NCBI GenBank assembly: GCA_017425245.1
Contig: JAFOOX010000062.1
Coordinates: forward strand, 1 to 62,307
Length of the DNA: 62,307 nt
Origin: Gammaproteobacteria bacterium
GTDB taxonomy: Bacteria; Pseudomonadota; Gammaproteobacteria; Enterobacterales; Neiellaceae
Reading direction: 5' to 3'
Below the pieces are notes generated by a model. That model was not told where the DNA came from. It ran no database searches and was given only the letters and a program-made list of their open reading frames with translations. Within the stretch, counting starts at the first letter, position 1. Each line of letters begins with the position of its first letter. A program made the position numbers and the translations under genes. Shown here piece after piece: positions 1 to 62,307 of this stretch.

Positions 1-1857
1 GGCTATCTGGTCAAAACCCCGGGGGAGGCTCACGGCAACAGCCTCGCCGGGCGCCAGATCACAGCGGCGCAAGAGGGCGGCTACCTGCAGTGCCCGCTGC
101 GCCAGCACGCCATAGGAGCAGACCGCGCCGTTGGCGATCAGAGCCGCACGGTCGGGCTCTTTCCCGGCTATGGCGAACATGCCGGCGTGGAGCAAGGTAT
201 TGTTCACCAACGGGTGATCTACGCCTGAGGGCATGCGAGCCTGTTGCTGATGGCCGGGCAGTAACTGGGGCAGAGGCTGCCGCCAATGGTCGGCATCTTT
301 TGCCAGCCATGCCAACAAGTCGCAATAGGCGCGGAACATGTCGTCGAGCATCCCTTCGGGGAACAACTCATCTACCGCATCCCAGGCCAGCAGAAGCCCT
401 TCCTCATCCTCATAGATCTGATGGTCCAGCCACACCTGCGGTGTCTGGGAAACCATGTAACGCAAGCGGCCAAGCGTGGCCTTGCAAGCTGGCGTCAGTA
501 ACGGGGTGCCGAGATTACAAGCAAACACCACCGGTGCCATCACCCCCTCGGCCAAGCCGTGCTTGATCAGATCACGTTGAACCTGGACCGCCGAATAGGA
601 TGCGTGGGCGACATCACGATGGAACTGCTGCTGCAGTTCGCGCATACGTTGCGCGAACGACGACGCTTTACGACAGTCACTGCGCAGCAACAGCAGGTTA
701 GTGAAGTCGGCGACGACCTGCTCGATCCCGGGGTGATCGGTCTTGCGATCAAAGAGTGGCAGGTTCAGCGAGAACTCAGGTTCCTGGCTCCACCTGCCCA
801 AAATCTCCGCATAGACAGTAGCCAGCATCATCGCGGGCGTCGCGCCATGGCGGGTCGCCAAACCACGCAAGATCTGCCATGTCTCGCTTGGAAGCTGGTG
901 GCAACGGCGGACAAAGCAAGGCCGCGTGACATGTTCAGGCGCCTTGGCCAAGGGTAGCTGCGGACCTGGAGGCAACTGGGCCAGACAATCCTGCCAGTAC
1001 TTTCGTGCAGTCAGGCGTTGCTCACCATCACGGCTTGCCGCGATCTCCAGATAGCGGGAAAAGCGCCAGCCGGGATCGGCGCCAAGCTCTTGCCCCTGAT
1101 AGGCAGCTGCCAGATCGCGTAACAGGATGTGCAGGCTTTGAACGTCTGCCACCAGCAGGTCGATGTCGAAATGGATGCAGGTGCCGCCATCGGGCAGCAG
1201 TGACAGCGCCAGCCCTGCGACTTCGCCATTTGCCACATCCAGGCGGCGATGTGAAAGGTCATCCCGAACGGCAAGTAAACTCGCCTGGGCGTCACGCTCG
1301 GAAAGTTGCCTGAAATCATGCGTGCGCAGCGGCGGTGCGACCAGATCCTGGCACAGGCGCTGCGTCCCATCCTCACCAAAGCGGGTGCGCAGCATGGCGT
1401 GCTGCAAGAACAGCCGCCGCCACGCACGCTCCAGCCGGGTCGGTTCAATGTTCTGGCCCTCCAGTTCCAGATACGCATGGCAGCCCACGCCTCCGAGAGG
1501 TTGTCCATCCTGACGACCAACCCAGTACGCATGCTGCACATCGGTCAGGCCGAAAGCCTCTGTGTCTTCGATCTGGGCCGATGGGTCCAGGCAGCCGGGT
1601 TCGTCGACAGTGGCTTCTGTGCAGATCTGCGGCGCAAGGGTGTCCAGCAGTTCGAGCCAGTGGCTGAGATAGGGCCGTTCGATGAGTTGCGCGAAGGTCA
1701 ACGGAATACCCGCTCGCCGCCAGTCGTTGACCAGTCGCATGATATGCAACGAATCCAGGCCAAGCTCGATGAGGCTCTCCTGTTCCCGGCCGGCAAGCGG
1801 CTCCGATAACAGGGCCTGGATCCTGGCGATGAAGTCCACGGCATGAGGTACAGCCAT
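1..1857 (-). CDS. Siderophore NRPS, N-terminal part (ArCP-Cy-A...), cut by the left edge
   Basis: Non-ribosomal peptide synthetase that should receive salicylate on its aryl carrier and condense and cyclise it with Cys, Ser or Thr. The frame is open from ATG 1857 to the window edge (619 codons). An N-terminal carrier domain shows LGLDSLHIM with the phosphopantetheine serine at about residue 36. A heterocyclisation-type condensation domain follows (about 100-530): it opens with LTDVQHAYWVGRQ and carries DLLVADVQS (D233, D238, S241), the DxxxxDxxS signature that replaces HHxxxDG in Cy domains. An adenylation domain begins near residue 555 and is lost at the edge. The order matches HMWP2 and PchE. 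ATG overlaps the upstream stop as TGATG, with AGGAGG seven bases before it, so translation is coupled. The amino acid activated cannot be read because the A-domain core is outside. Confidence 0.9.
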   Translation of the reverse strand, partial: MAVPHAVDFIARIQALLSEPLAGREQESLIELGLDSLHIMRLVNDWRRAGIPLTFAQLIERPYLSHWLELLDTLAPQICTEATVDEPGCLDPSAQIEDTEAFGLTDVQHAYWVGRQDGQPLGGVGCHAYLELEGQNIEPTRLERAWRRLFLQHAMLRTRFGEDGTQRLCQDLVAPPLRTHDFRQLSERDAQASLLAVRDDLSHRRLDVANGEVAGLALSLLPDGGTCIHFDIDLLVADVQSLHILLRDLAAAYQGQELGADPGWRFSRYLEIAASRDGEQRLTARKYWQDCLAQLPPGPQLPLAKAPEHVTRPCFVRRCHQLPSETWQILRGLATRHGATPAMMLATVYAEILGRWSQEPEFSLNLPLFDRKTDHPGIEQVVADFTNLLLLRSDCRKASSFAQRMRELQQQFHRDVAHASYSAVQVQRDLIKHGLAEGVMAPVVFACNLGTPLLTPACKATLGRLRYMVSQTPQVWLDHQIYEDEEGLLLAWDAVDELFPEGMLDDMFRAYCDLLAWLAKDADHWRQPLPQLLPGHQQQARMPSGVDHPLVNNTLLHAGMFAIAGKEPDRAALIANGAVCSYGVLAQRALQVAALLRRCDLAPGEAVAVSLPRGFDQIA

Positions 1858-4835
1858 CAGACGGCCTCCTGCGATGCACCAGCGGGGACCGGCGAGAACA
1901 TAACGTAGTCAAGGACGCAGGCAAGCTTCTCTTTGGTTTCCTCAAGTTCACGTACGGGTCTGGATTGGCTCACAATGCCAGCACCCGCCTGGAGCCAGCT
2001 TTCGCCGTTGTGCTGATAGATAGAGCGCAGAATGAGTGCAGCATCCATCGCCCCTTGCCAATCCACTATCAGCACACATCCGCTGTACCAGCCTCTGGCC
2101 GTGCTTTCAAAACGATTGATCGCCTCGATACCCGCCAGTTTTGGAATGCCGGATGCGGTGACCGCCGGGAACAGCGCCTCAAAGGCATCCCAGGCAGTAC
2201 GGCCGTCGCGCAGGCGGCCATTCACTCGAGAGGCAAGATGCTGCACAGAGCCGCGACGCAGCACCTGCATGAACTCGCTGACGTCTATGTCCCGACACAC
2301 CTTGGCCACTTCGTCACAGGCCAGCTTGACCGAGAAGGCATGCTCGGCCACCTCCTTGGCGTCGTTGAGCAGTTCTGTCCGCAGGCGCTCCTCCTCCTCC
2401 CGTGATTCCCCCAAGGCGCGGGTCCCCGCCAAGGGGTTGGTGCTGACCCGGCCATCGCAGCTCACCTCGACAACCGTCTCCGGACTGAATCCCGCCATTC
2501 GTGACTCGCCGATCTGAACCAGGAAAGATCGGGCAGGCGTATTGCGCGCCCGACCCATGCGATAGGTTTCCAGCAGATCGACACCGGCCGGTAGGGGAAT
2601 GCGGCGCGACAGGATCACCTTCTGGTACTTGCGCGCATTGATCTCGTCCACGGCCGCCTGGACGTTTGCCTTGTAGGTGTCTTCGTCGTGGTTGAGCAAG
2701 GCCAACAGGGCCAACTCGTCTGCCGGAGAGCTGGAGATACTGCCAACCTGCTGCGCCTGTTCAATCAGCGTCGTCAACAGGATCAGCATTTCCGGCTCTA
2801 TTGCACGAAGGCGAGCCCGGCCGTCGCCGATACGGACTTCGAGGGCGGGAATAAACAACTCCATCAGCGGCATGTCGGAAGATGGCGCAGCCAGACCGTG
2901 GAAAATCTGCGAAAGTTCGAAACGCGCCACGCCGTAGGCACGCCACGCCTTAACCGCGATCTCGCCAGTAGCCTCGCTAATGGCATCGATCAGTCGAGGC
3001 CTGCGGAATATCTTGCTCGCGGCGCCCTGAGTCAGCTCGACCTGTTCGGCATCAACGCGCAGTGTGGCAACTCTACCCAATCCAATGGACCATTCGCCCG
3101 GTTGTTCGTAGAGGGCGTAATCCACCGCGATCCCCGAGGCGGCCAAAGCTGTAAGAATGCCAATGGGCGGCCCCTTTACCTGCATCTCGCGTTCAACATA
3201 AGTAACTGGATTGGCCGCTGGGGGGGTGTCGGCAGCGGCTGAGTGTTTCTGAGCGAGCGCCACAAGCCGCTGCTTGTCGATCTTGCCGACGGTGGTCAGT
3301 GGCCAGGCGTCAACTTTGAGCAGCTGATCTGGCAGCTTGTAGTGCGGCAGGCCTGCGTCGCGCAGAAAGTTGTGAATTTCAGCCAGGGAGGGGGGCTTTT
3401 CACCGGCGATGATGACTGCGCATGTTCTCTCACCCAATCTTTCGTCGGGCACGGCAACCACGGCACAACCCTCAACGTCGGCATGAAACAGCAGTGCATC
3501 CTCAATCTCGGCGGCAGCAATCTTCTCGCCAGCGCGATTGATCTGTTCCTTGATCCGTCCACGAACCACCAGGTTGCCATCAGCGGTCAGCTGCACCAGG
3601 TCTCCCGACTGGTAGAACCCGTCGGTCGTGAAACTGCAAGCATTTTGCGCAGGAGCCCGATAATAGCCGCGAATGGTATACGGGCCTCGTACCTGAAGCT
3701 CGCCAACTTGTCCTGCGGCCACTGGCCGGCCGTTAGGCCCCACGATCCGAAGCTCGTCATCCGGGCACAACGGACGCCCTTGGGTGTTGAGCACCACGGC
3801 CTCTGGATCGTCCAGACGCGTGTAACAGAGCAGCCCCTCGGCCATGCCGAAGACCTGTTGGATCTGGCAACCCAGGCTGGGTGTGATCTGCCGGGCCAGA
3901 TCCGGCTCCAGCTTGGCGCCACCCACCTGCAGCAGCTGCAGGCTGGATAGGTCGCTGGTATCCCATTTCCGCGCTTCCAACCAAAGCTTGACCAATGGGG
4001 GAACAAGGGCGGTATGGGTGACACGCTCCTGGACGATCAGTGGGAAAGCCTCATCGACACTGGGCGTTTGGGCCATCACCACGCGCCCTCCAACGCCGAA
4101 CGTACCAAGAATACCAGGGCAGGCCAGCGCAAAATTGTGGGCAACCGGCAAGGCTGCCAGGTAGACAGAGTCCCGGGAGAGGCCACAGAGGCGGGCCGAT
4201 TCGGTGGCGTTGTAGAGGTAGTCTGTGTGCCTGCGCGGGATCAGTTTCGGCGTGCCGGTGGTGCCCCCGGATAGCAGGAGCAGGGCGGTATCGGTATGCG
4301 CAGAAGGAGAGAAGGTGCGGGGAGAGTCGTCCACTTGATGCAGGCCCAGCCATGGCCCCGGCTCTCCGTCCACGAGAACGTTGCTGATGGACGGCGCGTA
4401 ACTCCGGGCGCGCGCGGCCAGGTCAAGGTAGTCAAATCCAAGGAAGGAGCGCGGAACTATATAAGTGCTAGGCTCTGCCAGTTGGCACAGCTCCAGAATG
4501 TCTTTCTCGCGATGGGCTGGCATCGCCATGATGGGGATTGCCCCAATGCGAAATAGGGCAAACATGCATGTGACGAACGTTTCGCTGTTCGGCAGCTGCA
4601 TCAGCACCCTGTCACCCCTGACAATGCCGAGCCGGTCAAGCCCGGCGGCCAGGCGATCCACCTTCAGATCGAGTTCACGATAGGTAAGGCGAGAGCTGCC
4701 GTCGATCAGGGCGGGCGCCTGTCCGAAGGTGTCCGCAAGGCTGGCGAGCCACTGTCCCAATGTCTGGCGCTTCCAGTAGCCTGAACTCTCGTAGTGCTGC
4801 TCAAGCGCAATAGCTTCGTAACAACAGTTTTCCAT
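1857..4835 (-). CDS. Salicyl-AMP ligase fused to salicylate synthase
   Basis: One 992-residue chain joining two steps that are separate proteins in the yersiniabactin (YbtE, YbtS) and mycobactin (MbtA, MbtI) pathways. Residues about 1-540 are an aryl-acid AMP ligase of the EntE/DhbE/YbtE family: YWKRQTLGQWL at the N-terminus, SGGTTGTPK (A3 loop), and VGKIDK near its end with the A10 lysine. Residues about 555-985 are a chorismate-utilising enzyme. The motifs NPLAGTRALG, TASGIPK, GWYSG and WLQAGAGI fit salicylate synthases (MbtI, Irp9) better than EntC-type isochorismate synthases. It would turn chorismate into salicylate, adenylate it and load the carrier domain of the next gene. ATG 4835 has AGGAG at five bases; an in-frame GTG at 4841 sits inside that ribosome site and is less likely. 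Salicylate as product is inferred from motifs. Confidence 0.88.
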   Translation of the reverse strand: MENCCYEAIALEQHYESSGYWKRQTLGQWLASLADTFGQAPALIDGSSRLTYRELDLKVDRLAAGLDRLGIVRGDRVLMQLPNSETFVTCMFALFRIGAIPIMAMPAHREKDILELCQLAEPSTYIVPRSFLGFDYLDLAARARSYAPSISNVLVDGEPGPWLGLHQVDDSPRTFSPSAHTDTALLLLSGGTTGTPKLIPRRHTDYLYNATESARLCGLSRDSVYLAALPVAHNFALACPGILGTFGVGGRVVMAQTPSVDEAFPLIVQERVTHTALVPPLVKLWLEARKWDTSDLSSLQLLQVGGAKLEPDLARQITPSLGCQIQQVFGMAEGLLCYTRLDDPEAVVLNTQGRPLCPDDELRIVGPNGRPVAAGQVGELQVRGPYTIRGYYRAPAQNACSFTTDGFYQSGDLVQLTADGNLVVRGRIKEQINRAGEKIAAAEIEDALLFHADVEGCAVVAVPDERLGERTCAVIIAGEKPPSLAEIHNFLRDAGLPHYKLPDQLLKVDAWPLTTVGKIDKQRLVALAQKHSAAADTPPAANPVTYVEREMQVKGPPIGILTALAASGIAVDYALYEQPGEWSIGLGRVATLRVDAEQVELTQGAASKIFRRPRLIDAISEATGEIAVKAWRAYGVARFELSQIFHGLAAPSSDMPLMELFIPALEVRIGDGRARLRAIEPEMLILLTTLIEQAQQVGSISSSPADELALLALLNHDEDTYKANVQAAVDEINARKYQKVILSRRIPLPAGVDLLETYRMGRARNTPARSFLVQIGESRMAGFSPETVVEVSCDGRVSTNPLAGTRALGESREEEERLRTELLNDAKEVAEHAFSVKLACDEVAKVCRDIDVSEFMQVLRRGSVQHLASRVNGRLRDGRTAWDAFEALFPAVTASGIPKLAGIEAINRFESTARGWYSGCVLIVDWQGAMDAALILRSIYQHNGESWLQAGAGIVSQSRPVRELEETKEKLACVLDYVMFSPVPAGASQEAV

Positions 4836-5019
4836 CCTCACTCCTCAGGTAGTAATGCGGCTCACCGACAAACCTGACCGAACAGCCTCGCCTTGAAACA
4901 AAGGACTCAGGTTGAGGGGACCAACGCGCACGTGGACGATGGTTTGAGCTTATGAGGAGATGGCTTATCGCTCTGCCCGAAACGGGACGTGGTCACCCGC
5001 AGCGGGTTTATTTGAGGCG

Positions 5020-5047
5020 GGCCGGTCTGCGCCACGGCAAACCGGCC
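5020..5047 (-). terminator. Hairpin behind the TonB receptor gene, possible terminator
   Basis: Eleven-base arms (GGCCGGTTTGC and GCAGACCGGCC with one G-T pair) around a six-base loop lie 44 bases past the receptor stop. No T-run follows, so termination is only a guess. The rest of 4836-5090 shows no gene and no clear Fur-box match. Confidence 0.3.
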
Positions 5048-5090
5048 GATCGCGGCCAGAGGCTTACTCGTCTGCCGCAAATAAAAGGCA

Positions 5091-7292
5091 TCAGAAGCGC
5101 AGGCTCGCCCCTACCCCGAGGGTTGCACCGCGGGCATAGGAAACACCGAAGACCGGCTCTCCTTGCGCATCGGTGCCAAAACGATCTTTGATGGTCATGT
5201 ACTGTTTGTTCAAGAGGTTGTCGCCGAAGAGGTAGAGCTCGCCATCCCCCCAATCGATGCCCAGCCGCGCCGAAATCAGATGTGCCGGGTCAAGCTTGCC
5301 GAAATTGGAGGCATCGGTGTAACGGCTGCCGACATAGTTGTAGGTCAGCATGGCGTTCACGCTGCTTTCTGCCAGCCATTGGCAAAGCCCGAGATCGCCG
5401 ATTGACGACTGGTATCCCAGTGTTGCCATTGCCTTCCACAGGGGCACGGTGGGAAGTCGGTTGCCGCTGCGCAGCCCACTCTGCAGCGATGCCACTTGCG
5501 CCGAAACATGCCGCAGCTCGCTGTAGGTATAGGCCACACCCGTTTCCATCCACCAGTTCCTGTTAGCACGATAACTGGCATCCAGTTCAAAACCTGCCGA
5601 TCGAGCATCCAGATTGAGGTTTCTTCCCGTGAAGTTCTCGTAATCCCAGCTCTGCATCTGCTCTTTGCGCATGTCATTGAAGAACAGTGCCCCATTGACC
5701 AGCAATGAATGGTCGAGCCAGGTGGAACGCCCCCCGAGCTCATAGCTCATGATGGTCGAAGAGTCGTATGGCGACCGTGCCACACCGCTCCACATCAAGG
5801 CGTTGTCCAATCCGTATCCGCCGCTTTTGTAACCCCTCGAAGCGCTGGCATAGGCCATCAGCCCGTTTGTCCAGTGATGGGTCAGGGCGGTTCGACCGGT
5901 CAGGAAGCGGTAGTGTCTGGATCCCTCTTCCTGGAAAAACGGTATGGCGCCTGGCGCGTCATTGCTTCGGTACTCCGAATGAAAATCTTTGGCTTCATGC
6001 GTTGCTCGCGCCCCGATCGTGAGCACCAGGCCATCATTCAGGGGCACGCTGCCCTCACCGAACAATGCCTGCCCGGTCGTTTTGAGGGCATAGTCGATAC
6101 TGCCGCTGGCTGAAGGGGCGAAGTACCACATCTCGCTGGTCCTGTCCCGATCGGCCCGATCCTGATAGAACGCCATCCCCGCCAGCCAGGCGGTTTCTGC
6201 TCCTGGTTCGGAGACCAGCCTGAACTCCTGCGTCAACCGGGAGTCGCGCTTCCGCCAGTCAATGAAATTGGTTTGCGGATCAAGGAATTGCTCAGGAGGC
6301 AAGCCGCTGAAATCGCTGGCGATCATCGCATCCGGAAAGTTATAGCTGTTGCGGTCGTTCAGGCGTGCGTAACTCGTCTGTGCTGTGAGGGTCGCTGTAC
6401 TGAAGTCATACTCCAGGCGCGAATTGAATGCGTACATGCGGATGTCGTCGACCGTCTGGTTCTGGGCTGCTGTTTTCGCCTCTCCCGGCCGGTACGCAAT
6501 GTAAGCAGTAGGAGCGCTATCGGTGCTTTCTCCCTGCACGCTCAGAAGCCATCGAACCCCGGAGGATGGTGTGAACAACACTGACCCACGCGCGGCCCAG
6601 GTTTGCTCCTCTCCCAAATCGCGTCCAGCGATGTTGTTGATGTAGCCGTCAGCCTCTGAGCGCCGGATCGCCAAGCGGCCGGCAAGAGATCCCGGAACCA
6701 GCGCGCCATTGACGATGGCCTCGGCACGGAAGATGCCATCTGTCCCCACCTCTCCGCGCCCGGATCCCTCGAACACCTCGCTCGGTTGCTCGGGCACCAG
6801 GTTGATAGCTCCCCCCGAGGTGTTGCGCCCGAAGAGGGTGTTCTGAGGCCCTTTCATCACCTCCATCCGTTCGAGATCCAGATAGGGGGAAAACGAAGCC
6901 CCGATCGGCATGGGTGCGCCATCGACGAAGGTCAATACAGAGCTGTCATCGGGGCTCAGCGGCGAGAGAATGGGGCCAACGCCACGCAGGACGATAAAGG
7001 CATTGGAGCGGTCACCGAAGGTACCAACGCTGGCGCCCGCCACATCGCGCAAGGCCGCCGCGCCATCCAGCATTCGCTTGCGTTCCAGATCGTCACCCGT
7101 CTCCACATGCACCGAGCCGGGAATGTCGCTGATCTTCTCCTCACGCTTGCGTGCCGTTACGGTGATTGTCTCCCAAACGACGATTTCATCGTCCTTGGCA
7201 ACCACAGTGGCGCCAACGGGGGAGCTGTTTACCAGCGTACTGCCGAGGGAGATGATCAGAAGCGGGAGAGAGATACATCGTCGTTTGCTCAT
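5091..7292 (-). CDS. TonB-dependent siderophore receptor (FyuA-like), first copy
   Basis: Outer-membrane gated barrel of about 733 residues for a ferric siderophore. A signal peptide (MSKRRCISLPLLIISLGS...) is followed by a candidate TonB box near EIVVWETITVTA. The plug domain has GPQNTLFGRNTSGGAINLV, the barrel has ASRGYKSGGYG, and the chain ends in phenylalanine (GASLRF) as barrel proteins do. These blocks resemble the yersiniabactin receptor FyuA. It is encoded between the ligase/synthase gene and the YbtPQ-like ABC pair on the same strand. ATG 7292 fits the signal peptide; a TTG at 7304 would add four residues. No canonical Fur box was found in 7293-7426, although iron control would be expected. 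A second, related receptor lies at 15080-17266. Confidence 0.9.
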   Translation of the reverse strand: MSKRRCISLPLLIISLGSTLVNSSPVGATVVAKDDEIVVWETITVTARKREEKISDIPGSVHVETGDDLERKRMLDGAAALRDVAGASVGTFGDRSNAFIVLRGVGPILSPLSPDDSSVLTFVDGAPMPIGASFSPYLDLERMEVMKGPQNTLFGRNTSGGAINLVPEQPSEVFEGSGRGEVGTDGIFRAEAIVNGALVPGSLAGRLAIRRSEADGYINNIAGRDLGEEQTWAARGSVLFTPSSGVRWLLSVQGESTDSAPTAYIAYRPGEAKTAAQNQTVDDIRMYAFNSRLEYDFSTATLTAQTSYARLNDRNSYNFPDAMIASDFSGLPPEQFLDPQTNFIDWRKRDSRLTQEFRLVSEPGAETAWLAGMAFYQDRADRDRTSEMWYFAPSASGSIDYALKTTGQALFGEGSVPLNDGLVLTIGARATHEAKDFHSEYRSNDAPGAIPFFQEEGSRHYRFLTGRTALTHHWTNGLMAYASASRGYKSGGYGLDNALMWSGVARSPYDSSTIMSYELGGRSTWLDHSLLVNGALFFNDMRKEQMQSWDYENFTGRNLNLDARSAGFELDASYRANRNWWMETGVAYTYSELRHVSAQVASLQSGLRSGNRLPTVPLWKAMATLGYQSSIGDLGLCQWLAESSVNAMLTYNYVGSRYTDASNFGKLDPAHLISARLGIDWGDGELYLFGDNLLNKQYMTIKDRFGTDAQGEPVFGVSYARGATLGVGASLRF

Positions 7293-7426
7293 GGCTGTAG
7301 ACAACCTTCAATGGGTGGAGAAGGCCTGACTCTAGGAAAACGGAGAGGGTGCCGGCTACCCGACGAAGGTGATCAGGCCCCGTAAAGGGAACCTTCTTTC
7401 GCGGCCCAGGCCCAGCGTCAAGCCGA

Positions 7427-9172
7427 TCACTGACCGCTTAGCTGAGCATTCCACATTGCCGTATACAGGCCGTTGCGTTCGAGCAACTCTGAGTGGGTGC
7501 CGCGCTCTGCCACGGAACCCTCATTCAGGACCAGGATCTGGTCGGCATGCCTGATGGTGCCGAGCCTGTGAGCAATCATGATGACGCTGCAGCCGGTTGC
7601 CAATTGGCCGAGCGACGATTGGACAGCATATTGGGAACGCGGATCGAGCGACGCTGTCACTTCATCAAGGAGAAGCAACGGCGCCTTCTTCAGCAGCGCC
7701 CGGGCAATCGACAGCCGCTGACGCTCGCCTCCTGACAGGCTGGATCCTGATTCGCCCACCCGTGTCCGGTAGCCTTCGCCAAGCCTGGCGACAAACTCGT
7801 CGCAGTTGGCTGCCTTGCACGCCTGCACCACATCTTGATCACTGGCTTGTTCGCAGCCGGCTCGCACGTTGTCGATGACGCTCCCGTCAAACAGCTGAAC
7901 CTGCTGAAAAACCATGCTGATCAGCCGGTATAGCTGATCAGAGCCGATATCACGCAGATCCACCCCGCCGATCCGTATCGCACCGCTATCCGGCATATGG
8001 AATCGCGCAAGGAGATGCAGCAATGTGCTCTTACCCGCGCCAGAGGGGCCAACCACGGCTGTCACACTGCCAGCCGGCACCACAAAGCTGACGTTTTGTA
8101 GCACCGGTTGCTCACCGTAGGAAAATGACACCTGATCGAAGTGCAGGGCCAGGCCATCCGGCTGTTTTGCCACCAAGGGTTCGGGCAGAAGCGGCACAGA
8201 CCACAGTTCATTGAGCTTTACCTCGCTTTGGCAGGCATGCCGCAACATGACCAAATACTCAGCCAGCTCCAGCAAGGGGCCAAGGAACTTGTAGGAAAGC
8301 AGGAAAAATGCCAGCCAGACCATGGCGGGATAGTCAACAGAGAGCAGGTTCCAACCACCGACCAGGAACAGGACAACCAGTCCACTTTCGACGATCAGCC
8401 TGAAGAGCATGACCGGGCCGCCACCCCATGTCTCGATGCCGAGACTCAGCGCCTTCAACTCCGAGAATGCGCCATCCAGCTTGCGCAACCATACGCCTGA
8501 GCGATTGAACAGGCGTAATGTCGCCAGGCCGCCCACAAACTCCACCAGCATCCCGGAGGTTGCCTTGTACCTTGTGTGCTTGAGCTGCACGGCCTGACCA
8601 AACAGTCGCCGACTGGTCATCAGCACCAGCATGGCCAGAGGAACGATGGCCGCAAGTACCAGGGCCAGCCGCCATTCGATGATCGCCAGCAGTCCAAGCG
8701 TCGTCAACGCCAAGCCAGCGGTGGCGATGAGATCCGCCAGAACGTGGGTGAAGATCGACTCGACACGATTGATATCGTCGGTGAGCAAATCGGTCAGGTG
8801 CCCCACCTGTCGGCCTCTTAAAACACCGATAGGCATGTTGCGCACCCGTTCAAGCAGCCGCAGCCGGTACTGTGCAATGATCTGATAGCTGCTCAGAAAA
8901 CAGAGCTTGCGGCCGCCAATGGCGAAACCCAGCTGAATGATGAACAGCCCCGCCAAGGCGAGTGCCAGGTTTTGTGGATCCGCTATCCAAGAAAACCCGG
9001 CCACGGGTGTTTCGAGAACGGCGCCGAGCCAAAGCCAGCAAAGCAGGTAGGGCAGCACTTCACAGCAGCACTCCAGGATCCGCAGGGCAAGTCCAAACCC
9101 CAGGTGCGCGGTTGAAGCACCGCTTTGGCGGATGATGCGTCTTATGCTCCCCCAGGATGTGACCTCTGCCAT
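7427..9172 (-). CDS. ABC transporter, fused permease/ATPase (YbtQ-like half)
   Basis: A 581-residue type IV ABC half-transporter: six membrane helices in residues about 20-310, then a nucleotide-binding domain with GPSGAGKST (Walker A), LSGGERQRLSIARAL (signature), LLLLDEVTASLD (Walker B) and MIAHRLGTI (H-loop). The stop of the partner gene is three bases upstream, so the two are one operon and probably a heterodimer. In Yersinia, YbtP and YbtQ have this exporter-like architecture yet import ferric yersiniabactin, and mycobacterial IrtAB is similar. The siderophore context supports the same role here, but export of the chelator cannot be excluded. Confidence 0.9.
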   Translation of the reverse strand: MAEVTSWGSIRRIIRQSGASTAHLGFGLALRILECCCEVLPYLLCWLWLGAVLETPVAGFSWIADPQNLALALAGLFIIQLGFAIGGRKLCFLSSYQIIAQYRLRLLERVRNMPIGVLRGRQVGHLTDLLTDDINRVESIFTHVLADLIATAGLALTTLGLLAIIEWRLALVLAAIVPLAMLVLMTSRRLFGQAVQLKHTRYKATSGMLVEFVGGLATLRLFNRSGVWLRKLDGAFSELKALSLGIETWGGGPVMLFRLIVESGLVVLFLVGGWNLLSVDYPAMVWLAFFLLSYKFLGPLLELAEYLVMLRHACQSEVKLNELWSVPLLPEPLVAKQPDGLALHFDQVSFSYGEQPVLQNVSFVVPAGSVTAVVGPSGAGKSTLLHLLARFHMPDSGAIRIGGVDLRDIGSDQLYRLISMVFQQVQLFDGSVIDNVRAGCEQASDQDVVQACKAANCDEFVARLGEGYRTRVGESGSSLSGGERQRLSIARALLKKAPLLLLDEVTASLDPRSQYAVQSSLGQLATGCSVIMIAHRLGTIRHADQILVLNEGSVAERGTHSELLERNGLYTAMWNAQLSGQ

Positions 9173-9175
9173 GCC

Positions 9176-11002
9176 TCAGCCTCCCATGGCATTTGATGCC
9201 AGCTTTGAGCCATCCGACGTTTGTACCGCCTCCTGTGCTGGCGCCGCGCCTCCCAGGCTCCAGCGCTCTGATAGCTCCTCGTACTCCCACAAGGAGCGGT
9301 AATAATCACTTTCGGCCATGAGGTGATCGTGGCGCCCACGCTTCTGCAAGGCACCCGCCTCAAGCACCAGGATCTGGTCGGCCTGTTCAATTCCGTACAG
9401 CCTGTGCGCCACAACGAGCAAGGTCGTATGTGGGTATTCGGTGAGCAGCGCCTGAAAGAACGCGCGCTGCGTCAAGCTGTCGGCAAATGCAGTCGACTCA
9501 TCCAGCACCAGCACCGCTGGATCCGCGAGCAGGGCCCGGGCAACGGCCAACCGTTGACGCTCGCCGCCAGACAGGCGGGCACCGAGTTCGTTGAGCGGGG
9601 TGTCGTAGCCCAACGGCAGGGCCTGGATCGTCATCTCCACCTGCGCTACGCGAACCGCCCGCTGGATCTCCTGTGCGGATGCCTCCGGGCAAGCCAGCAG
9701 AAGATTGTCTCGCACCGTTCCGCTGAACAGAAACACCTCTTGGGTTGCAAGCGCGATACAGCGGGCTCGTTCTTGATCGTCGAGATCAGCAATGCTCACA
9801 CCGTTGGCGGTCACGGCTCCCGACGTCGGCGTCAACAGACCCGCAACCAGTTGCGCAATGGTGGACTTGCCGGAGCCGGAAGGGCCCAGCAGGACATTGA
9901 ACGTGGCTGGTTCCAGGCACAGGCTGATCCCGGCGAGCACCTCCCCGTCGCCGTAACGGAATCTGACCTGATCCAGTTCGATGCGGATTGCATCATCCGC
10001 CGCCAGACGCGCCTGGCCCTTGCTGCGGCTGAGCGCCAGCAGCGGCGCCATTCGCTTGATACCCGCGACAATGGGTGGCATCTCCATCAGGAAGCGGCCG
10101 ACTTTGAGCAGCGGACGAAAAATACCGGCCCCCAGCAGCACGGCCACCACAACCTCGGCGATACCGATCTCACCATGGGTGTGAAGCCATGCACCGAGCG
10201 GTAACAGCAGCAATAGGTGGGATCCAAGAACGCTGGTGAAGAGCGCCCAACCCGGAACCGTATTGCGGGTGATCTGTTCGGTCAACCGGTAATACGCACG
10301 AAGCCGCTGGCGCAGCAGCCTGAACCCGGAAGCACTGCGGCAAAACACCTTGAGTACCGGCATGTTGCGCAGGTACTCGACGGTCACATTGTTCAGACTG
10401 GCGGTTTCATGATTGAACCTGTCTTGGTTCTGCCCCACGCCGCGCATGGCGATTGCGGAAGCAAGCAGCGCCATAGGACCGATCGCCAGGGCCGCCAGCG
10501 CCAGACGCCAGTCGATCCACAGCAGGGCAAGGGTGACGCACAGCGGGGCCATCAGCGCGGCCGCGAGTTCCACCGTGTGGTGAGCGATGAAGGCTTCCAT
10601 ACGCTCGACATCCTGGATCACCGACTGCTTTAGGGCCCCGGCACCCTGTGCATGGATCCAGTGCAATGGCGCATCATCGAGTCGAGCCACCAAGCGGTTG
10701 CGCGTGCTCATCATGATTGAATAGGCCGCATGATGGCTGATCAGATACGCCATGCCATAGGCCATGTATTTCAGCGCTATGCCCCCAAACAGCCAGGGCG
10801 CCAACGCCACAAGCACGTTGGTAGATGCCTGGGGCGTTTCAAGCACGGCTTCGATCGCAAAGAAAAGGACGGCGAACGGCGCAAGCTCGGCCACCACGGC
10901 GATCAGGGTTGCGATCAAGGCCCCCGCCATGGCCAGCCGGTGGCCAACCGAGAGCTCCAGCAATATGCGTCGCACACCCATATGATCCGAATGCCTGCCC
11001 AT
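9176..11002 (-). CDS. ABC transporter, fused permease/ATPase (YbtP-like half)
   Basis: A 608-residue partner of the downstream half-transporter. The N-terminal membrane domain is followed by GPSGSGKST (Walker A, about residue 375), LSGGERQRLAVARAL, VLVLDESTAFADS (Walker B) and VVAHRLYGI. The TAFAD variant of the D-loop also occurs in YbtP-type siderophore transporters. ATG 11002 has GGAG nine bases upstream. It is the first gene of the minus-strand transport block and faces the divergent binding-protein operon across 172 bases, so 11003-11174 should hold both promoters. I could not make out a Fur or AraC-type site there. Confidence 0.88.
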   Translation of the reverse strand: MGRHSDHMGVRRILLELSVGHRLAMAGALIATLIAVVAELAPFAVLFFAIEAVLETPQASTNVLVALAPWLFGGIALKYMAYGMAYLISHHAAYSIMMSTRNRLVARLDDAPLHWIHAQGAGALKQSVIQDVERMEAFIAHHTVELAAALMAPLCVTLALLWIDWRLALAALAIGPMALLASAIAMRGVGQNQDRFNHETASLNNVTVEYLRNMPVLKVFCRSASGFRLLRQRLRAYYRLTEQITRNTVPGWALFTSVLGSHLLLLLPLGAWLHTHGEIGIAEVVVAVLLGAGIFRPLLKVGRFLMEMPPIVAGIKRMAPLLALSRSKGQARLAADDAIRIELDQVRFRYGDGEVLAGISLCLEPATFNVLLGPSGSGKSTIAQLVAGLLTPTSGAVTANGVSIADLDDQERARCIALATQEVFLFSGTVRDNLLLACPEASAQEIQRAVRVAQVEMTIQALPLGYDTPLNELGARLSGGERQRLAVARALLADPAVLVLDESTAFADSLTQRAFFQALLTEYPHTTLLVVAHRLYGIEQADQILVLEAGALQKRGRHDHLMAESDYYRSLWEYEELSERWSLGGAAPAQEAVQTSDGSKLASNAMGG

Positions 11003-11174
11003 CCATCAGGGCTCCGTCATGGAAGGAACTACATCAGCCTACGGGTGGATCTTGCGCCCAAGCCACCCCAAACGGGCGTCAACTACGGGCACCGAGATTC
11101 CCGATTCGGGTAGCGAACATCCCACACTCGACTGACACTGGCTGCCAATGTGAACCATGGGAAGGCATTGCCGC

Positions 11175-12125
11175 ATGCGTAATGTTCTGAATTTCCTGCT
11201 GTCATTCATTGCTCTGTGTTCATCCGCCGTGTTGGCGCAAGGCTATCCGCTGACCATCATCGATGATCGCGACAAACCGGTGACCATCGCACAGCCACCT
11301 CAAACCGTTGCGTCGGTATCATCGTTCGGGGCGGATGTGATGGCAGCGCTCGGCCGCCAGGTTGCGGGTATCTCCACGCTCAACGGTCAGCGTTCTGCCT
11401 ATCTGGGTGATTCGGCGACCAAAGCCGTGAGCTTGGGCGAAGTGCATCAGACCAACCTCGAAATCCTCACGCAACTGGCCCCCGATCTGACCATCGGTTT
11501 ACGCACCTATACCGAACCCTTCGCCAGAAAGATCGAGGAGACAGGAACGCTTCTGGCGTTCGACCTGACCACCCTTGATGACTCATTGAACGCGGTAACG
11601 CTGGCGACACGGGCGTTGGGTGCAGACAGCCAAGGCGAGGCCATGAACAAGGGTTTCCTGGACGAGTTGGAGGCAGCAGCAAAGCAAACTGACGGTAACG
11701 TCAGTGCCGTCTTCCTCTGGCATTGGGGTAATGTCCCTTATGCCTACTACAACAACCACTTGACGCCGCAGATCATGGTGCGCCTGGGGGCCACCAACAT
11801 CCACGGGGAACCGCCGCAGGGAATGGCATCAATAGACTCGGCAGCAATGACCATGGAAGCCTTGCTGCGTCTGAACCCGGATGTGATCCTCTCATTCAAG
11901 GGAGAAGCGGGGCCTTTCGTCCAACACCCGGCCTGGCAACGTCTCAAAGCCGTCCAATCGGGCCGGGCCTGGCGCGTCGCAGATCACTATGTCATGTCAC
12001 ATGGCCCCATTGCCCGGCGCATGGTGCTGCACGAAGTCGCGCATCTTCTTTACCCATCAGTGTTCCCCGAGCCCAGCGAGATCCCGCTCGCGGCCCGTGC
12101 CAAGCCTATGGACTTCGAGCGTTAA
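11175..12125 (+). CDS. Periplasmic ferric-siderophore binding protein (FecB/FhuD type)
   Basis: Class III periplasmic binding protein of 316 residues that would hand a ferric chelate to the permeases encoded next. A signal peptide (MRNVLNFLLSFIALCSSAVLA-Q) lacks a lipobox cysteine, so the protein should be soluble in the periplasm. The mature part starts LTIIDDRDKPVTIAQPPQ and contains VSSFGADVMAALG and NLEILTQLAPDLTIG, typical of this fold. ATG 11175 is preceded by GGAAGG about ten bases upstream; an ATG at 11157 would spoil the signal peptide. Permease, permease, ATPase and receptor genes follow with tiny gaps or overlaps. Confidence 0.88.
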   Translation: MRNVLNFLLSFIALCSSAVLAQGYPLTIIDDRDKPVTIAQPPQTVASVSSFGADVMAALGRQVAGISTLNGQRSAYLGDSATKAVSLGEVHQTNLEILTQLAPDLTIGLRTYTEPFARKIEETGTLLAFDLTTLDDSLNAVTLATRALGADSQGEAMNKGFLDELEAAAKQTDGNVSAVFLWHWGNVPYAYYNNHLTPQIMVRLGATNIHGEPPQGMASIDSAAMTMEALLRLNPDVILSFKGEAGPFVQHPAWQRLKAVQSGRAWRVADHYVMSHGPIARRMVLHEVAHLLYPSVFPEPSEIPLAARAKPMDFER

Positions 12126-12131
12126 TCGGCT

Positions 12132-13154
12132 ATGAGCAGACACTTGGTTGACACATGGGCTGACTTCTCGTTGACGTCGCGAGCAGTCTGGATCTCTGGC
12201 CTCAGTCTGGTGGCCATAGGGGCAACCCTGATTGGATCTCTGGTATGGGGTGATTATGGCGTTTCGTTCAGCCACGCACTTGAACTCGTCGCCTACGACG
12301 ATGGTTCCGATGCCGCCTTTGTGATCCATGAGATCCGTTTTCCCCGCCTACTGGCGGCGATGCTGGTCGGATCCGCTTTGGGGCTTTCAGGCGCCATAGT
12401 CCAGGCGATCACCCGCAACCCGCTGGGAGAGCCGGGGCTTCTCGGTGTCACTGCCGGCGCCTCTTTTGCGATGGCCTTCAGCATGACTTTCTTCAGCCTT
12501 CCCACATCCGCTGAACTCGCTTTTGGTACCGTTGGCGGGATCTCGGCGGCGGCGCTCACACTTGCCATTGGTATGAAGGCCCGGCTGGATCCGCTGTACC
12601 TGACACTGACCGGGATGAGCGTCAATCTGTTCTTTGGCGCCGCTATCATCGTCATGCTGGTGTCCGCCAACATAGAGGTCAACGGTATCTATTACTGGCT
12701 GACCGGCAGTTTGGTCAACCGTACATGGGACCATGTCGCCATACTCTGGCCCTGGGTGGTATCAGGCTTGATCCTGGGCCTTTTCGGCGCAGGACGGCTG
12801 GACGCACTGATCCTTGACGAGGATGTTCTGGCGTCGCTGGGCATTCGCGTAACCACATGGCGACTTCTGTTTGGCGTTGTCGTGGTAATGCTCGCAGCGG
12901 TCGCTGTAGCGGCCGCTGGACCGATCACATTCATCGGCTTGGTTGCACCGCACATTGTTCGCTTCGGCCTGGGCACCCAGGGGGTTAGTCACCGCATCCT
13001 GCTGCCACTCTCCGCGCTGGTGGGGGCCGCTCTGGTATGCGCCGCCGATCTTGCCGCCAAATGGCAGGAAGTGCCGGTTGGGATCCTCTGCGTGCTTCTC
13101 GGTGGACCGGTGCTTGTGTACTTGGTTGGCAGGCGGGAGGTTAGCGATGCTTAG
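12132..13154 (+). CDS. FecCD-family iron-siderophore permease, subunit 1
   Basis: A 340-residue inner-membrane permease with about nine to ten predicted helices. The family signatures are RFPRLLAAMLVGSALGLSGA near residue 72, ITRNPLGEPGLLGVTAG, and GPITFIGLVAPHIVR in the last third, which forms the cytoplasmic ATPase-docking region. It begins six bases after the binding-protein stop and overlaps the next permease by eight bases, so it is co-translated. It should pair with the following gene as the membrane core of a FecBCDE-type importer. Confidence 0.92.
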   Translation: MSRHLVDTWADFSLTSRAVWISGLSLVAIGATLIGSLVWGDYGVSFSHALELVAYDDGSDAAFVIHEIRFPRLLAAMLVGSALGLSGAIVQAITRNPLGEPGLLGVTAGASFAMAFSMTFFSLPTSAELAFGTVGGISAAALTLAIGMKARLDPLYLTLTGMSVNLFFGAAIIVMLVSANIEVNGIYYWLTGSLVNRTWDHVAILWPWVVSGLILGLFGAGRLDALILDEDVLASLGIRVTTWRLLFGVVVVMLAAVAVAAAGPITFIGLVAPHIVRFGLGTQGVSHRILLPLSALVGAALVCAADLAAKWQEVPVGILCVLLGGPVLVYLVGRREVSDA

Positions 13155-14211
13155 CGTACCCCCTGCCATCGCGTCACGCTCTGACCGCCGCTACGCGATG
13201 GGCCTGCTATTTCTGAGCGCATTGCTGGCGTTGCTGGTCCTGGCTTCACTGTTTTTTGGGGCAGTTTCACTCCCCGCAGGCGATCTTTTCACCGGGCTTG
13301 TATCGCGCCAGGCGTCATCGCTGGAAAGTGCCTTGGTCTGGCAACTGCGACTCCCGCGGACCCTGCTCGCGGTGCTCGTTGGCCTGCAGTTTGCCACCGC
13401 CGGTTTGATCCTGCAGGCGGTGATCCGCAACCCGCTGGCCGATCCTGGTGTCATCGGCGTATCCAGCGGCGCCGGGCTGGCGGTTGTTGCATTGCTGTTG
13501 GTGAGTGACATGGCCGGAGCCGATCCGCTGATCGGCACCAACCAACCCTCCATGATGGCCTGGCTGCCGGTCGCTGCCCTATTCGGCGGGCTGGCGGCCG
13601 CCAGCCTTGTTCTGGCTATGTCCTGGCGGGCAAAGCTCTGTCCCATCCGCCTCACGCTCAATGGCGTCGCGGTGGGGGCGGTGCTCAATGCGCTGGTGAT
13701 GTGGACCATCATCGTCTGGGGCGGCGCACGCACCGAGATCGCGCTGATCTGGCTGGCAGGCAGTCTTTATGGGCGCGACTTTCTCCATCTGCAGGTGTTG
13801 TGGCCATGGTGTCTGGTTGGGATCCTGGGAACCTTGGCATTGCTGCGACCGCTGTCCTTGTTGCGTCTGGATGATGCAGTCTCGGCCAGTCTCGGTATGC
13901 GAGGCCTGTTCTGGCGAGTCACTGCGATCATCGTAGCCGTCATCCTCGCGGCCAGTGCGGTGGCGGTTACCGGCCCCATAGGCTTCGTCGGCCTGGTCAC
14001 TCCGCACTTGTCGCGCCTTCTTGCAGGGCCGGATGAGCGGTCGCTCATCGTCGTGAACATGATGGTCGGCAGCATCTTGATGCTCAGCGCAGATCTTCTC
14101 GGGCGCTCCCTGATCAGCCCACTGGAGATCCCGGCGGGTGCGCTGACCACCCTGCTCGGCATTCCAGTTTTCCTCCTGCTCCTACATCGTCAACGGAGGC
14201 TCGGCATATGA
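13147..14211 (+). CDS. FecCD-family iron-siderophore permease, subunit 2
   Basis: A 354-residue permease partner of the preceding gene. The same signature blocks appear: RLPRTLLAVLVGLQFATAG, IRNPLADPGVIGVSSGAGL, and GPIGFVGLVTPHLSRLLAG near the end. ATG 13147 lies inside the last codons of the upstream gene with GGGAGG seven bases ahead; longer readings into the upstream gene are not needed because the first helix is intact from here. Its TGA overlaps the ATG of the ATPase gene (ATGA). Two distinct permeases, rather than a fused FhuB type, are typical of FecCD/FepDG systems. Confidence 0.92.
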   Translation: MLSVPPAIASRSDRRYAMGLLFLSALLALLVLASLFFGAVSLPAGDLFTGLVSRQASSLESALVWQLRLPRTLLAVLVGLQFATAGLILQAVIRNPLADPGVIGVSSGAGLAVVALLLVSDMAGADPLIGTNQPSMMAWLPVAALFGGLAAASLVLAMSWRAKLCPIRLTLNGVAVGAVLNALVMWTIIVWGGARTEIALIWLAGSLYGRDFLHLQVLWPWCLVGILGTLALLRPLSLLRLDDAVSASLGMRGLFWRVTAIIVAVILAASAVAVTGPIGFVGLVTPHLSRLLAGPDERSLIVVNMMVGSILMLSADLLGRSLISPLEIPAGALTTLLGIPVFLLLLHRQRRLGI

Positions 14212-15083
14212 CGCTGACCGTAAGTCAATTGCGACTGAGCTACGGCGCTCGTGAAGTAGTCCAGGTCACCGATTTGGTTCTTGAACCCGCCAGAACGGTA
14301 TGCCTGATCGGACCCAATGGCTGCGGCAAGTCTACGCTGCTCAAGGCTCTGGCTGGGTTGAACAGGCCTACAGCCGGCATCGTTTCGCTCGATGGAAAAC
14401 TCCTCGGCTCCTGGGATCCGAAATCCTTGGCCAGGCGGCTGGCTTTTCTTCCCCAGTCACCCACGACCCCTCAGGGGATCAGCGTACGCCAGTTGGTGGC
14501 TCATGGTCGCTACCCGCACCTGGGTATCCTCTCTCGGCACTCGACCCATGATCATGAAATCGTTGGCTGGGCCATGGAGGCGACGGGTATCGCGCACCTG
14601 TGCCGCCGTGATGTTGGCACGCTCTCTGGCGGCGAGCGGCAACGCACATGGATCGCGATGATCTTGGCCCAAGAAGCAGGCATCGTTCTTCTCGACGAAC
14701 CCACCACCTACTTGGATATGGGCCATCAAGCGGAGCTGATGGAACTGCTTGCGGATCTGCAGAGAAAACGTCGCCTTACCATCATCATGGTCCTGCACGA
14801 TCTCAATCAAGCCAGCCATTACGCCGATCGCCTGTTAGCCCTGCGGGACGGCCAGATCATCGCCGACGGACCACCGCGCGACGTTGTCGATTCACACCTG
14901 AGCGAACGCCTGTTTGGGCTGGTCACGCAGCGCATCGATCGTACCCTCTCGGGACGGATCGTACCCTACTGTTTGCCGCTCGGCCCCGTGGCTGCAACTC
15001 CTGCCATTCCCGAAAGCAAGGTCGACAAAAACACGATCGAGCCGGCCAAAGTCATGTCCTACTTAGAGGTCTTTCCGCAATGA
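14208..15083 (+). CDS. ABC transporter ATPase for iron-siderophore uptake (FecE/FepC type)
   Basis: A 291-residue cytoplasmic ATPase that energises the two FecCD permeases. It shows GPNGCGKSTLLKALAG (Walker A), LSGGERQRTWIAMILAQ (signature), IVLLDEPTTYLD (Walker B) and MVLHDLNQA (H-loop histidine). The DEPTTYLD form is usual for FecE/FhuC proteins. Start and stop both overlap neighbours as ATGA, giving tight coupling from permease to ATPase to receptor. The last 35 or so residues extend past the usual family end and look unstructured. Confidence 0.93.
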   Translation: MTLTVSQLRLSYGAREVVQVTDLVLEPARTVCLIGPNGCGKSTLLKALAGLNRPTAGIVSLDGKLLGSWDPKSLARRLAFLPQSPTTPQGISVRQLVAHGRYPHLGILSRHSTHDHEIVGWAMEATGIAHLCRRDVGTLSGGERQRTWIAMILAQEAGIVLLDEPTTYLDMGHQAELMELLADLQRKRRLTIIMVLHDLNQASHYADRLLALRDGQIIADGPPRDVVDSHLSERLFGLVTQRIDRTLSGRIVPYCLPLGPVAATPAIPESKVDKNTIEPAKVMSYLEVFPQ

Positions 15084-17266
15084 GTACGCTATTTCCATCC
15101 CGCAAACGGCGCCTGCTGGCGTTTTTCCTGGCAACCAGTGTTCCTGTGTCCGGCACCGCCTTGGCGCAACCTTCAGAGCCCAAAGACGATGAGATTCTCA
15201 CCTTGCCAGTGGTGCAGGTCACTGCGCGGTTCACGGAAGAGCAAGCCAAAGATCTCCCCTTCAGCATGAACGTGCTCTCCGGCGAGGATGCGGAAGAGCG
15301 GCGTCTGTACAGCCTGGAGGATGTCCTGCGTCAAACGCCGGGAGTGGATGTGGTGACCAGTATGGGCGTGGCGAACACCACGCTGCGCATGCGCGGAGTT
15401 GGTGCACTGCAGAAGATCAGCGGGGATGATACCTCGGTGGTGATCAGTGTCGACGGCATGCCGATGTCCGCTTCCAATGCCACGCTGGATATCCTTGACG
15501 TGGAACGGGTCGAGGTGTTGAAAGGCCCACAGGGCACCCTGTTCGGACGTAACTCCGAGGCCGGCGCAGTCAATGTGGTAACGCGCAAGCCCACTCGCTT
15601 CTTCGAGGCCAGTCTGCGCGGTGAATTGGGTCAGAACAACCAGCAGCAACTGGAAGGCATGATCAGCGGTCCGCTGTCCGATGCCGTTTCAGCGCGGCTT
15701 GCGATCCGCGGCTCGGAAGTTGATAACTACATCGAAAATAGCCAAACCGGTGGGCCGCTGAACGAACCTAGCGACTTCAGCTCCAGAGCGAGCCTGCAGT
15801 GGAAGATTGCCAAGGATTCAACCCTCAATCTGAGCGCCGGCCGTCAAGTTCTTGAGGACCAGGACTGGATCTATCTCCTGCATCCCTATGGCGATCCGCC
15901 CCAGAGCGATATCCCACCAGACAGCGAGGGTAACCGCCGCGAAGTCGATCGCTACAGCGCCGAGTTAACTCACTATTTCGATAGTTCGCTCATCACGGCC
16001 CTGACCGGTTTTGCCAAAACCCACCACAGCAGCAGCACGCCCATTTATGAAGGGCGGACCTACACGCAACTGATCGGTTTCCGCCCCGATGCAATGTGGA
16101 ACAACTTGGTACAGGAGACAATCGCCAATTATGAATTGCGCCTGAGTGCGCTCCCTGAAGCCGAAACGTTCTGGGTGATCGGAGCCAATCTTTATCATTC
16201 AGACCGGGAGCTGAACCGGTTCGACTCCTACGATACCTTCTACTTGGAGAACCCCGCCGCTTCCAGTTCTAACCGCGATCTCAGCTCCAAGGCCCGAGCA
16301 GTTTTCGCAGAGACCACTCTGCCATTAGCCAAGTCAACCAAACTGACTATTGGTGGGCGTTACACTTGGGAAAAGAAGAACTACAGCGGTTACTGGTGGG
16401 CAAATCCCGAGAATCCTAGCCCCATTCGGGAAGCCTGGGACTCCCAATCACTGTCCGAAGATTACGCAACCGGGCGATTGGCGCTGGCCCACGCCCTGAC
16501 ACCACAGCTGAACCTGTATGGTGTTATTGCCCGCGGGTACAAATCCGGCGGTTTTGATGAGGAGGGCGTCGGTTATACCTACGGTTTGCCCGATGAGCCT
16601 TACAAGGCTGGACGGGTAAACAGCTATGAAACGGGGCTCAAGTATGAGAGCCAAGACCGCCGACTGATCTTCAACCTGGCGACGTTCTTCAATGATGTTA
16701 GTAACGATCACCTGCTGATGTTTGATCCGCAGACCATGACAACCCGCAAGAGTAACCGGGACGTAACCACCAAAGGTGCGGAACTCGACATGCAGTGGTC
16801 ATTCAACAGCCGCTGGAGCGCCAGCGGTGGCCTGGCCTATACCAACGCAAAGATAAGGGATGGTGGCGATGGCTCTGTCGCAGACGGTGTCGCATCCGGC
16901 AACGATGTTCCCGAAGTGCCTCGCTGGGGGGGCACGCTTTCAATCGCCTATCAGCGCCCCTTGGGCACAATAATCGGGCTTTCGTCGGCGGATCTGCACG
17001 CTCAACTCACCAACCGCTACGTCGGCAGCCGTGCCGCCACCCCCCAGAACAACTTCGACCTGCAAGCCTACAACAAGATGGATCTGCGGATCGGCATATA
17101 TCACGGACTGACCGATTTCTATCTCTGGGCCGACAACCTGCTTGATGAGCAATACGATCTGTATGGCTACTATATCCCCGCCTACATGCCAGATGGAGCA
17201 GATGCCAGGATTGGCGCACCCGGCCAAGGGCGGAGCTTTGGCGTTGGTGTGAATGTCTTGTTCTGA
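15080..17266 (+). CDS. TonB-dependent siderophore receptor (FyuA-like), second copy
   Basis: A 728-residue outer-membrane receptor starting at ATG 15080, which overlaps the ATPase stop. A signal peptide (MSTLFPSRKRRLLAFFLA... ending ALA-Q) is followed by ILTLPVVQVTARFTEE, the plug motif KGPQGTLFGRNSEAGAVNVV, IARGYKSGGFD in the barrel, WADNLLDEQYDLYGYY, and a terminal GVNVLF. It shares the FyuA-like layout with the receptor at 5091-7292 but is clearly diverged, so this is not a recent tandem copy. Being co-translated with the FecBCDE-type importer, it probably serves that route, while the other receptor is encoded beside the YbtPQ-type route. Different ligands or iron-loaded forms are possible. 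Confidence 0.9.
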   Translation: MSTLFPSRKRRLLAFFLATSVPVSGTALAQPSEPKDDEILTLPVVQVTARFTEEQAKDLPFSMNVLSGEDAEERRLYSLEDVLRQTPGVDVVTSMGVANTTLRMRGVGALQKISGDDTSVVISVDGMPMSASNATLDILDVERVEVLKGPQGTLFGRNSEAGAVNVVTRKPTRFFEASLRGELGQNNQQQLEGMISGPLSDAVSARLAIRGSEVDNYIENSQTGGPLNEPSDFSSRASLQWKIAKDSTLNLSAGRQVLEDQDWIYLLHPYGDPPQSDIPPDSEGNRREVDRYSAELTHYFDSSLITALTGFAKTHHSSSTPIYEGRTYTQLIGFRPDAMWNNLVQETIANYELRLSALPEAETFWVIGANLYHSDRELNRFDSYDTFYLENPAASSSNRDLSSKARAVFAETTLPLAKSTKLTIGGRYTWEKKNYSGYWWANPENPSPIREAWDSQSLSEDYATGRLALAHALTPQLNLYGVIARGYKSGGFDEEGVGYTYGLPDEPYKAGRVNSYETGLKYESQDRRLIFNLATFFNDVSNDHLLMFDPQTMTTRKSNRDVTTKGAELDMQWSFNSRWSASGGLAYTNAKIRDGGDGSVADGVASGNDVPEVPRWGGTLSIAYQRPLGTIIGLSSADLHAQLTNRYVGSRAATPQNNFDLQAYNKMDLRIGIYHGLTDFYLWADNLLDEQYDLYGYYIPAYMPDGADARIGAPGQGRSFGVGVNVLF

Positions 17267-17279
17267 GTGACAGGCGACT

Positions 17280-18023
17280 GTGCAGCCCAACGAGATCTGC
17301 ATCTGGATCATGGCGACACATCAGGTACCTGAGAGGGCACTGTGGCAGCTCTCTCAGGTGCTGGCTCCATGGGAGCAGTCTCGTGCTGAAAGATATCTCC
17401 GCCCCTCAGATCGTCGAGATTACCTTTGCGCGCACGTACTGCGCCGGGCGCTTCTCTCGTACTGTTTTGAGCGACCTGAACAGGAGTGGGACTTTGAGCC
17501 AGACGATTTCGGTAAGCCGATCGTTCTCAATCGAGAACCACGCGGCCGGATCGAATGCAATCTGTCACATACAGGGGGTGTTGTGGCCGCGATTGCCGCG
17601 ATCGATCATGCCGTTGGCATCGACGTGGAGCGCCTTGACCGACCAATGGAACTCGATATCGCGGCTATCCTCTGCTCTTGTGTGGAGGAGGCCGCCGTTC
17701 GCGCCGCACCTCAATCCCGACAAAGAGAACAGCTGCTGCAGCTTTGGGTTCAAAAAGAGGCCCTCGTGAAAGCCGTTGGCAGGGGGTTATCGATGGACCT
17801 GTCCCAGATCGCATTCGATGACGATGGTTTCGCTGTGCTCAGCAGGCCCGTGCCTGGAATGGAACGGCCAGCGGACTGGCAAGTATGGAAATTGGCAACA
17901 GTTCCGAACACCCTGCTGGCTGCGGCAGTTCATGGCCGGGGACATCACCTCCGGATCCAGTGCACCCAAATCAACTGGATGCAGCTCTGCGAACCTTGCA
18001 TGGTTAACTCTGGCGAACATTGA
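17280..18023 (+). CDS. 4'-phosphopantetheinyl transferase, Sfp/EntD superfamily
   Basis: Converts apo carrier domains of the NRPS to the holo form by moving phosphopantetheine from CoA. The 247-residue chain has FGKP, NLSHTGG, AVGIDVE (metal-binding D and E) and WVQKEALVKAVGRGL, the ordered motifs of the family. The start is GTG 17280 with CAGG just upstream, 13 bases after the receptor stop, so it ends the transport operon. The last 20 or so residues (HLRIQCTQINWMQLCEP and beyond) are less family-like and run into repeat-rich intergenic DNA, so the original C-terminus may have been altered at the island junction. Confidence 0.9.
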   Translation: MQPNEICIWIMATHQVPERALWQLSQVLAPWEQSRAERYLRPSDRRDYLCAHVLRRALLSYCFERPEQEWDFEPDDFGKPIVLNREPRGRIECNLSHTGGVVAAIAAIDHAVGIDVERLDRPMELDIAAILCSCVEEAAVRAAPQSRQREQLLQLWVQKEALVKAVGRGLSMDLSQIAFDDDGFAVLSRPVPGMERPADWQVWKLATVPNTLLAAAVHGRGHHLRIQCTQINWMQLCEPCMVNSGEH

Positions 18024-18058
18024 AACAACGGATTCTTGAAATCCGAACCGTGGGATTC

Positions 18059-18131
18059 GCCACATTCAGCAGAAACATGCTGCGGAAACCATCGCCCAAG
18101 CCGCGACCTTTCGTTTTTTGGCACTGCTGAC
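18059..18131 (+). repeat. Direct repeat A, copy 1 (73 bp)
   Basis: Runs from gccacattcagcag to gcactgctgac and matches 22215-22285 in the same orientation with a handful of differences. It contains the small palindrome GCAGaaacatgCTGC. The two copies bracket the first AbiE module and the Fic gene. The rest of the 605-base gap 18024-18628 holds repeat B copy 1 and an operator; I see no gene in it. Confidence 0.75.
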
Positions 18132-18253
18132 AAGGTGGCGAGGGGAGGTCTGGACCAGCGTGGTGGCCGGACAGCGCTAGCAAGCGAGCCCTCATGTGCT
18201 GAGGGCCAATTGCATCATGCAGGCGAGCCAACGTCCCAGTTCCGTTACCCTGG

Positions 18254-18307
18254 TTACGTTCGCTGCGGTACGGACTGCCATCGAGGGTGGCACTTCGCGC
18301 GTCTGGG
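18254..18307 (+). repeat. Direct repeat B, copy 1 (54 bp)
   Basis: Matches 20557-20610 in the same orientation at roughly nine bases in ten (ttacgt, then cgctgcggt, through cgcgcgtctggg). The pair brackets the first AbiE module exactly, with one copy in each non-coding flank. No open frame is shared between the copies in a way that suggests a coding remnant. Confidence 0.7.
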
Positions 18308-18586
18308 AAGATGCTGAAAAGCGGCCCCCACCAGACCGAGTGGGCCAGTTGCTGGCGGAGGCCCACGCACCACGGCAATGCCTTCAACGGTTCGCTGCCG
18401 GCGTCACTCCCTAAGGCTTGGCTTCGATGACGAACTGCATTGTCCTGGCTTCATCCGTTCAGGATCTGGCCGAAGCCATGTTGGTTCTCGGGGAGTCACC
18501 CTCCTTTTATGTACGTGCTCGGGCTCATGAAGCCACGGGGGGTTATCTGTGGCCAGTAGCCGGGCACGCCTGCTGCAAATTGCGAC

Positions 18587-18616
18587 TTGTCAGATACTAG
18601 ACTACCATTCTGACAA
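18587..18616 (+). promoter_or_regulatory. Inverted repeat before the AbiE antitoxin gene, likely operator
   Basis: Perfect 7-base arms TTGTCAG and CTGACAA are separated by 16 bases and end 12 bases before the antitoxin ATG, next to the ribosome site AAGGAG. AbiEi antitoxins of the known abiE operons repress their own promoter by binding inverted repeats, so this is the natural candidate site. Binding is inferred. Confidence 0.5.
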
Positions 18617-18628
18617 AGGAGCATAACC

Positions 18629-19225
18629 ATGAGCCATCTCGCAGAGAAGATCTTGTCTGCTGCCCAGGCGATGCCCGAGGGCGGCTTGCTGTCGCCCAAG
18701 GAATTCCTACATCTTGGGTCGCGGGCTGCCATCGACAAAACCTTGTCCCGACTTGTTCAGGAAGGAAAGCTGCTGCGCGTGAGTCGTGGTGCCTATGTCG
18801 CGCCTCATCAGGGCCGGTTTGGTTCCCGTCCGCCGTCTACCGAGTCAGTGTTGCAGGCTATTGAGGCCAGTTGCGGTGAAACGGTCGTGGCCAATGGCGC
18901 GGCCGAAGCCAACGCACTGGGTCTGACCACGCAGGTGCCGACCCGTGAGGTTTTTCTCACATCCGGCGCATCCCGCACCCTGCATCTCGGCAGCCGTTGC
19001 GTGGAGCTTAAACACGGTAACCGTTGGCAGCTGCTGCTGGGCAAGCGGCCTGCGGGAAAGGTGATTCGGGCTTTGTCGTGGCTGGGGCCAGAGGCCGCAC
19101 CGGCGGCATTGGAGCAACTGCTCTCCAGATTGCCTGAGTCCGAATGGGAAGCCGTGCGTGGCGCTCGTGCCGCATTGCCGAGTTGGATGGCCAAGGTGGT
19201 CAGTGAGGCAATGGCGCATGGCTGA
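18629..19225 (+). CDS. AbiEi-family antitoxin, winged-helix (module 1)
   Basis: A 198-residue antitoxin and autorepressor of an AbiE-type type IV toxin-antitoxin or abortive-infection module. The first 60 residues (LLSPKEFLHLGSRAAIDKTL, then LLRVSRGAYVAP) form the N-terminal winged helix, and the remainder is the AbiEi-like C-terminal domain. AAGGAG lies seven bases before ATG 18629. The gene overlaps the toxin start by eight bases, as expected for a coupled pair. The toxin downstream is frameshifted, so this antitoxin may now be an orphan regulator. Confidence 0.82.
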   Translation: MSHLAEKILSAAQAMPEGGLLSPKEFLHLGSRAAIDKTLSRLVQEGKLLRVSRGAYVAPHQGRFGSRPPSTESVLQAIEASCGETVVANGAAEANALGLTTQVPTREVFLTSGASRTLHLGSRCVELKHGNRWQLLLGKRPAGKVIRALSWLGPEAAPAALEQLLSRLPESEWEAVRGARAALPSWMAKVVSEAMAHG

Positions 19226-20307
19226 ATCCTGGTTCTCGCTCAGCAGGGAAGATCAGGTTGAAGCTCTGGAGTTTGCTGCGGCCAGCACCGGGCGGCCTGC
19301 GCACTTGCTCGAAAAGGACATCTGGGTGGTCTGGGTGCTATCCGTCATCTACGAATCTGACTTGGCTAACAAGCTAACGTTCAAGGGCGGCACTTCGCTG
19401 TCAAAGGTGTACAGAATCATCGACAGGTTTTCCGAGGATGTGGATCTGACCTATGACATCCGCGAATTGGCCGCTGACTTCTTGATACAAGGCAATCCCA
19501 TCCCCGACTCGGCCAGCCAAGAGAAAAAGATCAGCAGCGCGGTACGTCACCGTCTGCCTGATTGGATTGAGGTGAGGGTCAAGCCGATTATTGCAGCGGC
19601 ACTGGCTAAAGTTGGATTGGACGCGAGCCTGACGCTGGCAGGCAAAGATCGGGACAAACTGATCCTGTCGTATCCAGCGGTCAAAACGGGAACGGGGTAC
19701 TCAGCATCTACTATCCAGCTGGAGTTTGGAGCCCCGTGCTACGGGCGAGCCGCATCATGTTCAAACCGTTGCTTGTGACATTGCACCAGAAATTGAAGGT
19801 GTCACATTCCCCGTTGCCCAGCCATTGGTGATGGCGGCCGAACGCACCTTTTGGGAAAAGGCCACCGCCGCCCATGTGTATTGTTTGCAAGGCCGGCTGC
19901 GCGGTGAGCGTTACTCGCGTCACTGGTACGACCTAGCGGCCATCGCAAAAACGCCGTATTTTGCTGGTGCCTGCGCCGATCAGCTATTGGCCCGAGCGGT
20001 TGCAGAACACAAATCGGTTTTCTTCGTTGAGAAAGACGCTGCCGGTGCCAAGATCGATTATTTCGCAGCCACTACCGGCCAGCTGAAACTCATCCCGGCA
20101 GGCGAGTCGTTGACGGCGCTTGAAAACGACTACGCTGCAATGCTGGAGGATGGGTTGCTGGCACTGAATCAGCCGAGCTTTGCCGACATCATCGCGCAAT
20201 GCTGCACCATTCAGGACGAAGCCAATCGGCAAGCCATAGTGAGTGAACGCAGCAAGGCACCGGATGAGTTGACCGTGCAGGCACAAAAACTCGACATGGG
20301 TTACTGA
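19218..20307 (+). pseudogene. AbiEii-type nucleotidyltransferase toxin, frameshifted
   Basis: From ATG 19218 the frame encodes an AbiEii toxin: KDIWVVWVLSVIY, then FKGGTSLSKVYRIIDRFSED and VDLTYD, the G-G-T-S...D-V-D nucleotidyltransferase core. The frame is lost at a run of four C (19732-19735). Read with three C it continues ...IQLEFGARATGEPHHVQT into the second frame, which supplies the rest of the family (ERTFWEKATAAHVYC, RYSRHWYDLAAIA) to the stop at 20307. The broken frame stops at 19778. One extra base therefore separates two halves of an otherwise intact gene of about 362 codons. It is either a recent inactivating mutation, a phase-variable homopolymer, or a sequencing error. Confidence 0.85.
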
Positions 20308-20556
20308 CATCACTCCCCACGCACAGCATCAACCATCGGGCAATTCCGGATTGTTGTCGGTTATGTCGCTACCAACGACATGTCACGGCAACGTGGTGGC
20401 ATTCGGCGATTTTTGCGATATGACCGGAGGCTGACCACCACCGCTGCGGCACTTCACCACCCAAAGCCATCGCCTTGTTGTCTACAGCTGCTGTAAACAG
20501 CGCTGGCACAAGGGCTGATCAGCTGGTCAAATTTGGGCGCTGATTGACAGCTCTAA

Positions 20557-20610
20557 TTACGTCCGCTGCGGTGCGGACAGCCATCGATGGTGGTACTTCG
20601 CGCGTCTGGG
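20557..20610 (+). repeat. Direct repeat B, copy 2 (54 bp)
   Basis: Second copy of the repeat at 18254-18307, with about five substitutions. It lies in the 335-base gap 20308-20642 between the toxin remnant and the convergent Fic gene. Apart from this repeat I see nothing identifiable in that gap. Confidence 0.7.
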
Positions 20611-20642
20611 TACGCACCACAGGCAACCCGGCCCCGCGTTCG

Positions 20643-22004
20643 TCAGTGCCCGTGAACCGTCTTCCAGGCAGTGTACTCTGATGGGCGTAACCCGTAGCGC
20701 GCCAGCACCCCCTCGTGCAGCCTGCGGAGCTCTTCGACAGTCAGTGCCTGTACGCTCGCTTGTTCACACTCAGGAATGCGATCTGCCACGGCTCGCTGAA
20801 TGCAGGACAGTGGTTCAAGTTCCGGCTGCGTGATGACTTCGCGAATGGTCTGCTTGATGAAGTCACGCCAGGCCAAGCGAAGGGGGTCGGGTTCCACCAA
20901 GTCTTGCTTGATCGCCAAGTATTCCTGCGTAGAGCGCTCGTAGGCCCAGACGTAAAGGTCACGCAGCAGCTCCACGCGGGTCATTTCGTACACGCCCAGG
21001 GTGGCTCGGCTGTAGGCCTGCTCTGGTACATCCAGAAAAGTCAGCGGACAAAGATTGGCACGAAACAGCGGCAGATTCGCGGCCAGTCGTGAGGTGCGCT
21101 TGTTGATGTCGGCAAAAGGCTGCAGGTAGGGCAGATGCACCATCATGAAGAAGGATTGCTCAAACGGATCTCCAACCCGGTTAGCTTTACCCAGAAGCAC
21201 TTCCAGCGCGTCTTCGATCTGCTGTGGTGACGAGAGCGGGCGATAAACGCTTTTGCCAATATCGACGGCGTGCTGGCGAATTCGGCCCTCATCTGCTGGA
21301 TTGGGCAACAGGTTTTCCGCCAAAGCGCTGTGCAAATTCATCAGCATGTAGCGGTTGAACTCCGCACTGTCGATGCTTTCGACCAGCAGTTCGATCGCTG
21401 TTTTATGGTTCAGGATCATCTGTGTTTCGATGGCTGCCTTGCCCTGAGCGGCCGTGCCATGCTCGATCAGCTCGCGTGTGTCGAGTCGGGAGTAGGTGTT
21501 GCCCTCTAGGTTGCTTGACGCCCATGACAGGTCGATCAGTAATCGGTTGAGAATGGCGCGGCTGTAGGTGCCCGCCGGCTCGTCAACGTCAGTGGTTCTG
21601 CCCATCTTGTGTAGTTGGCGACGCAACGACTCAGACAAGTACCAAGTCTCATTAGGACGGTAAGCATCCAAGAAGTCACGCTGGTAGCCTACCGGTTTGC
21701 GCGCTGCCGGAGACTGGTCGATATAGGCAAGGATGTCTTGGCTGTCGGCAGACAGTGGAATGAAAGGCGGGAATCTATCTCCGCTGGTGGCCAGCGCATC
21801 CTGGCCATGTTGGGCATCTGCATGAAAATAGCGACGGGCTCGACCTTCACCCAGCGCGGCGACTTGGCCGCTCTCTATCAGCTTCGCGATCCAGCGCTGT
21901 GCAGTTCGTCTGGCAATGCTGGGGTGTGCGGTCAGCAGTTCGGCCAGCGTCAATCCGCTTTCGGATGCCCGGATGCTGTTCAGTAAGTCTGTGGTGGATG
22001 ACAT
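20643..22004 (-). CDS. Fic-domain protein with N-terminal winged helix and degenerate Fic motif
   Basis: A 453-residue protein. Residues about 1-60 (LTLAELLTAHPSIARRTAQRW) form a helix-turn-helix/winged-helix DNA-binding domain. The Fic fold follows (about 110-370). It has an N-terminal inhibitory-helix type motif SSNLEGN ((S/T)xxxE(G/N)), but the active loop reads LQPFADINKRTSR where classical AMP-transferring enzymes have HPFxxGNGRxxR. The catalytic histidine is thus Gln and the GN pair IN. I recall other Fic proteins with QPFxDxNKRxSR, so this looks like an inherited variant rather than decay. Whether it still modifies proteins is unknown. The upstream operator cluster suggests autoregulation through the winged helix. 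The context is a defence island, where Fic proteins are common. Confidence 0.83.
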   Translation of the reverse strand: MSSTTDLLNSIRASESGLTLAELLTAHPSIARRTAQRWIAKLIESGQVAALGEGRARRYFHADAQHGQDALATSGDRFPPFIPLSADSQDILAYIDQSPAARKPVGYQRDFLDAYRPNETWYLSESLRRQLHKMGRTTDVDEPAGTYSRAILNRLLIDLSWASSNLEGNTYSRLDTRELIEHGTAAQGKAAIETQMILNHKTAIELLVESIDSAEFNRYMLMNLHSALAENLLPNPADEGRIRQHAVDIGKSVYRPLSSPQQIEDALEVLLGKANRVGDPFEQSFFMMVHLPYLQPFADINKRTSRLAANLPLFRANLCPLTFLDVPEQAYSRATLGVYEMTRVELLRDLYVWAYERSTQEYLAIKQDLVEPDPLRLAWRDFIKQTIREVITQPELEPLSCIQRAVADRIPECEQASVQALTVEELRRLHEGVLARYGLRPSEYTAWKTVHGH

Positions 22005-22010
22005 CGAGCT

Positions 22011-22177
22011 TGGCGCCGTTCGAAGTACATGTGGCGCAGTTTATCAAACGGCGCCATAACTAACTCGGAAAGTGGCGCAGTTCACGACCATCTGCGCCAA
22101 ATCGAGATGGAAGACGATGTCTACGACGCGAGACTGCGCTCAATAGCGCACCGATTTACTCCCCATGTGGCGCGGTT
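22011..22177. promoter_or_regulatory. Six-copy TGGCGCnGTT operator cluster upstream of the Fic gene
   Basis: Copies or half-copies of TGGCGCnGTT occur at 22011 (+), 22032 (+), 22046-22056 (-), 22073 (+), 22092-22099 (-, TGGCGCAG) and 22168 (+). Two pairs form inverted repeats: 22032-22056 (arms TGGCGCAGTTT and AAACGGCGCCA, one mismatch) and 22073-22099 (TGGCGCAG and CTGCGCCA, 11-base spacer). All lie within 175 bases of the Fic start at 22004. The arrangement fits cooperative binding by a dimeric winged-helix regulator, most simply the Fic protein itself. Confidence 0.6.
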
Positions 22178-22214
22178 CTTGGTACTGAGCCAAGGTCCTC
22201 CATAGAGGAGACTA

Positions 22215-22285
22215 GCCACATTCAGCAGAAACATGCTGCAGAAATCGCCGCCCAAGCCGCGACCTTTCGTTTTTGCACTGCTGAC
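22215..22285 (+). repeat. Direct repeat A, copy 2 (71 bp)
   Basis: Second copy of the repeat at 18059-18131. Its right end (gctgac) abuts directly the displaced 5' end of the large methyltransferase-helicase gene that begins at 22286, so this copy marks a junction. Confidence 0.75.
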
Positions 22286-22467
22286 GATGAGTGCGTGAGC
22301 AGTACCCACGACTACTACAACACCCAAGCTGAACAGTTCGTTGCCGATACCCTCGCGGTTGATATGGCCGAACTCTACGCACCTTTTCTAAGCACCCTTC
22401 CCATTAGCGGTCATCTGCTCGATGCCGGTTGTGGTTCGGGCCGGGACGCGTTGGCGTTCAAGCAGCG
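22286..22467 (+). repeat. Direct repeat C, copy 1 (182 bp, displaced gene start)
   Basis: Matches 24355-24536 with four substitutions in 182 bases. It covers the translation start and first 58 codons or so of the large gene at 24364. The bases upstream of the two copies are unrelated, and they diverge again after agcagcg. Confidence 0.9.
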
Positions 22468-22507
22468 GGCCTGGGTTGGGCGTTGCCCCGCTTCAACTCA
22501 CCACTGA
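22295..22507 (+). pseudogene. Truncated 5' end of the methyltransferase-helicase gene
   Basis: GTG 22295 opens a frame identical but for two residues to the start of the large gene at 24364 (MSSTHDYYNT, HLLDAGCGSGRDALAFKQR), then departs into unrelated AWVGRCPASTHH and stops at 22507. Only methyltransferase motif I remains, so it cannot be functional. It is either the displaced original gene start left by insertion of the AbiE module between 22468 and 24354, or the product of a local duplication. Confidence 0.8.
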
Positions 22508-23407
22508 AAACCAGGAGCCGCCAGCTGGCCAGTGGTGTGGGTAGTCGGAATTAGCCCTCGCTGCCGCGATGACTGGCAGCAGAAAACCTCTAAGCGATGC
22601 AACGACACCCTCCAGGTGCAGCGCTTCAAGTCTGTTTTTTCCAAGAAATGCCTGCCACTGTCTCTGCTTTTGCGCGTCTGCTGCAAAACCATCCGTCAGG
22701 CCAAATGGCGTGTCTGCGGGCAACAGCGTATTGCGTCGATCGAAGGTCGCTCGAATGGCGCGTCGCAGGGTGTTGCCGTCAAATTCAGTATGCCGCGACA
22801 AGATCCAGAGGTCGAAATAGTCCTTCATTCGGCTGTTGGCGATACCAAGCACGGTCAGTGCTTCCAGCTTTTCTGCCACCATGGTGTAGCGCGGATAGGC
22901 GCGTAGTTTCGGCGCCGCGAACTCCGCGAGCATCACGGGATACTCGACCTCCTCCGGTGCTGGCGTCACCGCATCGCCGAAACCAAGGTCAATTTGGATA
23001 GGGCAGCGCGCGCCATCAATCAGTCCTAGCAAGGTGACACGCACGCCAGCGTAGTTGGCCTCTTTGCGAATCTCCGCCGCATGAACGGTTTCCGGCAGAA
23101 AGGTCACCCCGTCGTCAGAGCTCAACGCGCATATATCTTTAAAAACAGCCTCAAGGTGCGGCAACTCCGCCGAGCCATAACCGAGAAAGTCCGCATCCCG
23201 AGTCGGCCGATGCGGAATGTCGAACCACAAGTCAAACAGCAGCGCGCCTTTCAGCAGGAACTGGTCGGCGTGGGGCGAGATGCTGACCCGGTACAGCAGC
23301 CGCTCAAGGGTGTAGCGGGTCAATACCAGATTGAAGTCCTGCCGTGTCTCGCGGGCTCGCGTGAGTAGGCGGGCGCGCACCGAAGCCGCCGTGTTGCGCT
23401 GGTTCAT
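22493..23407 (-). CDS. AbiEii-type nucleotidyltransferase toxin (module 2)
   Basis: A 304-residue intact toxin. The core KGALLFDLWFDIPHRPTRDA + DFLG provides the G-A-L...D-A-D nucleotidyltransferase signature. It is followed by IQIDLGFGDAVTP, TMVAEKLEALTVLG and RMKDYFDLWIL, the conserved lysine and DYFDLW blocks of the AbiEii/AbiGii family. ATG 23407 overlaps the antitoxin stop as ATGA; longer readings begin inside the antitoxin gene and are unlikely. Known family members inactivate tRNA by adding nucleotides to the 3' end; that activity is inferred here. Its sequence is distant from the module 1 toxin, so the two arose independently rather than by duplication. Confidence 0.87.
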   Translation of the reverse strand: MNQRNTAASVRARLLTRARETRQDFNLVLTRYTLERLLYRVSISPHADQFLLKGALLFDLWFDIPHRPTRDADFLGYGSAELPHLEAVFKDICALSSDDGVTFLPETVHAAEIRKEANYAGVRVTLLGLIDGARCPIQIDLGFGDAVTPAPEEVEYPVMLAEFAAPKLRAYPRYTMVAEKLEALTVLGIANSRMKDYFDLWILSRHTEFDGNTLRRAIRATFDRRNTLLPADTPFGLTDGFAADAQKQRQWQAFLGKNRLEALHLEGVVASLRGFLLPVIAAARANSDYPHHWPAGGSWFSVVS

Positions 23408-24003
23408 GGCAGGCTTTCCATATAGGGCCGCATCACATTGGTCACACGGCACAGTGCGGCGTAGTGCCAGAGCTCGTCCATGGTCACGCGCTTGGCGCGC
23501 CACGCTTCCTGAAGTGCTTCCATCGCGACATCGAGGCCGACCTTGTTGCGGAACTTGAAGCAGTCGGCCACCGTGCGGGCGACGTTGGTCACGCGCACGA
23601 TCACGCCATCAATGGGGCGATCTTCAATCCCCTCGGTCAGAGCAGCCCCTGAAAAGCGCACGATACGTAGCAACGGATACTCCATCTTCGGGGCGCGAGC
23701 CTTGTTCGGAATCGCCAGCCAGACTTCGAATGGCGACTGTGTGGTGAGATCCTGTACCCGCAGTGCCGACAGCAGGCAGACGATGGCTTTCGGGTGTTTG
23801 CGGGCCACCTCGGCAAGCGTGCCATGCTCAGAGATGTTGCGATCGGGGAGGGCGTACAGACCGCGACCTACGCGGGTGAGCCGCCCCTGCCGAACCAGAC
23901 GCGTGAGGGCGACACTGGGCAGACCCAGCGCAGTGAGATCGCGGGGACGTATGAGACCGCACTGTGCGGCAAGATTGAGAATCGTCTGATGCGAGCTTTT
24001 CAT
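23404..24003 (-). CDS. AbiEi-family antitoxin, winged-helix (module 2)
   Basis: A 199-residue cognate antitoxin. The N-terminal winged helix (LAAQCGLIRPRDLTALGLPS, then LVRQGRLTRVGRGLYALPD) is followed by the AbiEi-like domain with ALRVQDLTTQSPFEVWLAIP and VTNVARTVADCFKFRNKVGL. The last block, ARTVADCFKFR, is characteristic of this antitoxin type. ATG 24003 is preferred because the alternative at 24042 lies within the candidate -10 region. It couples to the toxin through an ATGA overlap. The module sits exactly between the two copies of repeat C. Confidence 0.87.
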   Translation of the reverse strand: MKSSHQTILNLAAQCGLIRPRDLTALGLPSVALTRLVRQGRLTRVGRGLYALPDRNISEHGTLAEVARKHPKAIVCLLSALRVQDLTTQSPFEVWLAIPNKARAPKMEYPLLRIVRFSGAALTEGIEDRPIDGVIVRVTNVARTVADCFKFRNKVGLDVAMEALQEAWRAKRVTMDELWHYAALCRVTNVMRPYMESLP

Positions 24004-24031
24004 GACTGCATGATGTTGTATTTTGCCGGTA

Positions 24032-24059
24032 ACTGTAGACATTCACCGACATAATGCAA
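24032..24059 (-). promoter_or_regulatory. Candidate promoter of AbiE module 2
   Basis: TTGCAT (24059-24054) and TACAGT (24037-24032) are separated by 16 bases on the minus strand, placing transcription start about 25 bases before ATG 24003. The rest of the 360-base gap 24004-24363 shows no gene. Confidence 0.3.
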
Positions 24060-24354
24060 CGCCAGCGCTTCTTCCGAGGCTTCACTGCAACATTGTCACG
24101 TGTCGCTGGCCAGCCCCCGCCCGAAAATCGTCGCGAGCACTCCGCTGTGCGGTTAGTAAATTGTAAGAGAGGGAAGGGCCGCTCTGGCCAAAGGCAGTCT
24201 GCCTGAAAACACGACTGCAACGCGGCTGAGCTAACCAATTGATGCGCTCACTATTGCGGGTGGTCTGTTGGCCTGGTATCAACTGTTCATCCTGCCTTTG
24301 CCATCGCGCGAAGAGCCCTTTGTCGGTCGCTGGTGCGCCGGCCATGTCATCAAG

Positions 24355-24536
24355 GATGAGTGCGTGAGCAGTACCCACGACTACTACAACACCCACGCTG
24401 AACAGTTCGTTGCCGATACCCTCGCGGTTGATATGGCCGAACTCTACGCCCCTTTTCTAAGCATCCTTCCCATTAGCGGTCATCTGCTCGATGCCGGTTG
24501 TGGCTCGGGCCGGGACGCGTTGGCGTTCAAGCAGCG
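24355..24536 (+). repeat. Direct repeat C, copy 2 (182 bp, intact gene start)
   Basis: Counterpart of 22286-22467. It contains the GTG start and motif I of the intact large gene. The upstream sequence (gccatgtcatcaag) differs from that at copy 1. Confidence 0.9.
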
Positions 24537-27500
24537 CGGTTACCGGGTCACAGCCTTTGATGCCAGCGATGTCTTGGCCGATCATGCCAGCCAACTGCTG
24601 CAACAGCCGGTCGATGTGCGCCGCTTTGCCGAGATGTGCGAAGTCGCGACCTATGACGGCATCTGGGCCTGCGCCAGCTTGCTGCATGTGCCGGCTGCAG
24701 AGATGGCGGCAACCTTTGAACGGCTGTGGCAGGCGCTCAAGCCGGGCGGCGTGCTTTACTGCAGCTACAAGTACGGCCAAGGGGAGCGCTGGCATAACGG
24801 TCGCCAGTTCACCGACGCCGACGAAGAACGGCTGTCGACCTGGACACAGGGGCTAATCGGATTGCGCCAGACCTGTTGCTGGCGCACGGCAGATCTACGC
24901 CCCGGCCGCAATGAACAGTGGCTCAATGCCCTGTTGTACAAGGCTGAACAGAAGTTGGTCAGCGGTGGTGACGATCCCTTCCTGCCTCATCTATGCGCCG
25001 CTATTCACCAGGCCTCGACCGTCGATTTTGCCGTCGCCTTTGTTAAGACCACCGGGTTGCGCTTGTTGATGGCGGATCTGGCGGCAGCCCTGCAGCGCAG
25101 CGAACCCCATGCGCCAGCACGGGTCCGGATCCTCACCAGCGACTATCTGGATGTCACCGATCCTGAGGCATTACGCCTGCTGATGTTGCTGCAACAGCAA
25201 GGCGCCGACGTTCGCGTCTTTGAAAGCGCGGGCGGCAGCTTTCACCTCAAAGCCTACCTGTTTACCGGCTACAGCGACGCGGCTGGCACCGGTTGGGGAC
25301 GAGCCTTTATTGGTTCCAGTAACCTGAGCCGGCAGGCACTGACCCATGGCCTGGAGTGGAACTATCGCATCGACTACCCGGACGACCATGGTTTTGTTGA
25401 GGCACAGCAGCGGTTTCTCACGCTGTTTGGCCACCCGCAAAGCAAGCCGCTCAGTGACGGCTGGATCGAGAGTTATGAAGCTCGGCGCGTCAAGCCGGTG
25501 GTTGCTGTTGCGCCTGGTAGCACCGAGGTTGAGCCCCCACCAACCCCCACCCTGATTCAGCAGCAAGCGCTTGAGGCCTTGTCCAAGACCCGCTCTGAGG
25601 GGTTTACGCGTGGCTTGGTGGTGCTGGCAACCGGCTTGGGCAAGACCTGGCTTGCCGCCTTTGATGTGGCGCAGTTGGGGGCGCGACGTGTGCTCTTTGT
25701 GGCCCATCGCGAGGAGATCCTCAACCAAGCTGCAGCAACCTTCGGGCGGATCCGGCCTCATGCGCGCATTGGCTTTTACCGAGACCAACAGCGAGATACC
25801 CAGGTGGATCTGCTGTTCGCATCGGTGCAGACCTTGGGCAAAGTCGAGCACCTGGAGCGCTTTAAGCCGCAGCACTTCGATTACATCGTGATCGACGAGT
25901 TCCACCACGCCGCCGCGCCCACTTACCACCGCTTGTTGAACTACTTTGCCCCGGGGTTCCTGTTGGGGCTGACGGCAACCCCGGATCGCACCGACAACGC
26001 CAACATCCTTGCGCTCTGCGATGACAATCTGGTGTTCGAACGGGATCTCTTTGCTGGCGTCAGTGCCAAGCTGCTGGTGCCGTTTCACTACTACGGCATC
26101 TTCGATGAGGATGTCGATTACCAGAGCATTCCTTGGCGCAACGGCCGCTTCGATCCCGAGCTGTTGGCCAACAAGCTGGCAACCTTGAGTAGGGCTCGTC
26201 ATGCGCTGAAAAGCTGGCGAGAGCGGGCTCAACGCAAGACGCTGGCATTTTGCGTCTCTACGCGCCACGCGGAGTTTATGGCCGAGCAGTTTCGCAATCA
26301 GGGGATCCGTGCTGCCGCTGTCTACGCTGATTCACGGCTGTCTCGGGGCGAGGCCTTGGCGCAGCTCGAGGACGGCCGGCTGCAGGTGATCTTTTCGGTA
26401 GACCTGTTCAACGAAGGGGTCGATCTGCCGAGTATCGATACGGTGCTGATGCTGCGGCCAACCGAATCCAAGATCCTGTTCTTGCAGCAGCTCGGCCGTG
26501 GTCTGCGACGTGCTGATGGCAAAGAGAAGCTGGTGGTGCTCGATTTCGTCGCCAACCACCAGAGCTTTCTTCACAAGCCGATGGCGCTGATGAACCTCAG
26601 CATGAACCATCGCCAGCTGGCGGATTTTGCCCAGAAGGCAGCGGCAGGGCAGTTAGAACTGCCGGATGGCTGCTTTATCAACTACGACCTGCAGTTCATC
26701 GATTTCTTGAAATCGCTCGCCAGTGATGGGGTCGAAACAGATTACCGAGCCTTGCGTGATCTGTTAGGTCGGCGCCCGAGTTTGGTGGAGTTCTATCGTT
26801 CGGGCAGCAGTCTGCAAGCCATGCGCCGCCAGTTTAACTACTGGTTCGGGCTGGTTGCGGCAGAAGAGAATGACCTGCCGGCTGACATTCAGACATTGAT
26901 CACCCGTCATGCCGAGTTTTGGCGCGAGCTTGAAATCACGCCGATGACCAAAAGCTACAAAATGGTGTTGCTGGAAGCCTTCCAGGAACTGGATGGCTGG
27001 ACCACGGCACCGACGCTCAGCGCGCTGGCTGAGCGTTCCTGGCAGGTGCTGCAGCGTCGTCGTCCGTTACTGGCGGACCTCCCTCCGGAGTACCAAGCGA
27101 CACCAGCCATGCCTGCTGACTGGCAAAGCTACTGGCACAAAAATCCGGTGAAGGCATGGCTGAATAGCCGCTGGTTCAGTCTTGAGAATGATCTGTTCAT
27201 TGGCAATCTCGCCGTCAGTGGCGACGCAGTGGCTGCAGTTAATGAGCTGGTGCAGGAACTGGTCGATTACCGCTTGATGACTTACGAGGCCCGAGCGGCA
27301 AACGCCGGCGCTACCGTCACCCCCTTGGTCACACGCCCGGCGCAGGTAGAACTGCCGCTATTCCCAAATCTCAAGATCGCCTGCGGCCACTTCAAGACTG
27401 CCAATGCAGATGCTCCTGAATACCGCGCCATGGGTGACGGTTATGGTCGCCTCGACCCACAGCGTCACTTCATCGCCCGCGCCTTAGGCAACTCGATGAA

Positions 27501-28188
27501 TGGCGGCAAGCAGCCGGTGCATGATGGCGACTACCTGTTGCTGGAGCTCATCAGCAGTGACAGCGCTGGCAAGCTTACGGCTGAGGTGGTGGCTATCGAG
27601 CGCCAGGATGAAAGCGGTGATAACCAATATCTGCTGCGCAAAGTTCTGAAGGATGCTGATGGCCAGTATCTGCTGCGGGCCAATAACCCGGACTATGTGG
27701 ATATTCGGGTCACCCCGGAGCTGCGCGAGCAGTTCCGCACCTTTGCCCGGCTCAAGGCGATCATCGATCCCTTGGTCTTGATGGTCGGCCAACGCTTCAT
27801 GCGCGAGGAGATCCCGGCGCTATTCGGCACTGAATTCAACCCCGGTAGTTGGAATAGCGGTCATGTGGTCGTGAAAGAGCGTAACGCTCACCTGCTGCTG
27901 GTTACGTTGAACAAGCGGGGTAGGTCAGATGACCTGCGCTACCACGATCACTGGATCGACGAGCGTCATTTTCATTGGCAAACCCAAAACCAGACCTCGC
28001 CTGAAAGTTCCCGTGGTCGCGACATCATCAACCACGAACAGCTTGGGATCAGCCTGCATCTGTTCGTGCGCGAAGAGCGGTTAGAGGGCGGTAAAGCGGC
28101 GCCATTCCGCTATCACGGCCGGGTGAAATACCAAGGGCACAACGGCAGCCAGCCGATGAACGTGCGTTTTGAGCTGGTGGATGGTTAG
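24364..28188 (+). CDS. Multidomain methyltransferase-PLD-SF2 helicase-S24-DUF3427 protein
   Basis: A 1,274-residue single chain. Domains in order: a class I SAM methyltransferase (LLDAGCGSGRDALAFKQRGY, about 38-200); a phospholipase-D-like nuclease with HLKAYLF and FIGSSNLSRQAL (about 210-345, one HxK...SSN half-site); an SF2 helicase with ATGLGKTW (about 424), DEFHHA (about 511), LTATPDR and QQLGRGLRRADG (about 709); an S24/LexA-like segment with ALGNSMNGG and HDGDYLLLE (about 1040); and a DUF3427-type end with HWQTQNQTSPESSRG. PLD-helicase-DUF3427 proteins are recurrent in defence islands; the N-terminal methyltransferase in the same chain is the unusual part. Start GTG 24364 is conserved in the duplicated 5' copy. 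A role as a one-protein restriction or DNA-processing system is inference. Confidence 0.85.
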   Translation: MSSTHDYYNTHAEQFVADTLAVDMAELYAPFLSILPISGHLLDAGCGSGRDALAFKQRGYRVTAFDASDVLADHASQLLQQPVDVRRFAEMCEVATYDGIWACASLLHVPAAEMAATFERLWQALKPGGVLYCSYKYGQGERWHNGRQFTDADEERLSTWTQGLIGLRQTCCWRTADLRPGRNEQWLNALLYKAEQKLVSGGDDPFLPHLCAAIHQASTVDFAVAFVKTTGLRLLMADLAAALQRSEPHAPARVRILTSDYLDVTDPEALRLLMLLQQQGADVRVFESAGGSFHLKAYLFTGYSDAAGTGWGRAFIGSSNLSRQALTHGLEWNYRIDYPDDHGFVEAQQRFLTLFGHPQSKPLSDGWIESYEARRVKPVVAVAPGSTEVEPPPTPTLIQQQALEALSKTRSEGFTRGLVVLATGLGKTWLAAFDVAQLGARRVLFVAHREEILNQAAATFGRIRPHARIGFYRDQQRDTQVDLLFASVQTLGKVEHLERFKPQHFDYIVIDEFHHAAAPTYHRLLNYFAPGFLLGLTATPDRTDNANILALCDDNLVFERDLFAGVSAKLLVPFHYYGIFDEDVDYQSIPWRNGRFDPELLANKLATLSRARHALKSWRERAQRKTLAFCVSTRHAEFMAEQFRNQGIRAAAVYADSRLSRGEALAQLEDGRLQVIFSVDLFNEGVDLPSIDTVLMLRPTESKILFLQQLGRGLRRADGKEKLVVLDFVANHQSFLHKPMALMNLSMNHRQLADFAQKAAAGQLELPDGCFINYDLQFIDFLKSLASDGVETDYRALRDLLGRRPSLVEFYRSGSSLQAMRRQFNYWFGLVAAEENDLPADIQTLITRHAEFWRELEITPMTKSYKMVLLEAFQELDGWTTAPTLSALAERSWQVLQRRRPLLADLPPEYQATPAMPADWQSYWHKNPVKAWLNSRWFSLENDLFIGNLAVSGDAVAAVNELVQELVDYRLMTYEARAANAGATVTPLVTRPAQVELPLFPNLKIACGHFKTANADAPEYRAMGDGYGRLDPQRHFIARALGNSMNGGKQPVHDGDYLLLELISSDSAGKLTAEVVAIERQDESGDNQYLLRKVLKDADGQYLLRANNPDYVDIRVTPELREQFRTFARLKAIIDPLVLMVGQRFMREEIPALFGTEFNPGSWNSGHVVVKERNAHLLLVTLNKRGRSDDLRYHDHWIDERHFHWQTQNQTSPESSRGRDIINHEQLGISLHLFVREERLEGGKAAPFRYHGRVKYQGHNGSQPMNVRFELVDG

Positions 28189-28235
28189 ACAGCAGCCTGC
28201 GGCGCTCATGCTCCCAAACGAGCGCTAAAAATGAC

Positions 28236-28264
28236 AAAGCCCAACCATATGGCTGGGCTTTTCA
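28236..28264 (+). terminator. Rho-independent terminator after the helicase gene
   Basis: AAAGCCCA and TGGGCTTT arms plus CCA/TGG inner pairs, with TTTT at the end on the plus strand and an A-run before it, so it can act in both directions. A near-identical hairpin at 28599-28624 follows tRNA-Ser on the minus strand. Confidence 0.6.
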
Positions 28265-28421
28265 ATATTGGCGGAGAGGGAGGGATACCTCGCCGCGTTG
28301 CGGCTCGCCCCTTCGGGGCTGCCGGCGTTGCCGGCAGGGCGTCGCGGCCGTTGGCCGCTCGGCTGATTGCTCATGGCGATCTGGCCCTCTCTCGGGTTCT
28401 CACCCGCCGCACTGGGCCAAT

Positions 28422-28450
28422 AAAAACACCCCATCAAAATGGGGCATTTT
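28422..28450 (-). terminator. Terminator hairpin of the middle repeat unit
   Basis: CCCCAT and ATGGGG arms around CAAA, with A-runs on the left and T-runs on the right of the plus strand, so a T-run follows the stem in either direction. It lies just past the second copy of the tRNA 3' end when read on the minus strand. Confidence 0.55.
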
Positions 28451-28631
28451 TATTGGCGGAGAGGGAGGGATACCTCGCCGCGTTGCGGCTCGCCCCTTCG
28501 GGGCTGCCGGCGTTGCCGGCAGGGCGTCGCGGCCATTGGCCGCTCGGCACGAATCCTGTCGAGGGTTCTCACCCTCCCAAACGAGCGCTAAAAATGACAA
28601 AGCCCAACCGAATGGCTGGGCTTTTCAATAT

Positions 28632-28721
<90 letters not shown>

Positions 28722-28734
28722 GCGAGCGGCGGCG

Positions 28735-28762
28735 ATTATATCAGCCAAATCAGCCAGCGCAA
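28735..28762 (-). promoter_or_regulatory. Promoter of tRNA-Ser(CGA)
   Basis: TTGCGC (28762-28757) and a perfect TATAAT (28740-28735) are 16 bases apart. They are followed by the GC-rich stretch CGCCGCCGCTCGC, the usual discriminator of stringently controlled stable-RNA promoters, before the tRNA at 28721. Confidence 0.75.
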
Positions 28763-28838
28763 CGGCGAAAACCGGGGCTGGCGGTTGTGCCGCAGACGCG
28801 GGTTGTTAAGATGTTGGCCCCCTGCCGCCGGAGGCGCC

Positions 28839-29663
28839 ATGCTCAGCTATCAACACGGTTATCACGCCGGAAACTTCGCCGACGTTCACAAGCACGCCAT
28901 CTATGCGCTGGTGCTCGATTACCTGCTGGCCAAGCCCAAGCCGCTGGCCTGTATGGACCTTTATGCCGGGCGCGGCGCCTATGATCTGCGCGATGCCATG
29001 GCCCACAAGACCGGCGAGGCGGCGCAGGGCATTCTCAAGCTGTGGTCGCAGCCCTGGCCCGAACTGCTGGGCAAGTGGCGGGCGGTGCTGGAGCAGGTGG
29101 GTGGCCCCAATCTGCGCGCCTACCCCGGTTCGCCGCTGCTGGCGGCCAAGCTGCTGCGTGAGCAGGATCGGCTGGTGTTTAACGAGCTGCATCCGGCCGA
29201 GCATCGGGTGCTGGCGGAAAGCGTGCGTTACGACAGCCGCGCCCATCTGCACAAGCGGCCGGCGCTGGAGGCACTGCCAGCACTGGTGCCGCCAGTAGAG
29301 AAGCGGGGTGTGGTGCTGCTCGACCCGGCTTACGAGGTGAAAACCGAGTACGCGGAAGTTGCCGAAGGCGTCAGCCGCGCCTTACGCCAGTGGAGCAGCG
29401 GAACTTTCATGGTCTGGTATCCGTTACTGCCGGAAAAGCGGCATCGTGTACTGGTCGACAAGCTGCTGGCCCTGACTGGCCGCCACCTGCTGTCTGAGCT
29501 GGTGGTGGGTAATGGCGGCGAGGGGATGTATGGTTCGGGCATGATCGTGCTCAACCCGCCCTTTGTGCTGGCCGACCAGTTGCGCCAGCTGGCGCCCTTT
29601 TTTGCCCCCCTTGGGGTCGATGGCCCGGCCACCCTGCGGGTTGAAGCCGGCCCTGAGTGCTAA
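28839..29663 (+). CDS. rlmJ: 23S rRNA (adenine-2030-N6)-methyltransferase
   Basis: A 274-residue enzyme that methylates A2030 of 23S rRNA. The N-terminus MLSYQHGYHAGNFADVHKHA and the motifs DLYAGRGAYDL (SAM site) and LLDPAYE (the DPxY-type catalytic motif) are those of RlmJ. GMYGSGMIVLNPPF near the C-terminus is also family-typical. ATG 28839 has GGAGG four bases before it. It runs divergently from tRNA-Ser(CGA) and is the first gene of the core chromosomal segment. Confidence 0.95.
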   Translation: MLSYQHGYHAGNFADVHKHAIYALVLDYLLAKPKPLACMDLYAGRGAYDLRDAMAHKTGEAAQGILKLWSQPWPELLGKWRAVLEQVGGPNLRAYPGSPLLAAKLLREQDRLVFNELHPAEHRVLAESVRYDSRAHLHKRPALEALPALVPPVEKRGVVLLDPAYEVKTEYAEVAEGVSRALRQWSSGTFMVWYPLLPEKRHRVLVDKLLALTGRHLLSELVVGNGGEGMYGSGMIVLNPPFVLADQLRQLAPFFAPLGVDGPATLRVEAGPEC

Positions 29664-29692
29664 GCCCTGTTACTTAAGTTTGCGGAGTGGAT

Positions 29693-31045
29693 ATGACCTG
29701 GAGTCCTGCGAGCTGGCGCCAAGCCCCAGCCAAACAACTGCCCGCCTACCCGGATGCGGCTCTGCTGGCCCAGGTGGAGGCCGAACTGGCGGCCATGCCA
29801 CCCCTGGTGTTTGCCGGCGAAGCCCGTGTCCTCAAGGCCGATCTGGCCAAGGTCGCCCGTGGCGAGGCGTTCCTGCTGCATGGTGGTGACTGCGCCGAGG
29901 CCTTTGCCGAGTTCCGCACTACCCACATTCGCGACACCTTCAAGGTGCTGCTGCAGATGGCGGTGGTGCTGACCTTTGGCGGCCAGCTGCCGGTGGTCAA
30001 GATCGGCCGTATTGCCGGCCAGTTTGCCAAGCCGCGCTCGGCCGACGATGAGACCATCGATGGTGTTACCCTGCCGGCTTATCGCGGCGACATCATCAAC
30101 GATATCGACTTCAACCCGGTGGGCCGGGTGCCGGACCCGCGGCGCATGCTGCGCGCTTACCATCAGGCCACCTCGACCCTCAACCTGCTGCGCGCCTTTG
30201 CCCAGGGCGGCTTTGCCGACCTCCATCAGGTGCACAAGTGGAACCTCGATTTCGTCGCCAAGAGCCCGCTCGGTGACCGCTACCAGCATCTGGCCGATCG
30301 CATCGATGAGACCCTGGCGTTCATGAATGCCTGCGGCATCAACAGCGAGACCACGCCGCAGCTGCGCGAGACCACCCTCTACACCAGCCATGAGGCGCTG
30401 TTGCTGCCTTACGAGCAGGCGCTGACCCGCAAGGACAGCCTGACCGGTGACTGGTACGACTGTGCCGCCCACCTGCTGTGGATTGGCGATCGCACCCGTC
30501 AGGTGGATGGTGCCCACGTCGAGTTCTGCTCGGGCATCCACAACCCCATTGGCCTCAAGGCTGGGCCGACCACGCCGACCGATGATCTGCGCCGTCTGCT
30601 CGACAAGCTCAACCCGCACAACGAGGCGGGGCGCATCAATCTGATTGTGCGCATGGGCGCCGACAAGGTGGCTGAACACCTGCCGCGTCTGATCCGCGCC
30701 GTTGAGGGCGATGGCCGGGTGGTGGCCTGGAGCTGCGATCCGATGCATGGCAACACCATCAAGTCCTCCACCGGCTACAAAACCCGGCGGGTAGAGGATG
30801 TGCTGGCCGAGGTGCGGGCGTTCTTCGAGATCCACAACGCTGAGGGCTCGATCGCCGGTGGCGTGCACTTTGAGATGACCGGTCGCGATGTCACCGAGTG
30901 TGTTGGCGGCGCCTTCCAGATCACTGAGCATGATCTGGCAGAGCGTTACCACACCCATTGCGATCCGCGCCTCAACGCCGATCAGGCGCTGGAGTTGGCG
31001 TTCCAGATCGCCGATCACATCAAGGCGGCGCGGCCGCGTCGCTAA
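29693..31045 (+). CDS. Class II 3-deoxy-7-phosphoheptulonate (DAHP) synthase
   Basis: First step of the shikimate pathway: phosphoenolpyruvate plus erythrose 4-phosphate to DAHP. The 450-residue chain has the class II (plant-like, AroA-II) blocks [62 protein letters not shown] and [21 protein letters not shown] 29693 follows GGAG; a GTG six bases upstream is less likely. Chorismate made from this pathway is also what the salicylate synthase in the siderophore locus uses, but the two loci are far apart and need not be linked. A strong terminator follows. Confidence 0.95.
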
Positions 31046-31063
31046 CGAGAGATCTGGCGAAAG

Positions 31064-31095
31064 CAACGGGACCGCAGGCGGTCCCGTTGTTGTTT
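31064..31095 (+). terminator. Rho-independent terminator after DAHP synthase
   Basis: Eleven-base arms CAACGGGACCG and CGGTCCCGTTG enclose CAGG; the tail TTGTTTG is moderately T-rich. Confidence 0.75.
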
Positions 31096-31189
31096 GCGCT
31101 AACTGTTTCGTGAGCCCACCGGCAGAGGTGTGGCGCTAACGGCGTTAGGCTGTGGAGCGGAGTACTCCAGGGTCGGCGATGAGGTGTTG

Positions 31190-32389
31190 ATGATACGGCG
31201 ATTCAGCCTCGGTGCAGCCCTGCTGTTGTGGTCAGCCCTGCTGGCGGCGGCGCCGCTGCAGCTGTGGTATGAAAAGTATGAGCTGAACACCACCCTGGAG
31301 GCGTTGGCGGCCGAGTTTACGCGCGGCAGCGGCTTGCTGCTGACGGTCACCTACATGCCCAATGGCGAGCTGCGCACCACCGCCATGCGCTCGGTAGCCC
31401 AGGGCAGTGCACCTGATCTATTGCTGGTGCCGTCGGATTTCATCGGTTCACGCACGCCTCTCAAACTGTCATCGGTGCCGGTCGCGCTGCTGGACGGGAT
31501 CACGGCCGAGGCCAGAGCCACCATCACCAGCCGTAACGGCCCTTATGGCGTACCTTTGCTGTACGGTAACCATCTGCTGCTGATGTACAACAAGACGTTG
31601 GTCAGTGCGCCTGCGGCTGATTGGCAAACCTTGCTCAGTCAACAGGCGGCGCTGGCGGCCCAAGGGGTAAAGCTGATCGGCTGGAAGGCAGGGGAGATGT
31701 ACTGGCTGATCCCGTTCCTCACCGCCTTTGGTGCCGATCCGGTGGTCAATGGCCAGATCCGCCTCGACACCCCGGCCATGGCCGAGGCCCTGAGCTTCTA
31801 CAAAGCCCAGATTGACAGTGGCGTGGCTACGCTGCGTTGCGGTTATGAGTGTTCCCAAGAGCGTTACCTGGCGGGTGAGTTTGCCTATGCCATCAATGGC
31901 GACTGGTCTTTGGTGCCGTTGCAGCATGGGTTGGGAGTCAACTTTGGCGTGACTACGCTGCCCACCATTAACGGTCGGGCGATGCGCCCCTATTCTGGCT
32001 CCATTGCCTTGCTCTATCCCGGCGATGGTCTCAGTGGTGCCAAGCGTGAAGCGCTGCAGACGTTGACCCGTTTCCTGCTACGGCCTGAGGTTCAGCAGCG
32101 GCTGCATGCCGTGGGCGGGCTGTTGCCGGCCAACGCCGCAGCCCAGCAGCAGTTGGCCGATGCCCACGCGCTTGGTTCCCAGCAACGGGCGATCATGGAC
32201 GCCCGGTTGGCCCAGCTGGCGCTGGCCCGACCAATGCCGCCAGAGCCGGAGATGGCGGCCGCCTGGGCCGGGCTGAGCAAGGGCTTCACCCTGCTGATGC
32301 GCGGCCGTGGTGATGCCGCTGCTGCCGCCAAGCTGATGCAGAAAGTAGCCGAGCAGGAGCTGGCGCGGTTACAGGCGGGCAGTCTATGA
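31190..32389 (+). CDS. Extracellular solute-binding protein, family 1 (maltose-binding-like)
   Basis: A 399-residue periplasmic binding protein with a signal peptide (MIRRFSLGAALLLWSALLAAA). The mature part has LQLWYEKYELNTTLEALAAEF, GSAPDLLLVPSDF, YGVPLLYGNHLLLMYNKTL and GEFAYAINGDWSL, as in MalE-type carbohydrate-binding proteins. ATG 31190 has GAGG five bases upstream; earlier in-frame starts would destroy the signal peptide. No ABC permease or ATPase is next to it. Its stop overlaps the start of a membrane histidine kinase (ATGA), so it more likely acts as the ligand-sensing partner of that kinase than in uptake. The ligand is unknown. Confidence 0.8.
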   Translation: MIRRFSLGAALLLWSALLAAAPLQLWYEKYELNTTLEALAAEFTRGSGLLLTVTYMPNGELRTTAMRSVAQGSAPDLLLVPSDFIGSRTPLKLSSVPVALLDGITAEARATITSRNGPYGVPLLYGNHLLLMYNKTLVSAPAADWQTLLSQQAALAAQGVKLIGWKAGEMYWLIPFLTAFGADPVVNGQIRLDTPAMAEALSFYKAQIDSGVATLRCGYECSQERYLAGEFAYAINGDWSLVPLQHGLGVNFGVTTLPTINGRAMRPYSGSIALLYPGDGLSGAKREALQTLTRFLLRPEVQQRLHAVGGLLPANAAAQQQLADAHALGSQQRAIMDARLAQLALARPMPPEPEMAAAWAGLSKGFTLLMRGRGDAAAAAKLMQKVAEQELARLQAGSL

Positions 32390-34266
32390 ACTGGTTGCGA
32401 TCACCGTTGACGGTCGGTTGGGGCTCGTTGCGCAGCGCCTTGATGCTGTTGTTGCTGCTGGCCGCTGCCATGCCGCTGCTGATCTTTGGTGTGGTGATGA
32501 CCAATCGCTTTGCCGACGCCATGATCGCCAGCGAGCTGATCAACAGCCGCCAGCGCGGCGAGCTGGCGGCCGACAACCTGCGCCGTGATCTGCAGAACAT
32601 CAGTTCGCACACTGCCCAGCTGGCGCTCGATAACGATCTGCTGTTTGCCCCCACCAGCGCTGCCTTTGCCGGGGTGGCGATGGCGAAAGTGGAGCAGTCA
32701 TTGGTGGGCGACAGCGATGCCATGGCTGCCTTGCTGGTGGATGCCCGCGGTGAACTGGTGGATGCCACGCCGGTGGAGCTGCTGGTTGAACCGCCGCCGG
32801 TACTGGCCACCATTGCTGCCAACCTGCCCGCCTTGGCCAATGCTGATAATGGTCAACCGTTGCTGGTGGTCGCTCATGAACGTGATCAGCCATCACGCCT
32901 GCTGCTACTCCAACCGCTGTTGCTGAATGCCCTGGCCGATGCCCCGGCTTCCCGTTTTGTTGGCGTGCTGGTGGTGGTGATCGAAGCCCCGTTCTGGCAA
33001 CGCCGGGCTGAACTGGCGTTGGGTGATTATCGGTTGCTTGGGCTGAAGCTGAACGATCAGGCGGTGTTGCCGTTCCGGCCGGTAGACGCACGACGGATGA
33101 TGGTAGACACACTGGTGCTAACGGTCACCCCGCAACTGACGATGACCCTTGATGTTGGTTTTGAGCGTGAGCGGCTGATGGCCCAAGGCGATGCCCTGCG
33201 TCAGCAAGGGGCGCTGACGGTGGCGCTGGCCATGGTGCTGCTGATCCCGCTGGTGTGGTTGCTGGTGCACCGCTTCTTGCGCTCGTTCCGCCAGATCGCT
33301 GCTGTGGTCGAAGGTTATGCCCAAGGTGATTACCAACCGCGTCAGTTACCCATGCCCTTTAGCGAACAGCAGCAGCTGATGGCAGTGCTGGCGGCCATGG
33401 CCAAGCGGGTGATGGCCGATCAGGAGTTGCTGGAGCAGCGGGTGGCGGAGCGCACGGCGGCATTGGCGGCAGCCAATGAGGAGATCCTTCAGCATCATGA
33501 TGAGATGCTGGCCATTCAGCGTCATCTGATGGAATCGGAAAAGCTGGCCCACCTTGGGCAGCTGGTGGCTGGCGTTGCCCATGAGATCAACACCCCCGTG
33601 GGGGTGGCGCTAACCGCCGCCAGCTATCAGCAGCAGCTGGCGCTGGAGCTGCAGCAGCAGATGGCCCGTGGCAACCTCAAGCGCAGTGAACTGGATCAGG
33701 GGCTGGCCGGGATCAGCGACGCCAGCGGTCTGGTGGTCAACAACCTGATGCGCGCCGCCGATCTGATCAACAGCTTCAAGGAGGTGGCGGTTGACCAGAC
33801 CAGTGAGCAGCGCCGCCGTTTCAACGTCCACGGTTATGTGCATGAGGTGCTGGCCAGCCTGCAGGGTGAACTGAAACGGCAGGCGGTGACGGTCAGGGTG
33901 AGTGGTGACGAGCAGCTGGTGCTGACCAGTTATCCCGGTGCCTTTGGTCAGCTGCTGACCAATTTCATCGTTAACTCGCTGCGCCATGGCCTGATCGAGG
34001 GGCAACCGTTGGCGATCGCGATCAGCTTCGAGCTGCGTGGCAGCGAACTGCAGCTGCTCTATCACGATGATGGTCAGGGAATGAGTGGCGAGGTGCTGGA
34101 GCGGCTGTTTGAGCCGTTTTTCACCACCAAGCGCAATCAGGGCGGCACCGGCCTTGGCCTCTACATCGTCTATAACCTGATCAGCCAGAAGCTCGGCGGC
34201 TCAGTGGTCGCCTGCTCGGCACCCGGTTGTGGCGTGGCCTACCGGGTGCGTGTGCCGCTGGCCTGA
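32386..34266 (+). CDS. Membrane sensor histidine kinase coupled to a binding protein
   Basis: A 626-residue hybrid-free sensor kinase. Membrane helices near residues 17-37 and 268-292 flank a periplasmic region of about 230 residues. HAMP-like and coiled-coil segments (QELLEQRVAERTAALAAANE) follow, then the H-box LVAGVAHEINTPVG with His399, and an ATPase domain with FIVNSLRHG (N-box), DDGQGM (G1), LFEPFFTTK (F) and GGTGLGLYIV (G2). Its ATG lies inside the stop of the solute-binding protein gene. No response regulator is encoded nearby, so the partner must be elsewhere. The periplasmic region may read the liganded state of the binding protein. Confidence 0.9.
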   Translation: MNWLRSPLTVGWGSLRSALMLLLLLAAAMPLLIFGVVMTNRFADAMIASELINSRQRGELAADNLRRDLQNISSHTAQLALDNDLLFAPTSAAFAGVAMAKVEQSLVGDSDAMAALLVDARGELVDATPVELLVEPPPVLATIAANLPALANADNGQPLLVVAHERDQPSRLLLLQPLLLNALADAPASRFVGVLVVVIEAPFWQRRAELALGDYRLLGLKLNDQAVLPFRPVDARRMMVDTLVLTVTPQLTMTLDVGFERERLMAQGDALRQQGALTVALAMVLLIPLVWLLVHRFLRSFRQIAAVVEGYAQGDYQPRQLPMPFSEQQQLMAVLAAMAKRVMADQELLEQRVAERTAALAAANEEILQHHDEMLAIQRHLMESEKLAHLGQLVAGVAHEINTPVGVALTAASYQQQLALELQQQMARGNLKRSELDQGLAGISDASGLVVNNLMRAADLINSFKEVAVDQTSEQRRRFNVHGYVHEVLASLQGELKRQAVTVRVSGDEQLVLTSYPGAFGQLLTNFIVNSLRHGLIEGQPLAIAISFELRGSELQLLYHDDGQGMSGEVLERLFEPFFTTKRNQGGTGLGLYIVYNLISQKLGGSVVACSAPGCGVAYRVRVPLA

Positions 34267-34269
34267 GGT

Positions 34270-35175
34270 TCAGCCCCAGCGTCGGCTGTCCTGATGGCGC
34301 TGATACAGGGTTTGCAGCATGGCATTGACCGCTTCGCCGTCCACCTCGGCGGGCAGCCAGCCGGGCAATGGTGCCTGCCAGCGACGGGCGTGTTGTAGTA
34401 GCGGGCAATGGAAGGCCAGCGCCTGGGCCTGCAGGGCCAGACCGCTGCTGTTCTTGTTGCCGCTGCCGTAGCGGGGATCGCCCCACACCGGCAGGCCGGC
34501 GTCGGTCAGGTGGCGGCGGATCTGATGGGTACGGCCGGTAAGCAGGCGCACGGCCACCAGAGTCAGGTTGCGCGCGCCATCGAAGTGGAGCGGTTCCACG
34601 TCGGTCTCGGCGCTCTGGCCGTCGATCGGCTGATCGAGCCACAGGCGCTGAGTGAGCTCGCCTTTGACCAGCGCCAGATAGGCCTTGAACATGTCGCCGT
34701 TGGCCAGCTCGGCCGACAGCGCCGCAGCCATTTTGCCATCGTGGGCCAGCAGCATCAGGCCGCTGGTTTCACGGTCGAGGCGGTGGACCAGCAAGCTCTG
34801 GCGATTGAGATGCTGTTCCACCAGCCGGTCGAGGGCGCAGTGGTCGCCAAAGCGGCTGCCCTGGGCCAGCATGCCAGCGGGTTTATGCCACAGGCTGTAG
34901 CGTTTGTTGTCGGCCACCAGTTCCGGCATCTCTGGCTTTAAGGCCAGCACCTGCGGGTCATAGCAGAGCTGCAGCCGGTCACCGGCCGCCAGTGCGGCGG
35001 TGGTGATGCGCAGCCGCTTCTCTTTACCGCCGCGACGTAGCCACGCGGCCCCTTTGAGCATTGCCTGCTTGACGGCGGTGCGTGACAGGCCGCTCAGTTC
35101 GGCCAGGGCGGTGACTGCGTCGCGGCTTTCGCCAGCGACCACGTTAAGAGTCCAGCTTTGCTCAGTAGCGGTCAT
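34270..35175 (-). CDS. RluA-family pseudouridine synthase
   Basis: A 301-residue RNA-modifying enzyme. An N-terminal S4-like region (residues about 1-85) precedes the catalytic domain, with VHRLDRETSGLMLLA (HRLD motif, catalytic Asp) and LLTGRTHQIRRHL. GSRFGDHCALDRLVEQHL in front of the motif fits the RluA group rather than RsuA. Target uridines cannot be named from the sequence. It overlaps the start-proximal neighbour slt by 14 bases and is probably translated with it. Confidence 0.9.
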   Translation of the reverse strand: MTATEQSWTLNVVAGESRDAVTALAELSGLSRTAVKQAMLKGAAWLRRGGKEKRLRITTAALAAGDRLQLCYDPQVLALKPEMPELVADNKRYSLWHKPAGMLAQGSRFGDHCALDRLVEQHLNRQSLLVHRLDRETSGLMLLAHDGKMAAALSAELANGDMFKAYLALVKGELTQRLWLDQPIDGQSAETDVEPLHFDGARNLTLVAVRLLTGRTHQIRRHLTDAGLPVWGDPRYGSGNKNSSGLALQAQALAFHCPLLQHARRWQAPLPGWLPAEVDGEAVNAMLQTLYQRHQDSRRWG

Positions 35176-37072
35176 TGCGTTCCAGATCGGTCATCAGTTT
35201 TACCGGTTTACCTTGCAGTTCGGAGTAGATGACGTTGTAGGTCATCACTGCCTGCACATAGGCGCGGGTTTCTTTAAACGGAATCGCTTCGACCCAGGCG
35301 GGTGCCGAGGAGATCCCTTGGCGCCATCGTTTGATCCGTCCCGGGCCGGCATTGTACGAGGCAACGGCAAACAACCGATTGCCGCCAAAATCCTTGAGTA
35401 GATCGGCATAGTAGGCGGAACCGAGGGCGACGTTGGTGTTGACGTCGTACAGCCGCTCCAGGGTGATTTTGCCGAGACCCTGCTGTTTAGCCACCATCTT
35501 GGCGGTGGCTGGCATCAGCTGCATCAGGCCGCGAGCACCAACGCTGGATTTGGCCTCTGGCCACAGTGCGCTTTCGCGGCGGGCAATGGCCATCAGTTCA
35601 TTCACGGGCAGGCCATGGTTGCGGGCATAGCGCTTGAACGTCTCTTCGTAAAGCACGGGAAAACGCAGGTGCAGGCGATCCCAGGCTTCGGCTTTGCTGG
35701 CGGCGGCAATCGCCAGCTGTGGCCAGTTCTGGCGCAGCGACCACTCGGCTAGCGCCTCGAGTTGGGCCGTTTCGAGGCGTGAGAGCATGTTCTGCCACTC
35801 CGATTTGGCCAGACCGACTTCGCCCAGCGCCAGCAGCTCCTCGGCGCGGGCCACGCCGCCGTCGGCGCGCAGCGGTTCGCGGCCGGGCAGGGGGCCAGCG
35901 GCATGGTTCAGGCTGTAGCGCTGGCCCAAAGCATCAGCAGCGAGGAAACCATAGAAATCACGCTCTTTGGCGGCCGCCGCAAAATGCTGACGGGCCAGCG
36001 GCTTGTTGTTCTGCTGATCGGCCAGCTGGCCGAGCCAGAACTGCCAGCGGGCGCTGCTTTTGTCGGTGGCTGGCAGCTGGGCCAGGGTGCGGGCGAGCAG
36101 GGCGCTGTCATTGCTGCGCAGGGCCTGGCGGGCGCGCTCCTCGCTAAGACCGGCATCTCTCAGCTGATCCAGGGTGTCATCCACCCAGCCGTAGTAATCC
36201 TCTTGTCCCTGTCGGATCAGGCCACGGGCGATAGCGGCTTCCACTTTGGCATGCTGGCCATGGCGGGCCAGCAGTTTTTGCCCCTGACGCTGATACCAGT
36301 ACAGGGCGCCGGGGGCGTCTTTGCTGGCCCAGCGCGGCGCGATCTGCACGGCGATATCAGCATGCCGGCTACGTACGGCATTGAGGTTGGTGGTGGCCAG
36401 CTGTTCCGGCTTGCCATGCAGGCGGATCAAGGTGTCGGCATCGCCTTTGGAGGAGGCTGGCAACTGCTTGGTCAGAAAGCGCATCAGCCCGGTCTCTTTC
36501 TCCTCACTGGCGAGCAGCAGGCGGGCCCAAGTATCGGCTTCGGTACGGCCACCGGCCCGCTTCCAGGCGTCAAACAGCGGATCACAGGCATTATCGATCG
36601 GTTTGCCCGACAGCCACAGCTGCTTGGCCCCCTGCCAGGCAAGTGGCTTTTCACCGACACCGAGGCGGGCGCGGTAGTAGTAGCAGCGCAGCCTTTCGCT
36701 TTTGGGTTCCTGCGGTGAGATGGTCAGGAAATCCTGCCAATTGCCGTTGGCGGCCAGCCGGTCAAGCATTTTGCTGCGGGCACGGCGGGCCAGTGGTGAA
36801 CGCTCGGCCCGCTGCAGGAACTGCTGGGCTTGTTTGACGTTTGCTGGCCGGCTGCTTTCAAACAGCCGGTAATAGTCGAGATAGATGGCCAGCGGGTAGT
36901 GGTCGAGCCGCTCACGCAGGCTTTGGTAGCGGTCGAAATCACCTTTGCGCAAGGCCTCGCGGGCGGCGCGGTAGTTGGCCCGGTCAGCGGCCAATGAGGC
37001 TGTGGCCGCTTCGGCGACCGGCAGCAAGACGGCCAGTAGAGCAATCAACAGGGGGATCATCCGCGTCAACAT
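35162..37072 (-). CDS. slt: Soluble lytic murein transglycosylase
   Basis: A 636-residue periplasmic enzyme that cleaves peptidoglycan glycan strands to 1,6-anhydro-muropeptides. A signal peptide (MLTRMIPLLIALLAVLLPVA) is followed by the long alpha-superhelical U and L domains of Slt70. The C-terminal lysozyme-like domain has ARRESALWPEAKSSVGARG (catalytic Glu in RRES), LMQLMPATAKMVA and VASYNAGPGRIKRW. Length and domain order match E. coli Slt. The upstream gap 37073-37317 to the divergent MoxR operon holds both promoters but no recognisable site. Confidence 0.93.
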   Translation of the reverse strand: MLTRMIPLLIALLAVLLPVAEAATASLAADRANYRAAREALRKGDFDRYQSLRERLDHYPLAIYLDYYRLFESSRPANVKQAQQFLQRAERSPLARRARSKMLDRLAANGNWQDFLTISPQEPKSERLRCYYYRARLGVGEKPLAWQGAKQLWLSGKPIDNACDPLFDAWKRAGGRTEADTWARLLLASEEKETGLMRFLTKQLPASSKGDADTLIRLHGKPEQLATTNLNAVRSRHADIAVQIAPRWASKDAPGALYWYQRQGQKLLARHGQHAKVEAAIARGLIRQGQEDYYGWVDDTLDQLRDAGLSEERARQALRSNDSALLARTLAQLPATDKSSARWQFWLGQLADQQNNKPLARQHFAAAAKERDFYGFLAADALGQRYSLNHAAGPLPGREPLRADGGVARAEELLALGEVGLAKSEWQNMLSRLETAQLEALAEWSLRQNWPQLAIAAASKAEAWDRLHLRFPVLYEETFKRYARNHGLPVNELMAIARRESALWPEAKSSVGARGLMQLMPATAKMVAKQQGLGKITLERLYDVNTNVALGSAYYADLLKDFGGNRLFAVASYNAGPGRIKRWRQGISSAPAWVEAIPFKETRAYVQAVMTYNVIYSELQGKPVKLMTDLERNDRY

Positions 37073-37317
37073 TGATGCTCTCGCAGTGATAGAAGGGCCA
37101 GCAGGGACGGCATTATGGCTCAGCCATGGACAACCGGGCTACAGTGGCTTGGTGTAAAGGGCAAGAGATACCGAAGACGAGGCTAAACCAGCCAGGCAGG
37201 CGGCCATTGCGGTGAGGGGTCTGTCTCAAAGCTGGTCATCCGCTGCTGGTAGTATGCGGCTGTGATCCGCTGCTGCGTATAAGCTTGGACGGTATGGGAA
37301 GTAACGGCGGAGGTCGG

Positions 37318-38223
37318 GTGATTGAGCAATTGATGACGGCATTGGATGGGGTGATTCTGGGCAAGCGTACCCAGATCAAGGTGGCGTTGGTAACCCTGTT
37401 GGCCCGTGGCCATCTGTTGATTGAAGATCTGCCTGGCATGGGCAAGACCACCTTGGCCCATGCCCTGGCTCAGGTCCTGGGGCTGGAGTACCGGCGGGTG
37501 CAGTTCACTGCCGATCTGTTGCCGGCGGATCTGCTTGGCGTGCAGTTGTTTGATCGCCATGAGCAGAGCTTTCGCTTTCACCCCGGCCCGGTGTTCACCC
37601 AGGTGCTGCTGGCCGATGAGATCAACCGCGCCAGCCCCAAGGTGCAGAGCGCGCTGCTGGAGGCGATGGCCGAAGGCAAAGTGAGCATCGAAGGTACCAG
37701 CCATCCGTTGCCGGAGCCGTTCTTCGTCATTGCCACTCAGAACCCGGTGGACCAGTCGGGTACCTATCCGCTGCCTGAGTCGCAACTGGACCGTTTTGCC
37801 GTACGCCTGTCGCTAGGCTTTCCGCCGCGTGATGCCGAGCGCCAGCTGCTGCGCGATGGTGAGCGGCGGACACCGCTGGCCCCGCTGCTGGATCTGGCCG
37901 GCCTGCGCCGCCTGCAAGCCGAAGTGGACGAGATCCATGTCAGTGATGCGGTGCTTGATTACCTGCTGGCGCTGGTTCACGCCAGTCGTTTCGATCCAGA
38001 GCTGCCGCAGCCGCTATCGCCGCGGGCATCGCGCACCCTGCTGGCAGTGGCCAGGGCCTGGGCACGGGTTGAGGGGCGGCGCTTTGTCACCGCCGAAGAT
38101 CTGCAGGCGATCTTCCCCTATGTGGCCGAACACCGCCTGCGCGGCAGCTTTGGGGTCCAGCGCGGTGATGGGGCGCCGCTTAGCCAGCGGCTGCTGGCAC
38201 GGGTCAATCCGGATCAGCCATGA
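37318..38223 (+). CDS. MoxR-family AAA+ ATPase
   Basis: A 301-residue chaperone-like ATPase. It has the Walker A motif EDLPGMGKTTLAHALA, LLADEINRASPKVQSALLEA (Walker B and following), and the ATQNPVDQSGTYPLPESQLD block of MoxR proteins. GTG 37318 has GGAGG four bases ahead; ATG 37294 and TTG 37285 lie upstream in frame but lack a ribosome site. It overlaps the DUF58 gene as ATGA. MoxR, DUF58 and TgpA-type transglutaminase genes form a recurrent operon, and the ATPase probably helps mature or insert its membrane partners. The exact role is unknown. Confidence 0.9.
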   Translation: MIEQLMTALDGVILGKRTQIKVALVTLLARGHLLIEDLPGMGKTTLAHALAQVLGLEYRRVQFTADLLPADLLGVQLFDRHEQSFRFHPGPVFTQVLLADEINRASPKVQSALLEAMAEGKVSIEGTSHPLPEPFFVIATQNPVDQSGTYPLPESQLDRFAVRLSLGFPPRDAERQLLRDGERRTPLAPLLDLAGLRRLQAEVDEIHVSDAVLDYLLALVHASRFDPELPQPLSPRASRTLLAVARAWARVEGRRFVTAEDLQAIFPYVAEHRLRGSFGVQRGDGAPLSQRLLARVNPDQP

Positions 38224-39185
38224 GTTGGCGGCAGCGGCGCGAGCAGTGGCAGCAACACTGGCTCAACCGGCGTATTCCACCGGCACGGAGGCAGATCTTG
38301 AGTCAGCGCGCACTCTTTATTTTGCCCACCCGCTTTGGTGTGATGTTTGCTGTAACGGCGCTGGCCATCTATATCCTCGGCACCAACTACCAGAACAATC
38401 TGGTGCTGTTGCTGGCTTATGGTATGGCCAGCCTGCTGGTGGCCAGCATGTGGTTGACCCACCGCAACCTGCAGGGTCTTGAGCTGCTGGGTGGGCCGCT
38501 AGCCTTGGGTGAAGTCGGCGGTTCAGTGCCTTTGACCATCACCCTGACCCGCACCCAACCATGCCGTGCCTTGGATCTGACCCTCAGTGGTTGCCAACTC
38601 CATCTGCCCTTGGTAGATGAGGCTCCCCAAACCCTTACCCTGGCGGTCAACGGCCCACGCCGTGGACGTTTGCTGTTGTCGCGGTTACGAGTTGAGAGCC
38701 GCTACCCGCTTGGCCTGTTTCGCTGCTGGTCGCTGGTCGATCTGCAGCTGGAAGCTTGGCTGGCACCCGCGCCGCGCCATGGCGTATTGCGCGATAGCAG
38801 CGATAGCAGTGATAACGGCCAGCAGGCAGAACAGGGGCGGGGCGAGGTGGCGGCCGGCATGGGTGACTTTGCCATGCTGCGCCCGCATCAGCCGGGCGAC
38901 CCTTTGGGGCGGATCGCCTGGAAGCAGCTGGCTCAGGGTCGCGGCATGCTGGTAAAGGCCTTCAGCGAACCGCGCCATGAACAGACCCGGCTCAGCCTGC
39001 AGCGGGCGGTGGGAGCCGATCTGGAACAGCGATTGGCTGTGTTGGCGTGGTGGAGCGCGGATTATGCCAAACGCGGCGTACCCTTCACCCTTGAGCTGTC
39101 GGGTACGGCGCTGGGGCCAGATACCGGCCCCAGCTTTCTGCAGCGCTGCCGCATGGCGCTGGCCCGTTATGGGGCGCCGCCATGA
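38220..39185 (+). CDS. DUF58-domain membrane protein
   Basis: A 321-residue protein. Two membrane helices lie near residues 38-80 (TRFGVMFAVTALAIYILGT, NLVLLLAYGMASLLVASMW), then a soluble part that ends in the DUF58 block: GMGDFAMLRPHQPGDPLGR, IAWKQLAQGRGMLVKAFSE. DUF58 proteins carry a von Willebrand A-like fold and are usually encoded beside MoxR. Both ends overlap neighbours as ATGA, so the three genes are translated together. Function unknown. Confidence 0.88.
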   Translation: MSWRQRREQWQQHWLNRRIPPARRQILSQRALFILPTRFGVMFAVTALAIYILGTNYQNNLVLLLAYGMASLLVASMWLTHRNLQGLELLGGPLALGEVGGSVPLTITLTRTQPCRALDLTLSGCQLHLPLVDEAPQTLTLAVNGPRRGRLLLSRLRVESRYPLGLFRCWSLVDLQLEAWLAPAPRHGVLRDSSDSSDNGQQAEQGRGEVAAGMGDFAMLRPHQPGDPLGRIAWKQLAQGRGMLVKAFSEPRHEQTRLSLQRAVGADLEQRLAVLAWWSADYAKRGVPFTLELSGTALGPDTGPSFLQRCRMALARYGAPP

Positions 39186-41158
39186 ACCTGTTGCTCGATA
39201 ATCGCCAACTGTTTCAGCTGGCGGTGCTGCTCCAGCTGCTGCTGGTGCCCGCCTTGTGGCCGCAGCTGCAGCTGTGGGTGGTGGCGGTAGGCGGGCTGAC
39301 GCTGGTGGTGCGCGGCCTGATGCTGTGGCGGGGTTGGCGTGCGCCGCGCTCATTATGGCTATCGCTGTTGGCCCTGCTCGGTGCCTGCCTGCTGGCGTTG
39401 GAGGTGCGTGCCATCGGCGTGCTGGCTGCCCTCATCAACATCCTGTGGCTGGGGTATAGCCTCAAGTTCATTGAAGTGCGGCGCGATCGTGACATCGAAA
39501 CGGTGCTGGTGCTGGGCTTTTTCCTGATCGCCCTGGCACTGGTTTATCGCCAGAGCATCGGTTGGGCGCTGGTGATGGCCGTGGCTCTGTGGCTGGCGGT
39601 AACCAGCCTGGCGGCGGCGGTGCAGCCCGGAGCAACACGCTTGTGGCGGGTGGCTGGGGGCGCCCTGCTGGTGGCGTTGCCATTGCTGTTGACCCTGTTT
39701 CTGGTGTTGCCGCGATTGCCGCCCTTGTGGCGCATGCCGGTGGTTGACAAGGCGCTGTCCGGATTGTCGGAAGAGGTCAGCCCAGGGGAGATCAGCGAGC
39801 TGATCCGATCGTCTGAACTGGTGTTTCGGGCGAGCTTCAGCGGCTCGCCGCCAGCCTATGGTGAGCGCTATTTCCCGGTGATGCGCCAGGAGTTATTTGA
39901 TGGCCGGCGCTGGTCGCTGAGCCCCGCCATCAAGGCTTGGCAGGAGCGCCAGCCACCGCAGCTTACGCCACCGCCGACCAGCCTGGGAGCACTGGAGGAC
40001 GGCAGCTATGAAGTGATTGCTGAACCGCAGCGTCATCGCTGGGCCTTTGCGTTGGAACGGCCAGAGCCGGTGAGTGGCCCGGTGCTGCTCAGCCCGTTCG
40101 CCACCCTGTACCGCTCTGACAAAGGCGACCAGCGGGTCAGCTATCGGGTGGCGAGTAGCGGTCCGCCGCTGATCGCCGATGGCGAGGCACAGCAGCTCAA
40201 CCTGCAGCTGCCTGACGCGGGCAACCCCAAGGCGCGGGCCTATGGCCGGCAACTGGCCAGCCGCTACCCAACACGGGCTGAACGGGTCACGGCGATTCTG
40301 GATGAGTATCGCCAGCAGCCGTTTTATTACACCCTGCAGCCACCGCGACTGGGTGAGGATGCCATCGATGATTTTCTGTTCGATAGCCGGCGTGGTTTTT
40401 GCGGCCACTATGCGTCGGCCACCGCCATGGTGCTGCGCGCCGCCGGTGTGCCGGCCCGGCTGGTCACTGGCTATCAGGGTGGCGAGTGGAACCCCCAGGG
40501 GCGCTATCTGGCCGTGCATCAGTTCGACGCCCATGCCTGGGTGGAATACGTGGATGAACAGGGGCGCTGGCAGCCTGTTGATCCCACTGCTGCCGTATCG
40601 CCAGCGCGGATCGAAGAGGGGGTGACGGTCGCCCTCGATGAGGAGTTCGCCGCGGCCGACCGCCTGGCGCTGTCCCGTTATCGCGAATGGGCGCTGCTTA
40701 ATCAGCTGCGTTGGTGGGGCACCAACATCGATTACCAGTGGACCCGGCTGGTACTCAACTATGATGCCGCCAGTCTGTGGCAGCAGGTGGGGCAATGGTG
40801 GCCGACACTGGCTGGCTACAGCGCCTGGCTGATCTTGGGCGTGCTGTTGGTGGTGGCCACTGTGGTCGGTGGCCTGTTGCTGTGGCCGAGCCCGCAGCCG
40901 ACGCAGGTGAAGCTGTGGCGGCCGTTGCTGCGGCTGGCCAAACGTCGTGGCTGGCGGCCAAGGGAGGGCGAGAGCTTGGCCAGCTGGTGTGAGCGGCTGG
41001 CGGTGATCCGTCCCCAGCTGCGCCGACCATTACAGCGTTGCGCCTGGCTTTATCGCCGCTGGCGCTATGCCCCATTAAGCCCACAGCAACAACGGCGGGT
41101 GCTGGCCCAGTTCAAACGGCGGTTAAGGGTTACCTGTCGCCGCTGGTCAACGGCATAA
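39182..41158 (+). CDS. tgpA: TgpA-type membrane transglutaminase-like protein
   Basis: A 658-residue protein. About six membrane helices fill residues 1-180 (DUF3488-like region), followed by a periplasmic domain with a transglutaminase/protease-like triad: Cys in RRGFCGHYASATAMVLRAAG, His in FDAHAWVEYV, Asp in PVDPTAAVSP. One further helix near residue 555 and a cytoplasmic DUF4129-like tail follow. In Pseudomonas aeruginosa TgpA is an essential periplasmic enzyme of cell-envelope upkeep; the natural substrate is not known. It is the last gene of the MoxR-DUF58 operon, and its stop codon abuts a convergent terminator. Confidence 0.9.
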   Translation: MNLLLDNRQLFQLAVLLQLLLVPALWPQLQLWVVAVGGLTLVVRGLMLWRGWRAPRSLWLSLLALLGACLLALEVRAIGVLAALINILWLGYSLKFIEVRRDRDIETVLVLGFFLIALALVYRQSIGWALVMAVALWLAVTSLAAAVQPGATRLWRVAGGALLVALPLLLTLFLVLPRLPPLWRMPVVDKALSGLSEEVSPGEISELIRSSELVFRASFSGSPPAYGERYFPVMRQELFDGRRWSLSPAIKAWQERQPPQLTPPPTSLGALEDGSYEVIAEPQRHRWAFALERPEPVSGPVLLSPFATLYRSDKGDQRVSYRVASSGPPLIADGEAQQLNLQLPDAGNPKARAYGRQLASRYPTRAERVTAILDEYRQQPFYYTLQPPRLGEDAIDDFLFDSRRGFCGHYASATAMVLRAAGVPARLVTGYQGGEWNPQGRYLAVHQFDAHAWVEYVDEQGRWQPVDPTAAVSPARIEEGVTVALDEEFAAADRLALSRYREWALLNQLRWWGTNIDYQWTRLVLNYDAASLWQQVGQWWPTLAGYSAWLILGVLLVVATVVGGLLLWPSPQPTQVKLWRPLLRLAKRRGWRPREGESLASWCERLAVIRPQLRRPLQRCAWLYRRWRYAPLSPQQQRRVLAQFKRRLRVTCRRWSTA

Positions 41159-41184
41159 AAAAAACGGGCGCCAGATGGCGCCCG
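41157..41184 (-). terminator. Rho-independent terminator of fadE
   Basis: On the minus strand a perfect palindrome CGGGCGCCATCTGGCGCCCG is followed by eight T. It lies 18 bases past the fadE stop and touches the tgpA stop codon of the opposite strand. The same GGGCGCCAGATGGCGCCC core recurs at 45052-45069. Confidence 0.92.
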
Positions 41185-41201
41185 CTGTCTCTTGGCCCGC
41201 A

Positions 41202-43652
41202 TCAGGCGGCGCGGGGTTGCGCTGTCTGCGGCACGGCAAAAGCTGCCGCCAGTTCCGCCGGGTCAAAATCATCGACGTTGATCGCCCGCAGCCGGCCCAC
41301 TTCGGTGCGCCGCAGCAGGTCCGCCTCATCGCCATTGATCTCGCCATTGGCCAGGGCCTCATCGGCCAGCCGGTCCAGGAACATGAACGGCAGGCTGCGA
41401 CCGCGTGCCTTACCAATACGTTTGACGATCGGCTCGGCCTGCAACACCAGCGTCAGCGTCTGCTCCAGCGATCCCACGGCATTACCCGGATCAGCGGTCA
41501 GATACTGGCCACGGCCAATGCGGCTGCGGCTGGCGCTCGGGGTCAGCAGGATCTCGGCGACTGCCCGATCCTGGCGATCTGAGGTGCGTTTGATGGCGGG
41601 GCCCCAGGGCAGCAGCATCAGCCTGAGAACGCGGCCGATGGTGCGATTGGGGAAGTTGTCGAGCAGTTCGCCCAAGGCCACTTCGGCCTTGTGCAGGGTG
41701 TCGGTCATGGCCCACAGCACCAGCGGCAGATCCTCGGCCGGGCGGCCATCATCGGCAAAGCGTTTGGCAGCAGCCGAGGCCAGATAGAGCTGGCTGAGGA
41801 TGTCGCCCAAGCGCGCCGAGATCCGTTCCCGCCGTTTCAACTCGCCGCCGAGCAGCCCCATACACAGATCAGAGAGCAGGGCCAGGGCGCTGCTCAGGCG
41901 GGTGGCGTGCTGGTAGTAGCGATGAGTGGCATCGCTGACTGGGCTGGCCACCAGCCGCGCGCTGCTCCAGCCCAGCCAGGTAGCGCGGAAGAAGTTGCTG
42001 ATGGCATAGCCGATATGGCGGCACAGCGCCTGATCGAAGGCCTCCAGCGCTGCCTCATCATCGGCCATGGCCGATGCCTGCATTTCGGCCAACAGGTAGG
42101 GGTGGCAGCGGATCGCCCCCTGACCAAAGATGATCAGGCTGCGGGTGAGGATGTTGGCCCCCTCGACGGTGACCGCGATTGGTGCCCCCTGATAATGGCG
42201 GCCGACATAGTTTTCCGGCCCCAGACAGATCCCTTTACCGCCATGAATATCCATGGCATCAACGATCGATTTCTGGCCACGGTCGGTGCAGTGGTATTTG
42301 ACGATGGCCGCGACAATGGCCGGCTTCTCACCCAGATCAATGGCGCCAGTGGTCAGTGTCGTCGCCGCATCCAGCAGCCAGGCGTTGCCACCGATACGGG
42401 CCAGCGGTTCCTGGATCCCTTCCATCTTGCCGATGGGGGTTTTGAACTGGTTGCGAATGCGGGCGTAGGCACCGGTGGCCAGGGCGATGGTCTTGGCCCC
42501 GCCGGTGGCGTTGGAGGGCAGCGAAATGCCGCGCCCAACCGACAGGCATTCAACCAGCATGCGCCAGCCCTGACCGGCCATCTTGGGGCCGCCGATGATG
42601 TAGTCGAGCGGCACAAACACCTCTTTGCCACGGGTCGGCCCGTTCTGGAACGGCACGTTGAGCGGAAAGTGGCGCCGGCCAATCTCAACCCCCGGGGTGT
42701 TGGTGGGGATGAGCGCACAGGTGATGCCGATCTCCTGCTCGCCACCGAGCAGCCGCTCAGGATCGCGCAGCTTGAAGGCCAGCCCGAGCACAGTGGCGAT
42801 GGGCGCCAAGGTGATGTAGCGCTTGTTCCAGGTCAGGCGCATGCCCAGCACCTCGTCGCCGTTCCACTGACCCTTGCACACCACGCCGAAATCGGGAATG
42901 GATCCGGCGTCAGAGCCCGCTTCAGGGCTGGTCAGGGCGAAGCAGGGGATCTCCAGCCCTTTCGCCAGACGGGGCAGGTAATGGCTCTTCTGCTCATCGG
43001 TGCCGTAGTGCTGCAGCAGTTCGCCGGGGCCGAGGCTGTTGGGCACGGCCACGGTGCTGGCCAGCACTGCCGATACCCCCATCAGTTTTTGCAGCACGCA
43101 GCTCTGGGCGTAGGCCGAGAAATCGAGCCCGCCATATTCCTTCTTGATGATCATGGCGAAGAAGCCATGGTCCTTGAGGTACTGCCACACTTCGGGCGGC
43201 AGGTCGGCACGCTGGTGGCTCACCTCCCAGTCGCTGGTCATGCGGCACACCGTCTCTACCGGACCATCGAGAAAGGCCTGCTCCTCGGCCGATAGCCGGG
43301 GCGCCGGATACTGGTGCAGTTTGTGCCAGTCAGGGGCGCCGCGGAACAGATCTGCCTCCCACCAAGTGGTGCCGGCCTCTATCGCCTCGCGCTCGGTGCT
43401 GCTCATCTCTGGCATCACCTTGCGGTAGAGCCGCAGCAGCGGTTTGACCAGATAGGTCTGACGCAGGCTGCGATGATTGAGAGGTAGGGCGATGAGGGCA
43501 AACAGCGTCCAGCTGATGATGCCCGCTTCACCGCTGAGCGTGGCCGCCGCCAGCAGGGCGGCAAAACCCCAAGTGAATGCGCTGAGTGCAGCGCGGTGAT
43601 AGGCCAGAACCCCAAACAGGGCGATACCGCTGAGCCACCAGAACCACAACAT
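41202..43652 (-). CDS. fadE: Acyl-CoA dehydrogenase, FadE type
   Basis: First step of fatty-acid beta-oxidation: FAD-dependent desaturation of acyl-CoA at the inner membrane. The 816-residue chain matches the long FadE form. It has N-terminal hydrophobic segments ([19 protein letters not shown]...), then [66 protein letters not shown] and [19 protein letters not shown] 43652 has GGAGG eight bases upstream; a GTG at 43670 would bury that site. Two palindromes like FadR operators lie just upstream, so control by FadR and acyl-CoA is probable. As in E. coli, the divergent neighbour is a YafJ-type gene. Confidence 0.95.
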
Positions 43653-43687
43653 GGCGTGTTCCTCCCTCACAGACTGGTTAAAGCATA

Positions 43688-43704
43688 GACAGGTCAGACC
43701 ACTA
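43688..43704. promoter_or_regulatory. FadR-like operator 1 upstream of fadE
   Basis: The core CAGGTCAGACCAC matches the FadR palindrome CTGGTCNGACCAG at 11 of 13 positions with a perfect GGTCAGACC centre. It lies 36 bases from the fadE start, where repressor binding would block transcription. Confidence 0.6.
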
Positions 43705-43730
43705 GGCTTGTACGATCTTTGATTTGAGTC

Positions 43731-43747
43731 AAGTGGTACGACCAGTT
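43731..43747. promoter_or_regulatory. FadR-like operator 2 upstream of fadE
   Basis: AAGTGGTACGACCAGTT carries TGGTACGACCA, the same core as the E. coli fadBA FadR site. It lies 79 bases before fadE and about 100 bases before the divergent amidotransferase gene, so it could serve both promoters. Confidence 0.65.
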
Positions 43748-43847
43748 GGCCTTTCTACGTTGCGATCGGGCTCACCGATCGTCACCCCTTGCGCTTGTGG
43801 CTCGGGTCCGGACAATAACCCCATCTTTTGTGAAGGAGCGGCGGCTG

Positions 43848-44615
43848 ATGTGCGAATTGCTGGGCATGAGCGCCAATGTTCCCACCGACATCTGTTTCAG
43901 CTTTGCCGGCCTGGCCCGGCGCGGTGGTGAAACCGGTCCCCATGCCGACGGCTGGGGCGTTACCTTTTATGATGGCAAGGGTTGCCGCACCTTCAAGGAC
44001 CCGCAGCCCGCCTGCCGTTCCAAGGTGGCCGAACTGGTGCAGAACTATCCGATCCACAGCTGCACGGTGATCGCCCATATCCGTCAGGCCAACAGCGGCT
44101 GTATCAGCGTCGAAAACACTCATCCGTTTCAGCGTGAGCTGTGGGGCCGGCAATGGACCTTCGCCCACAACGGCCAGCTGCGTCAGTATCGAAAGCTGCG
44201 GTTGGGGCGTTTTCGGCCGATCGGTGACACTGATTCCGAGCACGCCTTTTGCCACTTGATGTCGCAGCTGGCCGAGCGTTATCGCGATCTGCCCAAAAAC
44301 CGCGTGGCCATGTTCCGTCGCCTAATTCCGTTGCTGGAGCGGCTGCGCACTTTGGGGGTGTTTAACATCCTGCTCAGCGATGGTGAGTACCTGCTGGTCT
44401 ACTGCTCGACCCAGCTGCACCACCTGACCCGCCGCGCGCCGTTCAGCAATGCCACCCTGCGTGATTGTGACTGGCGTATTGATTTTGCCGAGGAGACGCG
44501 CGCTGATGACGTGGTGGCGGTGGTTGCCACTCAGCCGCTGACCGTTGATGAACCCTGGATCAAGATGGCCCCAGGTGATTGGGCGCTGTTTCGCTATGGT
44601 GAGAGGGTGGCTTGA
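43848..44615 (+). CDS. yafJ: Class II glutamine amidotransferase (YafJ type)
   Basis: A 255-residue N-terminal-nucleophile amidotransferase. The chain begins [12 protein letters not shown], so removal of Met exposes catalytic Cys2. [29 protein letters not shown] and [13 protein letters not shown] (glutamine and oxyanion sites) follow. Length equals that of E. coli YafJ. ATG 43848 has AAGGAG upstream; longer readings would hide the nucleophile. The acceptor substrate is unknown. TGATG overlap couples it to arfB. Confidence 0.92.
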
Positions 44616-45028
44616 TGAGTATTGAATTGGGACCCTGCAGTCTCGCCGACGAAGAGTTGGAGATCAGCTTTATCCGCGCTCAGGGCGCCGGCGGCCAGAA
44701 CGTCAACAAGGTGTCGTCAGCGGTACACCTGCGCTTCGATATCGGGCAGTCGAGCCTGCCAGAGCGCGTTAAAGAGCGGTTGCTGGCGCTGCGTGACCAG
44801 CGCATCAGCAGTGACGGGGTGGTGGTGATCAAAGCCCAGCGCTTTCGCACTCAGGATCTCAACCGCGACGACGCTGTGGCCCGGCTGGCGGAGATGGTCG
44901 CGGCGGTGTGGGCGGAGCCGGTCGAACGGCGGGCCACCAAGCCCACCCGTGCCAGCCGCCAGCGGCGATTGGAGGGTAAAAAGCTGCGCGGCCAGGTCAA
45001 GGCGATGCGCGGCAAGATTGGCGACTGA
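44615..45028 (+). CDS. arfB: Alternative ribosome-rescue peptidyl-tRNA hydrolase
   Basis: A 137-residue release factor that frees peptides from ribosomes stalled without a stop codon. It has the GGQ motif ([20 protein letters not shown]) and the basic C-terminal tail ([20 protein letters not shown]) that enters the empty mRNA channel. The codon-reading domain of normal release factors is absent. The start is the ATG overlapping the upstream TGA; a TTG one codon earlier is not needed. A long perfect inverted repeat follows. Confidence 0.95.
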
Positions 45029-45035
45029 GGTTGCC

Positions 45036-45085
45036 GTGCCATAACGAATCAGGGCGCCAGATGGCGCCCTGATTCGTTATGGCAC
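45036..45085. terminator. 24-bp perfect inverted repeat between convergent genes
   Basis: Left arm 45036-45059 and right arm 45062-45085 are perfect complements around a two-base loop, with the core GGGCGCCAGATGGCGCCC shared with the fadE terminator. No T-run follows on either strand. It sits between arfB (ends 45028) and the lipoprotein gene (ends 45098) and may stop both, though the arm length is beyond that of a normal terminator. Confidence 0.55.
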
Positions 45086-45097
45086 AGTCTGGCCAGC

Positions 45098-45349
45098 TTA
45101 GTTCTGGACAGTGCCTTCTTTCGGGGTGTCCAGTACTGGCTCCGGGGTCACTTCAGTTGCCGGGGCAGCGGTTTCGGCGGCAGGAGTTGCCTGCTCAGCA
45201 GCTGGAGCAGCGGTGTCAGCCGCCGGAGTGGCAGCGGGAGCAGCCTGTTCGGCTGCCGGAGCGGCCGGTTGTTCGTTCTGGGCCTTGTCGCAGGCGGTCA
45301 GGGTTAGGGTGGTGAGCAGGGCAGCAGCGGCCAGAGCAATACGAGTCAT
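45098..45349 (-). CDS. Small Ala/Pro/Glu-rich lipoprotein
   Basis: An 83-residue protein with a lipoprotein signal peptide (MTRIALAAAALLTTLTLTAC, lipobox LTAC, Cys20). The mature part is low-complexity: repeats of the type PAAEQAAPAATPAADTAAP, ending EPVLDTPKEGTVQN. No family is recognised. It is probably anchored in the outer membrane with an extended tail. ATG 45349 has AAGGAA six bases upstream. The repeats make internal slippage likely between strains. The 162 bases to the next gene show nothing notable. Confidence 0.75.
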   Translation of the reverse strand: MTRIALAAAALLTTLTLTACDKAQNEQPAAPAAEQAAPAATPAADTAAPAAEQATPAAETAAPATEVTPEPVLDTPKEGTVQN

Positions 45350-45511
45350 GTTCAATTCCTTGAGTGTCAAAACGGGCCTTTGGGAAAAGGGCAACATCGG
45401 GTGGTACCGGAACGGTCAGAGGCCGGCGGGATGTGCGCTGCCATTGAGCCAGAAGCTGGGGCCCGAGCGCTACTGGTTGCGGGCTGGATCACAAAATAAA
45501 GTTGTATCAGC

Positions 45512-47779
45512 TCAGGCGCTGGCGCTATTGGCATCCGGCAGTTCCATGCGCCCGCCGCTTTTGCGCAACAGAGCCACCATGCTGGCTTCATCCATTGGCT
45601 TGCCAAGCAGATAACCCTGACAAACTTCGCATTGCATTGCTGACAGAATACGCAGTTGTGATTCGCTTTCGACCCCTTCGGCGATCACTTCCAGACCCAG
45701 GTTATGGGCGATGGTGATGATGGCGCTGGCCATCTGCCGGTCTTCCAGCGAGCTCTCCAGATCCTTGACGAAGGTACGGTCGATCTTGAGGCTGGTGAGC
45801 GGGAACTGCTTGAGGTAGGCCAGCGATGAATAGCCGGTGCCGAAATCATCCAGCGCCAGTTGTACGCCGAGCTGACGAATCGCCTGCATGGTGGCAATGG
45901 CCAGCCCTGGTGACTGCATCACCGAACCCTCGGTGATCTCCAGCTCCAGCGCGCGCGGCGGCAGCCCGGTCTCTTCCAGAATCTGGCTAACCCGGTCACC
46001 GAAATCTTCAAGCTCCAGCTGACGGGCCGACAAGTTGACGGCGATACGGCCGGTGAACAAGCCCGCCTCGCGCCAGCGCTGGGCGGTGCGGCAAGCCTGG
46101 CGCAGGACCCATTCGCCGATGTCGACAATCAGCCCGGATTCTTCGGCCAGGGCAATGAACTCACCAGGATAGATCAAGCCACGTTCAGGGTGGCGCAGCC
46201 GGATCAGCACCTCCATGCCGATCATCTGCGCCCGCTCAATCGCATACTGCGGTTGGTAGTGCAGCTCAAAGGTGTTGGCCTGCATGCTGTTACGCAGCAG
46301 CGCTTCAAGTTGAATACGGCGGATCGCCTGCTCGTTCATTGACTCGCTGAAAAACTGTGAGCGGTTGGCACCCGAAGACTTGGCGTGGTACATCGCGGTG
46401 TCGGCTTTCTTGAGCAGATCTTCGGTGGTTTGGCCGTCCAATGGGTAGAGGGCGATACCAACACTGGAGGTGACAAAGATATCGGTCTGCTCGACGTGGA
46501 ATGGCTCTTTGAGCGAGGTCAGGGCCCGCTTGGCCACCTCTGTCAGGTTGGCGATGCTGTTGTTGCCCTCAATGACAATGGCGAACTCGTCACCCCCGAG
46601 GCGATAGAGGGTGTCGTTGCTGCGGCAGCAGCGTTTGAGCCGCTCGGCCACCGCACACAGCAATTTGTCGCCGGCCATATGGCCGAGGGAATCATTGATC
46701 TTCTTGAAGTTGTCGAGATCAAAGACCATCAGGGCGTGTGGCTGGCGACGGCGGGTCAGGTGCTGATGGTTGGCGTAAAACAGGCTGCGGTTGGGCAGTT
46801 CGGTGAGGGTGTCTGAATTGGCCAGCTTGAGCAGTTCCTGCTCGGTGCGCTTGCGTTCGGTGATGTCAGAGAACACCCCCACAAAGTGTGAGGCCTCGCC
46901 ATGTTCGTCGGCGATGGCGTCGATGGTCATCTCCATCAAAAAGGCGCTGCCATCGGCTCGATTTTCTTCCAACTCGCCGACCCAGCGGCCCGTCTTGGTC
47001 AGGGTCTTTTTAACCTGATCGGTGAACTGCTGCGGATAGCGCGAAAAAAGCAGGCTGCTACCGAGGATCTGATCCCGCTCAAACCCGGTGATGCGGCCGA
47101 AGGCGCGGTTGATATCGACGATCTGGAAGTGGCGATCAAGGATCACCACGCCATCCGAGATGTGCTCTAAGGTACGGGCAAACAGGCGGTGCTGTTCTGA
47201 TGACTGCATCAGGTGGCTGACATCGGTCAGGGTGCCGGCCATGCGCAGGGGCTGGCCCAAGCCGTCGCGTTCGAGCACGGCGCCGCGGTCAAGAATCCAG
47301 CGCCAGCCTTCGTCCTGCTTGATGCGATAGGTTGCTTGGTATTGCTCATGATCCCCCTTAAGACAGCCTGTGATGGCGTTAGTGACCCGAAGCAAATCCT
47401 TTGGATGAACCGTGGCGCCTACTTGCTCATCGCTACAGCGTATTGAATCAAAAGGAAAGCTGTGCCAGTGCCGACCGCGATGCAGGTGTTTTGATTCAAT
47501 CTGCCAGTCCCACCATTCATCACCAGCAGCCCGCATTGGCTGCTGTGAACAGTGTAAGGTCTTAGCGTGGTTGCGACGTGGCCCACGCAGTAAGGTCAGT
47601 ACCAGTAGTAACAGTAATACCACTGACAGCAGCCAAGGCGACCAGCTGCCAGCAGCATCGGCGTTGGCGAACGCCGGCGACCACGACAACAACCCCCACA
47701 GAACGGGGGCTGAACGTGAGACGCTGACTCCGCGGTGCAAAGGGCAAATCTTGAGCACGGTATACCCTGTTTGGCACAC
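45512..47779 (-). CDS. PAS-GGDEF-EAL cyclic-di-GMP signalling protein
   Basis: A 755-residue protein. A signal-like segment and one helix (SWSPWLLSVVLLLLLVLTLL, about 45-65) anchor it, then two PAS/PAC domains (about 100-195 and 200-320). The GGDEF domain is intact (YRLGGDEFAIVIEG), so it may make c-di-GMP. The EAL domain has DDFGTGYSS, KIDRTFV and EGVES, but its signature reads MEVLIR, with Val in the middle of EAL; this variant occurs in active enzymes too. Start GTG 47779 is the first in-frame start; a later GTG at 47758 is possible. It is monocistronic. Confidence 0.9.
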   Translation of the reverse strand: MCQTGYTVLKICPLHRGVSVSRSAPVLWGLLSWSPAFANADAAGSWSPWLLSVVLLLLLVLTLLRGPRRNHAKTLHCSQQPMRAAGDEWWDWQIESKHLHRGRHWHSFPFDSIRCSDEQVGATVHPKDLLRVTNAITGCLKGDHEQYQATYRIKQDEGWRWILDRGAVLERDGLGQPLRMAGTLTDVSHLMQSSEQHRLFARTLEHISDGVVILDRHFQIVDINRAFGRITGFERDQILGSSLLFSRYPQQFTDQVKKTLTKTGRWVGELEENRADGSAFLMEMTIDAIADEHGEASHFVGVFSDITERKRTEQELLKLANSDTLTELPNRSLFYANHQHLTRRRQPHALMVFDLDNFKKINDSLGHMAGDKLLCAVAERLKRCCRSNDTLYRLGGDEFAIVIEGNNSIANLTEVAKRALTSLKEPFHVEQTDIFVTSSVGIALYPLDGQTTEDLLKKADTAMYHAKSSGANRSQFFSESMNEQAIRRIQLEALLRNSMQANTFELHYQPQYAIERAQMIGMEVLIRLRHPERGLIYPGEFIALAEESGLIVDIGEWVLRQACRTAQRWREAGLFTGRIAVNLSARQLELEDFGDRVSQILEETGLPPRALELEITEGSVMQSPGLAIATMQAIRQLGVQLALDDFGTGYSSLAYLKQFPLTSLKIDRTFVKDLESSLEDRQMASAIITIAHNLGLEVIAEGVESESQLRILSAMQCEVCQGYLLGKPMDEASMVALLRKSGGRMELPDANSASA

Positions 47780-47943
47780 GACTCAGCAGACTGATTATTA
47801 AGTGGTTATGTCTGCGAGTCGGAGGTCATCGCTGGCCACCTTACTGGCTCTACCAGTCCCGTACAAGTCGCCGGTAACAATTTGCCAACCTTGTCAAAAC
47901 AAACAGTTCGGTAGCGTCGAAAGTCTGAACAGCTGTGACTTCG

Positions 47944-50727
47944 TCAACGGATCACAAAACGCTCAGCCGTCAACCGGAACTCCTCGGCACGGGTGAGCTG
48001 GGTGCCGTCGCGTAACAGTGGCGCGTCACGGTGGCGCTGACCACAACCGGCGATCACCAAGCGATCGCTGTTGCGGCGTTTGAGCCGCTCCATGACGAAT
48101 GTCAGCAGCTCATTACGGTCAAGGTTGTCGATGGCCGCAGCGACCTGCTGGCGCTGGTTAAAGCTGAAGTCCTTGTTACCAATGCTCACCCACTGGTTCT
48201 GGGCGCGCATGCGCAGGCCGGTTTCCTGCTCAGTAAATTGGTGGGCCAAGGTCTGTTTGGCGCCGTGCCACTGCAGATCGGTGATCTCCAACAGGGCATA
48301 GCCGAAGCGACCCAAGAACTCGTCCACGGCCGTCAGCATCTCCTGGGGGCTGACGGTGGGCGATTGCAGATAGCAGACCAGACCGGGGTGGCGGTTCATC
48401 GGCAGGTAACCGGTACCGATCATGTAACCGAGTTGGCGGCGGGTGCGCAGCTCATGAAAGAACGGTGAGGCGATAAGATGGTTGAGCATGGCGAAGATCG
48501 CCACCTGCGGTGGTGTCGATAGTTGCGACTGGTAATAGACCACCAGCGCCGAGTCGTTGTGTTCCAACTGCAGCTGATGCGTCAGTGAACCATAGCCGCC
48601 GATATTGATCAGCTCACGTGGGCAGTCACTGGTTGGCGATGCGGCCTCAAACACCCGGCTTGATAACTGACGGCCAAGCAGACGCGCATCACTGGCAGTC
48701 CAGTCACCGCTGACCAAAATTTCCAGATGGAGCTGTTTTTCACATTCGTGCAGGTAGCGTTGCAGGTCATCAACGGACACGGTTTCCAGCGCATCGGCCA
48801 GGGTTTTCGGCAAGGGGCTGGAGGGCTGGACCAAGGCAGAGAGTTCGCCGAACAGCTGGGTCAGTGGCGGTGCCTGACGTGAATTGCGCCAGCTTTGCAA
48901 CAGCTGAGCGTGAACCCGCTCGAATGCACTTTCGTCGATCTGGCGCTGCCAGATATGGCTGACCAGATTATCGATGAGGGCGGCTTGACGGCAGGAAAAA
49001 CCGCCGACGCTCAGGGTAAACCCGCACTGGTGGGCGTACAGTGAGTGGTGGAGCCCAGCGGCTTCCGCCGGGCAGGCCAGCGGTGCCAGCTGTTCGTTAC
49101 GCAATTCTACTGCGGCTCGCAGCATGGCAATGTGGCGTGGATGGTGATCGATACGCGGGCTGTCGAGGCTGATGTAAACGTAGCCCTTCGGCAGACGGAA
49201 CTGATGGTCCTGGTGGTGCCACAGCCGCAAGCCCTCGCGTTCTTCCAGTCGTTCAGGTATCGCACTGGGTTCACCCTGGAGGGGGTAAGGCTGTAGTCGT
49301 TCAACCACATAGGGGTTACGTTCTGGCAGCTGGATCGCCGGTAATAGCGGGCCCGGCCGCTGCCATTGCTGCTGAACGAGGGCGGGCAATGGGGTGATGG
49401 CATACGGCGTTTGATACCAAGGGCTGACATGGGGCGTCGGCAGGTTTGGCATCAGGCGGCTCAGGCGACAGCGGTCGGCGGTCATCTGATCAAGTAGTCC
49501 AAGCGCGCTCTGACGGTCGAAGTTGTCCATGCGATAGTCGCCGATGATCAGATCCTCGGCCGGATAGACCTGCTGATTGAGGGCCAGCTGCTGGACGATA
49601 TCCACCGCTTTGCCGCGCTCGGCAAAATCGAACTGCTGACGCAGCAGGATCGACCGCTCCTGATAACGCCAGGGTTCAAGGCCACGCTTGCGGATGGTAT
49701 CGAGGTGAGCAAACAGCTGCTCGACCACGGCCTGATAACAGGTGGCGCCGTCGTCGGTGAGCAGCAGGTCGATGGCGAAATCGTAATAATTGCTGCCGCG
49801 TACGCCGACACCACTGCTCAGCTGATTGACCCAGCCGCGTCGTTGCAGGGCAGCCAGCAGGCTCGACGGGCTTTCTTCACCCAAGAGGTGGGCGATCAAG
49901 GCTGTTGGTTTGGTTCGGTAGTGGGGCTGCTGAGGCGGCAACGGGAACACCAGCGACAAGCGGTTGCTATGTTTGAGCGGGGTAACGTCGATGCGAATAC
50001 CCAGATCACAGTCGCGGTAAAGTGGCGGCAGCATTGTTTGAATGTGACGGCCTGGACGTACTGAACCGAAATGGCGTTCGGCCACTGCCGCTAGCTCACT
50101 GAGGGGATGAGGACCAAGCAGCGCCCCGTTGAGACTGCCGGCGTGAAAATGGCGCTCGAAATGGTGACGCAGCTGCTCGCTTAGGTCGCGGCCACCGCCG
50201 GCCAGCGTCTCTGCGTTGCCGACGGCAAACTTGGCAAAGGGGTGGTCAGGATTACAGCTGGCCTTGTGGACATCGAGTAATCGTCTTCCCTCATCGCGCA
50301 GCTTGGCGCGATACTCGGCATCGATCGCTTGACGCTCTCGTTCGACCCATTCTGGTTCCAGCAGGGGGGCATAGAAGAATGGACCGAACTGACGCAGGGC
50401 ATCGTCAAGATGGGCGTTGTCGATCTCAAGGAAGTAGCAACTCTGCTCAGTGCCGGTCCATGCGTTGTGGTGGCCGCCGTGGCTTTCGATGAATTTGTGG
50501 TAATTTCCCACCCGCGGATAGGGCTCAGTGCCAAGAAACAGCATGTGTTCGAGCAGATGGCCAAGGCCGGCCCGCTCAACTGGATCATTGAAGTAACCGC
50601 AGCGCACGCTCATGGCACAGGCGGAGCGTTGGCTCTGCGGGTCGGATATCAGGGTGAACTGCAGACCATTGGTTAGGGTGAACAGCTGATATTGACGGCC
50701 GTCTGCCAATCCTTGACGTATGGTCAT
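47944..50727 (-). CDS. M16 (insulinase/pitrilysin-like) zinc metalloprotease
   Basis: A 927-residue single-chain M16A protease. The inverted zinc motif is HLLEHMLFLGTE near residue 59, preceded by FNDPVERAGLG, and ERERQAIDAEYRAKLRDEGR supplies the distal glutamate. HHNAWTGTEQSCYFLEI is the usual substrate-cleft block, and three further inactive M16 repeats follow (LRTRRQLGYMIGTGYLPM). It resembles E. coli protease III but lacks a signal peptide, so it is probably cytoplasmic. It is divergent from sixA, as in related gammaproteobacteria. Confidence 0.92.
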   Translation of the reverse strand: MTIRQGLADGRQYQLFTLTNGLQFTLISDPQSQRSACAMSVRCGYFNDPVERAGLGHLLEHMLFLGTEPYPRVGNYHKFIESHGGHHNAWTGTEQSCYFLEIDNAHLDDALRQFGPFFYAPLLEPEWVERERQAIDAEYRAKLRDEGRRLLDVHKASCNPDHPFAKFAVGNAETLAGGGRDLSEQLRHHFERHFHAGSLNGALLGPHPLSELAAVAERHFGSVRPGRHIQTMLPPLYRDCDLGIRIDVTPLKHSNRLSLVFPLPPQQPHYRTKPTALIAHLLGEESPSSLLAALQRRGWVNQLSSGVGVRGSNYYDFAIDLLLTDDGATCYQAVVEQLFAHLDTIRKRGLEPWRYQERSILLRQQFDFAERGKAVDIVQQLALNQQVYPAEDLIIGDYRMDNFDRQSALGLLDQMTADRCRLSRLMPNLPTPHVSPWYQTPYAITPLPALVQQQWQRPGPLLPAIQLPERNPYVVERLQPYPLQGEPSAIPERLEEREGLRLWHHQDHQFRLPKGYVYISLDSPRIDHHPRHIAMLRAAVELRNEQLAPLACPAEAAGLHHSLYAHQCGFTLSVGGFSCRQAALIDNLVSHIWQRQIDESAFERVHAQLLQSWRNSRQAPPLTQLFGELSALVQPSSPLPKTLADALETVSVDDLQRYLHECEKQLHLEILVSGDWTASDARLLGRQLSSRVFEAASPTSDCPRELINIGGYGSLTHQLQLEHNDSALVVYYQSQLSTPPQVAIFAMLNHLIASPFFHELRTRRQLGYMIGTGYLPMNRHPGLVCYLQSPTVSPQEMLTAVDEFLGRFGYALLEITDLQWHGAKQTLAHQFTEQETGLRMRAQNQWVSIGNKDFSFNQRQQVAAAIDNLDRNELLTFVMERLKRRNSDRLVIAGCGQRHRDAPLLRDGTQLTRAEEFRLTAERFVIR

Positions 50728-50830
50728 GCGTTGGATCTATAAGGACAGGTTCACAGATACTAGACGACGATCTCGTCGCCGTGACAGGGGGCCTGATATA
50801 AGAAGCGCCGAACATGCGGGAGAGTTCACA

Positions 50831-51322
50831 TTGACTCAAGCAGTAACGACAACGCAGATCTACATCATGCGCCATGGCCAGGCCGAAGAGCTGGCAGGCC
50901 GTGACCGGGATCGGGCGTTGACCCGTGAAGGCCAGCAAGAGACGCGCGAGATCGCCCGTTGGTTGGCGGTGCAGAATCAAGTGCCTACTCATGCCTTGGT
51001 TAGCCCTTATCTGCGGGCTCGCCAAACCTTCGAATTGGTCAACCACGAACTGCGCATACCGGCACGTCAGGTCAGTACGCTCGACGAGCTGACGCCGCAC
51101 GGCGATCCGGCGATGGTGCGCGATTACCTGTTTGCCCTGAACCAGCAGCGCTTGAGCGCGGTGCTGATCGTGGCCCACATGCCACTGGTCAGCTTTCTGG
51201 TTGAACTGCTGGACCCGCGCCAAGTTCCCCCGATGTTTCCCACTTCAGGTCTGGCGCTGGTCCGTTTTGATGGCGATCGCGGCGACTATCGCGGTCTGCG
51301 TTCGCCGACACCTGCTTACTAG
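50831..51322 (+). CDS. sixA: Phosphohistidine phosphatase
   Basis: A 163-residue histidine-phosphatase-fold enzyme that removes phosphate from histidine in phosphorelay and phosphotransferase proteins. It has TTQIYIMRHGQAEE (RHG with nucleophile His), TREGQQETREIARWL, ALVSPYLRARQTFEL and VAHMPLVSFLVELL (second His). TTG 50831 has GGGAGAG six bases upstream and keeps the first beta-strand; the first ATG (50867) falls directly on MRHG and would remove it. TTG is therefore the likely start. Confidence 0.9.
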   Translation: MTQAVTTTQIYIMRHGQAEELAGRDRDRALTREGQQETREIARWLAVQNQVPTHALVSPYLRARQTFELVNHELRIPARQVSTLDELTPHGDPAMVRDYLFALNQQRLSAVLIVAHMPLVSFLVELLDPRQVPPMFPTSGLALVRFDGDRGDYRGLRSPTPAY

Positions 51323-51328
51323 CCCTCA

Positions 51329-52204
51329 TCAGGCCAGTTCCAGCCGCTGCATACCCGCTTCACCTAACCAGTAGCCATTGCATTCGTCGTCTGTCAGCGG
51401 CCAGGCCGACGGGGTCTGACGCTGGGCGGCGGCTGCTGCAATGATGGTGGTGTCCGGTTCAGACAGCGACAAACGCACACCATCGATGGCGCCACGCCAG
51501 CTATCCAGTTCTGGCAGCAGGTTGGCACGCTTGGCTGACTGGGTCTGAATGCCGTTGAGACGCAGCAGATCGGTGCCATCTTGGGCGGTAACCACTCGCC
51601 CTTGTGGGTAGTTAATACAGCATTTTTCGCAGCGATCCTTGGGGCGGTTTTCGGAACGGGCGGTAAAGCAGCGGGCCGAGTAGGCCAGCGGCAAGTAACC
51701 CCAGCCAAACAGCTCTACCTCAAAGCGTTGGCGCAGACCACGTTCTTCAGCCTGGCTGAGCAGCAAGGCGAGCTGGCGGCGCGGCAGTTCAACCGGCGGT
51801 ACCCAACGCACCATGCCTGATTCCAGCAGCACCTGCAGGGTGTCGATGTTGTAGACATTGAGCGCCGGCCCGGCCACAAAGGGCCGCCCCAGCTCGTGAC
51901 AGCGCTGGACAACCCCTAGATCGTTGGCCTCGATCAGCACACCGCTGGTGAGCAATGGTTCGAGCTGGTCGAGTTCGGCCCGATCGCTGATCAGGGCGAG
52001 GGTTGAGAGCACCACCTCCTTGCCCGCCTGCTGCAGCTCGTCCGCCAGCCGCAGATAATCCTGAACGGTTAGTTCCCGGCGCTTGGTGCAGACCGTTTCC
52101 CCCAGATACACACGGTCGATGGCGCTGCTGGCGACCGCCTCGTAGAACGCCATCGCTGTGGCACGGGGCCAGTAATAGAGCACGGGGCCGAGAGTTAACT
52201 GCAT
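51329..52204 (-). CDS. ubiV: Oxygen-independent ubiquinone hydroxylation protein UbiV (U32 family)
   Basis: A 291-residue U32-family protein that with UbiU hydroxylates the ubiquinone ring without oxygen. Four cysteines suited to a [4Fe-4S] cluster are visible: GETVCTKRR near residue 39, ARCFTARS, and RCEKCCINYP. RVYLGETVCTKRRELTVQDY near the N-terminus is typical of UbiV. ATG 52204 lies 13 bases after the ubiU stop; longer readings enter ubiU. Both are on the minus strand, divergent from ubiT. Confidence 0.93.
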   Translation of the reverse strand: MQLTLGPVLYYWPRATAMAFYEAVASSAIDRVYLGETVCTKRRELTVQDYLRLADELQQAGKEVVLSTLALISDRAELDQLEPLLTSGVLIEANDLGVVQRCHELGRPFVAGPALNVYNIDTLQVLLESGMVRWVPPVELPRRQLALLLSQAEERGLRQRFEVELFGWGYLPLAYSARCFTARSENRPKDRCEKCCINYPQGRVVTAQDGTDLLRLNGIQTQSAKRANLLPELDSWRGAIDGVRLSLSEPDTTIIAAAAAQRQTPSAWPLTDDECNGYWLGEAGMQRLELA

Positions 52205-52217
52205 GGGTCTGCTCCGG

Positions 52218-53213
52218 TTATTGCCAAGCGCGATGATAGGCGCCAAGGGTCGTCTGGTAGCCTTCGGCAACATGGTCAAGGGCGGCCGATTCAGTGGCCA
52301 GTGGCGCAAAACTGCTGCTATCGCGGCGGCAACGATCGATGGCGTTGCGCCAGACTTTGGTGACCGCAGCGACATAGGCCGGGCTGCGCTGACGCCCCTC
52401 GATCTTGACCGAGACAATACCCATCGCCATCAGTTGGGGCAGCACTTCGATGGTGTTAAGGCTGGTTGGCTCCTCGAAGGTATGGAACAGTTGACCATCG
52501 ACCCGGTAGCGGCCCTTGCACAGGGTGGGGTAGCCGGCACTTTCACCTTTGGCGAAGCGATCGATGACCACGCCGTTGAGGCGTGACTCAAGTACTTCGC
52601 CGTCTTCTCGCCAGTCGACAAAACGGGCTGGCGAACAGGCACCGACGGTATTGGGAGATTCGCCAGTGAGGTACGAGGAGAGATAGCAGCGCCCTTCGGC
52701 CATGATGCACAGGCTGCCAAAGGCGAAAACCTCTAGCGCTACCGGGCTGCTTTGGGCCAGTTGGGCGACCTGCTTGAGAGCCAGCACCCGTGGCAGCACC
52801 ACTCGCTTGATGCCGAAACGCTCATGGTAGAAGCGGATCGCTGCGGCGTTGGTGGCCGAGGCCTGCACTGAGAGGTGAACCTCCTGCTGCGGGTAGCGGC
52901 GATGAAGATCGGCAAGCACGCCGAGATCGGCCACGATCAGCGCGTCGGCACCGGCCTCGACAGCCACATCCACCGCTTGGCCCCAGCGTCCGGCATGGTC
53001 GGCCTGGGCGAAGGTGTTGATTGCCACATGCACCTTGCGCCCGCCGCGGTGGGCGTAATCGACCGCTTCGCGCAGCCGTGGGCCACTGAAGTTGAGGCCG
53101 GCAAAATGGCGGGCGTTGGTGTCATCCTTGAGGCCGATGTAGACGGCATCAGCACCGTTATCAATGGCGGCCTTGAGAGCGGGCAGGGCGCCAGCGGGGC
53201 AGAGCAGTTCCAT
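52218..53213 (-). CDS. ubiU: Oxygen-independent ubiquinone hydroxylation protein UbiU (U32 family)
   Basis: A 331-residue partner of UbiV. The N-terminus MELLCPAGALPALKAAIDNG and the U32 block AFGSLCIMAEGRCYLSSYL, then NTVGACSPARF and GYPTLCKGRY, give the four cluster cysteines. KIEGRQRSPAYVAAVTKVWR near the C-terminus is conserved in U32 proteins. ATG 53213 opens on the conserved MELLCPAG; a TTG four codons earlier is less likely. It leads a ubiUV operon. Confidence 0.94.
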   Translation of the reverse strand: MELLCPAGALPALKAAIDNGADAVYIGLKDDTNARHFAGLNFSGPRLREAVDYAHRGGRKVHVAINTFAQADHAGRWGQAVDVAVEAGADALIVADLGVLADLHRRYPQQEVHLSVQASATNAAAIRFYHERFGIKRVVLPRVLALKQVAQLAQSSPVALEVFAFGSLCIMAEGRCYLSSYLTGESPNTVGACSPARFVDWREDGEVLESRLNGVVIDRFAKGESAGYPTLCKGRYRVDGQLFHTFEEPTSLNTIEVLPQLMAMGIVSVKIEGRQRSPAYVAAVTKVWRNAIDRCRRDSSSFAPLATESAALDHVAEGYQTTLGAYHRAWQ

Positions 53214-53270
53214 CTCAGGTTCCAAGCTGCGGCAAAAGGCGCAGTCTAACGGTGGCCCGGCCGGCCGGTT

Positions 53271-53293
53271 TTGATTTGCCTCAGTTTGATTTG
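53271..53293. promoter_or_regulatory. Weak FNR-like half-sites between ubiU and ubiT
   Basis: TTGATTTG occurs at 53271 and 53286. Each matches the left half of the FNR box TTGATnnnnATCAA, but neither has a good right half. Anaerobic control of ubiTUV is expected from other bacteria, so these are the best candidates seen, no more. Confidence 0.22.
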
Positions 53294-53357
53294 GGTCGGA
53301 CTGCCTCGATCGGTGGCTGCCTATACTGGCCGTCCTTTATCGCAGCCGAGCCTACTT

Positions 53358-53840
53358 ATGAATTCTCCTCTCTCCCTGTCGCTGCCTGCACTGCTGGCTC
53401 GTCCGTTGACACGGTTGCCTGCTGCTGTTCGTCATCAGCCACTGGCGCATCTGCTGCAGTGGGCATTGGCCCGACCGTTGGCCGAGGGTGATTTTGATTT
53501 TCTGGACGGACAGCAGCTGGCGCTGGAGATCAGCGATCTGCAGATCACGCTGGTGCTGGGTCTTGCCAACGGCAAGCTGGCGGTCAGTGATGATGACGGC
53601 ACAGCTGTGACCCGGCTCAAAGGACGCAGCGCTGCTTTGCTGCGTTTGGTGACGCGGGTTGACGATGCCGATACTCTCTTCTTCCAGCGCGAGCTGCTGT
53701 TGTCGGGCAATACCGAGATTGGTCTGGCGCTAAAAAATGCGCTGGACGGCTTGGAACATGAGCGCTTGCCGCTGCCGTTGCCGCAGCTGCTAAAGGCACT
53801 CCGTGCCGCAGTTCGAACGTTTAACCAAAAGCGTGCTTAG
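53358..53840 (+). CDS. ubiT: Ubiquinone anaerobic biosynthesis accessory factor UbiT (SCP2 domain)
   Basis: A 160-residue lipid-binding accessory factor of oxygen-independent ubiquinone synthesis. The SCP2-like domain covers about residues 35-145: FDFLDGQQLALEISDLQITL, then RLKGRSAALLRLVTRVDDAD and LFFQRELLLSGNTEIGLALK. The last of these is the usual UbiT ending block. ATG 53358 has only a weak ribosome site. It is divergent from ubiUV, the common arrangement. Confidence 0.92.
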   Translation: MNSPLSLSLPALLARPLTRLPAAVRHQPLAHLLQWALARPLAEGDFDFLDGQQLALEISDLQITLVLGLANGKLAVSDDDGTAVTRLKGRSAALLRLVTRVDDADTLFFQRELLLSGNTEIGLALKNALDGLEHERLPLPLPQLLKALRAAVRTFNQKRA

Positions 53841-53934
53841 GTCACATTTTTTGGCCGAACTTGGCGGGTTTTTTTGTGGTCTAATGCGCCAGTCCGAGCC
53901 GTTTCCCGGTCTCTTTTTCAGAGGAGCAATCTTG

Positions 53935-56082
53935 ATGCAGTGGCAGAAAACCCTTCTTGCGTTGGCCCTAGCCGGCGTGCTGGCCGCCTGTGGTGGCGGT
54001 GGCGGTGGTGATGACGGCGGTGGCGGTGGTGATGACGGCGGTGGCGGTGGTGATGACGGCGGTGGTGGCTACACCTATACCCCCTACGCCTGCGATGCCA
54101 ACTTGTATCAAGACAAAGCCAACGACCTGCGCATCTATCAGGTGATGGTCGCCGCTTTTATCGATGGCGACAGCAACGCCGATTACAACAGCGCTTATGG
54201 CCCTAGCCAGCATCGTGGCGACATTCAGGGGGTGATCGACAGCCTCGATTACATTGAGTCGCTCGGTGCAAATGCCATCTGGATGACCCCGGTTTTTGAA
54301 AGCGTCCCCATGAGCGGCCAGGACCAGTGGGCGGACCGCCTAGATGGTACTGGCTACTTCGCTAGCAACTATTTCAACGTTGATCCCAACTTTGGCAGCG
54401 TGGAAAAGCTCAAAGAGCTGGTCGATGAAGCTCACGCTCGTGGTATCTATGTGTTCCTCGACGGCGTCTTTGGCCACTTCAAAAATAATGCCCATGACTA
54501 TCCGTCTCCCAACGGCCTAACCGTTTCCACGACTGGCGTCGCTCAGGGCGCCAGCGGTCGTGAAGCTGTCTATCCTCAGGATCTGGCGTTCTTCAAGGAA
54601 GTAGCCACCTACTGGATCCGCGAAGCCAAGATCGATGGCTGGCGTCTGGATCAGGCCTATCAGGTACCGGTTGGTGCTTGGGGTGAAATTCGTAAGGCGG
54701 TTGAAGAAGCCTCCGCCGAGGTCAGCTACCAGTTCAAGGGCCAACCGGCCAATCCGCTTGGCTATATGGTGGGTGAGATATGGGATAGCACCGCAGAGAT
54801 TGCTGATAAAGGCTACGGTACGGCTGAGATGCCGGGGCTGTGCTCCAACTTCGATTTCCCGATGCGTTACAACATCGTCCAGACCTTGGCTGTTGAAGAA
54901 AGTGGCAACGGCAATCGACCAGCTACCAATCTGGCCTCAGGTTATGGCACCCACTTGGCCTATCCGGCTCATGCCGTACCCAATGGTTTCTTGACCAATC
55001 ACGATTTGGTGCGCTTGGGTGATCTGCTGCAACGCGGCAACATTGCCCAGCCTGATCAAGAGGGTTACTGGCTGCGCCACAAGGCCGCTTACAGCTTCTT
55101 GGCTGCCTACACTGGCCCCATCACCATGTACTACGGTGATGAAATTGGCGATGAAATGCCGGGGTTTGCCGCGCGTAACAACCCCTGCTCTGGTGATGGT
55201 GCCGGCGGTAACTGGTGTGATGACAACGTTGCCCGTACCCCAGGTAAAGTTGAAGGCTTGGCCGCAGTAACGGGCGGAGCGCCTTTTGTGGCCAATACGC
55301 GGCAGGCGGATCTGCGCAATTACATCACTGATCTTATGGAACTGCGTGCCAGCCATCCGGCTCTGTCTGCTGGTGTGCGCACCAATATCCCGATGGCGAC
55401 GGATGTCGCTTCGTCGCTGTATGTCGACCACAAGGCCGAAGGCGATGATGTGGTGCTTTACGTGCTCAACACCTCGACCTCAGCTAAAACTCTGGCGGTC
55501 AGTGGCGAGCTGATTGGCAGCAGTGGCAATCTGGTCGACCTGTTGACCAATACCACCCATACCATTTCTGGTGGTAACTACAGCATCAGCGTTCCGGCAC
55601 TGACAGCGTTGTTCCTCGATGTGGTTAGCCCGACTGCTGAAGGGCCGCAGGTGGGTGGCAATGGCGGTTCGCTGACTGGTGACGGTCCGTTGGCCGACTG
55701 CGATGCTGCCACTGTGGCTGGCGATGGCCCGCTGGGTAAGGCGATGTATATCCGCGGATCTTACACGGGCGGCGATGGCTTTTCGGCCACACCGGCTAAT
55801 CGCAAGTTTGCCTACAAAGGTGACAACATCTATCAGGTGGTGGTCAATGAGCCTGCGGTAACTTCCTATGCCTTCAAGTTTGCCTCGCCAGACTGGAGCA
55901 GCGAGTTTGCGGTAGCAGGAGCTGCTGCGGTCAACATCGGTAGTGAGCAGACTATGGCTGTTGCTCCGGGTAATGGCACCGAGTCGCAGATTGTGATCCC
56001 TGAAGCGGGTGATTATGTGTTCAGCTTCGAGATCAACGCTACGCTCGATGGCGGCTCTTTGATGGTCAGCAAGTGCGAATAA
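53935..56082 (+). CDS. Lipoprotein alpha-amylase, glycoside hydrolase family 13
   Basis: A 715-residue starch- or maltodextrin-cleaving enzyme. A lipoprotein signal ends at LAAC (Cys19), followed by a Gly/Asp linker made of a repeated GGGGGDD unit. The GH13 barrel shows region I FLDGVFGH, region II GWRLDQAY (nucleophile Asp), region III GEIWD (acid/base Glu) and region IV FLTNHD (second Asp), all catalytic residues present. A C-terminal beta domain (about 585-715, MYIRGSYTGGDGF...) resembles carbohydrate-binding or starch-side domains. ATG 53935 has AGAGGAG eight bases upstream. It is probably displayed on the outer membrane, feeding sugars to the cell. Confidence 0.93.
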   Translation: MQWQKTLLALALAGVLAACGGGGGGDDGGGGGDDGGGGGDDGGGGYTYTPYACDANLYQDKANDLRIYQVMVAAFIDGDSNADYNSAYGPSQHRGDIQGVIDSLDYIESLGANAIWMTPVFESVPMSGQDQWADRLDGTGYFASNYFNVDPNFGSVEKLKELVDEAHARGIYVFLDGVFGHFKNNAHDYPSPNGLTVSTTGVAQGASGREAVYPQDLAFFKEVATYWIREAKIDGWRLDQAYQVPVGAWGEIRKAVEEASAEVSYQFKGQPANPLGYMVGEIWDSTAEIADKGYGTAEMPGLCSNFDFPMRYNIVQTLAVEESGNGNRPATNLASGYGTHLAYPAHAVPNGFLTNHDLVRLGDLLQRGNIAQPDQEGYWLRHKAAYSFLAAYTGPITMYYGDEIGDEMPGFAARNNPCSGDGAGGNWCDDNVARTPGKVEGLAAVTGGAPFVANTRQADLRNYITDLMELRASHPALSAGVRTNIPMATDVASSLYVDHKAEGDDVVLYVLNTSTSAKTLAVSGELIGSSGNLVDLLTNTTHTISGGNYSISVPALTALFLDVVSPTAEGPQVGGNGGSLTGDGPLADCDAATVAGDGPLGKAMYIRGSYTGGDGFSATPANRKFAYKGDNIYQVVVNEPAVTSYAFKFASPDWSSEFAVAGAAAVNIGSEQTMAVAPGNGTESQIVIPEAGDYVFSFEINATLDGGSLMVSKCE
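53995..54057 (+). repeat. Three 21-bp in-frame tandem repeats (Gly/Asp linker)
   Basis: The unit ggcggtggcggtggtgatgac encodes GGGGGDD and occurs three times head to tail, ending at 54015, 54036 and 54057. Because the unit is a multiple of three, gain or loss would change only the length of the linker between the lipid anchor and the catalytic domain. Confidence 0.9.
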
Positions 56083-56120
56083 GCACAGCCGCCTGACCCT
56101 CGAAAAGCCCGCCGCAAGGT

Positions 56121-56719
56121 GTAATGCCTGTCAGTTAAGAGATTTGGCATGTTGTCTGGGAGGCCGCAGCGCGTAGCGTTGCGGCCTTTTCTTTACCGCG
56201 GGGGGATAGTGGCGCTCGCGTCGGGGCGGCAGCACAAAGGCCTTCGCTATCAGGCTCAGCCCTTTAACAACGCTCGGCAGTGTTCCCGGTGATACCAGCG
56301 GCATCAGCATCAACTTTTTGATGAGAAATGCCATCGACTGGCTGAAACCCAGCTGCTGACGGCCTGAACCATGGCGCTGGGGGCAACAAACGGCTTGTCG
56401 CCGGGTAACAGGATGTCCAGTTGCTGCACCAGCTGGCTCGTCGGCTGATGACGGAACCGGGCCATACCCACCACGCTCCAGATCATCATCGCCATCGGCA
56501 GCCGCCGTTTGCGCAGGGTGACCGTCCCGCTTTGTTCCAGACACTGGGCGATCAGCTCGGGTGACAGCACCACGGAGGTTGGTGAACTGCTCGGGCGTGA
56601 AGGATTGAAGCCGCTCAAGTGCGTGGCAAAGGAACATAAAAATCCGGGATCTGGAGTGGATCCCGGGTTGTCTCTGATAACGCCGATCCGTCAATAACGC
56701 CTTCACTGATCGGCATTAC
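56121..56719 (-). mobile_element. IS4-family insertion sequence remnant with internal deletion
   Basis: Imperfect terminal inverted repeats gtaatgcctgtcagttaag (56121-56139) and cttcactgatcggcattac (56701-56719) match at 16 of 19 positions. Between them on the minus strand are the transposase N-terminus (MFLCHALERLQSFTPEQF from 56637, then after a frameshift LSPELIAQCLEQSGTVTLRK + RRLP, IWSVVGMARFRHQP, LDILLPGDKPFVAPSA) and, after a second break, only the extreme C-terminus (VLPPRRERHYPPAVKKRPQR, stop at 56131). The DDE catalytic core is deleted. No target duplication is visible. It cannot move by itself. Confidence 0.82.
56161..56193 (+). terminator. Hairpin with T-run after the amylase gene, inside the IS remnant
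   Basis: AGGCCGCA and TGCGGCCT arms with inner CGC/GCG pairs are followed by TTTTCTTT on the plus strand. It is formed by the 3' codons of the decayed transposase, but it is well placed to end amylase transcription. Confidence 0.45.
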
Positions 56720-56735
56720 GCTGATATCGGGCTTT

Positions 56736-57176
56736 TTATGGTGTGGGCGCCGGGATTACGGCTACCAGCGGCACCTCAACCTCAGCCGTGGCCCCGCCTC
56801 GGGTCAACACCCCGATATGGCGGTCGTTGATCAACAGCAGCTTGCCATCCCCATCACTGATACGGGCGCCGACACTGTAGCTGTAGGCGGGCTGGATCAG
56901 GGCCGGATCGTAATTGAGGGTGAAGGGCAGTGGTGGCTGGCGCCCCTCCACCGTCAGGTTCACTTTCGCTATCACCAACGCTGGGGCATCGGCGCGTGAG
57001 ACGTCGCGCAGCTGAACCTGAATCCGCGCATCGGCAGGAAGAGTCGGCGACTGTGGGTAGATCAGGGTGCCACTGAGGCTGGCCATCACCGTTGGTGAAT
57101 CGGTGCTCGGGGCTGGGTTCTGATCGCAACCCCAGAGCAGACCCATCAGTAACAGTGGCAGCAGGACTCGGGACAT
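56736..57176 (-). CDS. YbaY-family lipoprotein
   Basis: A 146-residue lipoprotein: MSRVLLPLLLMGLLWGC (Cys17 in a lipobox), a short Pro/Ser linker, then a single beta-sandwich with SLSGTLIYPQSPTLPADAR, IQVQLRDVSRADAPALV and PFTLNYDPALIQPAYSYSVG. This layout matches YbaY-type lipoproteins, which resemble type III secretion pilotins. The function is unknown. ATG 57176 fits the signal; upstream in-frame starts run into tusE. It may be transcribed with the tus operon. Confidence 0.82.
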   Translation of the reverse strand: MSRVLLPLLLMGLLWGCDQNPAPSTDSPTVMASLSGTLIYPQSPTLPADARIQVQLRDVSRADAPALVIAKVNLTVEGRQPPLPFTLNYDPALIQPAYSYSVGARISDGDGKLLLINDRHIGVLTRGGATAEVEVPLVAVIPAPTP

Positions 57177-57207
57177 CAGCGTGGCTCCAAAGGCAGGAGC
57201 CTTTACC

Positions 57208-57537
57208 CTAGATGCACTTGGCCGGTTTGGGCAAGCCCGCCAGTTTGGCGCACTGCTTGGCTGGGCCGCCGGGGAACAGGCGGTGCAGATAGGTGCTGCT
57301 GCCCTTGTCATCGCCGAAGTGGGTTTTGAGCTCTTTCACCAGCAGGCGCATGGCTGGCGTGGTTTTGAACTGGCCATCAAAGGCGCGCACAAAGCGGATC
57401 AGGTGCCAATGCTCGGCCGTTAACGTCAGCTGTTCGGCCGCCGCGATCACGCTCACCAGCGGCTCGTGCCACTGGTTCTTGTCCTTGAGGAAACCCTCAG
57501 CGTCGGTGGGGTAGTCCTGGCCATCGAGATGGTACAT
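57208..57537 (-). CDS. tusE: Sulfur-relay protein TusE (DsrC family)
   Basis: A 109-residue protein that accepts persulfide sulfur from TusBCD and passes it to MnmA for 2-thiouridine at the tRNA wobble base. It starts MYHLDGQDYPTDAEGFLKD, has HWHLIRFVRAFDGQFKTTP, and ends LPKPAKCI with the conserved penultimate-region cysteine. A second cysteine (KQCAKLAGLP) lies 11 residues earlier, nearly where sulfur-oxidising DsrC proteins have theirs. Its ATG directly follows the tusB stop. Confidence 0.93.
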   Translation of the reverse strand: MYHLDGQDYPTDAEGFLKDKNQWHEPLVSVIAAAEQLTLTAEHWHLIRFVRAFDGQFKTTPAMRLLVKELKTHFGDDKGSSTYLHRLFPGGPAKQCAKLAGLPKPAKCI

Positions 57538-57807
57538 TCAGCCTCCGGCCACCACCGCCGCAGCCGCTTCAACCAGCTGGGCCAGCTGGTCGTGGTCAGC
57601 CAGTGGCGTCACGGCCAGCGGCAGCGCCGGGTACTGGCTCAGCTCAGCGGCCAGCGCATACAGACCGCCGCGGGCAGCGACCTCCGCCAGCAGGGTATCG
57701 GCCGACCACAACAGGCTAAGCGCCTTGCCCAGCAGCACCAGCTGATCATCGGCGGCCAGCGGCAGCTGGGGCAGGCGGGCATCGGTCAGCAACAGCAGGC
57801 GAGCCAT
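57538..57807 (-). CDS. tusB: Sulfur-relay subunit TusB (DsrH family)
   Basis: An 89-residue small subunit of the TusBCD sulfur-transfer complex. It is recognised by position (between tusC and tusE) and by the DsrH-like pattern DDQLVLLGKALSLLWSADTL. The chain has no cysteine, so it can only be structural. It lies nine bases after tusC and directly abuts tusE. Confidence 0.88.
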   Translation of the reverse strand: MARLLLLTDARLPQLPLAADDQLVLLGKALSLLWSADTLLAEVAARGGLYALAAELSQYPALPLAVTPLADHDQLAQLVEAAAAVVAGG

Positions 57808-57816
57808 GGCGAGTTC

Positions 57817-58161
57817 CTAGTAAACCAGCAAGGGGGCGAGGGCGGTCAGCTCGGCAGCGTTGCGCACCTCCACGGGAATGCGTAGCTGCTGCGGCGTCAG
57901 ACCGTAGCGAGCGAGGCTGGCGGCACATACCCAAGGGGTGGCAATCTCATACAGTGGCAGGGCACCGAGCTGGCTTAGGTAATCCCCTTCGCCACTATTG
58001 CCGGCATCCCAGCCCGGCTGCAGAGCCAGCACCGCCTCACCAGCAAAAATCAGCTGCAATGGCAGGTCAAACGCACCCATGGCCAAGGCCATGTCGATGC
58101 CGTCACGCAGACGACCGCCATGGTCAGGGTGGCTGCACAGCAGCAGATAGGTCAGCGCCAT
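57817..58161 (-). CDS. tusC: Sulfur-relay subunit TusC (DsrF family)
   Basis: A 114-residue DsrE-fold subunit of TusBCD. It has GGRLRDGIDMALAMGAFDLP, LIFAGEAVLALQPG and LPLYEIATPWVCAASLARYG, the usual TusC blocks. Start ATG 58161 overlaps the tusD stop by ten bases, so the two are co-translated. Confidence 0.92.
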   Translation of the reverse strand: MALTYLLLCSHPDHGGRLRDGIDMALAMGAFDLPLQLIFAGEAVLALQPGWDAGNSGEGDYLSQLGALPLYEIATPWVCAASLARYGLTPQQLRIPVEVRNAAELTALAPLLVY

Positions 58162-58505
58162 TGGATCACCCTGTCCGCCTCGGCGGCGGCCGTTACCCAT
58201 TCGCCCAGCCCGCCAATGCGAAAACCGGGGTGGATGTTGCTGGCGGTCAGGCCGTGGCGTTGGGCGGCGCTGGCACATAGCACGCGCTCACCGATGCCCG
58301 CCAAATCGGCCCAGGCGTTGGCTGCATGCCATTCACCGGCCGCCGGATCGGCACTGGCCAAGGCCATCAGCACCGCATCACCAGTGACAAACAGCAATGA
58401 CAGCTGGTGACCGCGCGCGAGCAGCGCGCTGGCCAGCTGCCAAGCGTGGCGCTGGCTGGCCAGTTCAGCGACCGGAGTCTGCAACAGGATGGCGTAGCGG
58501 CTCAC
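58152..58505 (-). CDS. tusD: Sulfur-relay subunit TusD (DsrE family)
   Basis: A 117-residue subunit that receives persulfide sulfur from TusA. It has LLFVTGDAVLMALASADP, then GERVLCASAAQRHGL, whose cysteine is at the position of the active Cys78 of E. coli TusD, and FRIGGLGEWVTAAAEADRVI at the end. It is the first gene of the tusDCBE operon and is divergent from tRNA-Ser(UGA). The gap 58506-58609 shows no other feature. Confidence 0.93.
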   Translation of the reverse strand: MSRYAILLQTPVAELASQRHAWQLASALLARGHQLSLLFVTGDAVLMALASADPAAGEWHAANAWADLAGIGERVLCASAAQRHGLTASNIHPGFRIGGLGEWVTAAAEADRVIQWR

Positions 58506-58609
58506 GCAGCACCTCCAACGGGATTGGTCGCCTTTATGCCGCGCCCCACTGCAAAATGCAACCGCATGGCGTCCCTTGCATTTCCTGCAGCGCGGTGGCG
58601 TTAACCGGG

Positions 58610-58638
58610 TTTACAGCCGCGACACAAATCCGTATAGT
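58610..58638 (+). promoter_or_regulatory. Promoter of tRNA-Ser(UGA)
   Basis: TTTACA (58610) and TATAGT (58633) with exactly 17 bases between, followed by the GC-rich GCACGCCGCGC discriminator before the tRNA at 58650. Confidence 0.8.
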
Positions 58639-58649
58639 GCACGCCGCGC

Positions 58650-58737
58650 GGAAGGGTGGCAGAGCGGTTGAATGCACCGGTCTTGAAAACCGGCGATGGG
58701 CGACCATCCGTGGGTTCAAATCCCACCCCTTCCGCCA
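58650..58737 (+). tRNA. tRNA-Ser (anticodon UGA)
   Basis: An 88-base class II tRNA with encoded CCA. Acceptor GGAAGGG pairs with CCCTTCC; the anticodon loop CTTGAAA gives TGA; the variable arm is long (GATGGGCGACCATC); the T-loop reads GGGTTCAAATCCC. Confidence 0.97.
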
Positions 58738-58748
58738 CTAATTCCTGC

Positions 58749-58778
58749 AAAGCCCAGCCTCAGTGCTGGGCTTTGTCG
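58749..58778 (+). terminator. Terminator of tRNA-Ser(UGA)
   Basis: Ten-base arms AAAGCCCAGC and GCTGGGCTTT around CTCAGT, followed by GTCGTTT. The remaining bases to 58995 hold no gene; the promoter of the next gene must be here but is not obvious. Confidence 0.75.
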
Positions 58779-58995
58779 TTTCAGCCGTTGGGGTGGGGAA
58801 GACGCCGCTTGCGGCGACGCTTCGCATCTGCAGCACCTAGCCAACTTACCCCTTGATCCTGCGCACTTTTACATCAGTCCCGGCTTGCACGAACTTTGGG
58901 CCGTTTTGTAGACTGCGGCCTGGAATTTGTAACAGCGTATTGGGCCATGGTCGGCTGTCGTAGGGACACCGACCCCAATGGAATCGGGGGTTTGT

Positions 58996-61659
58996 ATGTC
59001 GGTTCTGCTCAAGGAGGGGCTGTTGCGCCTTTCCGCTTCTGTGTGCCTGTCAGCCGGGTTGCTGGTCGGTTGTGGCGGAGGTGGGGGCGGGGATGATGGC
59101 CCCGGTGTTGATCAGGTGCGGGTGACTGCAACGGTCACCGGCGGAGGCCAGGTTGAAGTCCAATCAGCCGAGGTTGATAAAGGCCTGACCGGCGCCATTC
59201 GGCTTGTTCCCAACAGCGGTTACCGTTTTGAATCCATTACGGGGTGCGGTGGCGACCTGATTGTTAATGTCTACACTACCCCGCCCTTGCAGGCCGACTG
59301 CCATATCGATGTGCGCTTTGTGGCCGATGATGGCACCGGCAGCTTTATGGCCATTAGTGCCTACCCCAGCCAGAACGGCCGGGTGGTGCCCGAAATTCTC
59401 AACGCACCGGTGCAGGGCGAAGCGGTGTTCACTGCCCAGCCGGCCAGCGGCCATCACCTGAGCGCGGTGTCGGGCTGTAATGCCGTGTATAGCGGCAACA
59501 GCATCTATGCCGACAACAGTTCACCGAGCTGCGAAGTCAGCGCCATCTTTGCGGCAGGCCCAGCGCCCACCACCACCTACCGGGTGTCGACAGCGGTGCA
59601 AGACGGGGTCACCTTTATCCCTGCCGAATTTGATGTACTGGCTGGCCAGGTTGCCCCGTACCAGATTCAGGTAGCCGAAGGTTACGATTTCAATGGCGTC
59701 AGCGGCTGCTATGCCGACGCCCAGCCACAGGCCAAGTCGCTGGCAGCGGCTGCGGCCGCGTCTAGCTATAGTGGTCGCACCCCTCCCATCACCGCCGACT
59801 GCACCCTGACCGCCGATGTGCGCCAGCGTGATTACCTGGTGAATGTGCTGAGCAGTGGTGGCGGTAGTGTAGAGCCCTCCAGTGCCCGGGTGCTGCATGG
59901 CCAGAGTCACAGCTTCACCGTGACACCAAACCCCGGTTGGGCCGTGGCCTCGGGCAGCGGCTGTGGCGGCAGCCTCAGCGGCAGTGTTTACACTACCGGC
60001 CCGGTGACAGCTGATTGCAGTATCGATTTCACCTACGTCCCCACCTCGCTGTTGGTGACCACCAGTGTCAGCGGCGAGGGCAGCATCACCCCGGCTGAGA
60101 ACTGGGTGCTGCCAGGTGAGAGCGCTAACTTTGCGCTGTCGCCGGGCGAGGGCCAGAGCATCGCCAGCGTCAGCGGTTGCGGCGGCAGCCTCAGCGGCAA
60201 CACCTACAGCACCGGCGCGGTGACAGGGGCCTGTACCATCACGGCCAGCTTTGCCCCCACGGTCTACACCCTGACTGCCAATGGTGATAGCGGCGGCAGC
60301 ATCAGCCCCGGCAGCCTGGCGGTGGTGCATGGCCAGAACGGCCAGTTTACGGTAACGCCAGATGAGGGCTATGCCATCAGCAGCGTCACCGGTTGCAGTG
60401 GCAGCTTGAGCGGTAATACCTACCTCACCGGCGCCATCACCAGCGCATGCTCGGTCTTTGCTCAGTTTAGCCAGCTGCATTACACCATCAGCGCCAATGC
60501 CGGCGAAGGCGGCAGCATTTACCCCAGCCTGCAGTCGGTTACCTATGGCCAGGCTACGCAGTTCACCATCACCCCCTCGCCGGCGCACCGTATTGCAGAG
60601 GTGACAGGTTGTGATGGCACCCTGGAGGGCGACCAGTATCAGATCGCAGCGGTCACGGCTGACTGCAGCCTGTCGGTGAGCTTTGAACTGACGCTGAAAA
60701 GCCCGGATAACCTGCAGGTCACCCCCGGTGATGGCGAGCTGACGTTGAGCTGGGATGGTGTGGCCAACGCTGAGGCTTATGCGGTTTATGCCGCCAAAGA
60801 GCAGGGGGTTAATGCTGACAACTATCACCTGCTGGATGGCGGCCGCCGCGAGCAGGCCACCACCACCAGCATCACCTTGCAGGGGCTGGACAACGACAGC
60901 ACCTATTACCTGGCCGTGGCCGCCATCGCCGGCGGTTACCAAGGGGCACTCAGCCTGCCCGTCTCTGCTGCCCCCGTGGCCGCCCCTGTCATCGCCACCG
61001 GCAAACTCAACGACACCGGCATTACCGTTTGCAGCGATGCCGGCCAGAATGGCCTGAGCTGCCCGGTGGCTGGTTTTGCCGGGCAGGATGCCGAGCATGG
61101 GCGCGATGTGACCCATAACGACGACAGCGATGGCCATGCTGGGTTCAGCTTTACCAAGCTGGATAGCAGCGGCAACCCGCTGCCTGCCAGCGCCAGCAAC
61201 TGGAGCTGCGTGAAAGACAACGTCACCGGGTTGATCTGGGAGATCAAAACCACCGACGGCGGCCTGCGCGATATGAACCACACATATACTTGGTACAACA
61301 GCAACCCGGCCACCAATGGCGGTGATGCAGGCCACGAAAGTGGCGGCTACTGCTACAACGCCGGCCGTTGTGATACCGAGAAGTTTGTGGCCGATGTTAA
61401 CGCTGCCGGCCTGTGCGGCGCCAGCGACTGGCGCCTGCCAACCATCGAGGAGCTGCAATCGATCGTCGATTACAGCCGCACTGGCCCAGCCATCGACACC
61501 GCCTGGTTCCCCAATACGTCAACGGGCTGGATGTGGTCTTCGTCGCCGGGTGCCGACTACGCGGACCGCGCGTGGCTCCTGAATGTTCACTCCGGTCACG
61601 TCTACAACTTCAAGCGCCACTTCGACTTTCAGGTTCGTTTGGTGCGCGGCGGACAGTGA
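58996..61659 (+). CDS. DGR-diversified surface lipoprotein (bacterial repeats, Fn3, DUF1566)
   Basis: An 887-residue lipoprotein. The signal ends at LLVGC (Cys26) and a CGGGGGGDDG linker follows. Residues about 35-565 are roughly seven tandem beta-repeats of some 75 residues, each with a GGS(I/V)xPxxxxVxHGQ opening and SVTGCGGSLSGNTY-type middle, like divergent InlB-type bacterial repeats; paired cysteines suggest one disulfide per unit. An Fn3 domain (about 568-660) precedes a DUF1566 domain (735-887) of C-type-lectin-like fold: NVTGLIWEIKT, GASDWRLPTIEELQSIVDYS, GWMWSSS. The last 40 residues contain the variable repeat. It is the diversified ligand-binding protein of the retroelement, held away from the membrane by a repeat stalk. 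ATG 58996 has GGGGG five bases upstream. Confidence 0.93.
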   Translation: MSVLLKEGLLRLSASVCLSAGLLVGCGGGGGGDDGPGVDQVRVTATVTGGGQVEVQSAEVDKGLTGAIRLVPNSGYRFESITGCGGDLIVNVYTTPPLQADCHIDVRFVADDGTGSFMAISAYPSQNGRVVPEILNAPVQGEAVFTAQPASGHHLSAVSGCNAVYSGNSIYADNSSPSCEVSAIFAAGPAPTTTYRVSTAVQDGVTFIPAEFDVLAGQVAPYQIQVAEGYDFNGVSGCYADAQPQAKSLAAAAAASSYSGRTPPITADCTLTADVRQRDYLVNVLSSGGGSVEPSSARVLHGQSHSFTVTPNPGWAVASGSGCGGSLSGSVYTTGPVTADCSIDFTYVPTSLLVTTSVSGEGSITPAENWVLPGESANFALSPGEGQSIASVSGCGGSLSGNTYSTGAVTGACTITASFAPTVYTLTANGDSGGSISPGSLAVVHGQNGQFTVTPDEGYAISSVTGCSGSLSGNTYLTGAITSACSVFAQFSQLHYTISANAGEGGSIYPSLQSVTYGQATQFTITPSPAHRIAEVTGCDGTLEGDQYQIAAVTADCSLSVSFELTLKSPDNLQVTPGDGELTLSWDGVANAEAYAVYAAKEQGVNADNYHLLDGGRREQATTTSITLQGLDNDSTYYLAVAAIAGGYQGALSLPVSAAPVAAPVIATGKLNDTGITVCSDAGQNGLSCPVAGFAGQDAEHGRDVTHNDDSDGHAGFSFTKLDSSGNPLPASASNWSCVKDNVTGLIWEIKTTDGGLRDMNHTYTWYNSNPATNGGDAGHESGGYCYNAGRCDTEKFVADVNAAGLCGASDWRLPTIEELQSIVDYSRTGPAIDTAWFPNTSTGWMWSSSPGADYADRAWLLNVHSGHVYNFKRHFDFQVRLVRGGQ
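61535..61626 (+). repeat. DGR variable repeat (VR)
   Basis: Aligns without gaps to 62216-62307 at an offset of 681 bases. Of 92 positions, 67 are identical. Twenty-four of the 25 differences are at adenines of the template copy; the exception is a template C read as G (61614). The repeat may continue to the stop at 61659, but the template is cut off. It encodes the ligand-facing loop of the DUF1566 domain. A GGTTAT...ATAACC inverted repeat (61662-61685) lies just past the gene, where some DGRs have a homing hairpin. Confidence 0.95.
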
Positions 61660-61687
61660 TAGGTTATTGGTGATAAGGCATAACCAG

Positions 61688-62077
61688 ATGAGCAATAGTG
61701 CGCCAAGTAACACACAGCAGATGCCCATTTGGCGCGATGCTAGCCGGTTGCTGGTAGCGGTTGAAGACGCGGTACGCCACTTTCCCCGCTACCACAAATA
61801 CACCCTTTGCCATGAAATGCGGCAGCAAGCAATGCAGGTCTGCCGCTTGATTAGTCGGGCAAGCCGCTCAGTTGAACAACGAGCGAGTTATGTTGGGCAA
61901 TTAGCTGAGGCCATGGATGACTTGAAGTTGCAGATACAGTTGGCAAAGCGCCTACGTGTCTTTCGTCACTTTGCAGAGTTTGAGGCCTTGGCTACCCTCG
62001 CGGTGGCCGTGGGCAAACAGTGTGGTGGGTGGAAGCGGCACATGCAGGCAACGGCGGGGGCCAGAACCGATGCCTAA
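61688..62077 (+). CDS. avd: DGR accessory variability determinant (Avd)
   Basis: A 129-residue four-helix-bundle protein that binds the DGR reverse transcriptase and template RNA and is required for mutagenic homing. Key blocks are DASRLLVAVEDAVRHFPRYH, KYTLCHEMRQQAMQVCRLI, and a Lys/Arg-rich face (LKLQIQLAKRLRVFRHFAEF). The FPRYHKYTL motif is characteristic of Avd and related S23-like bundles. ATG 61688 follows the variable gene by 28 bases; longer readings start inside that gene. It lies between VR and TR, a common order. Confidence 0.92.
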   Translation: MSNSAPSNTQQMPIWRDASRLLVAVEDAVRHFPRYHKYTLCHEMRQQAMQVCRLISRASRSVEQRASYVGQLAEAMDDLKLQIQLAKRLRVFRHFAEFEALATLAVAVGKQCGGWKRHMQATAGARTDA

Positions 62078-62115
62078 CGGGGCGCGGGTGTGCCATATCA
62101 CTGTGCGCCGACGGC

Positions 62116-62138
62116 GCCAGCCACTTATGGTGGCTGGC
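62116..62138 (+). other. Hairpin between avd and the template repeat
   Basis: Nine-base arms GCCAGCCAC and GTGGCTGGC around TTATG, 80 bases before the template repeat. It may be part of the structured leader of the template RNA or end the avd message; no T-run follows. Confidence 0.45.
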
Positions 62139-62215
62139 ATGATTAGGCTGCTGAGTCCTACCTTTGTTGGATGGATTTGGTGGTGAGAAGTTCGTCGGTT
62201 AATCGTGGTGTTGTG

Positions 62216-62307
62216 GGTCTTCGTCGCCGAATGCCAACAACACGAACAACGCGTGGAACCTGAATGTTAACAACGGTAACGTCAACAACAACAACAACAA
62301 CAACAAA
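62216..62307 (+). repeat. DGR template repeat (TR), cut by the right edge
   Basis: Invariant template copied by the reverse transcriptase with errors at adenine. In the reading frame of the variable gene it is almost entirely AAC and AAT codons broken by fixed GCC, GCG TGG, CTG, GTT, GGT and GTC codons, the classic AAY design that can change to many residues but never to a stop. Thirty-eight adenines are visible in 92 bases, ending in a run of AAC triplets. The end of the template, its homing marker and the reverse transcriptase gene lie beyond the window. Confidence 0.95.

Follow-up and report, generated by a model that had tools for sequence, protein, structure and literature searches.

A diversity-generating retroelement with two targets and a covarying leader RNA that likely primes and guides copying from its template repeat

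Results and discussion

On its sequence features, the locus at the right end of the window (the whole analysed stretch of 62,307 nucleotides, contig C46) is a diversity-generating retroelement (DGR) with two targets. A covarying leader RNA in front of the template repeat (TR) likely primes and guides the adenine-mutagenic copying into both of them, because its first bases match the TR end and the target ends; we give this reading a probability of about 0.6. Such a leader RNA 5' of the TR is apparently a new feature of a DGR: neither a structured RNA at this place nor IMH pairing with one was found described in the parts of the open literature searched.

Organisation of the locus

The elements are arranged across two contigs as stalked lipoprotein (with variable repeat VR1), avd, leader RNA, TR, reverse transcriptase (RT) and a short Lcl_C protein (with VR2). 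The window ends within the TR, in an AAC run, and contig C50 of the same genome, which opens with 23 bases identical to the window end, carries the remaining TR, the RT and VR2. The features in the window are as follows.

58996..61659, + strand: VR1 target, an 887-aa predicted lipoprotein with lipobox LVGC (Cys 26), seven two-cysteine repeats, fn3 and a C-terminal Lcl_C domain
61535..61660, + strand: VR1, with the IMH ACAGTGAT at 61653-61660
61662..61685, + strand: 6-bp inverted repeat just 3' of VR1, a possible but weak homing hairpin
61688..62077, + strand: avd-like gene, 129 aa (PHROG Avd, E 1.3e-20)
62095..62208, + strand: conserved structured RNA leader, a P1/P2/P3 three-way junction (R1, E 6.4e-7, the window not being a seed; R2, E 5e-13)
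62095..62104, + strand: putative guide/primer segment ATATCACTGT, in which bases 3-8 could base-pair with the TR end AGTGAT (on C50) and bases 6-10 with the VR ends ACAGT
62216..62307, + strand: 5' part of the TR, the rest being on C50 (L001 2338 to ~2310, minus strand, beyond the shared 23 bases)
62264..62307, + strand: first codons of the RT gene, with the ATG inside the TR in frame +1 relative to the VR frame; the rest is on C50 (L001 805-2361, minus strand)

The RT reading frame opens at the ATG within the TR, and no alternative in-frame ATG, GTG or TTG lies ahead of the conserved RT start. A DGR aimed at a stalked lipoprotein had been proposed in the original prediction, which set the presence of a downstream RT as a condition beforehand; the RT, the TR end and VR2 on C50, the contig sharing 23 bases with the window end, bear this out. 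The second target, the start of the RT within the TR and the leader RNA were lacking from that interpretation.

The join of C46 and C50 is a 23-base overlap of AAC repeat in a genome of 89% completeness, and the number of codons between GTC and CAG is 8 in the assembled TR, 9 in VR1 and 10 in VR2. These observations would fit an assembly coincidence, or a cassette that is a decayed, inactive remnant. We regard either as very improbable, however, because the TR proceeds on C50 as far as IMH* with a single non-adenine difference, the frame starting at the C46 ATG is carried on by the open RT frame of C50, the C46 leader matches the TR end located on C50, and relatives show the same gene order on single contigs.

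Adenine-specific differences between template and variable repeats

In gapped alignment, 25 of the 43 adenines in the joined TR differ from VR1 and 18 from VR2, as against 1 of the 80 remaining bases in each comparison (p 1.6e-13 for VR1, 5e-9 for VR2). The single non-adenine difference is common to VR1 and VR2 and consists of a G (TR) to C (VR) change at the IMH, which reads GGACAGTGAT in the VR against GGAGAGTGAT for IMH* in the TR. When only the window part of the TR (62216-62307) is compared with VR1 without gaps, the original counts are reproduced exactly: 24 of 38 adenines in the template are changed, and 1 of the 54 remaining positions (Fisher p 2.4e-11). In this ungapped comparison, none of 14 VR1 adenines faces a non-identical TR base. 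The location of the one non-adenine difference did not hold: position 62295, in the AAC run, vanishes with a 3-nt gap, leaving the change at the IMH in the joined TR.

VR1 and VR2 of the locus also differ in length, by 3 nt. Among 113 TR-VR pairs, 18 align with a gap; it lies inside the TR in 12, every time as a multiple of three, and in the other 6 it is at the alignment edge or not a multiple of three. Multiple-of-three slippage in AAC repeats has already been posited in the accessible part of PMC12875486, and codon-sized TR-VR length differences are not claimed as new here.

The avd and RT genes

The avd gene is found between VR1 and the TR, and its matches to NCBIfam Avd (NF033474) and Pfam bAvd fall under the curated cut-offs. 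The RT on C50 matches PF00078 above cut-off and the PHROG RT family (E 1e-96), and no DGR-specific RT model in the libraries used scored above its cut-off. Against the retron St85 RT model it scores 48.6 (cut-off 235), and its PADLOC matches were dismissed as generic RT hits. Of 81 loci with relatives of this RT, 67 have TR/VR pairs alongside, and among the remaining 14 there are 7 with the TR on the other strand. The TR end is no more than 100 nt from the RT core in 56 of these 67 loci, leaving therefore little room for a 3' spacer; a structured spacer of the BPP-1 type between TR and RT gene is absent here, where the TR runs into the RT frame.

A structured leader RNA 5' of the TR

The leader RNA lies directly 5' of the TR. 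With the models and an unfiltered search taken together, 52 of the 82 sources have a leader located at their TR. The first model, built from 9 seeds with the window left out, gave 34 matches in the 82 sources including the window, all 34 of them at most 58 nt 5' of a TR. With the second model, 44 of 47 matches are at an identified TR, and the unfiltered search yielded 8 further loci. At L090, a match on the strand opposite to the RT pointed to a TR that the first TR scan had not picked up. Searching 249 genomes at E 0.01 returned three matches, namely the locus itself, one whose coordinates are those of L081, and one in G120 that is followed by a previously unseen DGR. In 30 of the 82 sources no leader was found at an identified TR, some of these having a normal-looking TR. 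Rfam 15 held no match to the leader up to E 1 for the window and E 5 for five relatives.

Two-sided changes are observed at 21 of 21 leader pairs, with a covariation score of 0.76 versus 0.21 for shuffled and at most 0.12 for slid alignments, these counts resting on a structure-fitted alignment. P1 also pairs without the fitted alignment, in 26 of 28 loci (off-diagonal control, 66 of 756). The 139 nt from 62078 to 62216 fold with a z of -4.0, and the 5' flank of the same TR taken as a 180-nt window folds more weakly (z -1.83); single folds of L039, L041, L042, L048 and L058 are no better than shuffles. Perfect hairpins of at least 7 bp were tried as a mark of the 5' flank and rejected as too weak (8 of 67 loci, versus 6 of 67 for the 3' flank and 2 of 67 inside the RT), being superseded by the junction model.

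Complementarity of the leader to template and target ends

In locus after locus, the unpaired 5' end of the leader shows complementarity to both the TR 3' end and the VR end, and there is usually a single mismatch to the TR where the VR differs. Bases 3-8 are matched exactly in the TR end of the same locus in 33 of 49 loci (permuted mean 3.2, maximum 13) and in its VR end in 12 of 49, while bases 6-10 are matched exactly in the VR end in 41 of 49 (permuted mean 11.3, maximum 22) and in the TR end in 4 of 49. The exact match is accordingly missing for the TR in 16 and for the VR in 8 of the 49 loci, and when scored less strictly the segment fits the TR ends (6.60) about as well as the VR ends (6.55). 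A mismatch to the TR occurs at position 9 in 32 of 35 loci, and 52 of 63 VR ends are paired at this position; at position 10 there is pairing to the TR in 34 of 35 loci. These counts include VR1 of the present locus shifted by two bases, and misaligned L085 ends and one misaligned L057 VR end. Three loci were held out of this test, of which L164 shows the full fit, L090 fits the TR only and L101 does not fit.

A possible mechanism and its alternatives

The start of DGR copying and the discrimination between IMH and IMH* have been worked out mainly in one phage. Because the first ten bases of the leader covary with both ends, the question of priming and target choice becomes directly testable in DGRs of several phyla. 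In the mechanism we propose, the transcript would fold so that the leader segment NNNCACUGU anneals to the TR end with the template looped out, and the P1-P3 junction would hold RT and Avd, like the 3' spacer in BPP-1. Reverse transcription would start from the leader segment, run into the TR and err at adenines. Leader position 9, a mismatch to the TR and a match to the VR, would make the primed strand fit the VR, which may account for the difference between IMH and IMH*. The copies would then be substituted for VR1 at the tip of the lipoprotein and for VR2 in the short protein.

Many structured intergenic RNAs are regulators, and the leader might likewise regulate the operon, for instance the translation of the RT or the processing of the transcript, the pairing with the TR end serving regulation instead of priming or target choice. 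The RT start codon is inside the TR here, so that such pairing could control the RT. We nevertheless consider this unlikely: the leaders of L090 and L101 precede a TR on the strand opposite to the RT, indicating that the leader is tied to the TR instead of the RT gene, and regulation has no need for complementarity to the VR ends, yet these covary with the leader too.

Priming could also proceed from an RNA 3' of the TR, inside the RT coding sequence, with the 5' leader acting as a template-end stop or RNA stabiliser whose pairing aids folding only. By folding energy, the sequence 3' of the TR is somewhat more stable than windows within the RT (p 0.004), and a spacer-like RNA inside the RT gene is therefore possible. 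There is moreover a precedent in BPP-1, in which, according to the available text of PMC12875486, priming is by an adenine within the 3' spacer and reverse transcription stops at a sequence motif in the 3' end of the avd mRNA. However, with the 3' flank assessed by its folding energy, the covarying complementarity to IMH and IMH* sits in the leader and not in the 3' flank, and the strand direction of the leader fits a primer, which makes this alternative somewhat improbable.

Extending priming and guiding by the leader beyond this locus, we would put at even odds that a large branch of DGRs is RNA-guided, with a 5' three-way-junction leader that would prime at the template end and pair with the target IMH to choose the site, one built-in mismatch separating template from target. 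If so, such a DGR would be redirected by changing about ten leader bases and the IMH in concert, and a short guide would be on offer for DGR-based directed evolution.

Comparison with known systems

The DGR of Bordetella phage BPP-1 (mtd, avd, TR, brt) shares with this locus the RT, Avd, a TR, a VR with changes at TR adenines, the position of the VR at the C-terminus of a protein with C-type lectin fold, and the IMH/IMH* difference. In BPP-1, however, avd lies directly against the TR, and the structured RNA follows on the 3' side of the template, as described in the part of PMC12875486 available, whereas in the present locus a structured RNA precedes the TR, which itself extends into the RT gene; BPP-1 also has one target in place of two. 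The 144-nt spacer that separates TR and brt in BPP-1 is more stably folded than shuffled sequence (z -2.9). It includes a 9-base stretch complementary to the VR end, with no counterpart for the TR end, which is a lead only, since two other 9-base matches exist. The leader model found nothing real in BPP-1 (best 7.6 bits).

Structured RNAs in which a short unpaired segment pairs with a target or adjoins a priming site also occur in group II introns (EBS-IBS pairing) and in retrons (5' msr RNA with priming). The likeness of the leader to these is one of analogy. Overlap of a TR with an RT ORF is already known: cassette group 3 of DiGReF has the TR overlapping an RT ORF end, and several VRs per TR, as here, are also described (PMC3521204, in the portion accessible). 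That portion describes neither a structured RNA 5' of the TR nor IMH pairing with it.

The two target proteins

The predicted lipoprotein, seven two-cysteine repeats, fn3 and C-terminal DUF1566 domain (Lcl_C) are all present, the GC...C pairs of the repeats spanning residues 83 to 558. An alternative upstream in-frame ATG is possible at 58978. Behind the VRs of DGRs, a GC-rich hairpin of 7-10 bp is reported in the available text of PMC3240598; the inverted repeat at VR1 has 6 bp, and none was found at VR2.

DUF1566 is a common DGR target domain (PMC6642488, available part), and lipoprotein targets are known from T. denticola and, by a cited title, Legionella (PMC4891356, available part). The present locus differs from these in that a single TR supplies two proteins flanking the RT, a long lipoprotein and a separate short Lcl_C protein. 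The stalk had been regarded as a distinct display design, but it is not special, as a long lipoprotein and a short Lcl_C protein are also paired without a DGR, once in this genome (C12). The tree alone suggests that the C12 pair either lost its cassette or was copied without it. A 'fossil VR' in this pair was considered, and the NNY-codon test for past DGR action was uninformative; we make no such claim because true VRs do not stand out in the test either. The use of one TR for two lectin-type proteins, one anchored and the other separate and exported, together with the DGR-free occurrence of the pair, points to a two-part receptor. Both target proteins are likely exported, a C-type lectin fold is predicted for the VR1 and VR2 tips with the VR at the C-terminus, and the best structural match for both protein models is the C-terminal domain of Legionella Lcl.

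The retroelement and its continuation on a second contig

The element in the window is a diversity-generating retroelement (DGR), with proteins and repeats of known kind. Its main features are as follows:

58996..61659, + strand: predicted 887-aa lipoprotein with variable repeat VR1
62095..62208: structured leader RNA, directly 5' of the template repeat (TR)
62095..62104: proposed guide segment, the unpaired 5' end of the leader RNA
62264: ATG within TR, start of the reverse transcriptase (RT) frame

The original prediction of adenine-specific differences between TR and VR1 was reproduced with the same counts (24/38 adenines against 1/54 other positions; p = 2.4e-11). The RT that it expected beyond the window was also found: the source genome (74 contigs, 89% complete, with the window as contig C46) has a single PF00078 match, located on contig C50, and the terminal bases of C46 are the initial 23 bases of C50 reversed. 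Beyond this overlap C50 completes TR and continues into an open RT frame; 3 bases past the RT stop comes a short Lcl_C protein that carries a second variable repeat (VR2) and has an N-terminus that by eye resembles a signal peptide. Compared with TR as joined from C46 and C50 via the 23-base overlap, VR1 differs at 25/43 adenines and VR2 at 18/43, and each at 1/80 other bases, a G to C at IMH (the VR end) common to both. The AAC run holds 3 extra nucleotides in VR1 and 6 in VR2; since the two thus differ in length by 3 nt, any single template differs in length from at least one of them. The VR2 protein (P0121) is also listed on a 71,924-base contig, probably from another assembly of this genome, which may join C46 and C50.

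The stalked lipoprotein proposed earlier is present, with seven GC...C repeats, an fn3 and an Lcl_C domain, the latter being one of five Lcl_C matches genome-wide. The predicted models of the long and short Lcl_C domains both have the Legionella Lcl C-terminal domain as best structural match, and that of the long protein additionally matches TvpA and Mtd. At 53803-56082 a further predicted lipoprotein looks, by eye, like a glycoside hydrolase of the alpha-amylase type.

Related DGR loci

Relatives were taken as the best 80 of more than 561 RT-alignment matches in named genomes, plus one viral contig (81 loci). TR/VR pairs were detected by script in 67 of these, and in seven of the remaining 14 (L079, L083, L090, L093, L101, L105 and L112) TR lies on the strand opposite to RT. 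Among the 67, VR is found on both sides of RT in 27, only upstream in 36 and only downstream in four, and TR ends at most 100 nt from the RT core in 56. Start codons are available solely within or before TR in 25/67; in our element no in-frame ATG, GTG or TTG other than ATG 62264 occurs upstream of the conserved RT start. Two database RT proteins (P0085 and P0096) have an N-terminus that is TR translated in the VR frame, which explains the Lcl_C label beside their RT domain. Unlike most of the branch, L050:6100-6234 and L107:4260-4396 have TR about 750-800 nt before the RT core, with the leader RNA still at TR. In a Desulfobulbales genome (L042:6710-9271) one open frame of 853 aa spans RT and the downstream VR target, possibly an RT-target fusion.

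A structured leader RNA precedes the template

The stretch 62078-62216 folds with an energy well below that of its shuffles (z = -4.0; reached by 0/200). Of 13 leader stretches folded, eight have z <= -2.0, the exceptions being L039, L041, L042, L048 and L058. Compared with RT-internal windows, the 5' flank of TR folds more stably across 56 loci (mean z = -1.52, p = 4e-6); the 3' flank does so to a lesser degree (p = 0.004). In the common pattern CACUGUGCG precedes helix P1, which encloses the hairpins P2 and P3 and has its second strand immediately before TR. Two-sided changes occur in 21/21 pairs (277 cells against 76 shuffled) in an alignment of 47 rows that was fitted to the structure and includes one likely chance match; scored free of such fitting, P1 reaches a mean of 7.2/8 against 3.7 permuted (26/28 loci). 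Rfam contains no such family.

A first model, built from nine seeds excluding the window, was run on 82 sources and at E 1 gave 34 matches, each lying at most 58 nt 5' of TR; it scored the window leader at E = 6.4e-7. In L090 the match was opposite to the RT strand, and TR was subsequently found behind it. A second model gave 47 matches, 44 of them at an identified TR; the rest are L073 and L080, where no TR was identified, and L059, elsewhere (E = 0.16). With filters off, the leader was found at TR in 8/18 further loci and L113 yielded two chance matches, bringing the total to 52/82 sources with a leader at TR. Stricter filters on 249 genomes (E 0.01) left three matches: our own, one whose coordinates and score equal those of L081, and one in genome G120, followed there by TR, VR (22/44 adenines and two other positions differ) and RT.

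The proposed guide segment is complementary to both repeat ends

The first ten leader bases covary with the repeat ends.

Guide segment and TR end in seven loci
Own locus: AUCACU / AGUGAU
L056 and L064: AAACACU / AGUGUUU
L058: GAACACU / AGUGUUC
L052: GGAACU / AGUUCC
L072: CAUCAUCUU / AAGAUGAUG
L065: UAUUCACG / CGUGAAUA

Bases 3-8 are exactly complementary to the TR end of their own locus in 33/49 loci (16/22 distinct patterns; permuted maximum 13) and to the VR end in 12/49; bases 6-10 are exactly complementary to the VR end in 41/49 (9/11 patterns; permuted maximum 22) and to the TR end in 4/49. Position 9 is a mismatch against TR in 32/35 loci, with G facing G in 24 of these; among VR ends it is paired in 52/63. 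Position 10 pairs with TR in 34/35. Three results count against a guide role: the exact match is missing at 16 TR ends and eight VR ends of the 49 loci, the segment fits TR and VR equally under looser scoring (6.60 and 6.55), and of three held-out loci only L164 fits fully, L090 fitting half and L101 not at all. Judged from strand direction, the 3' direction of the annealed segment would lead into TR, as a primer requires. We infer that the leader RNA acts as primer and guide. This RNA with its dual complementarity appears to be new, as no description was found in the literature searched.

The BPP-1 spacer holds AGGTGGTCA, which complements the VR end and not the TR end; its last base is an adenine at spacer position 56, which we take to be the priming adenine. 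Because two other 9-base matches occur in this spacer, the complementarity is a lead only.

Paired long and short Lcl_C proteins without DGR

Our genome also carries a paralogous DGR-less pair on contig C12 (L009:1633-2160 and 2212-5103), a 963-aa lipoprotein and a 175-aa Lcl_C protein separated by 51 nt. Neither avd, TR nor RT lies between them, and the leader RNA is likewise absent from the pair, the whole genome yielding one match only. Repeat-rich predicted lipoproteins flank the pair on either side.

In a tree of Lcl_C domains with VR left out (131 columns, 141 rows, many open forks), the long domains of C46 and C12 are sisters (100/97) and adjoin the DGR targets of Thiodictyon (L040) and Chromatiales (L048; 100/84). 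The two short domains are also sisters (100/89), adjoin those of Rhodoferax (L039) and Gallionella (L078; 99/90), and are placed apart from the long ones.

Lcl_C matches occur in 41/119 genomes of the order. In 14 of 22 regions scanned in other genomes, most of them chosen for already showing neighbouring matches, a short Lcl_C protein (170-221 aa) is encoded immediately behind a long one (at least 474 aa); 13 of the 14 long proteins have a lipobox-like motif. When those genomes were searched for RT, no match lay within 100 kb of the pairs. The DGR thus lies between two genes that elsewhere occur as a pair without it. The long and short proteins may function together. In genome G003 (L138:1-3408), two Lcl_C domains and other domains are found within one long open frame.
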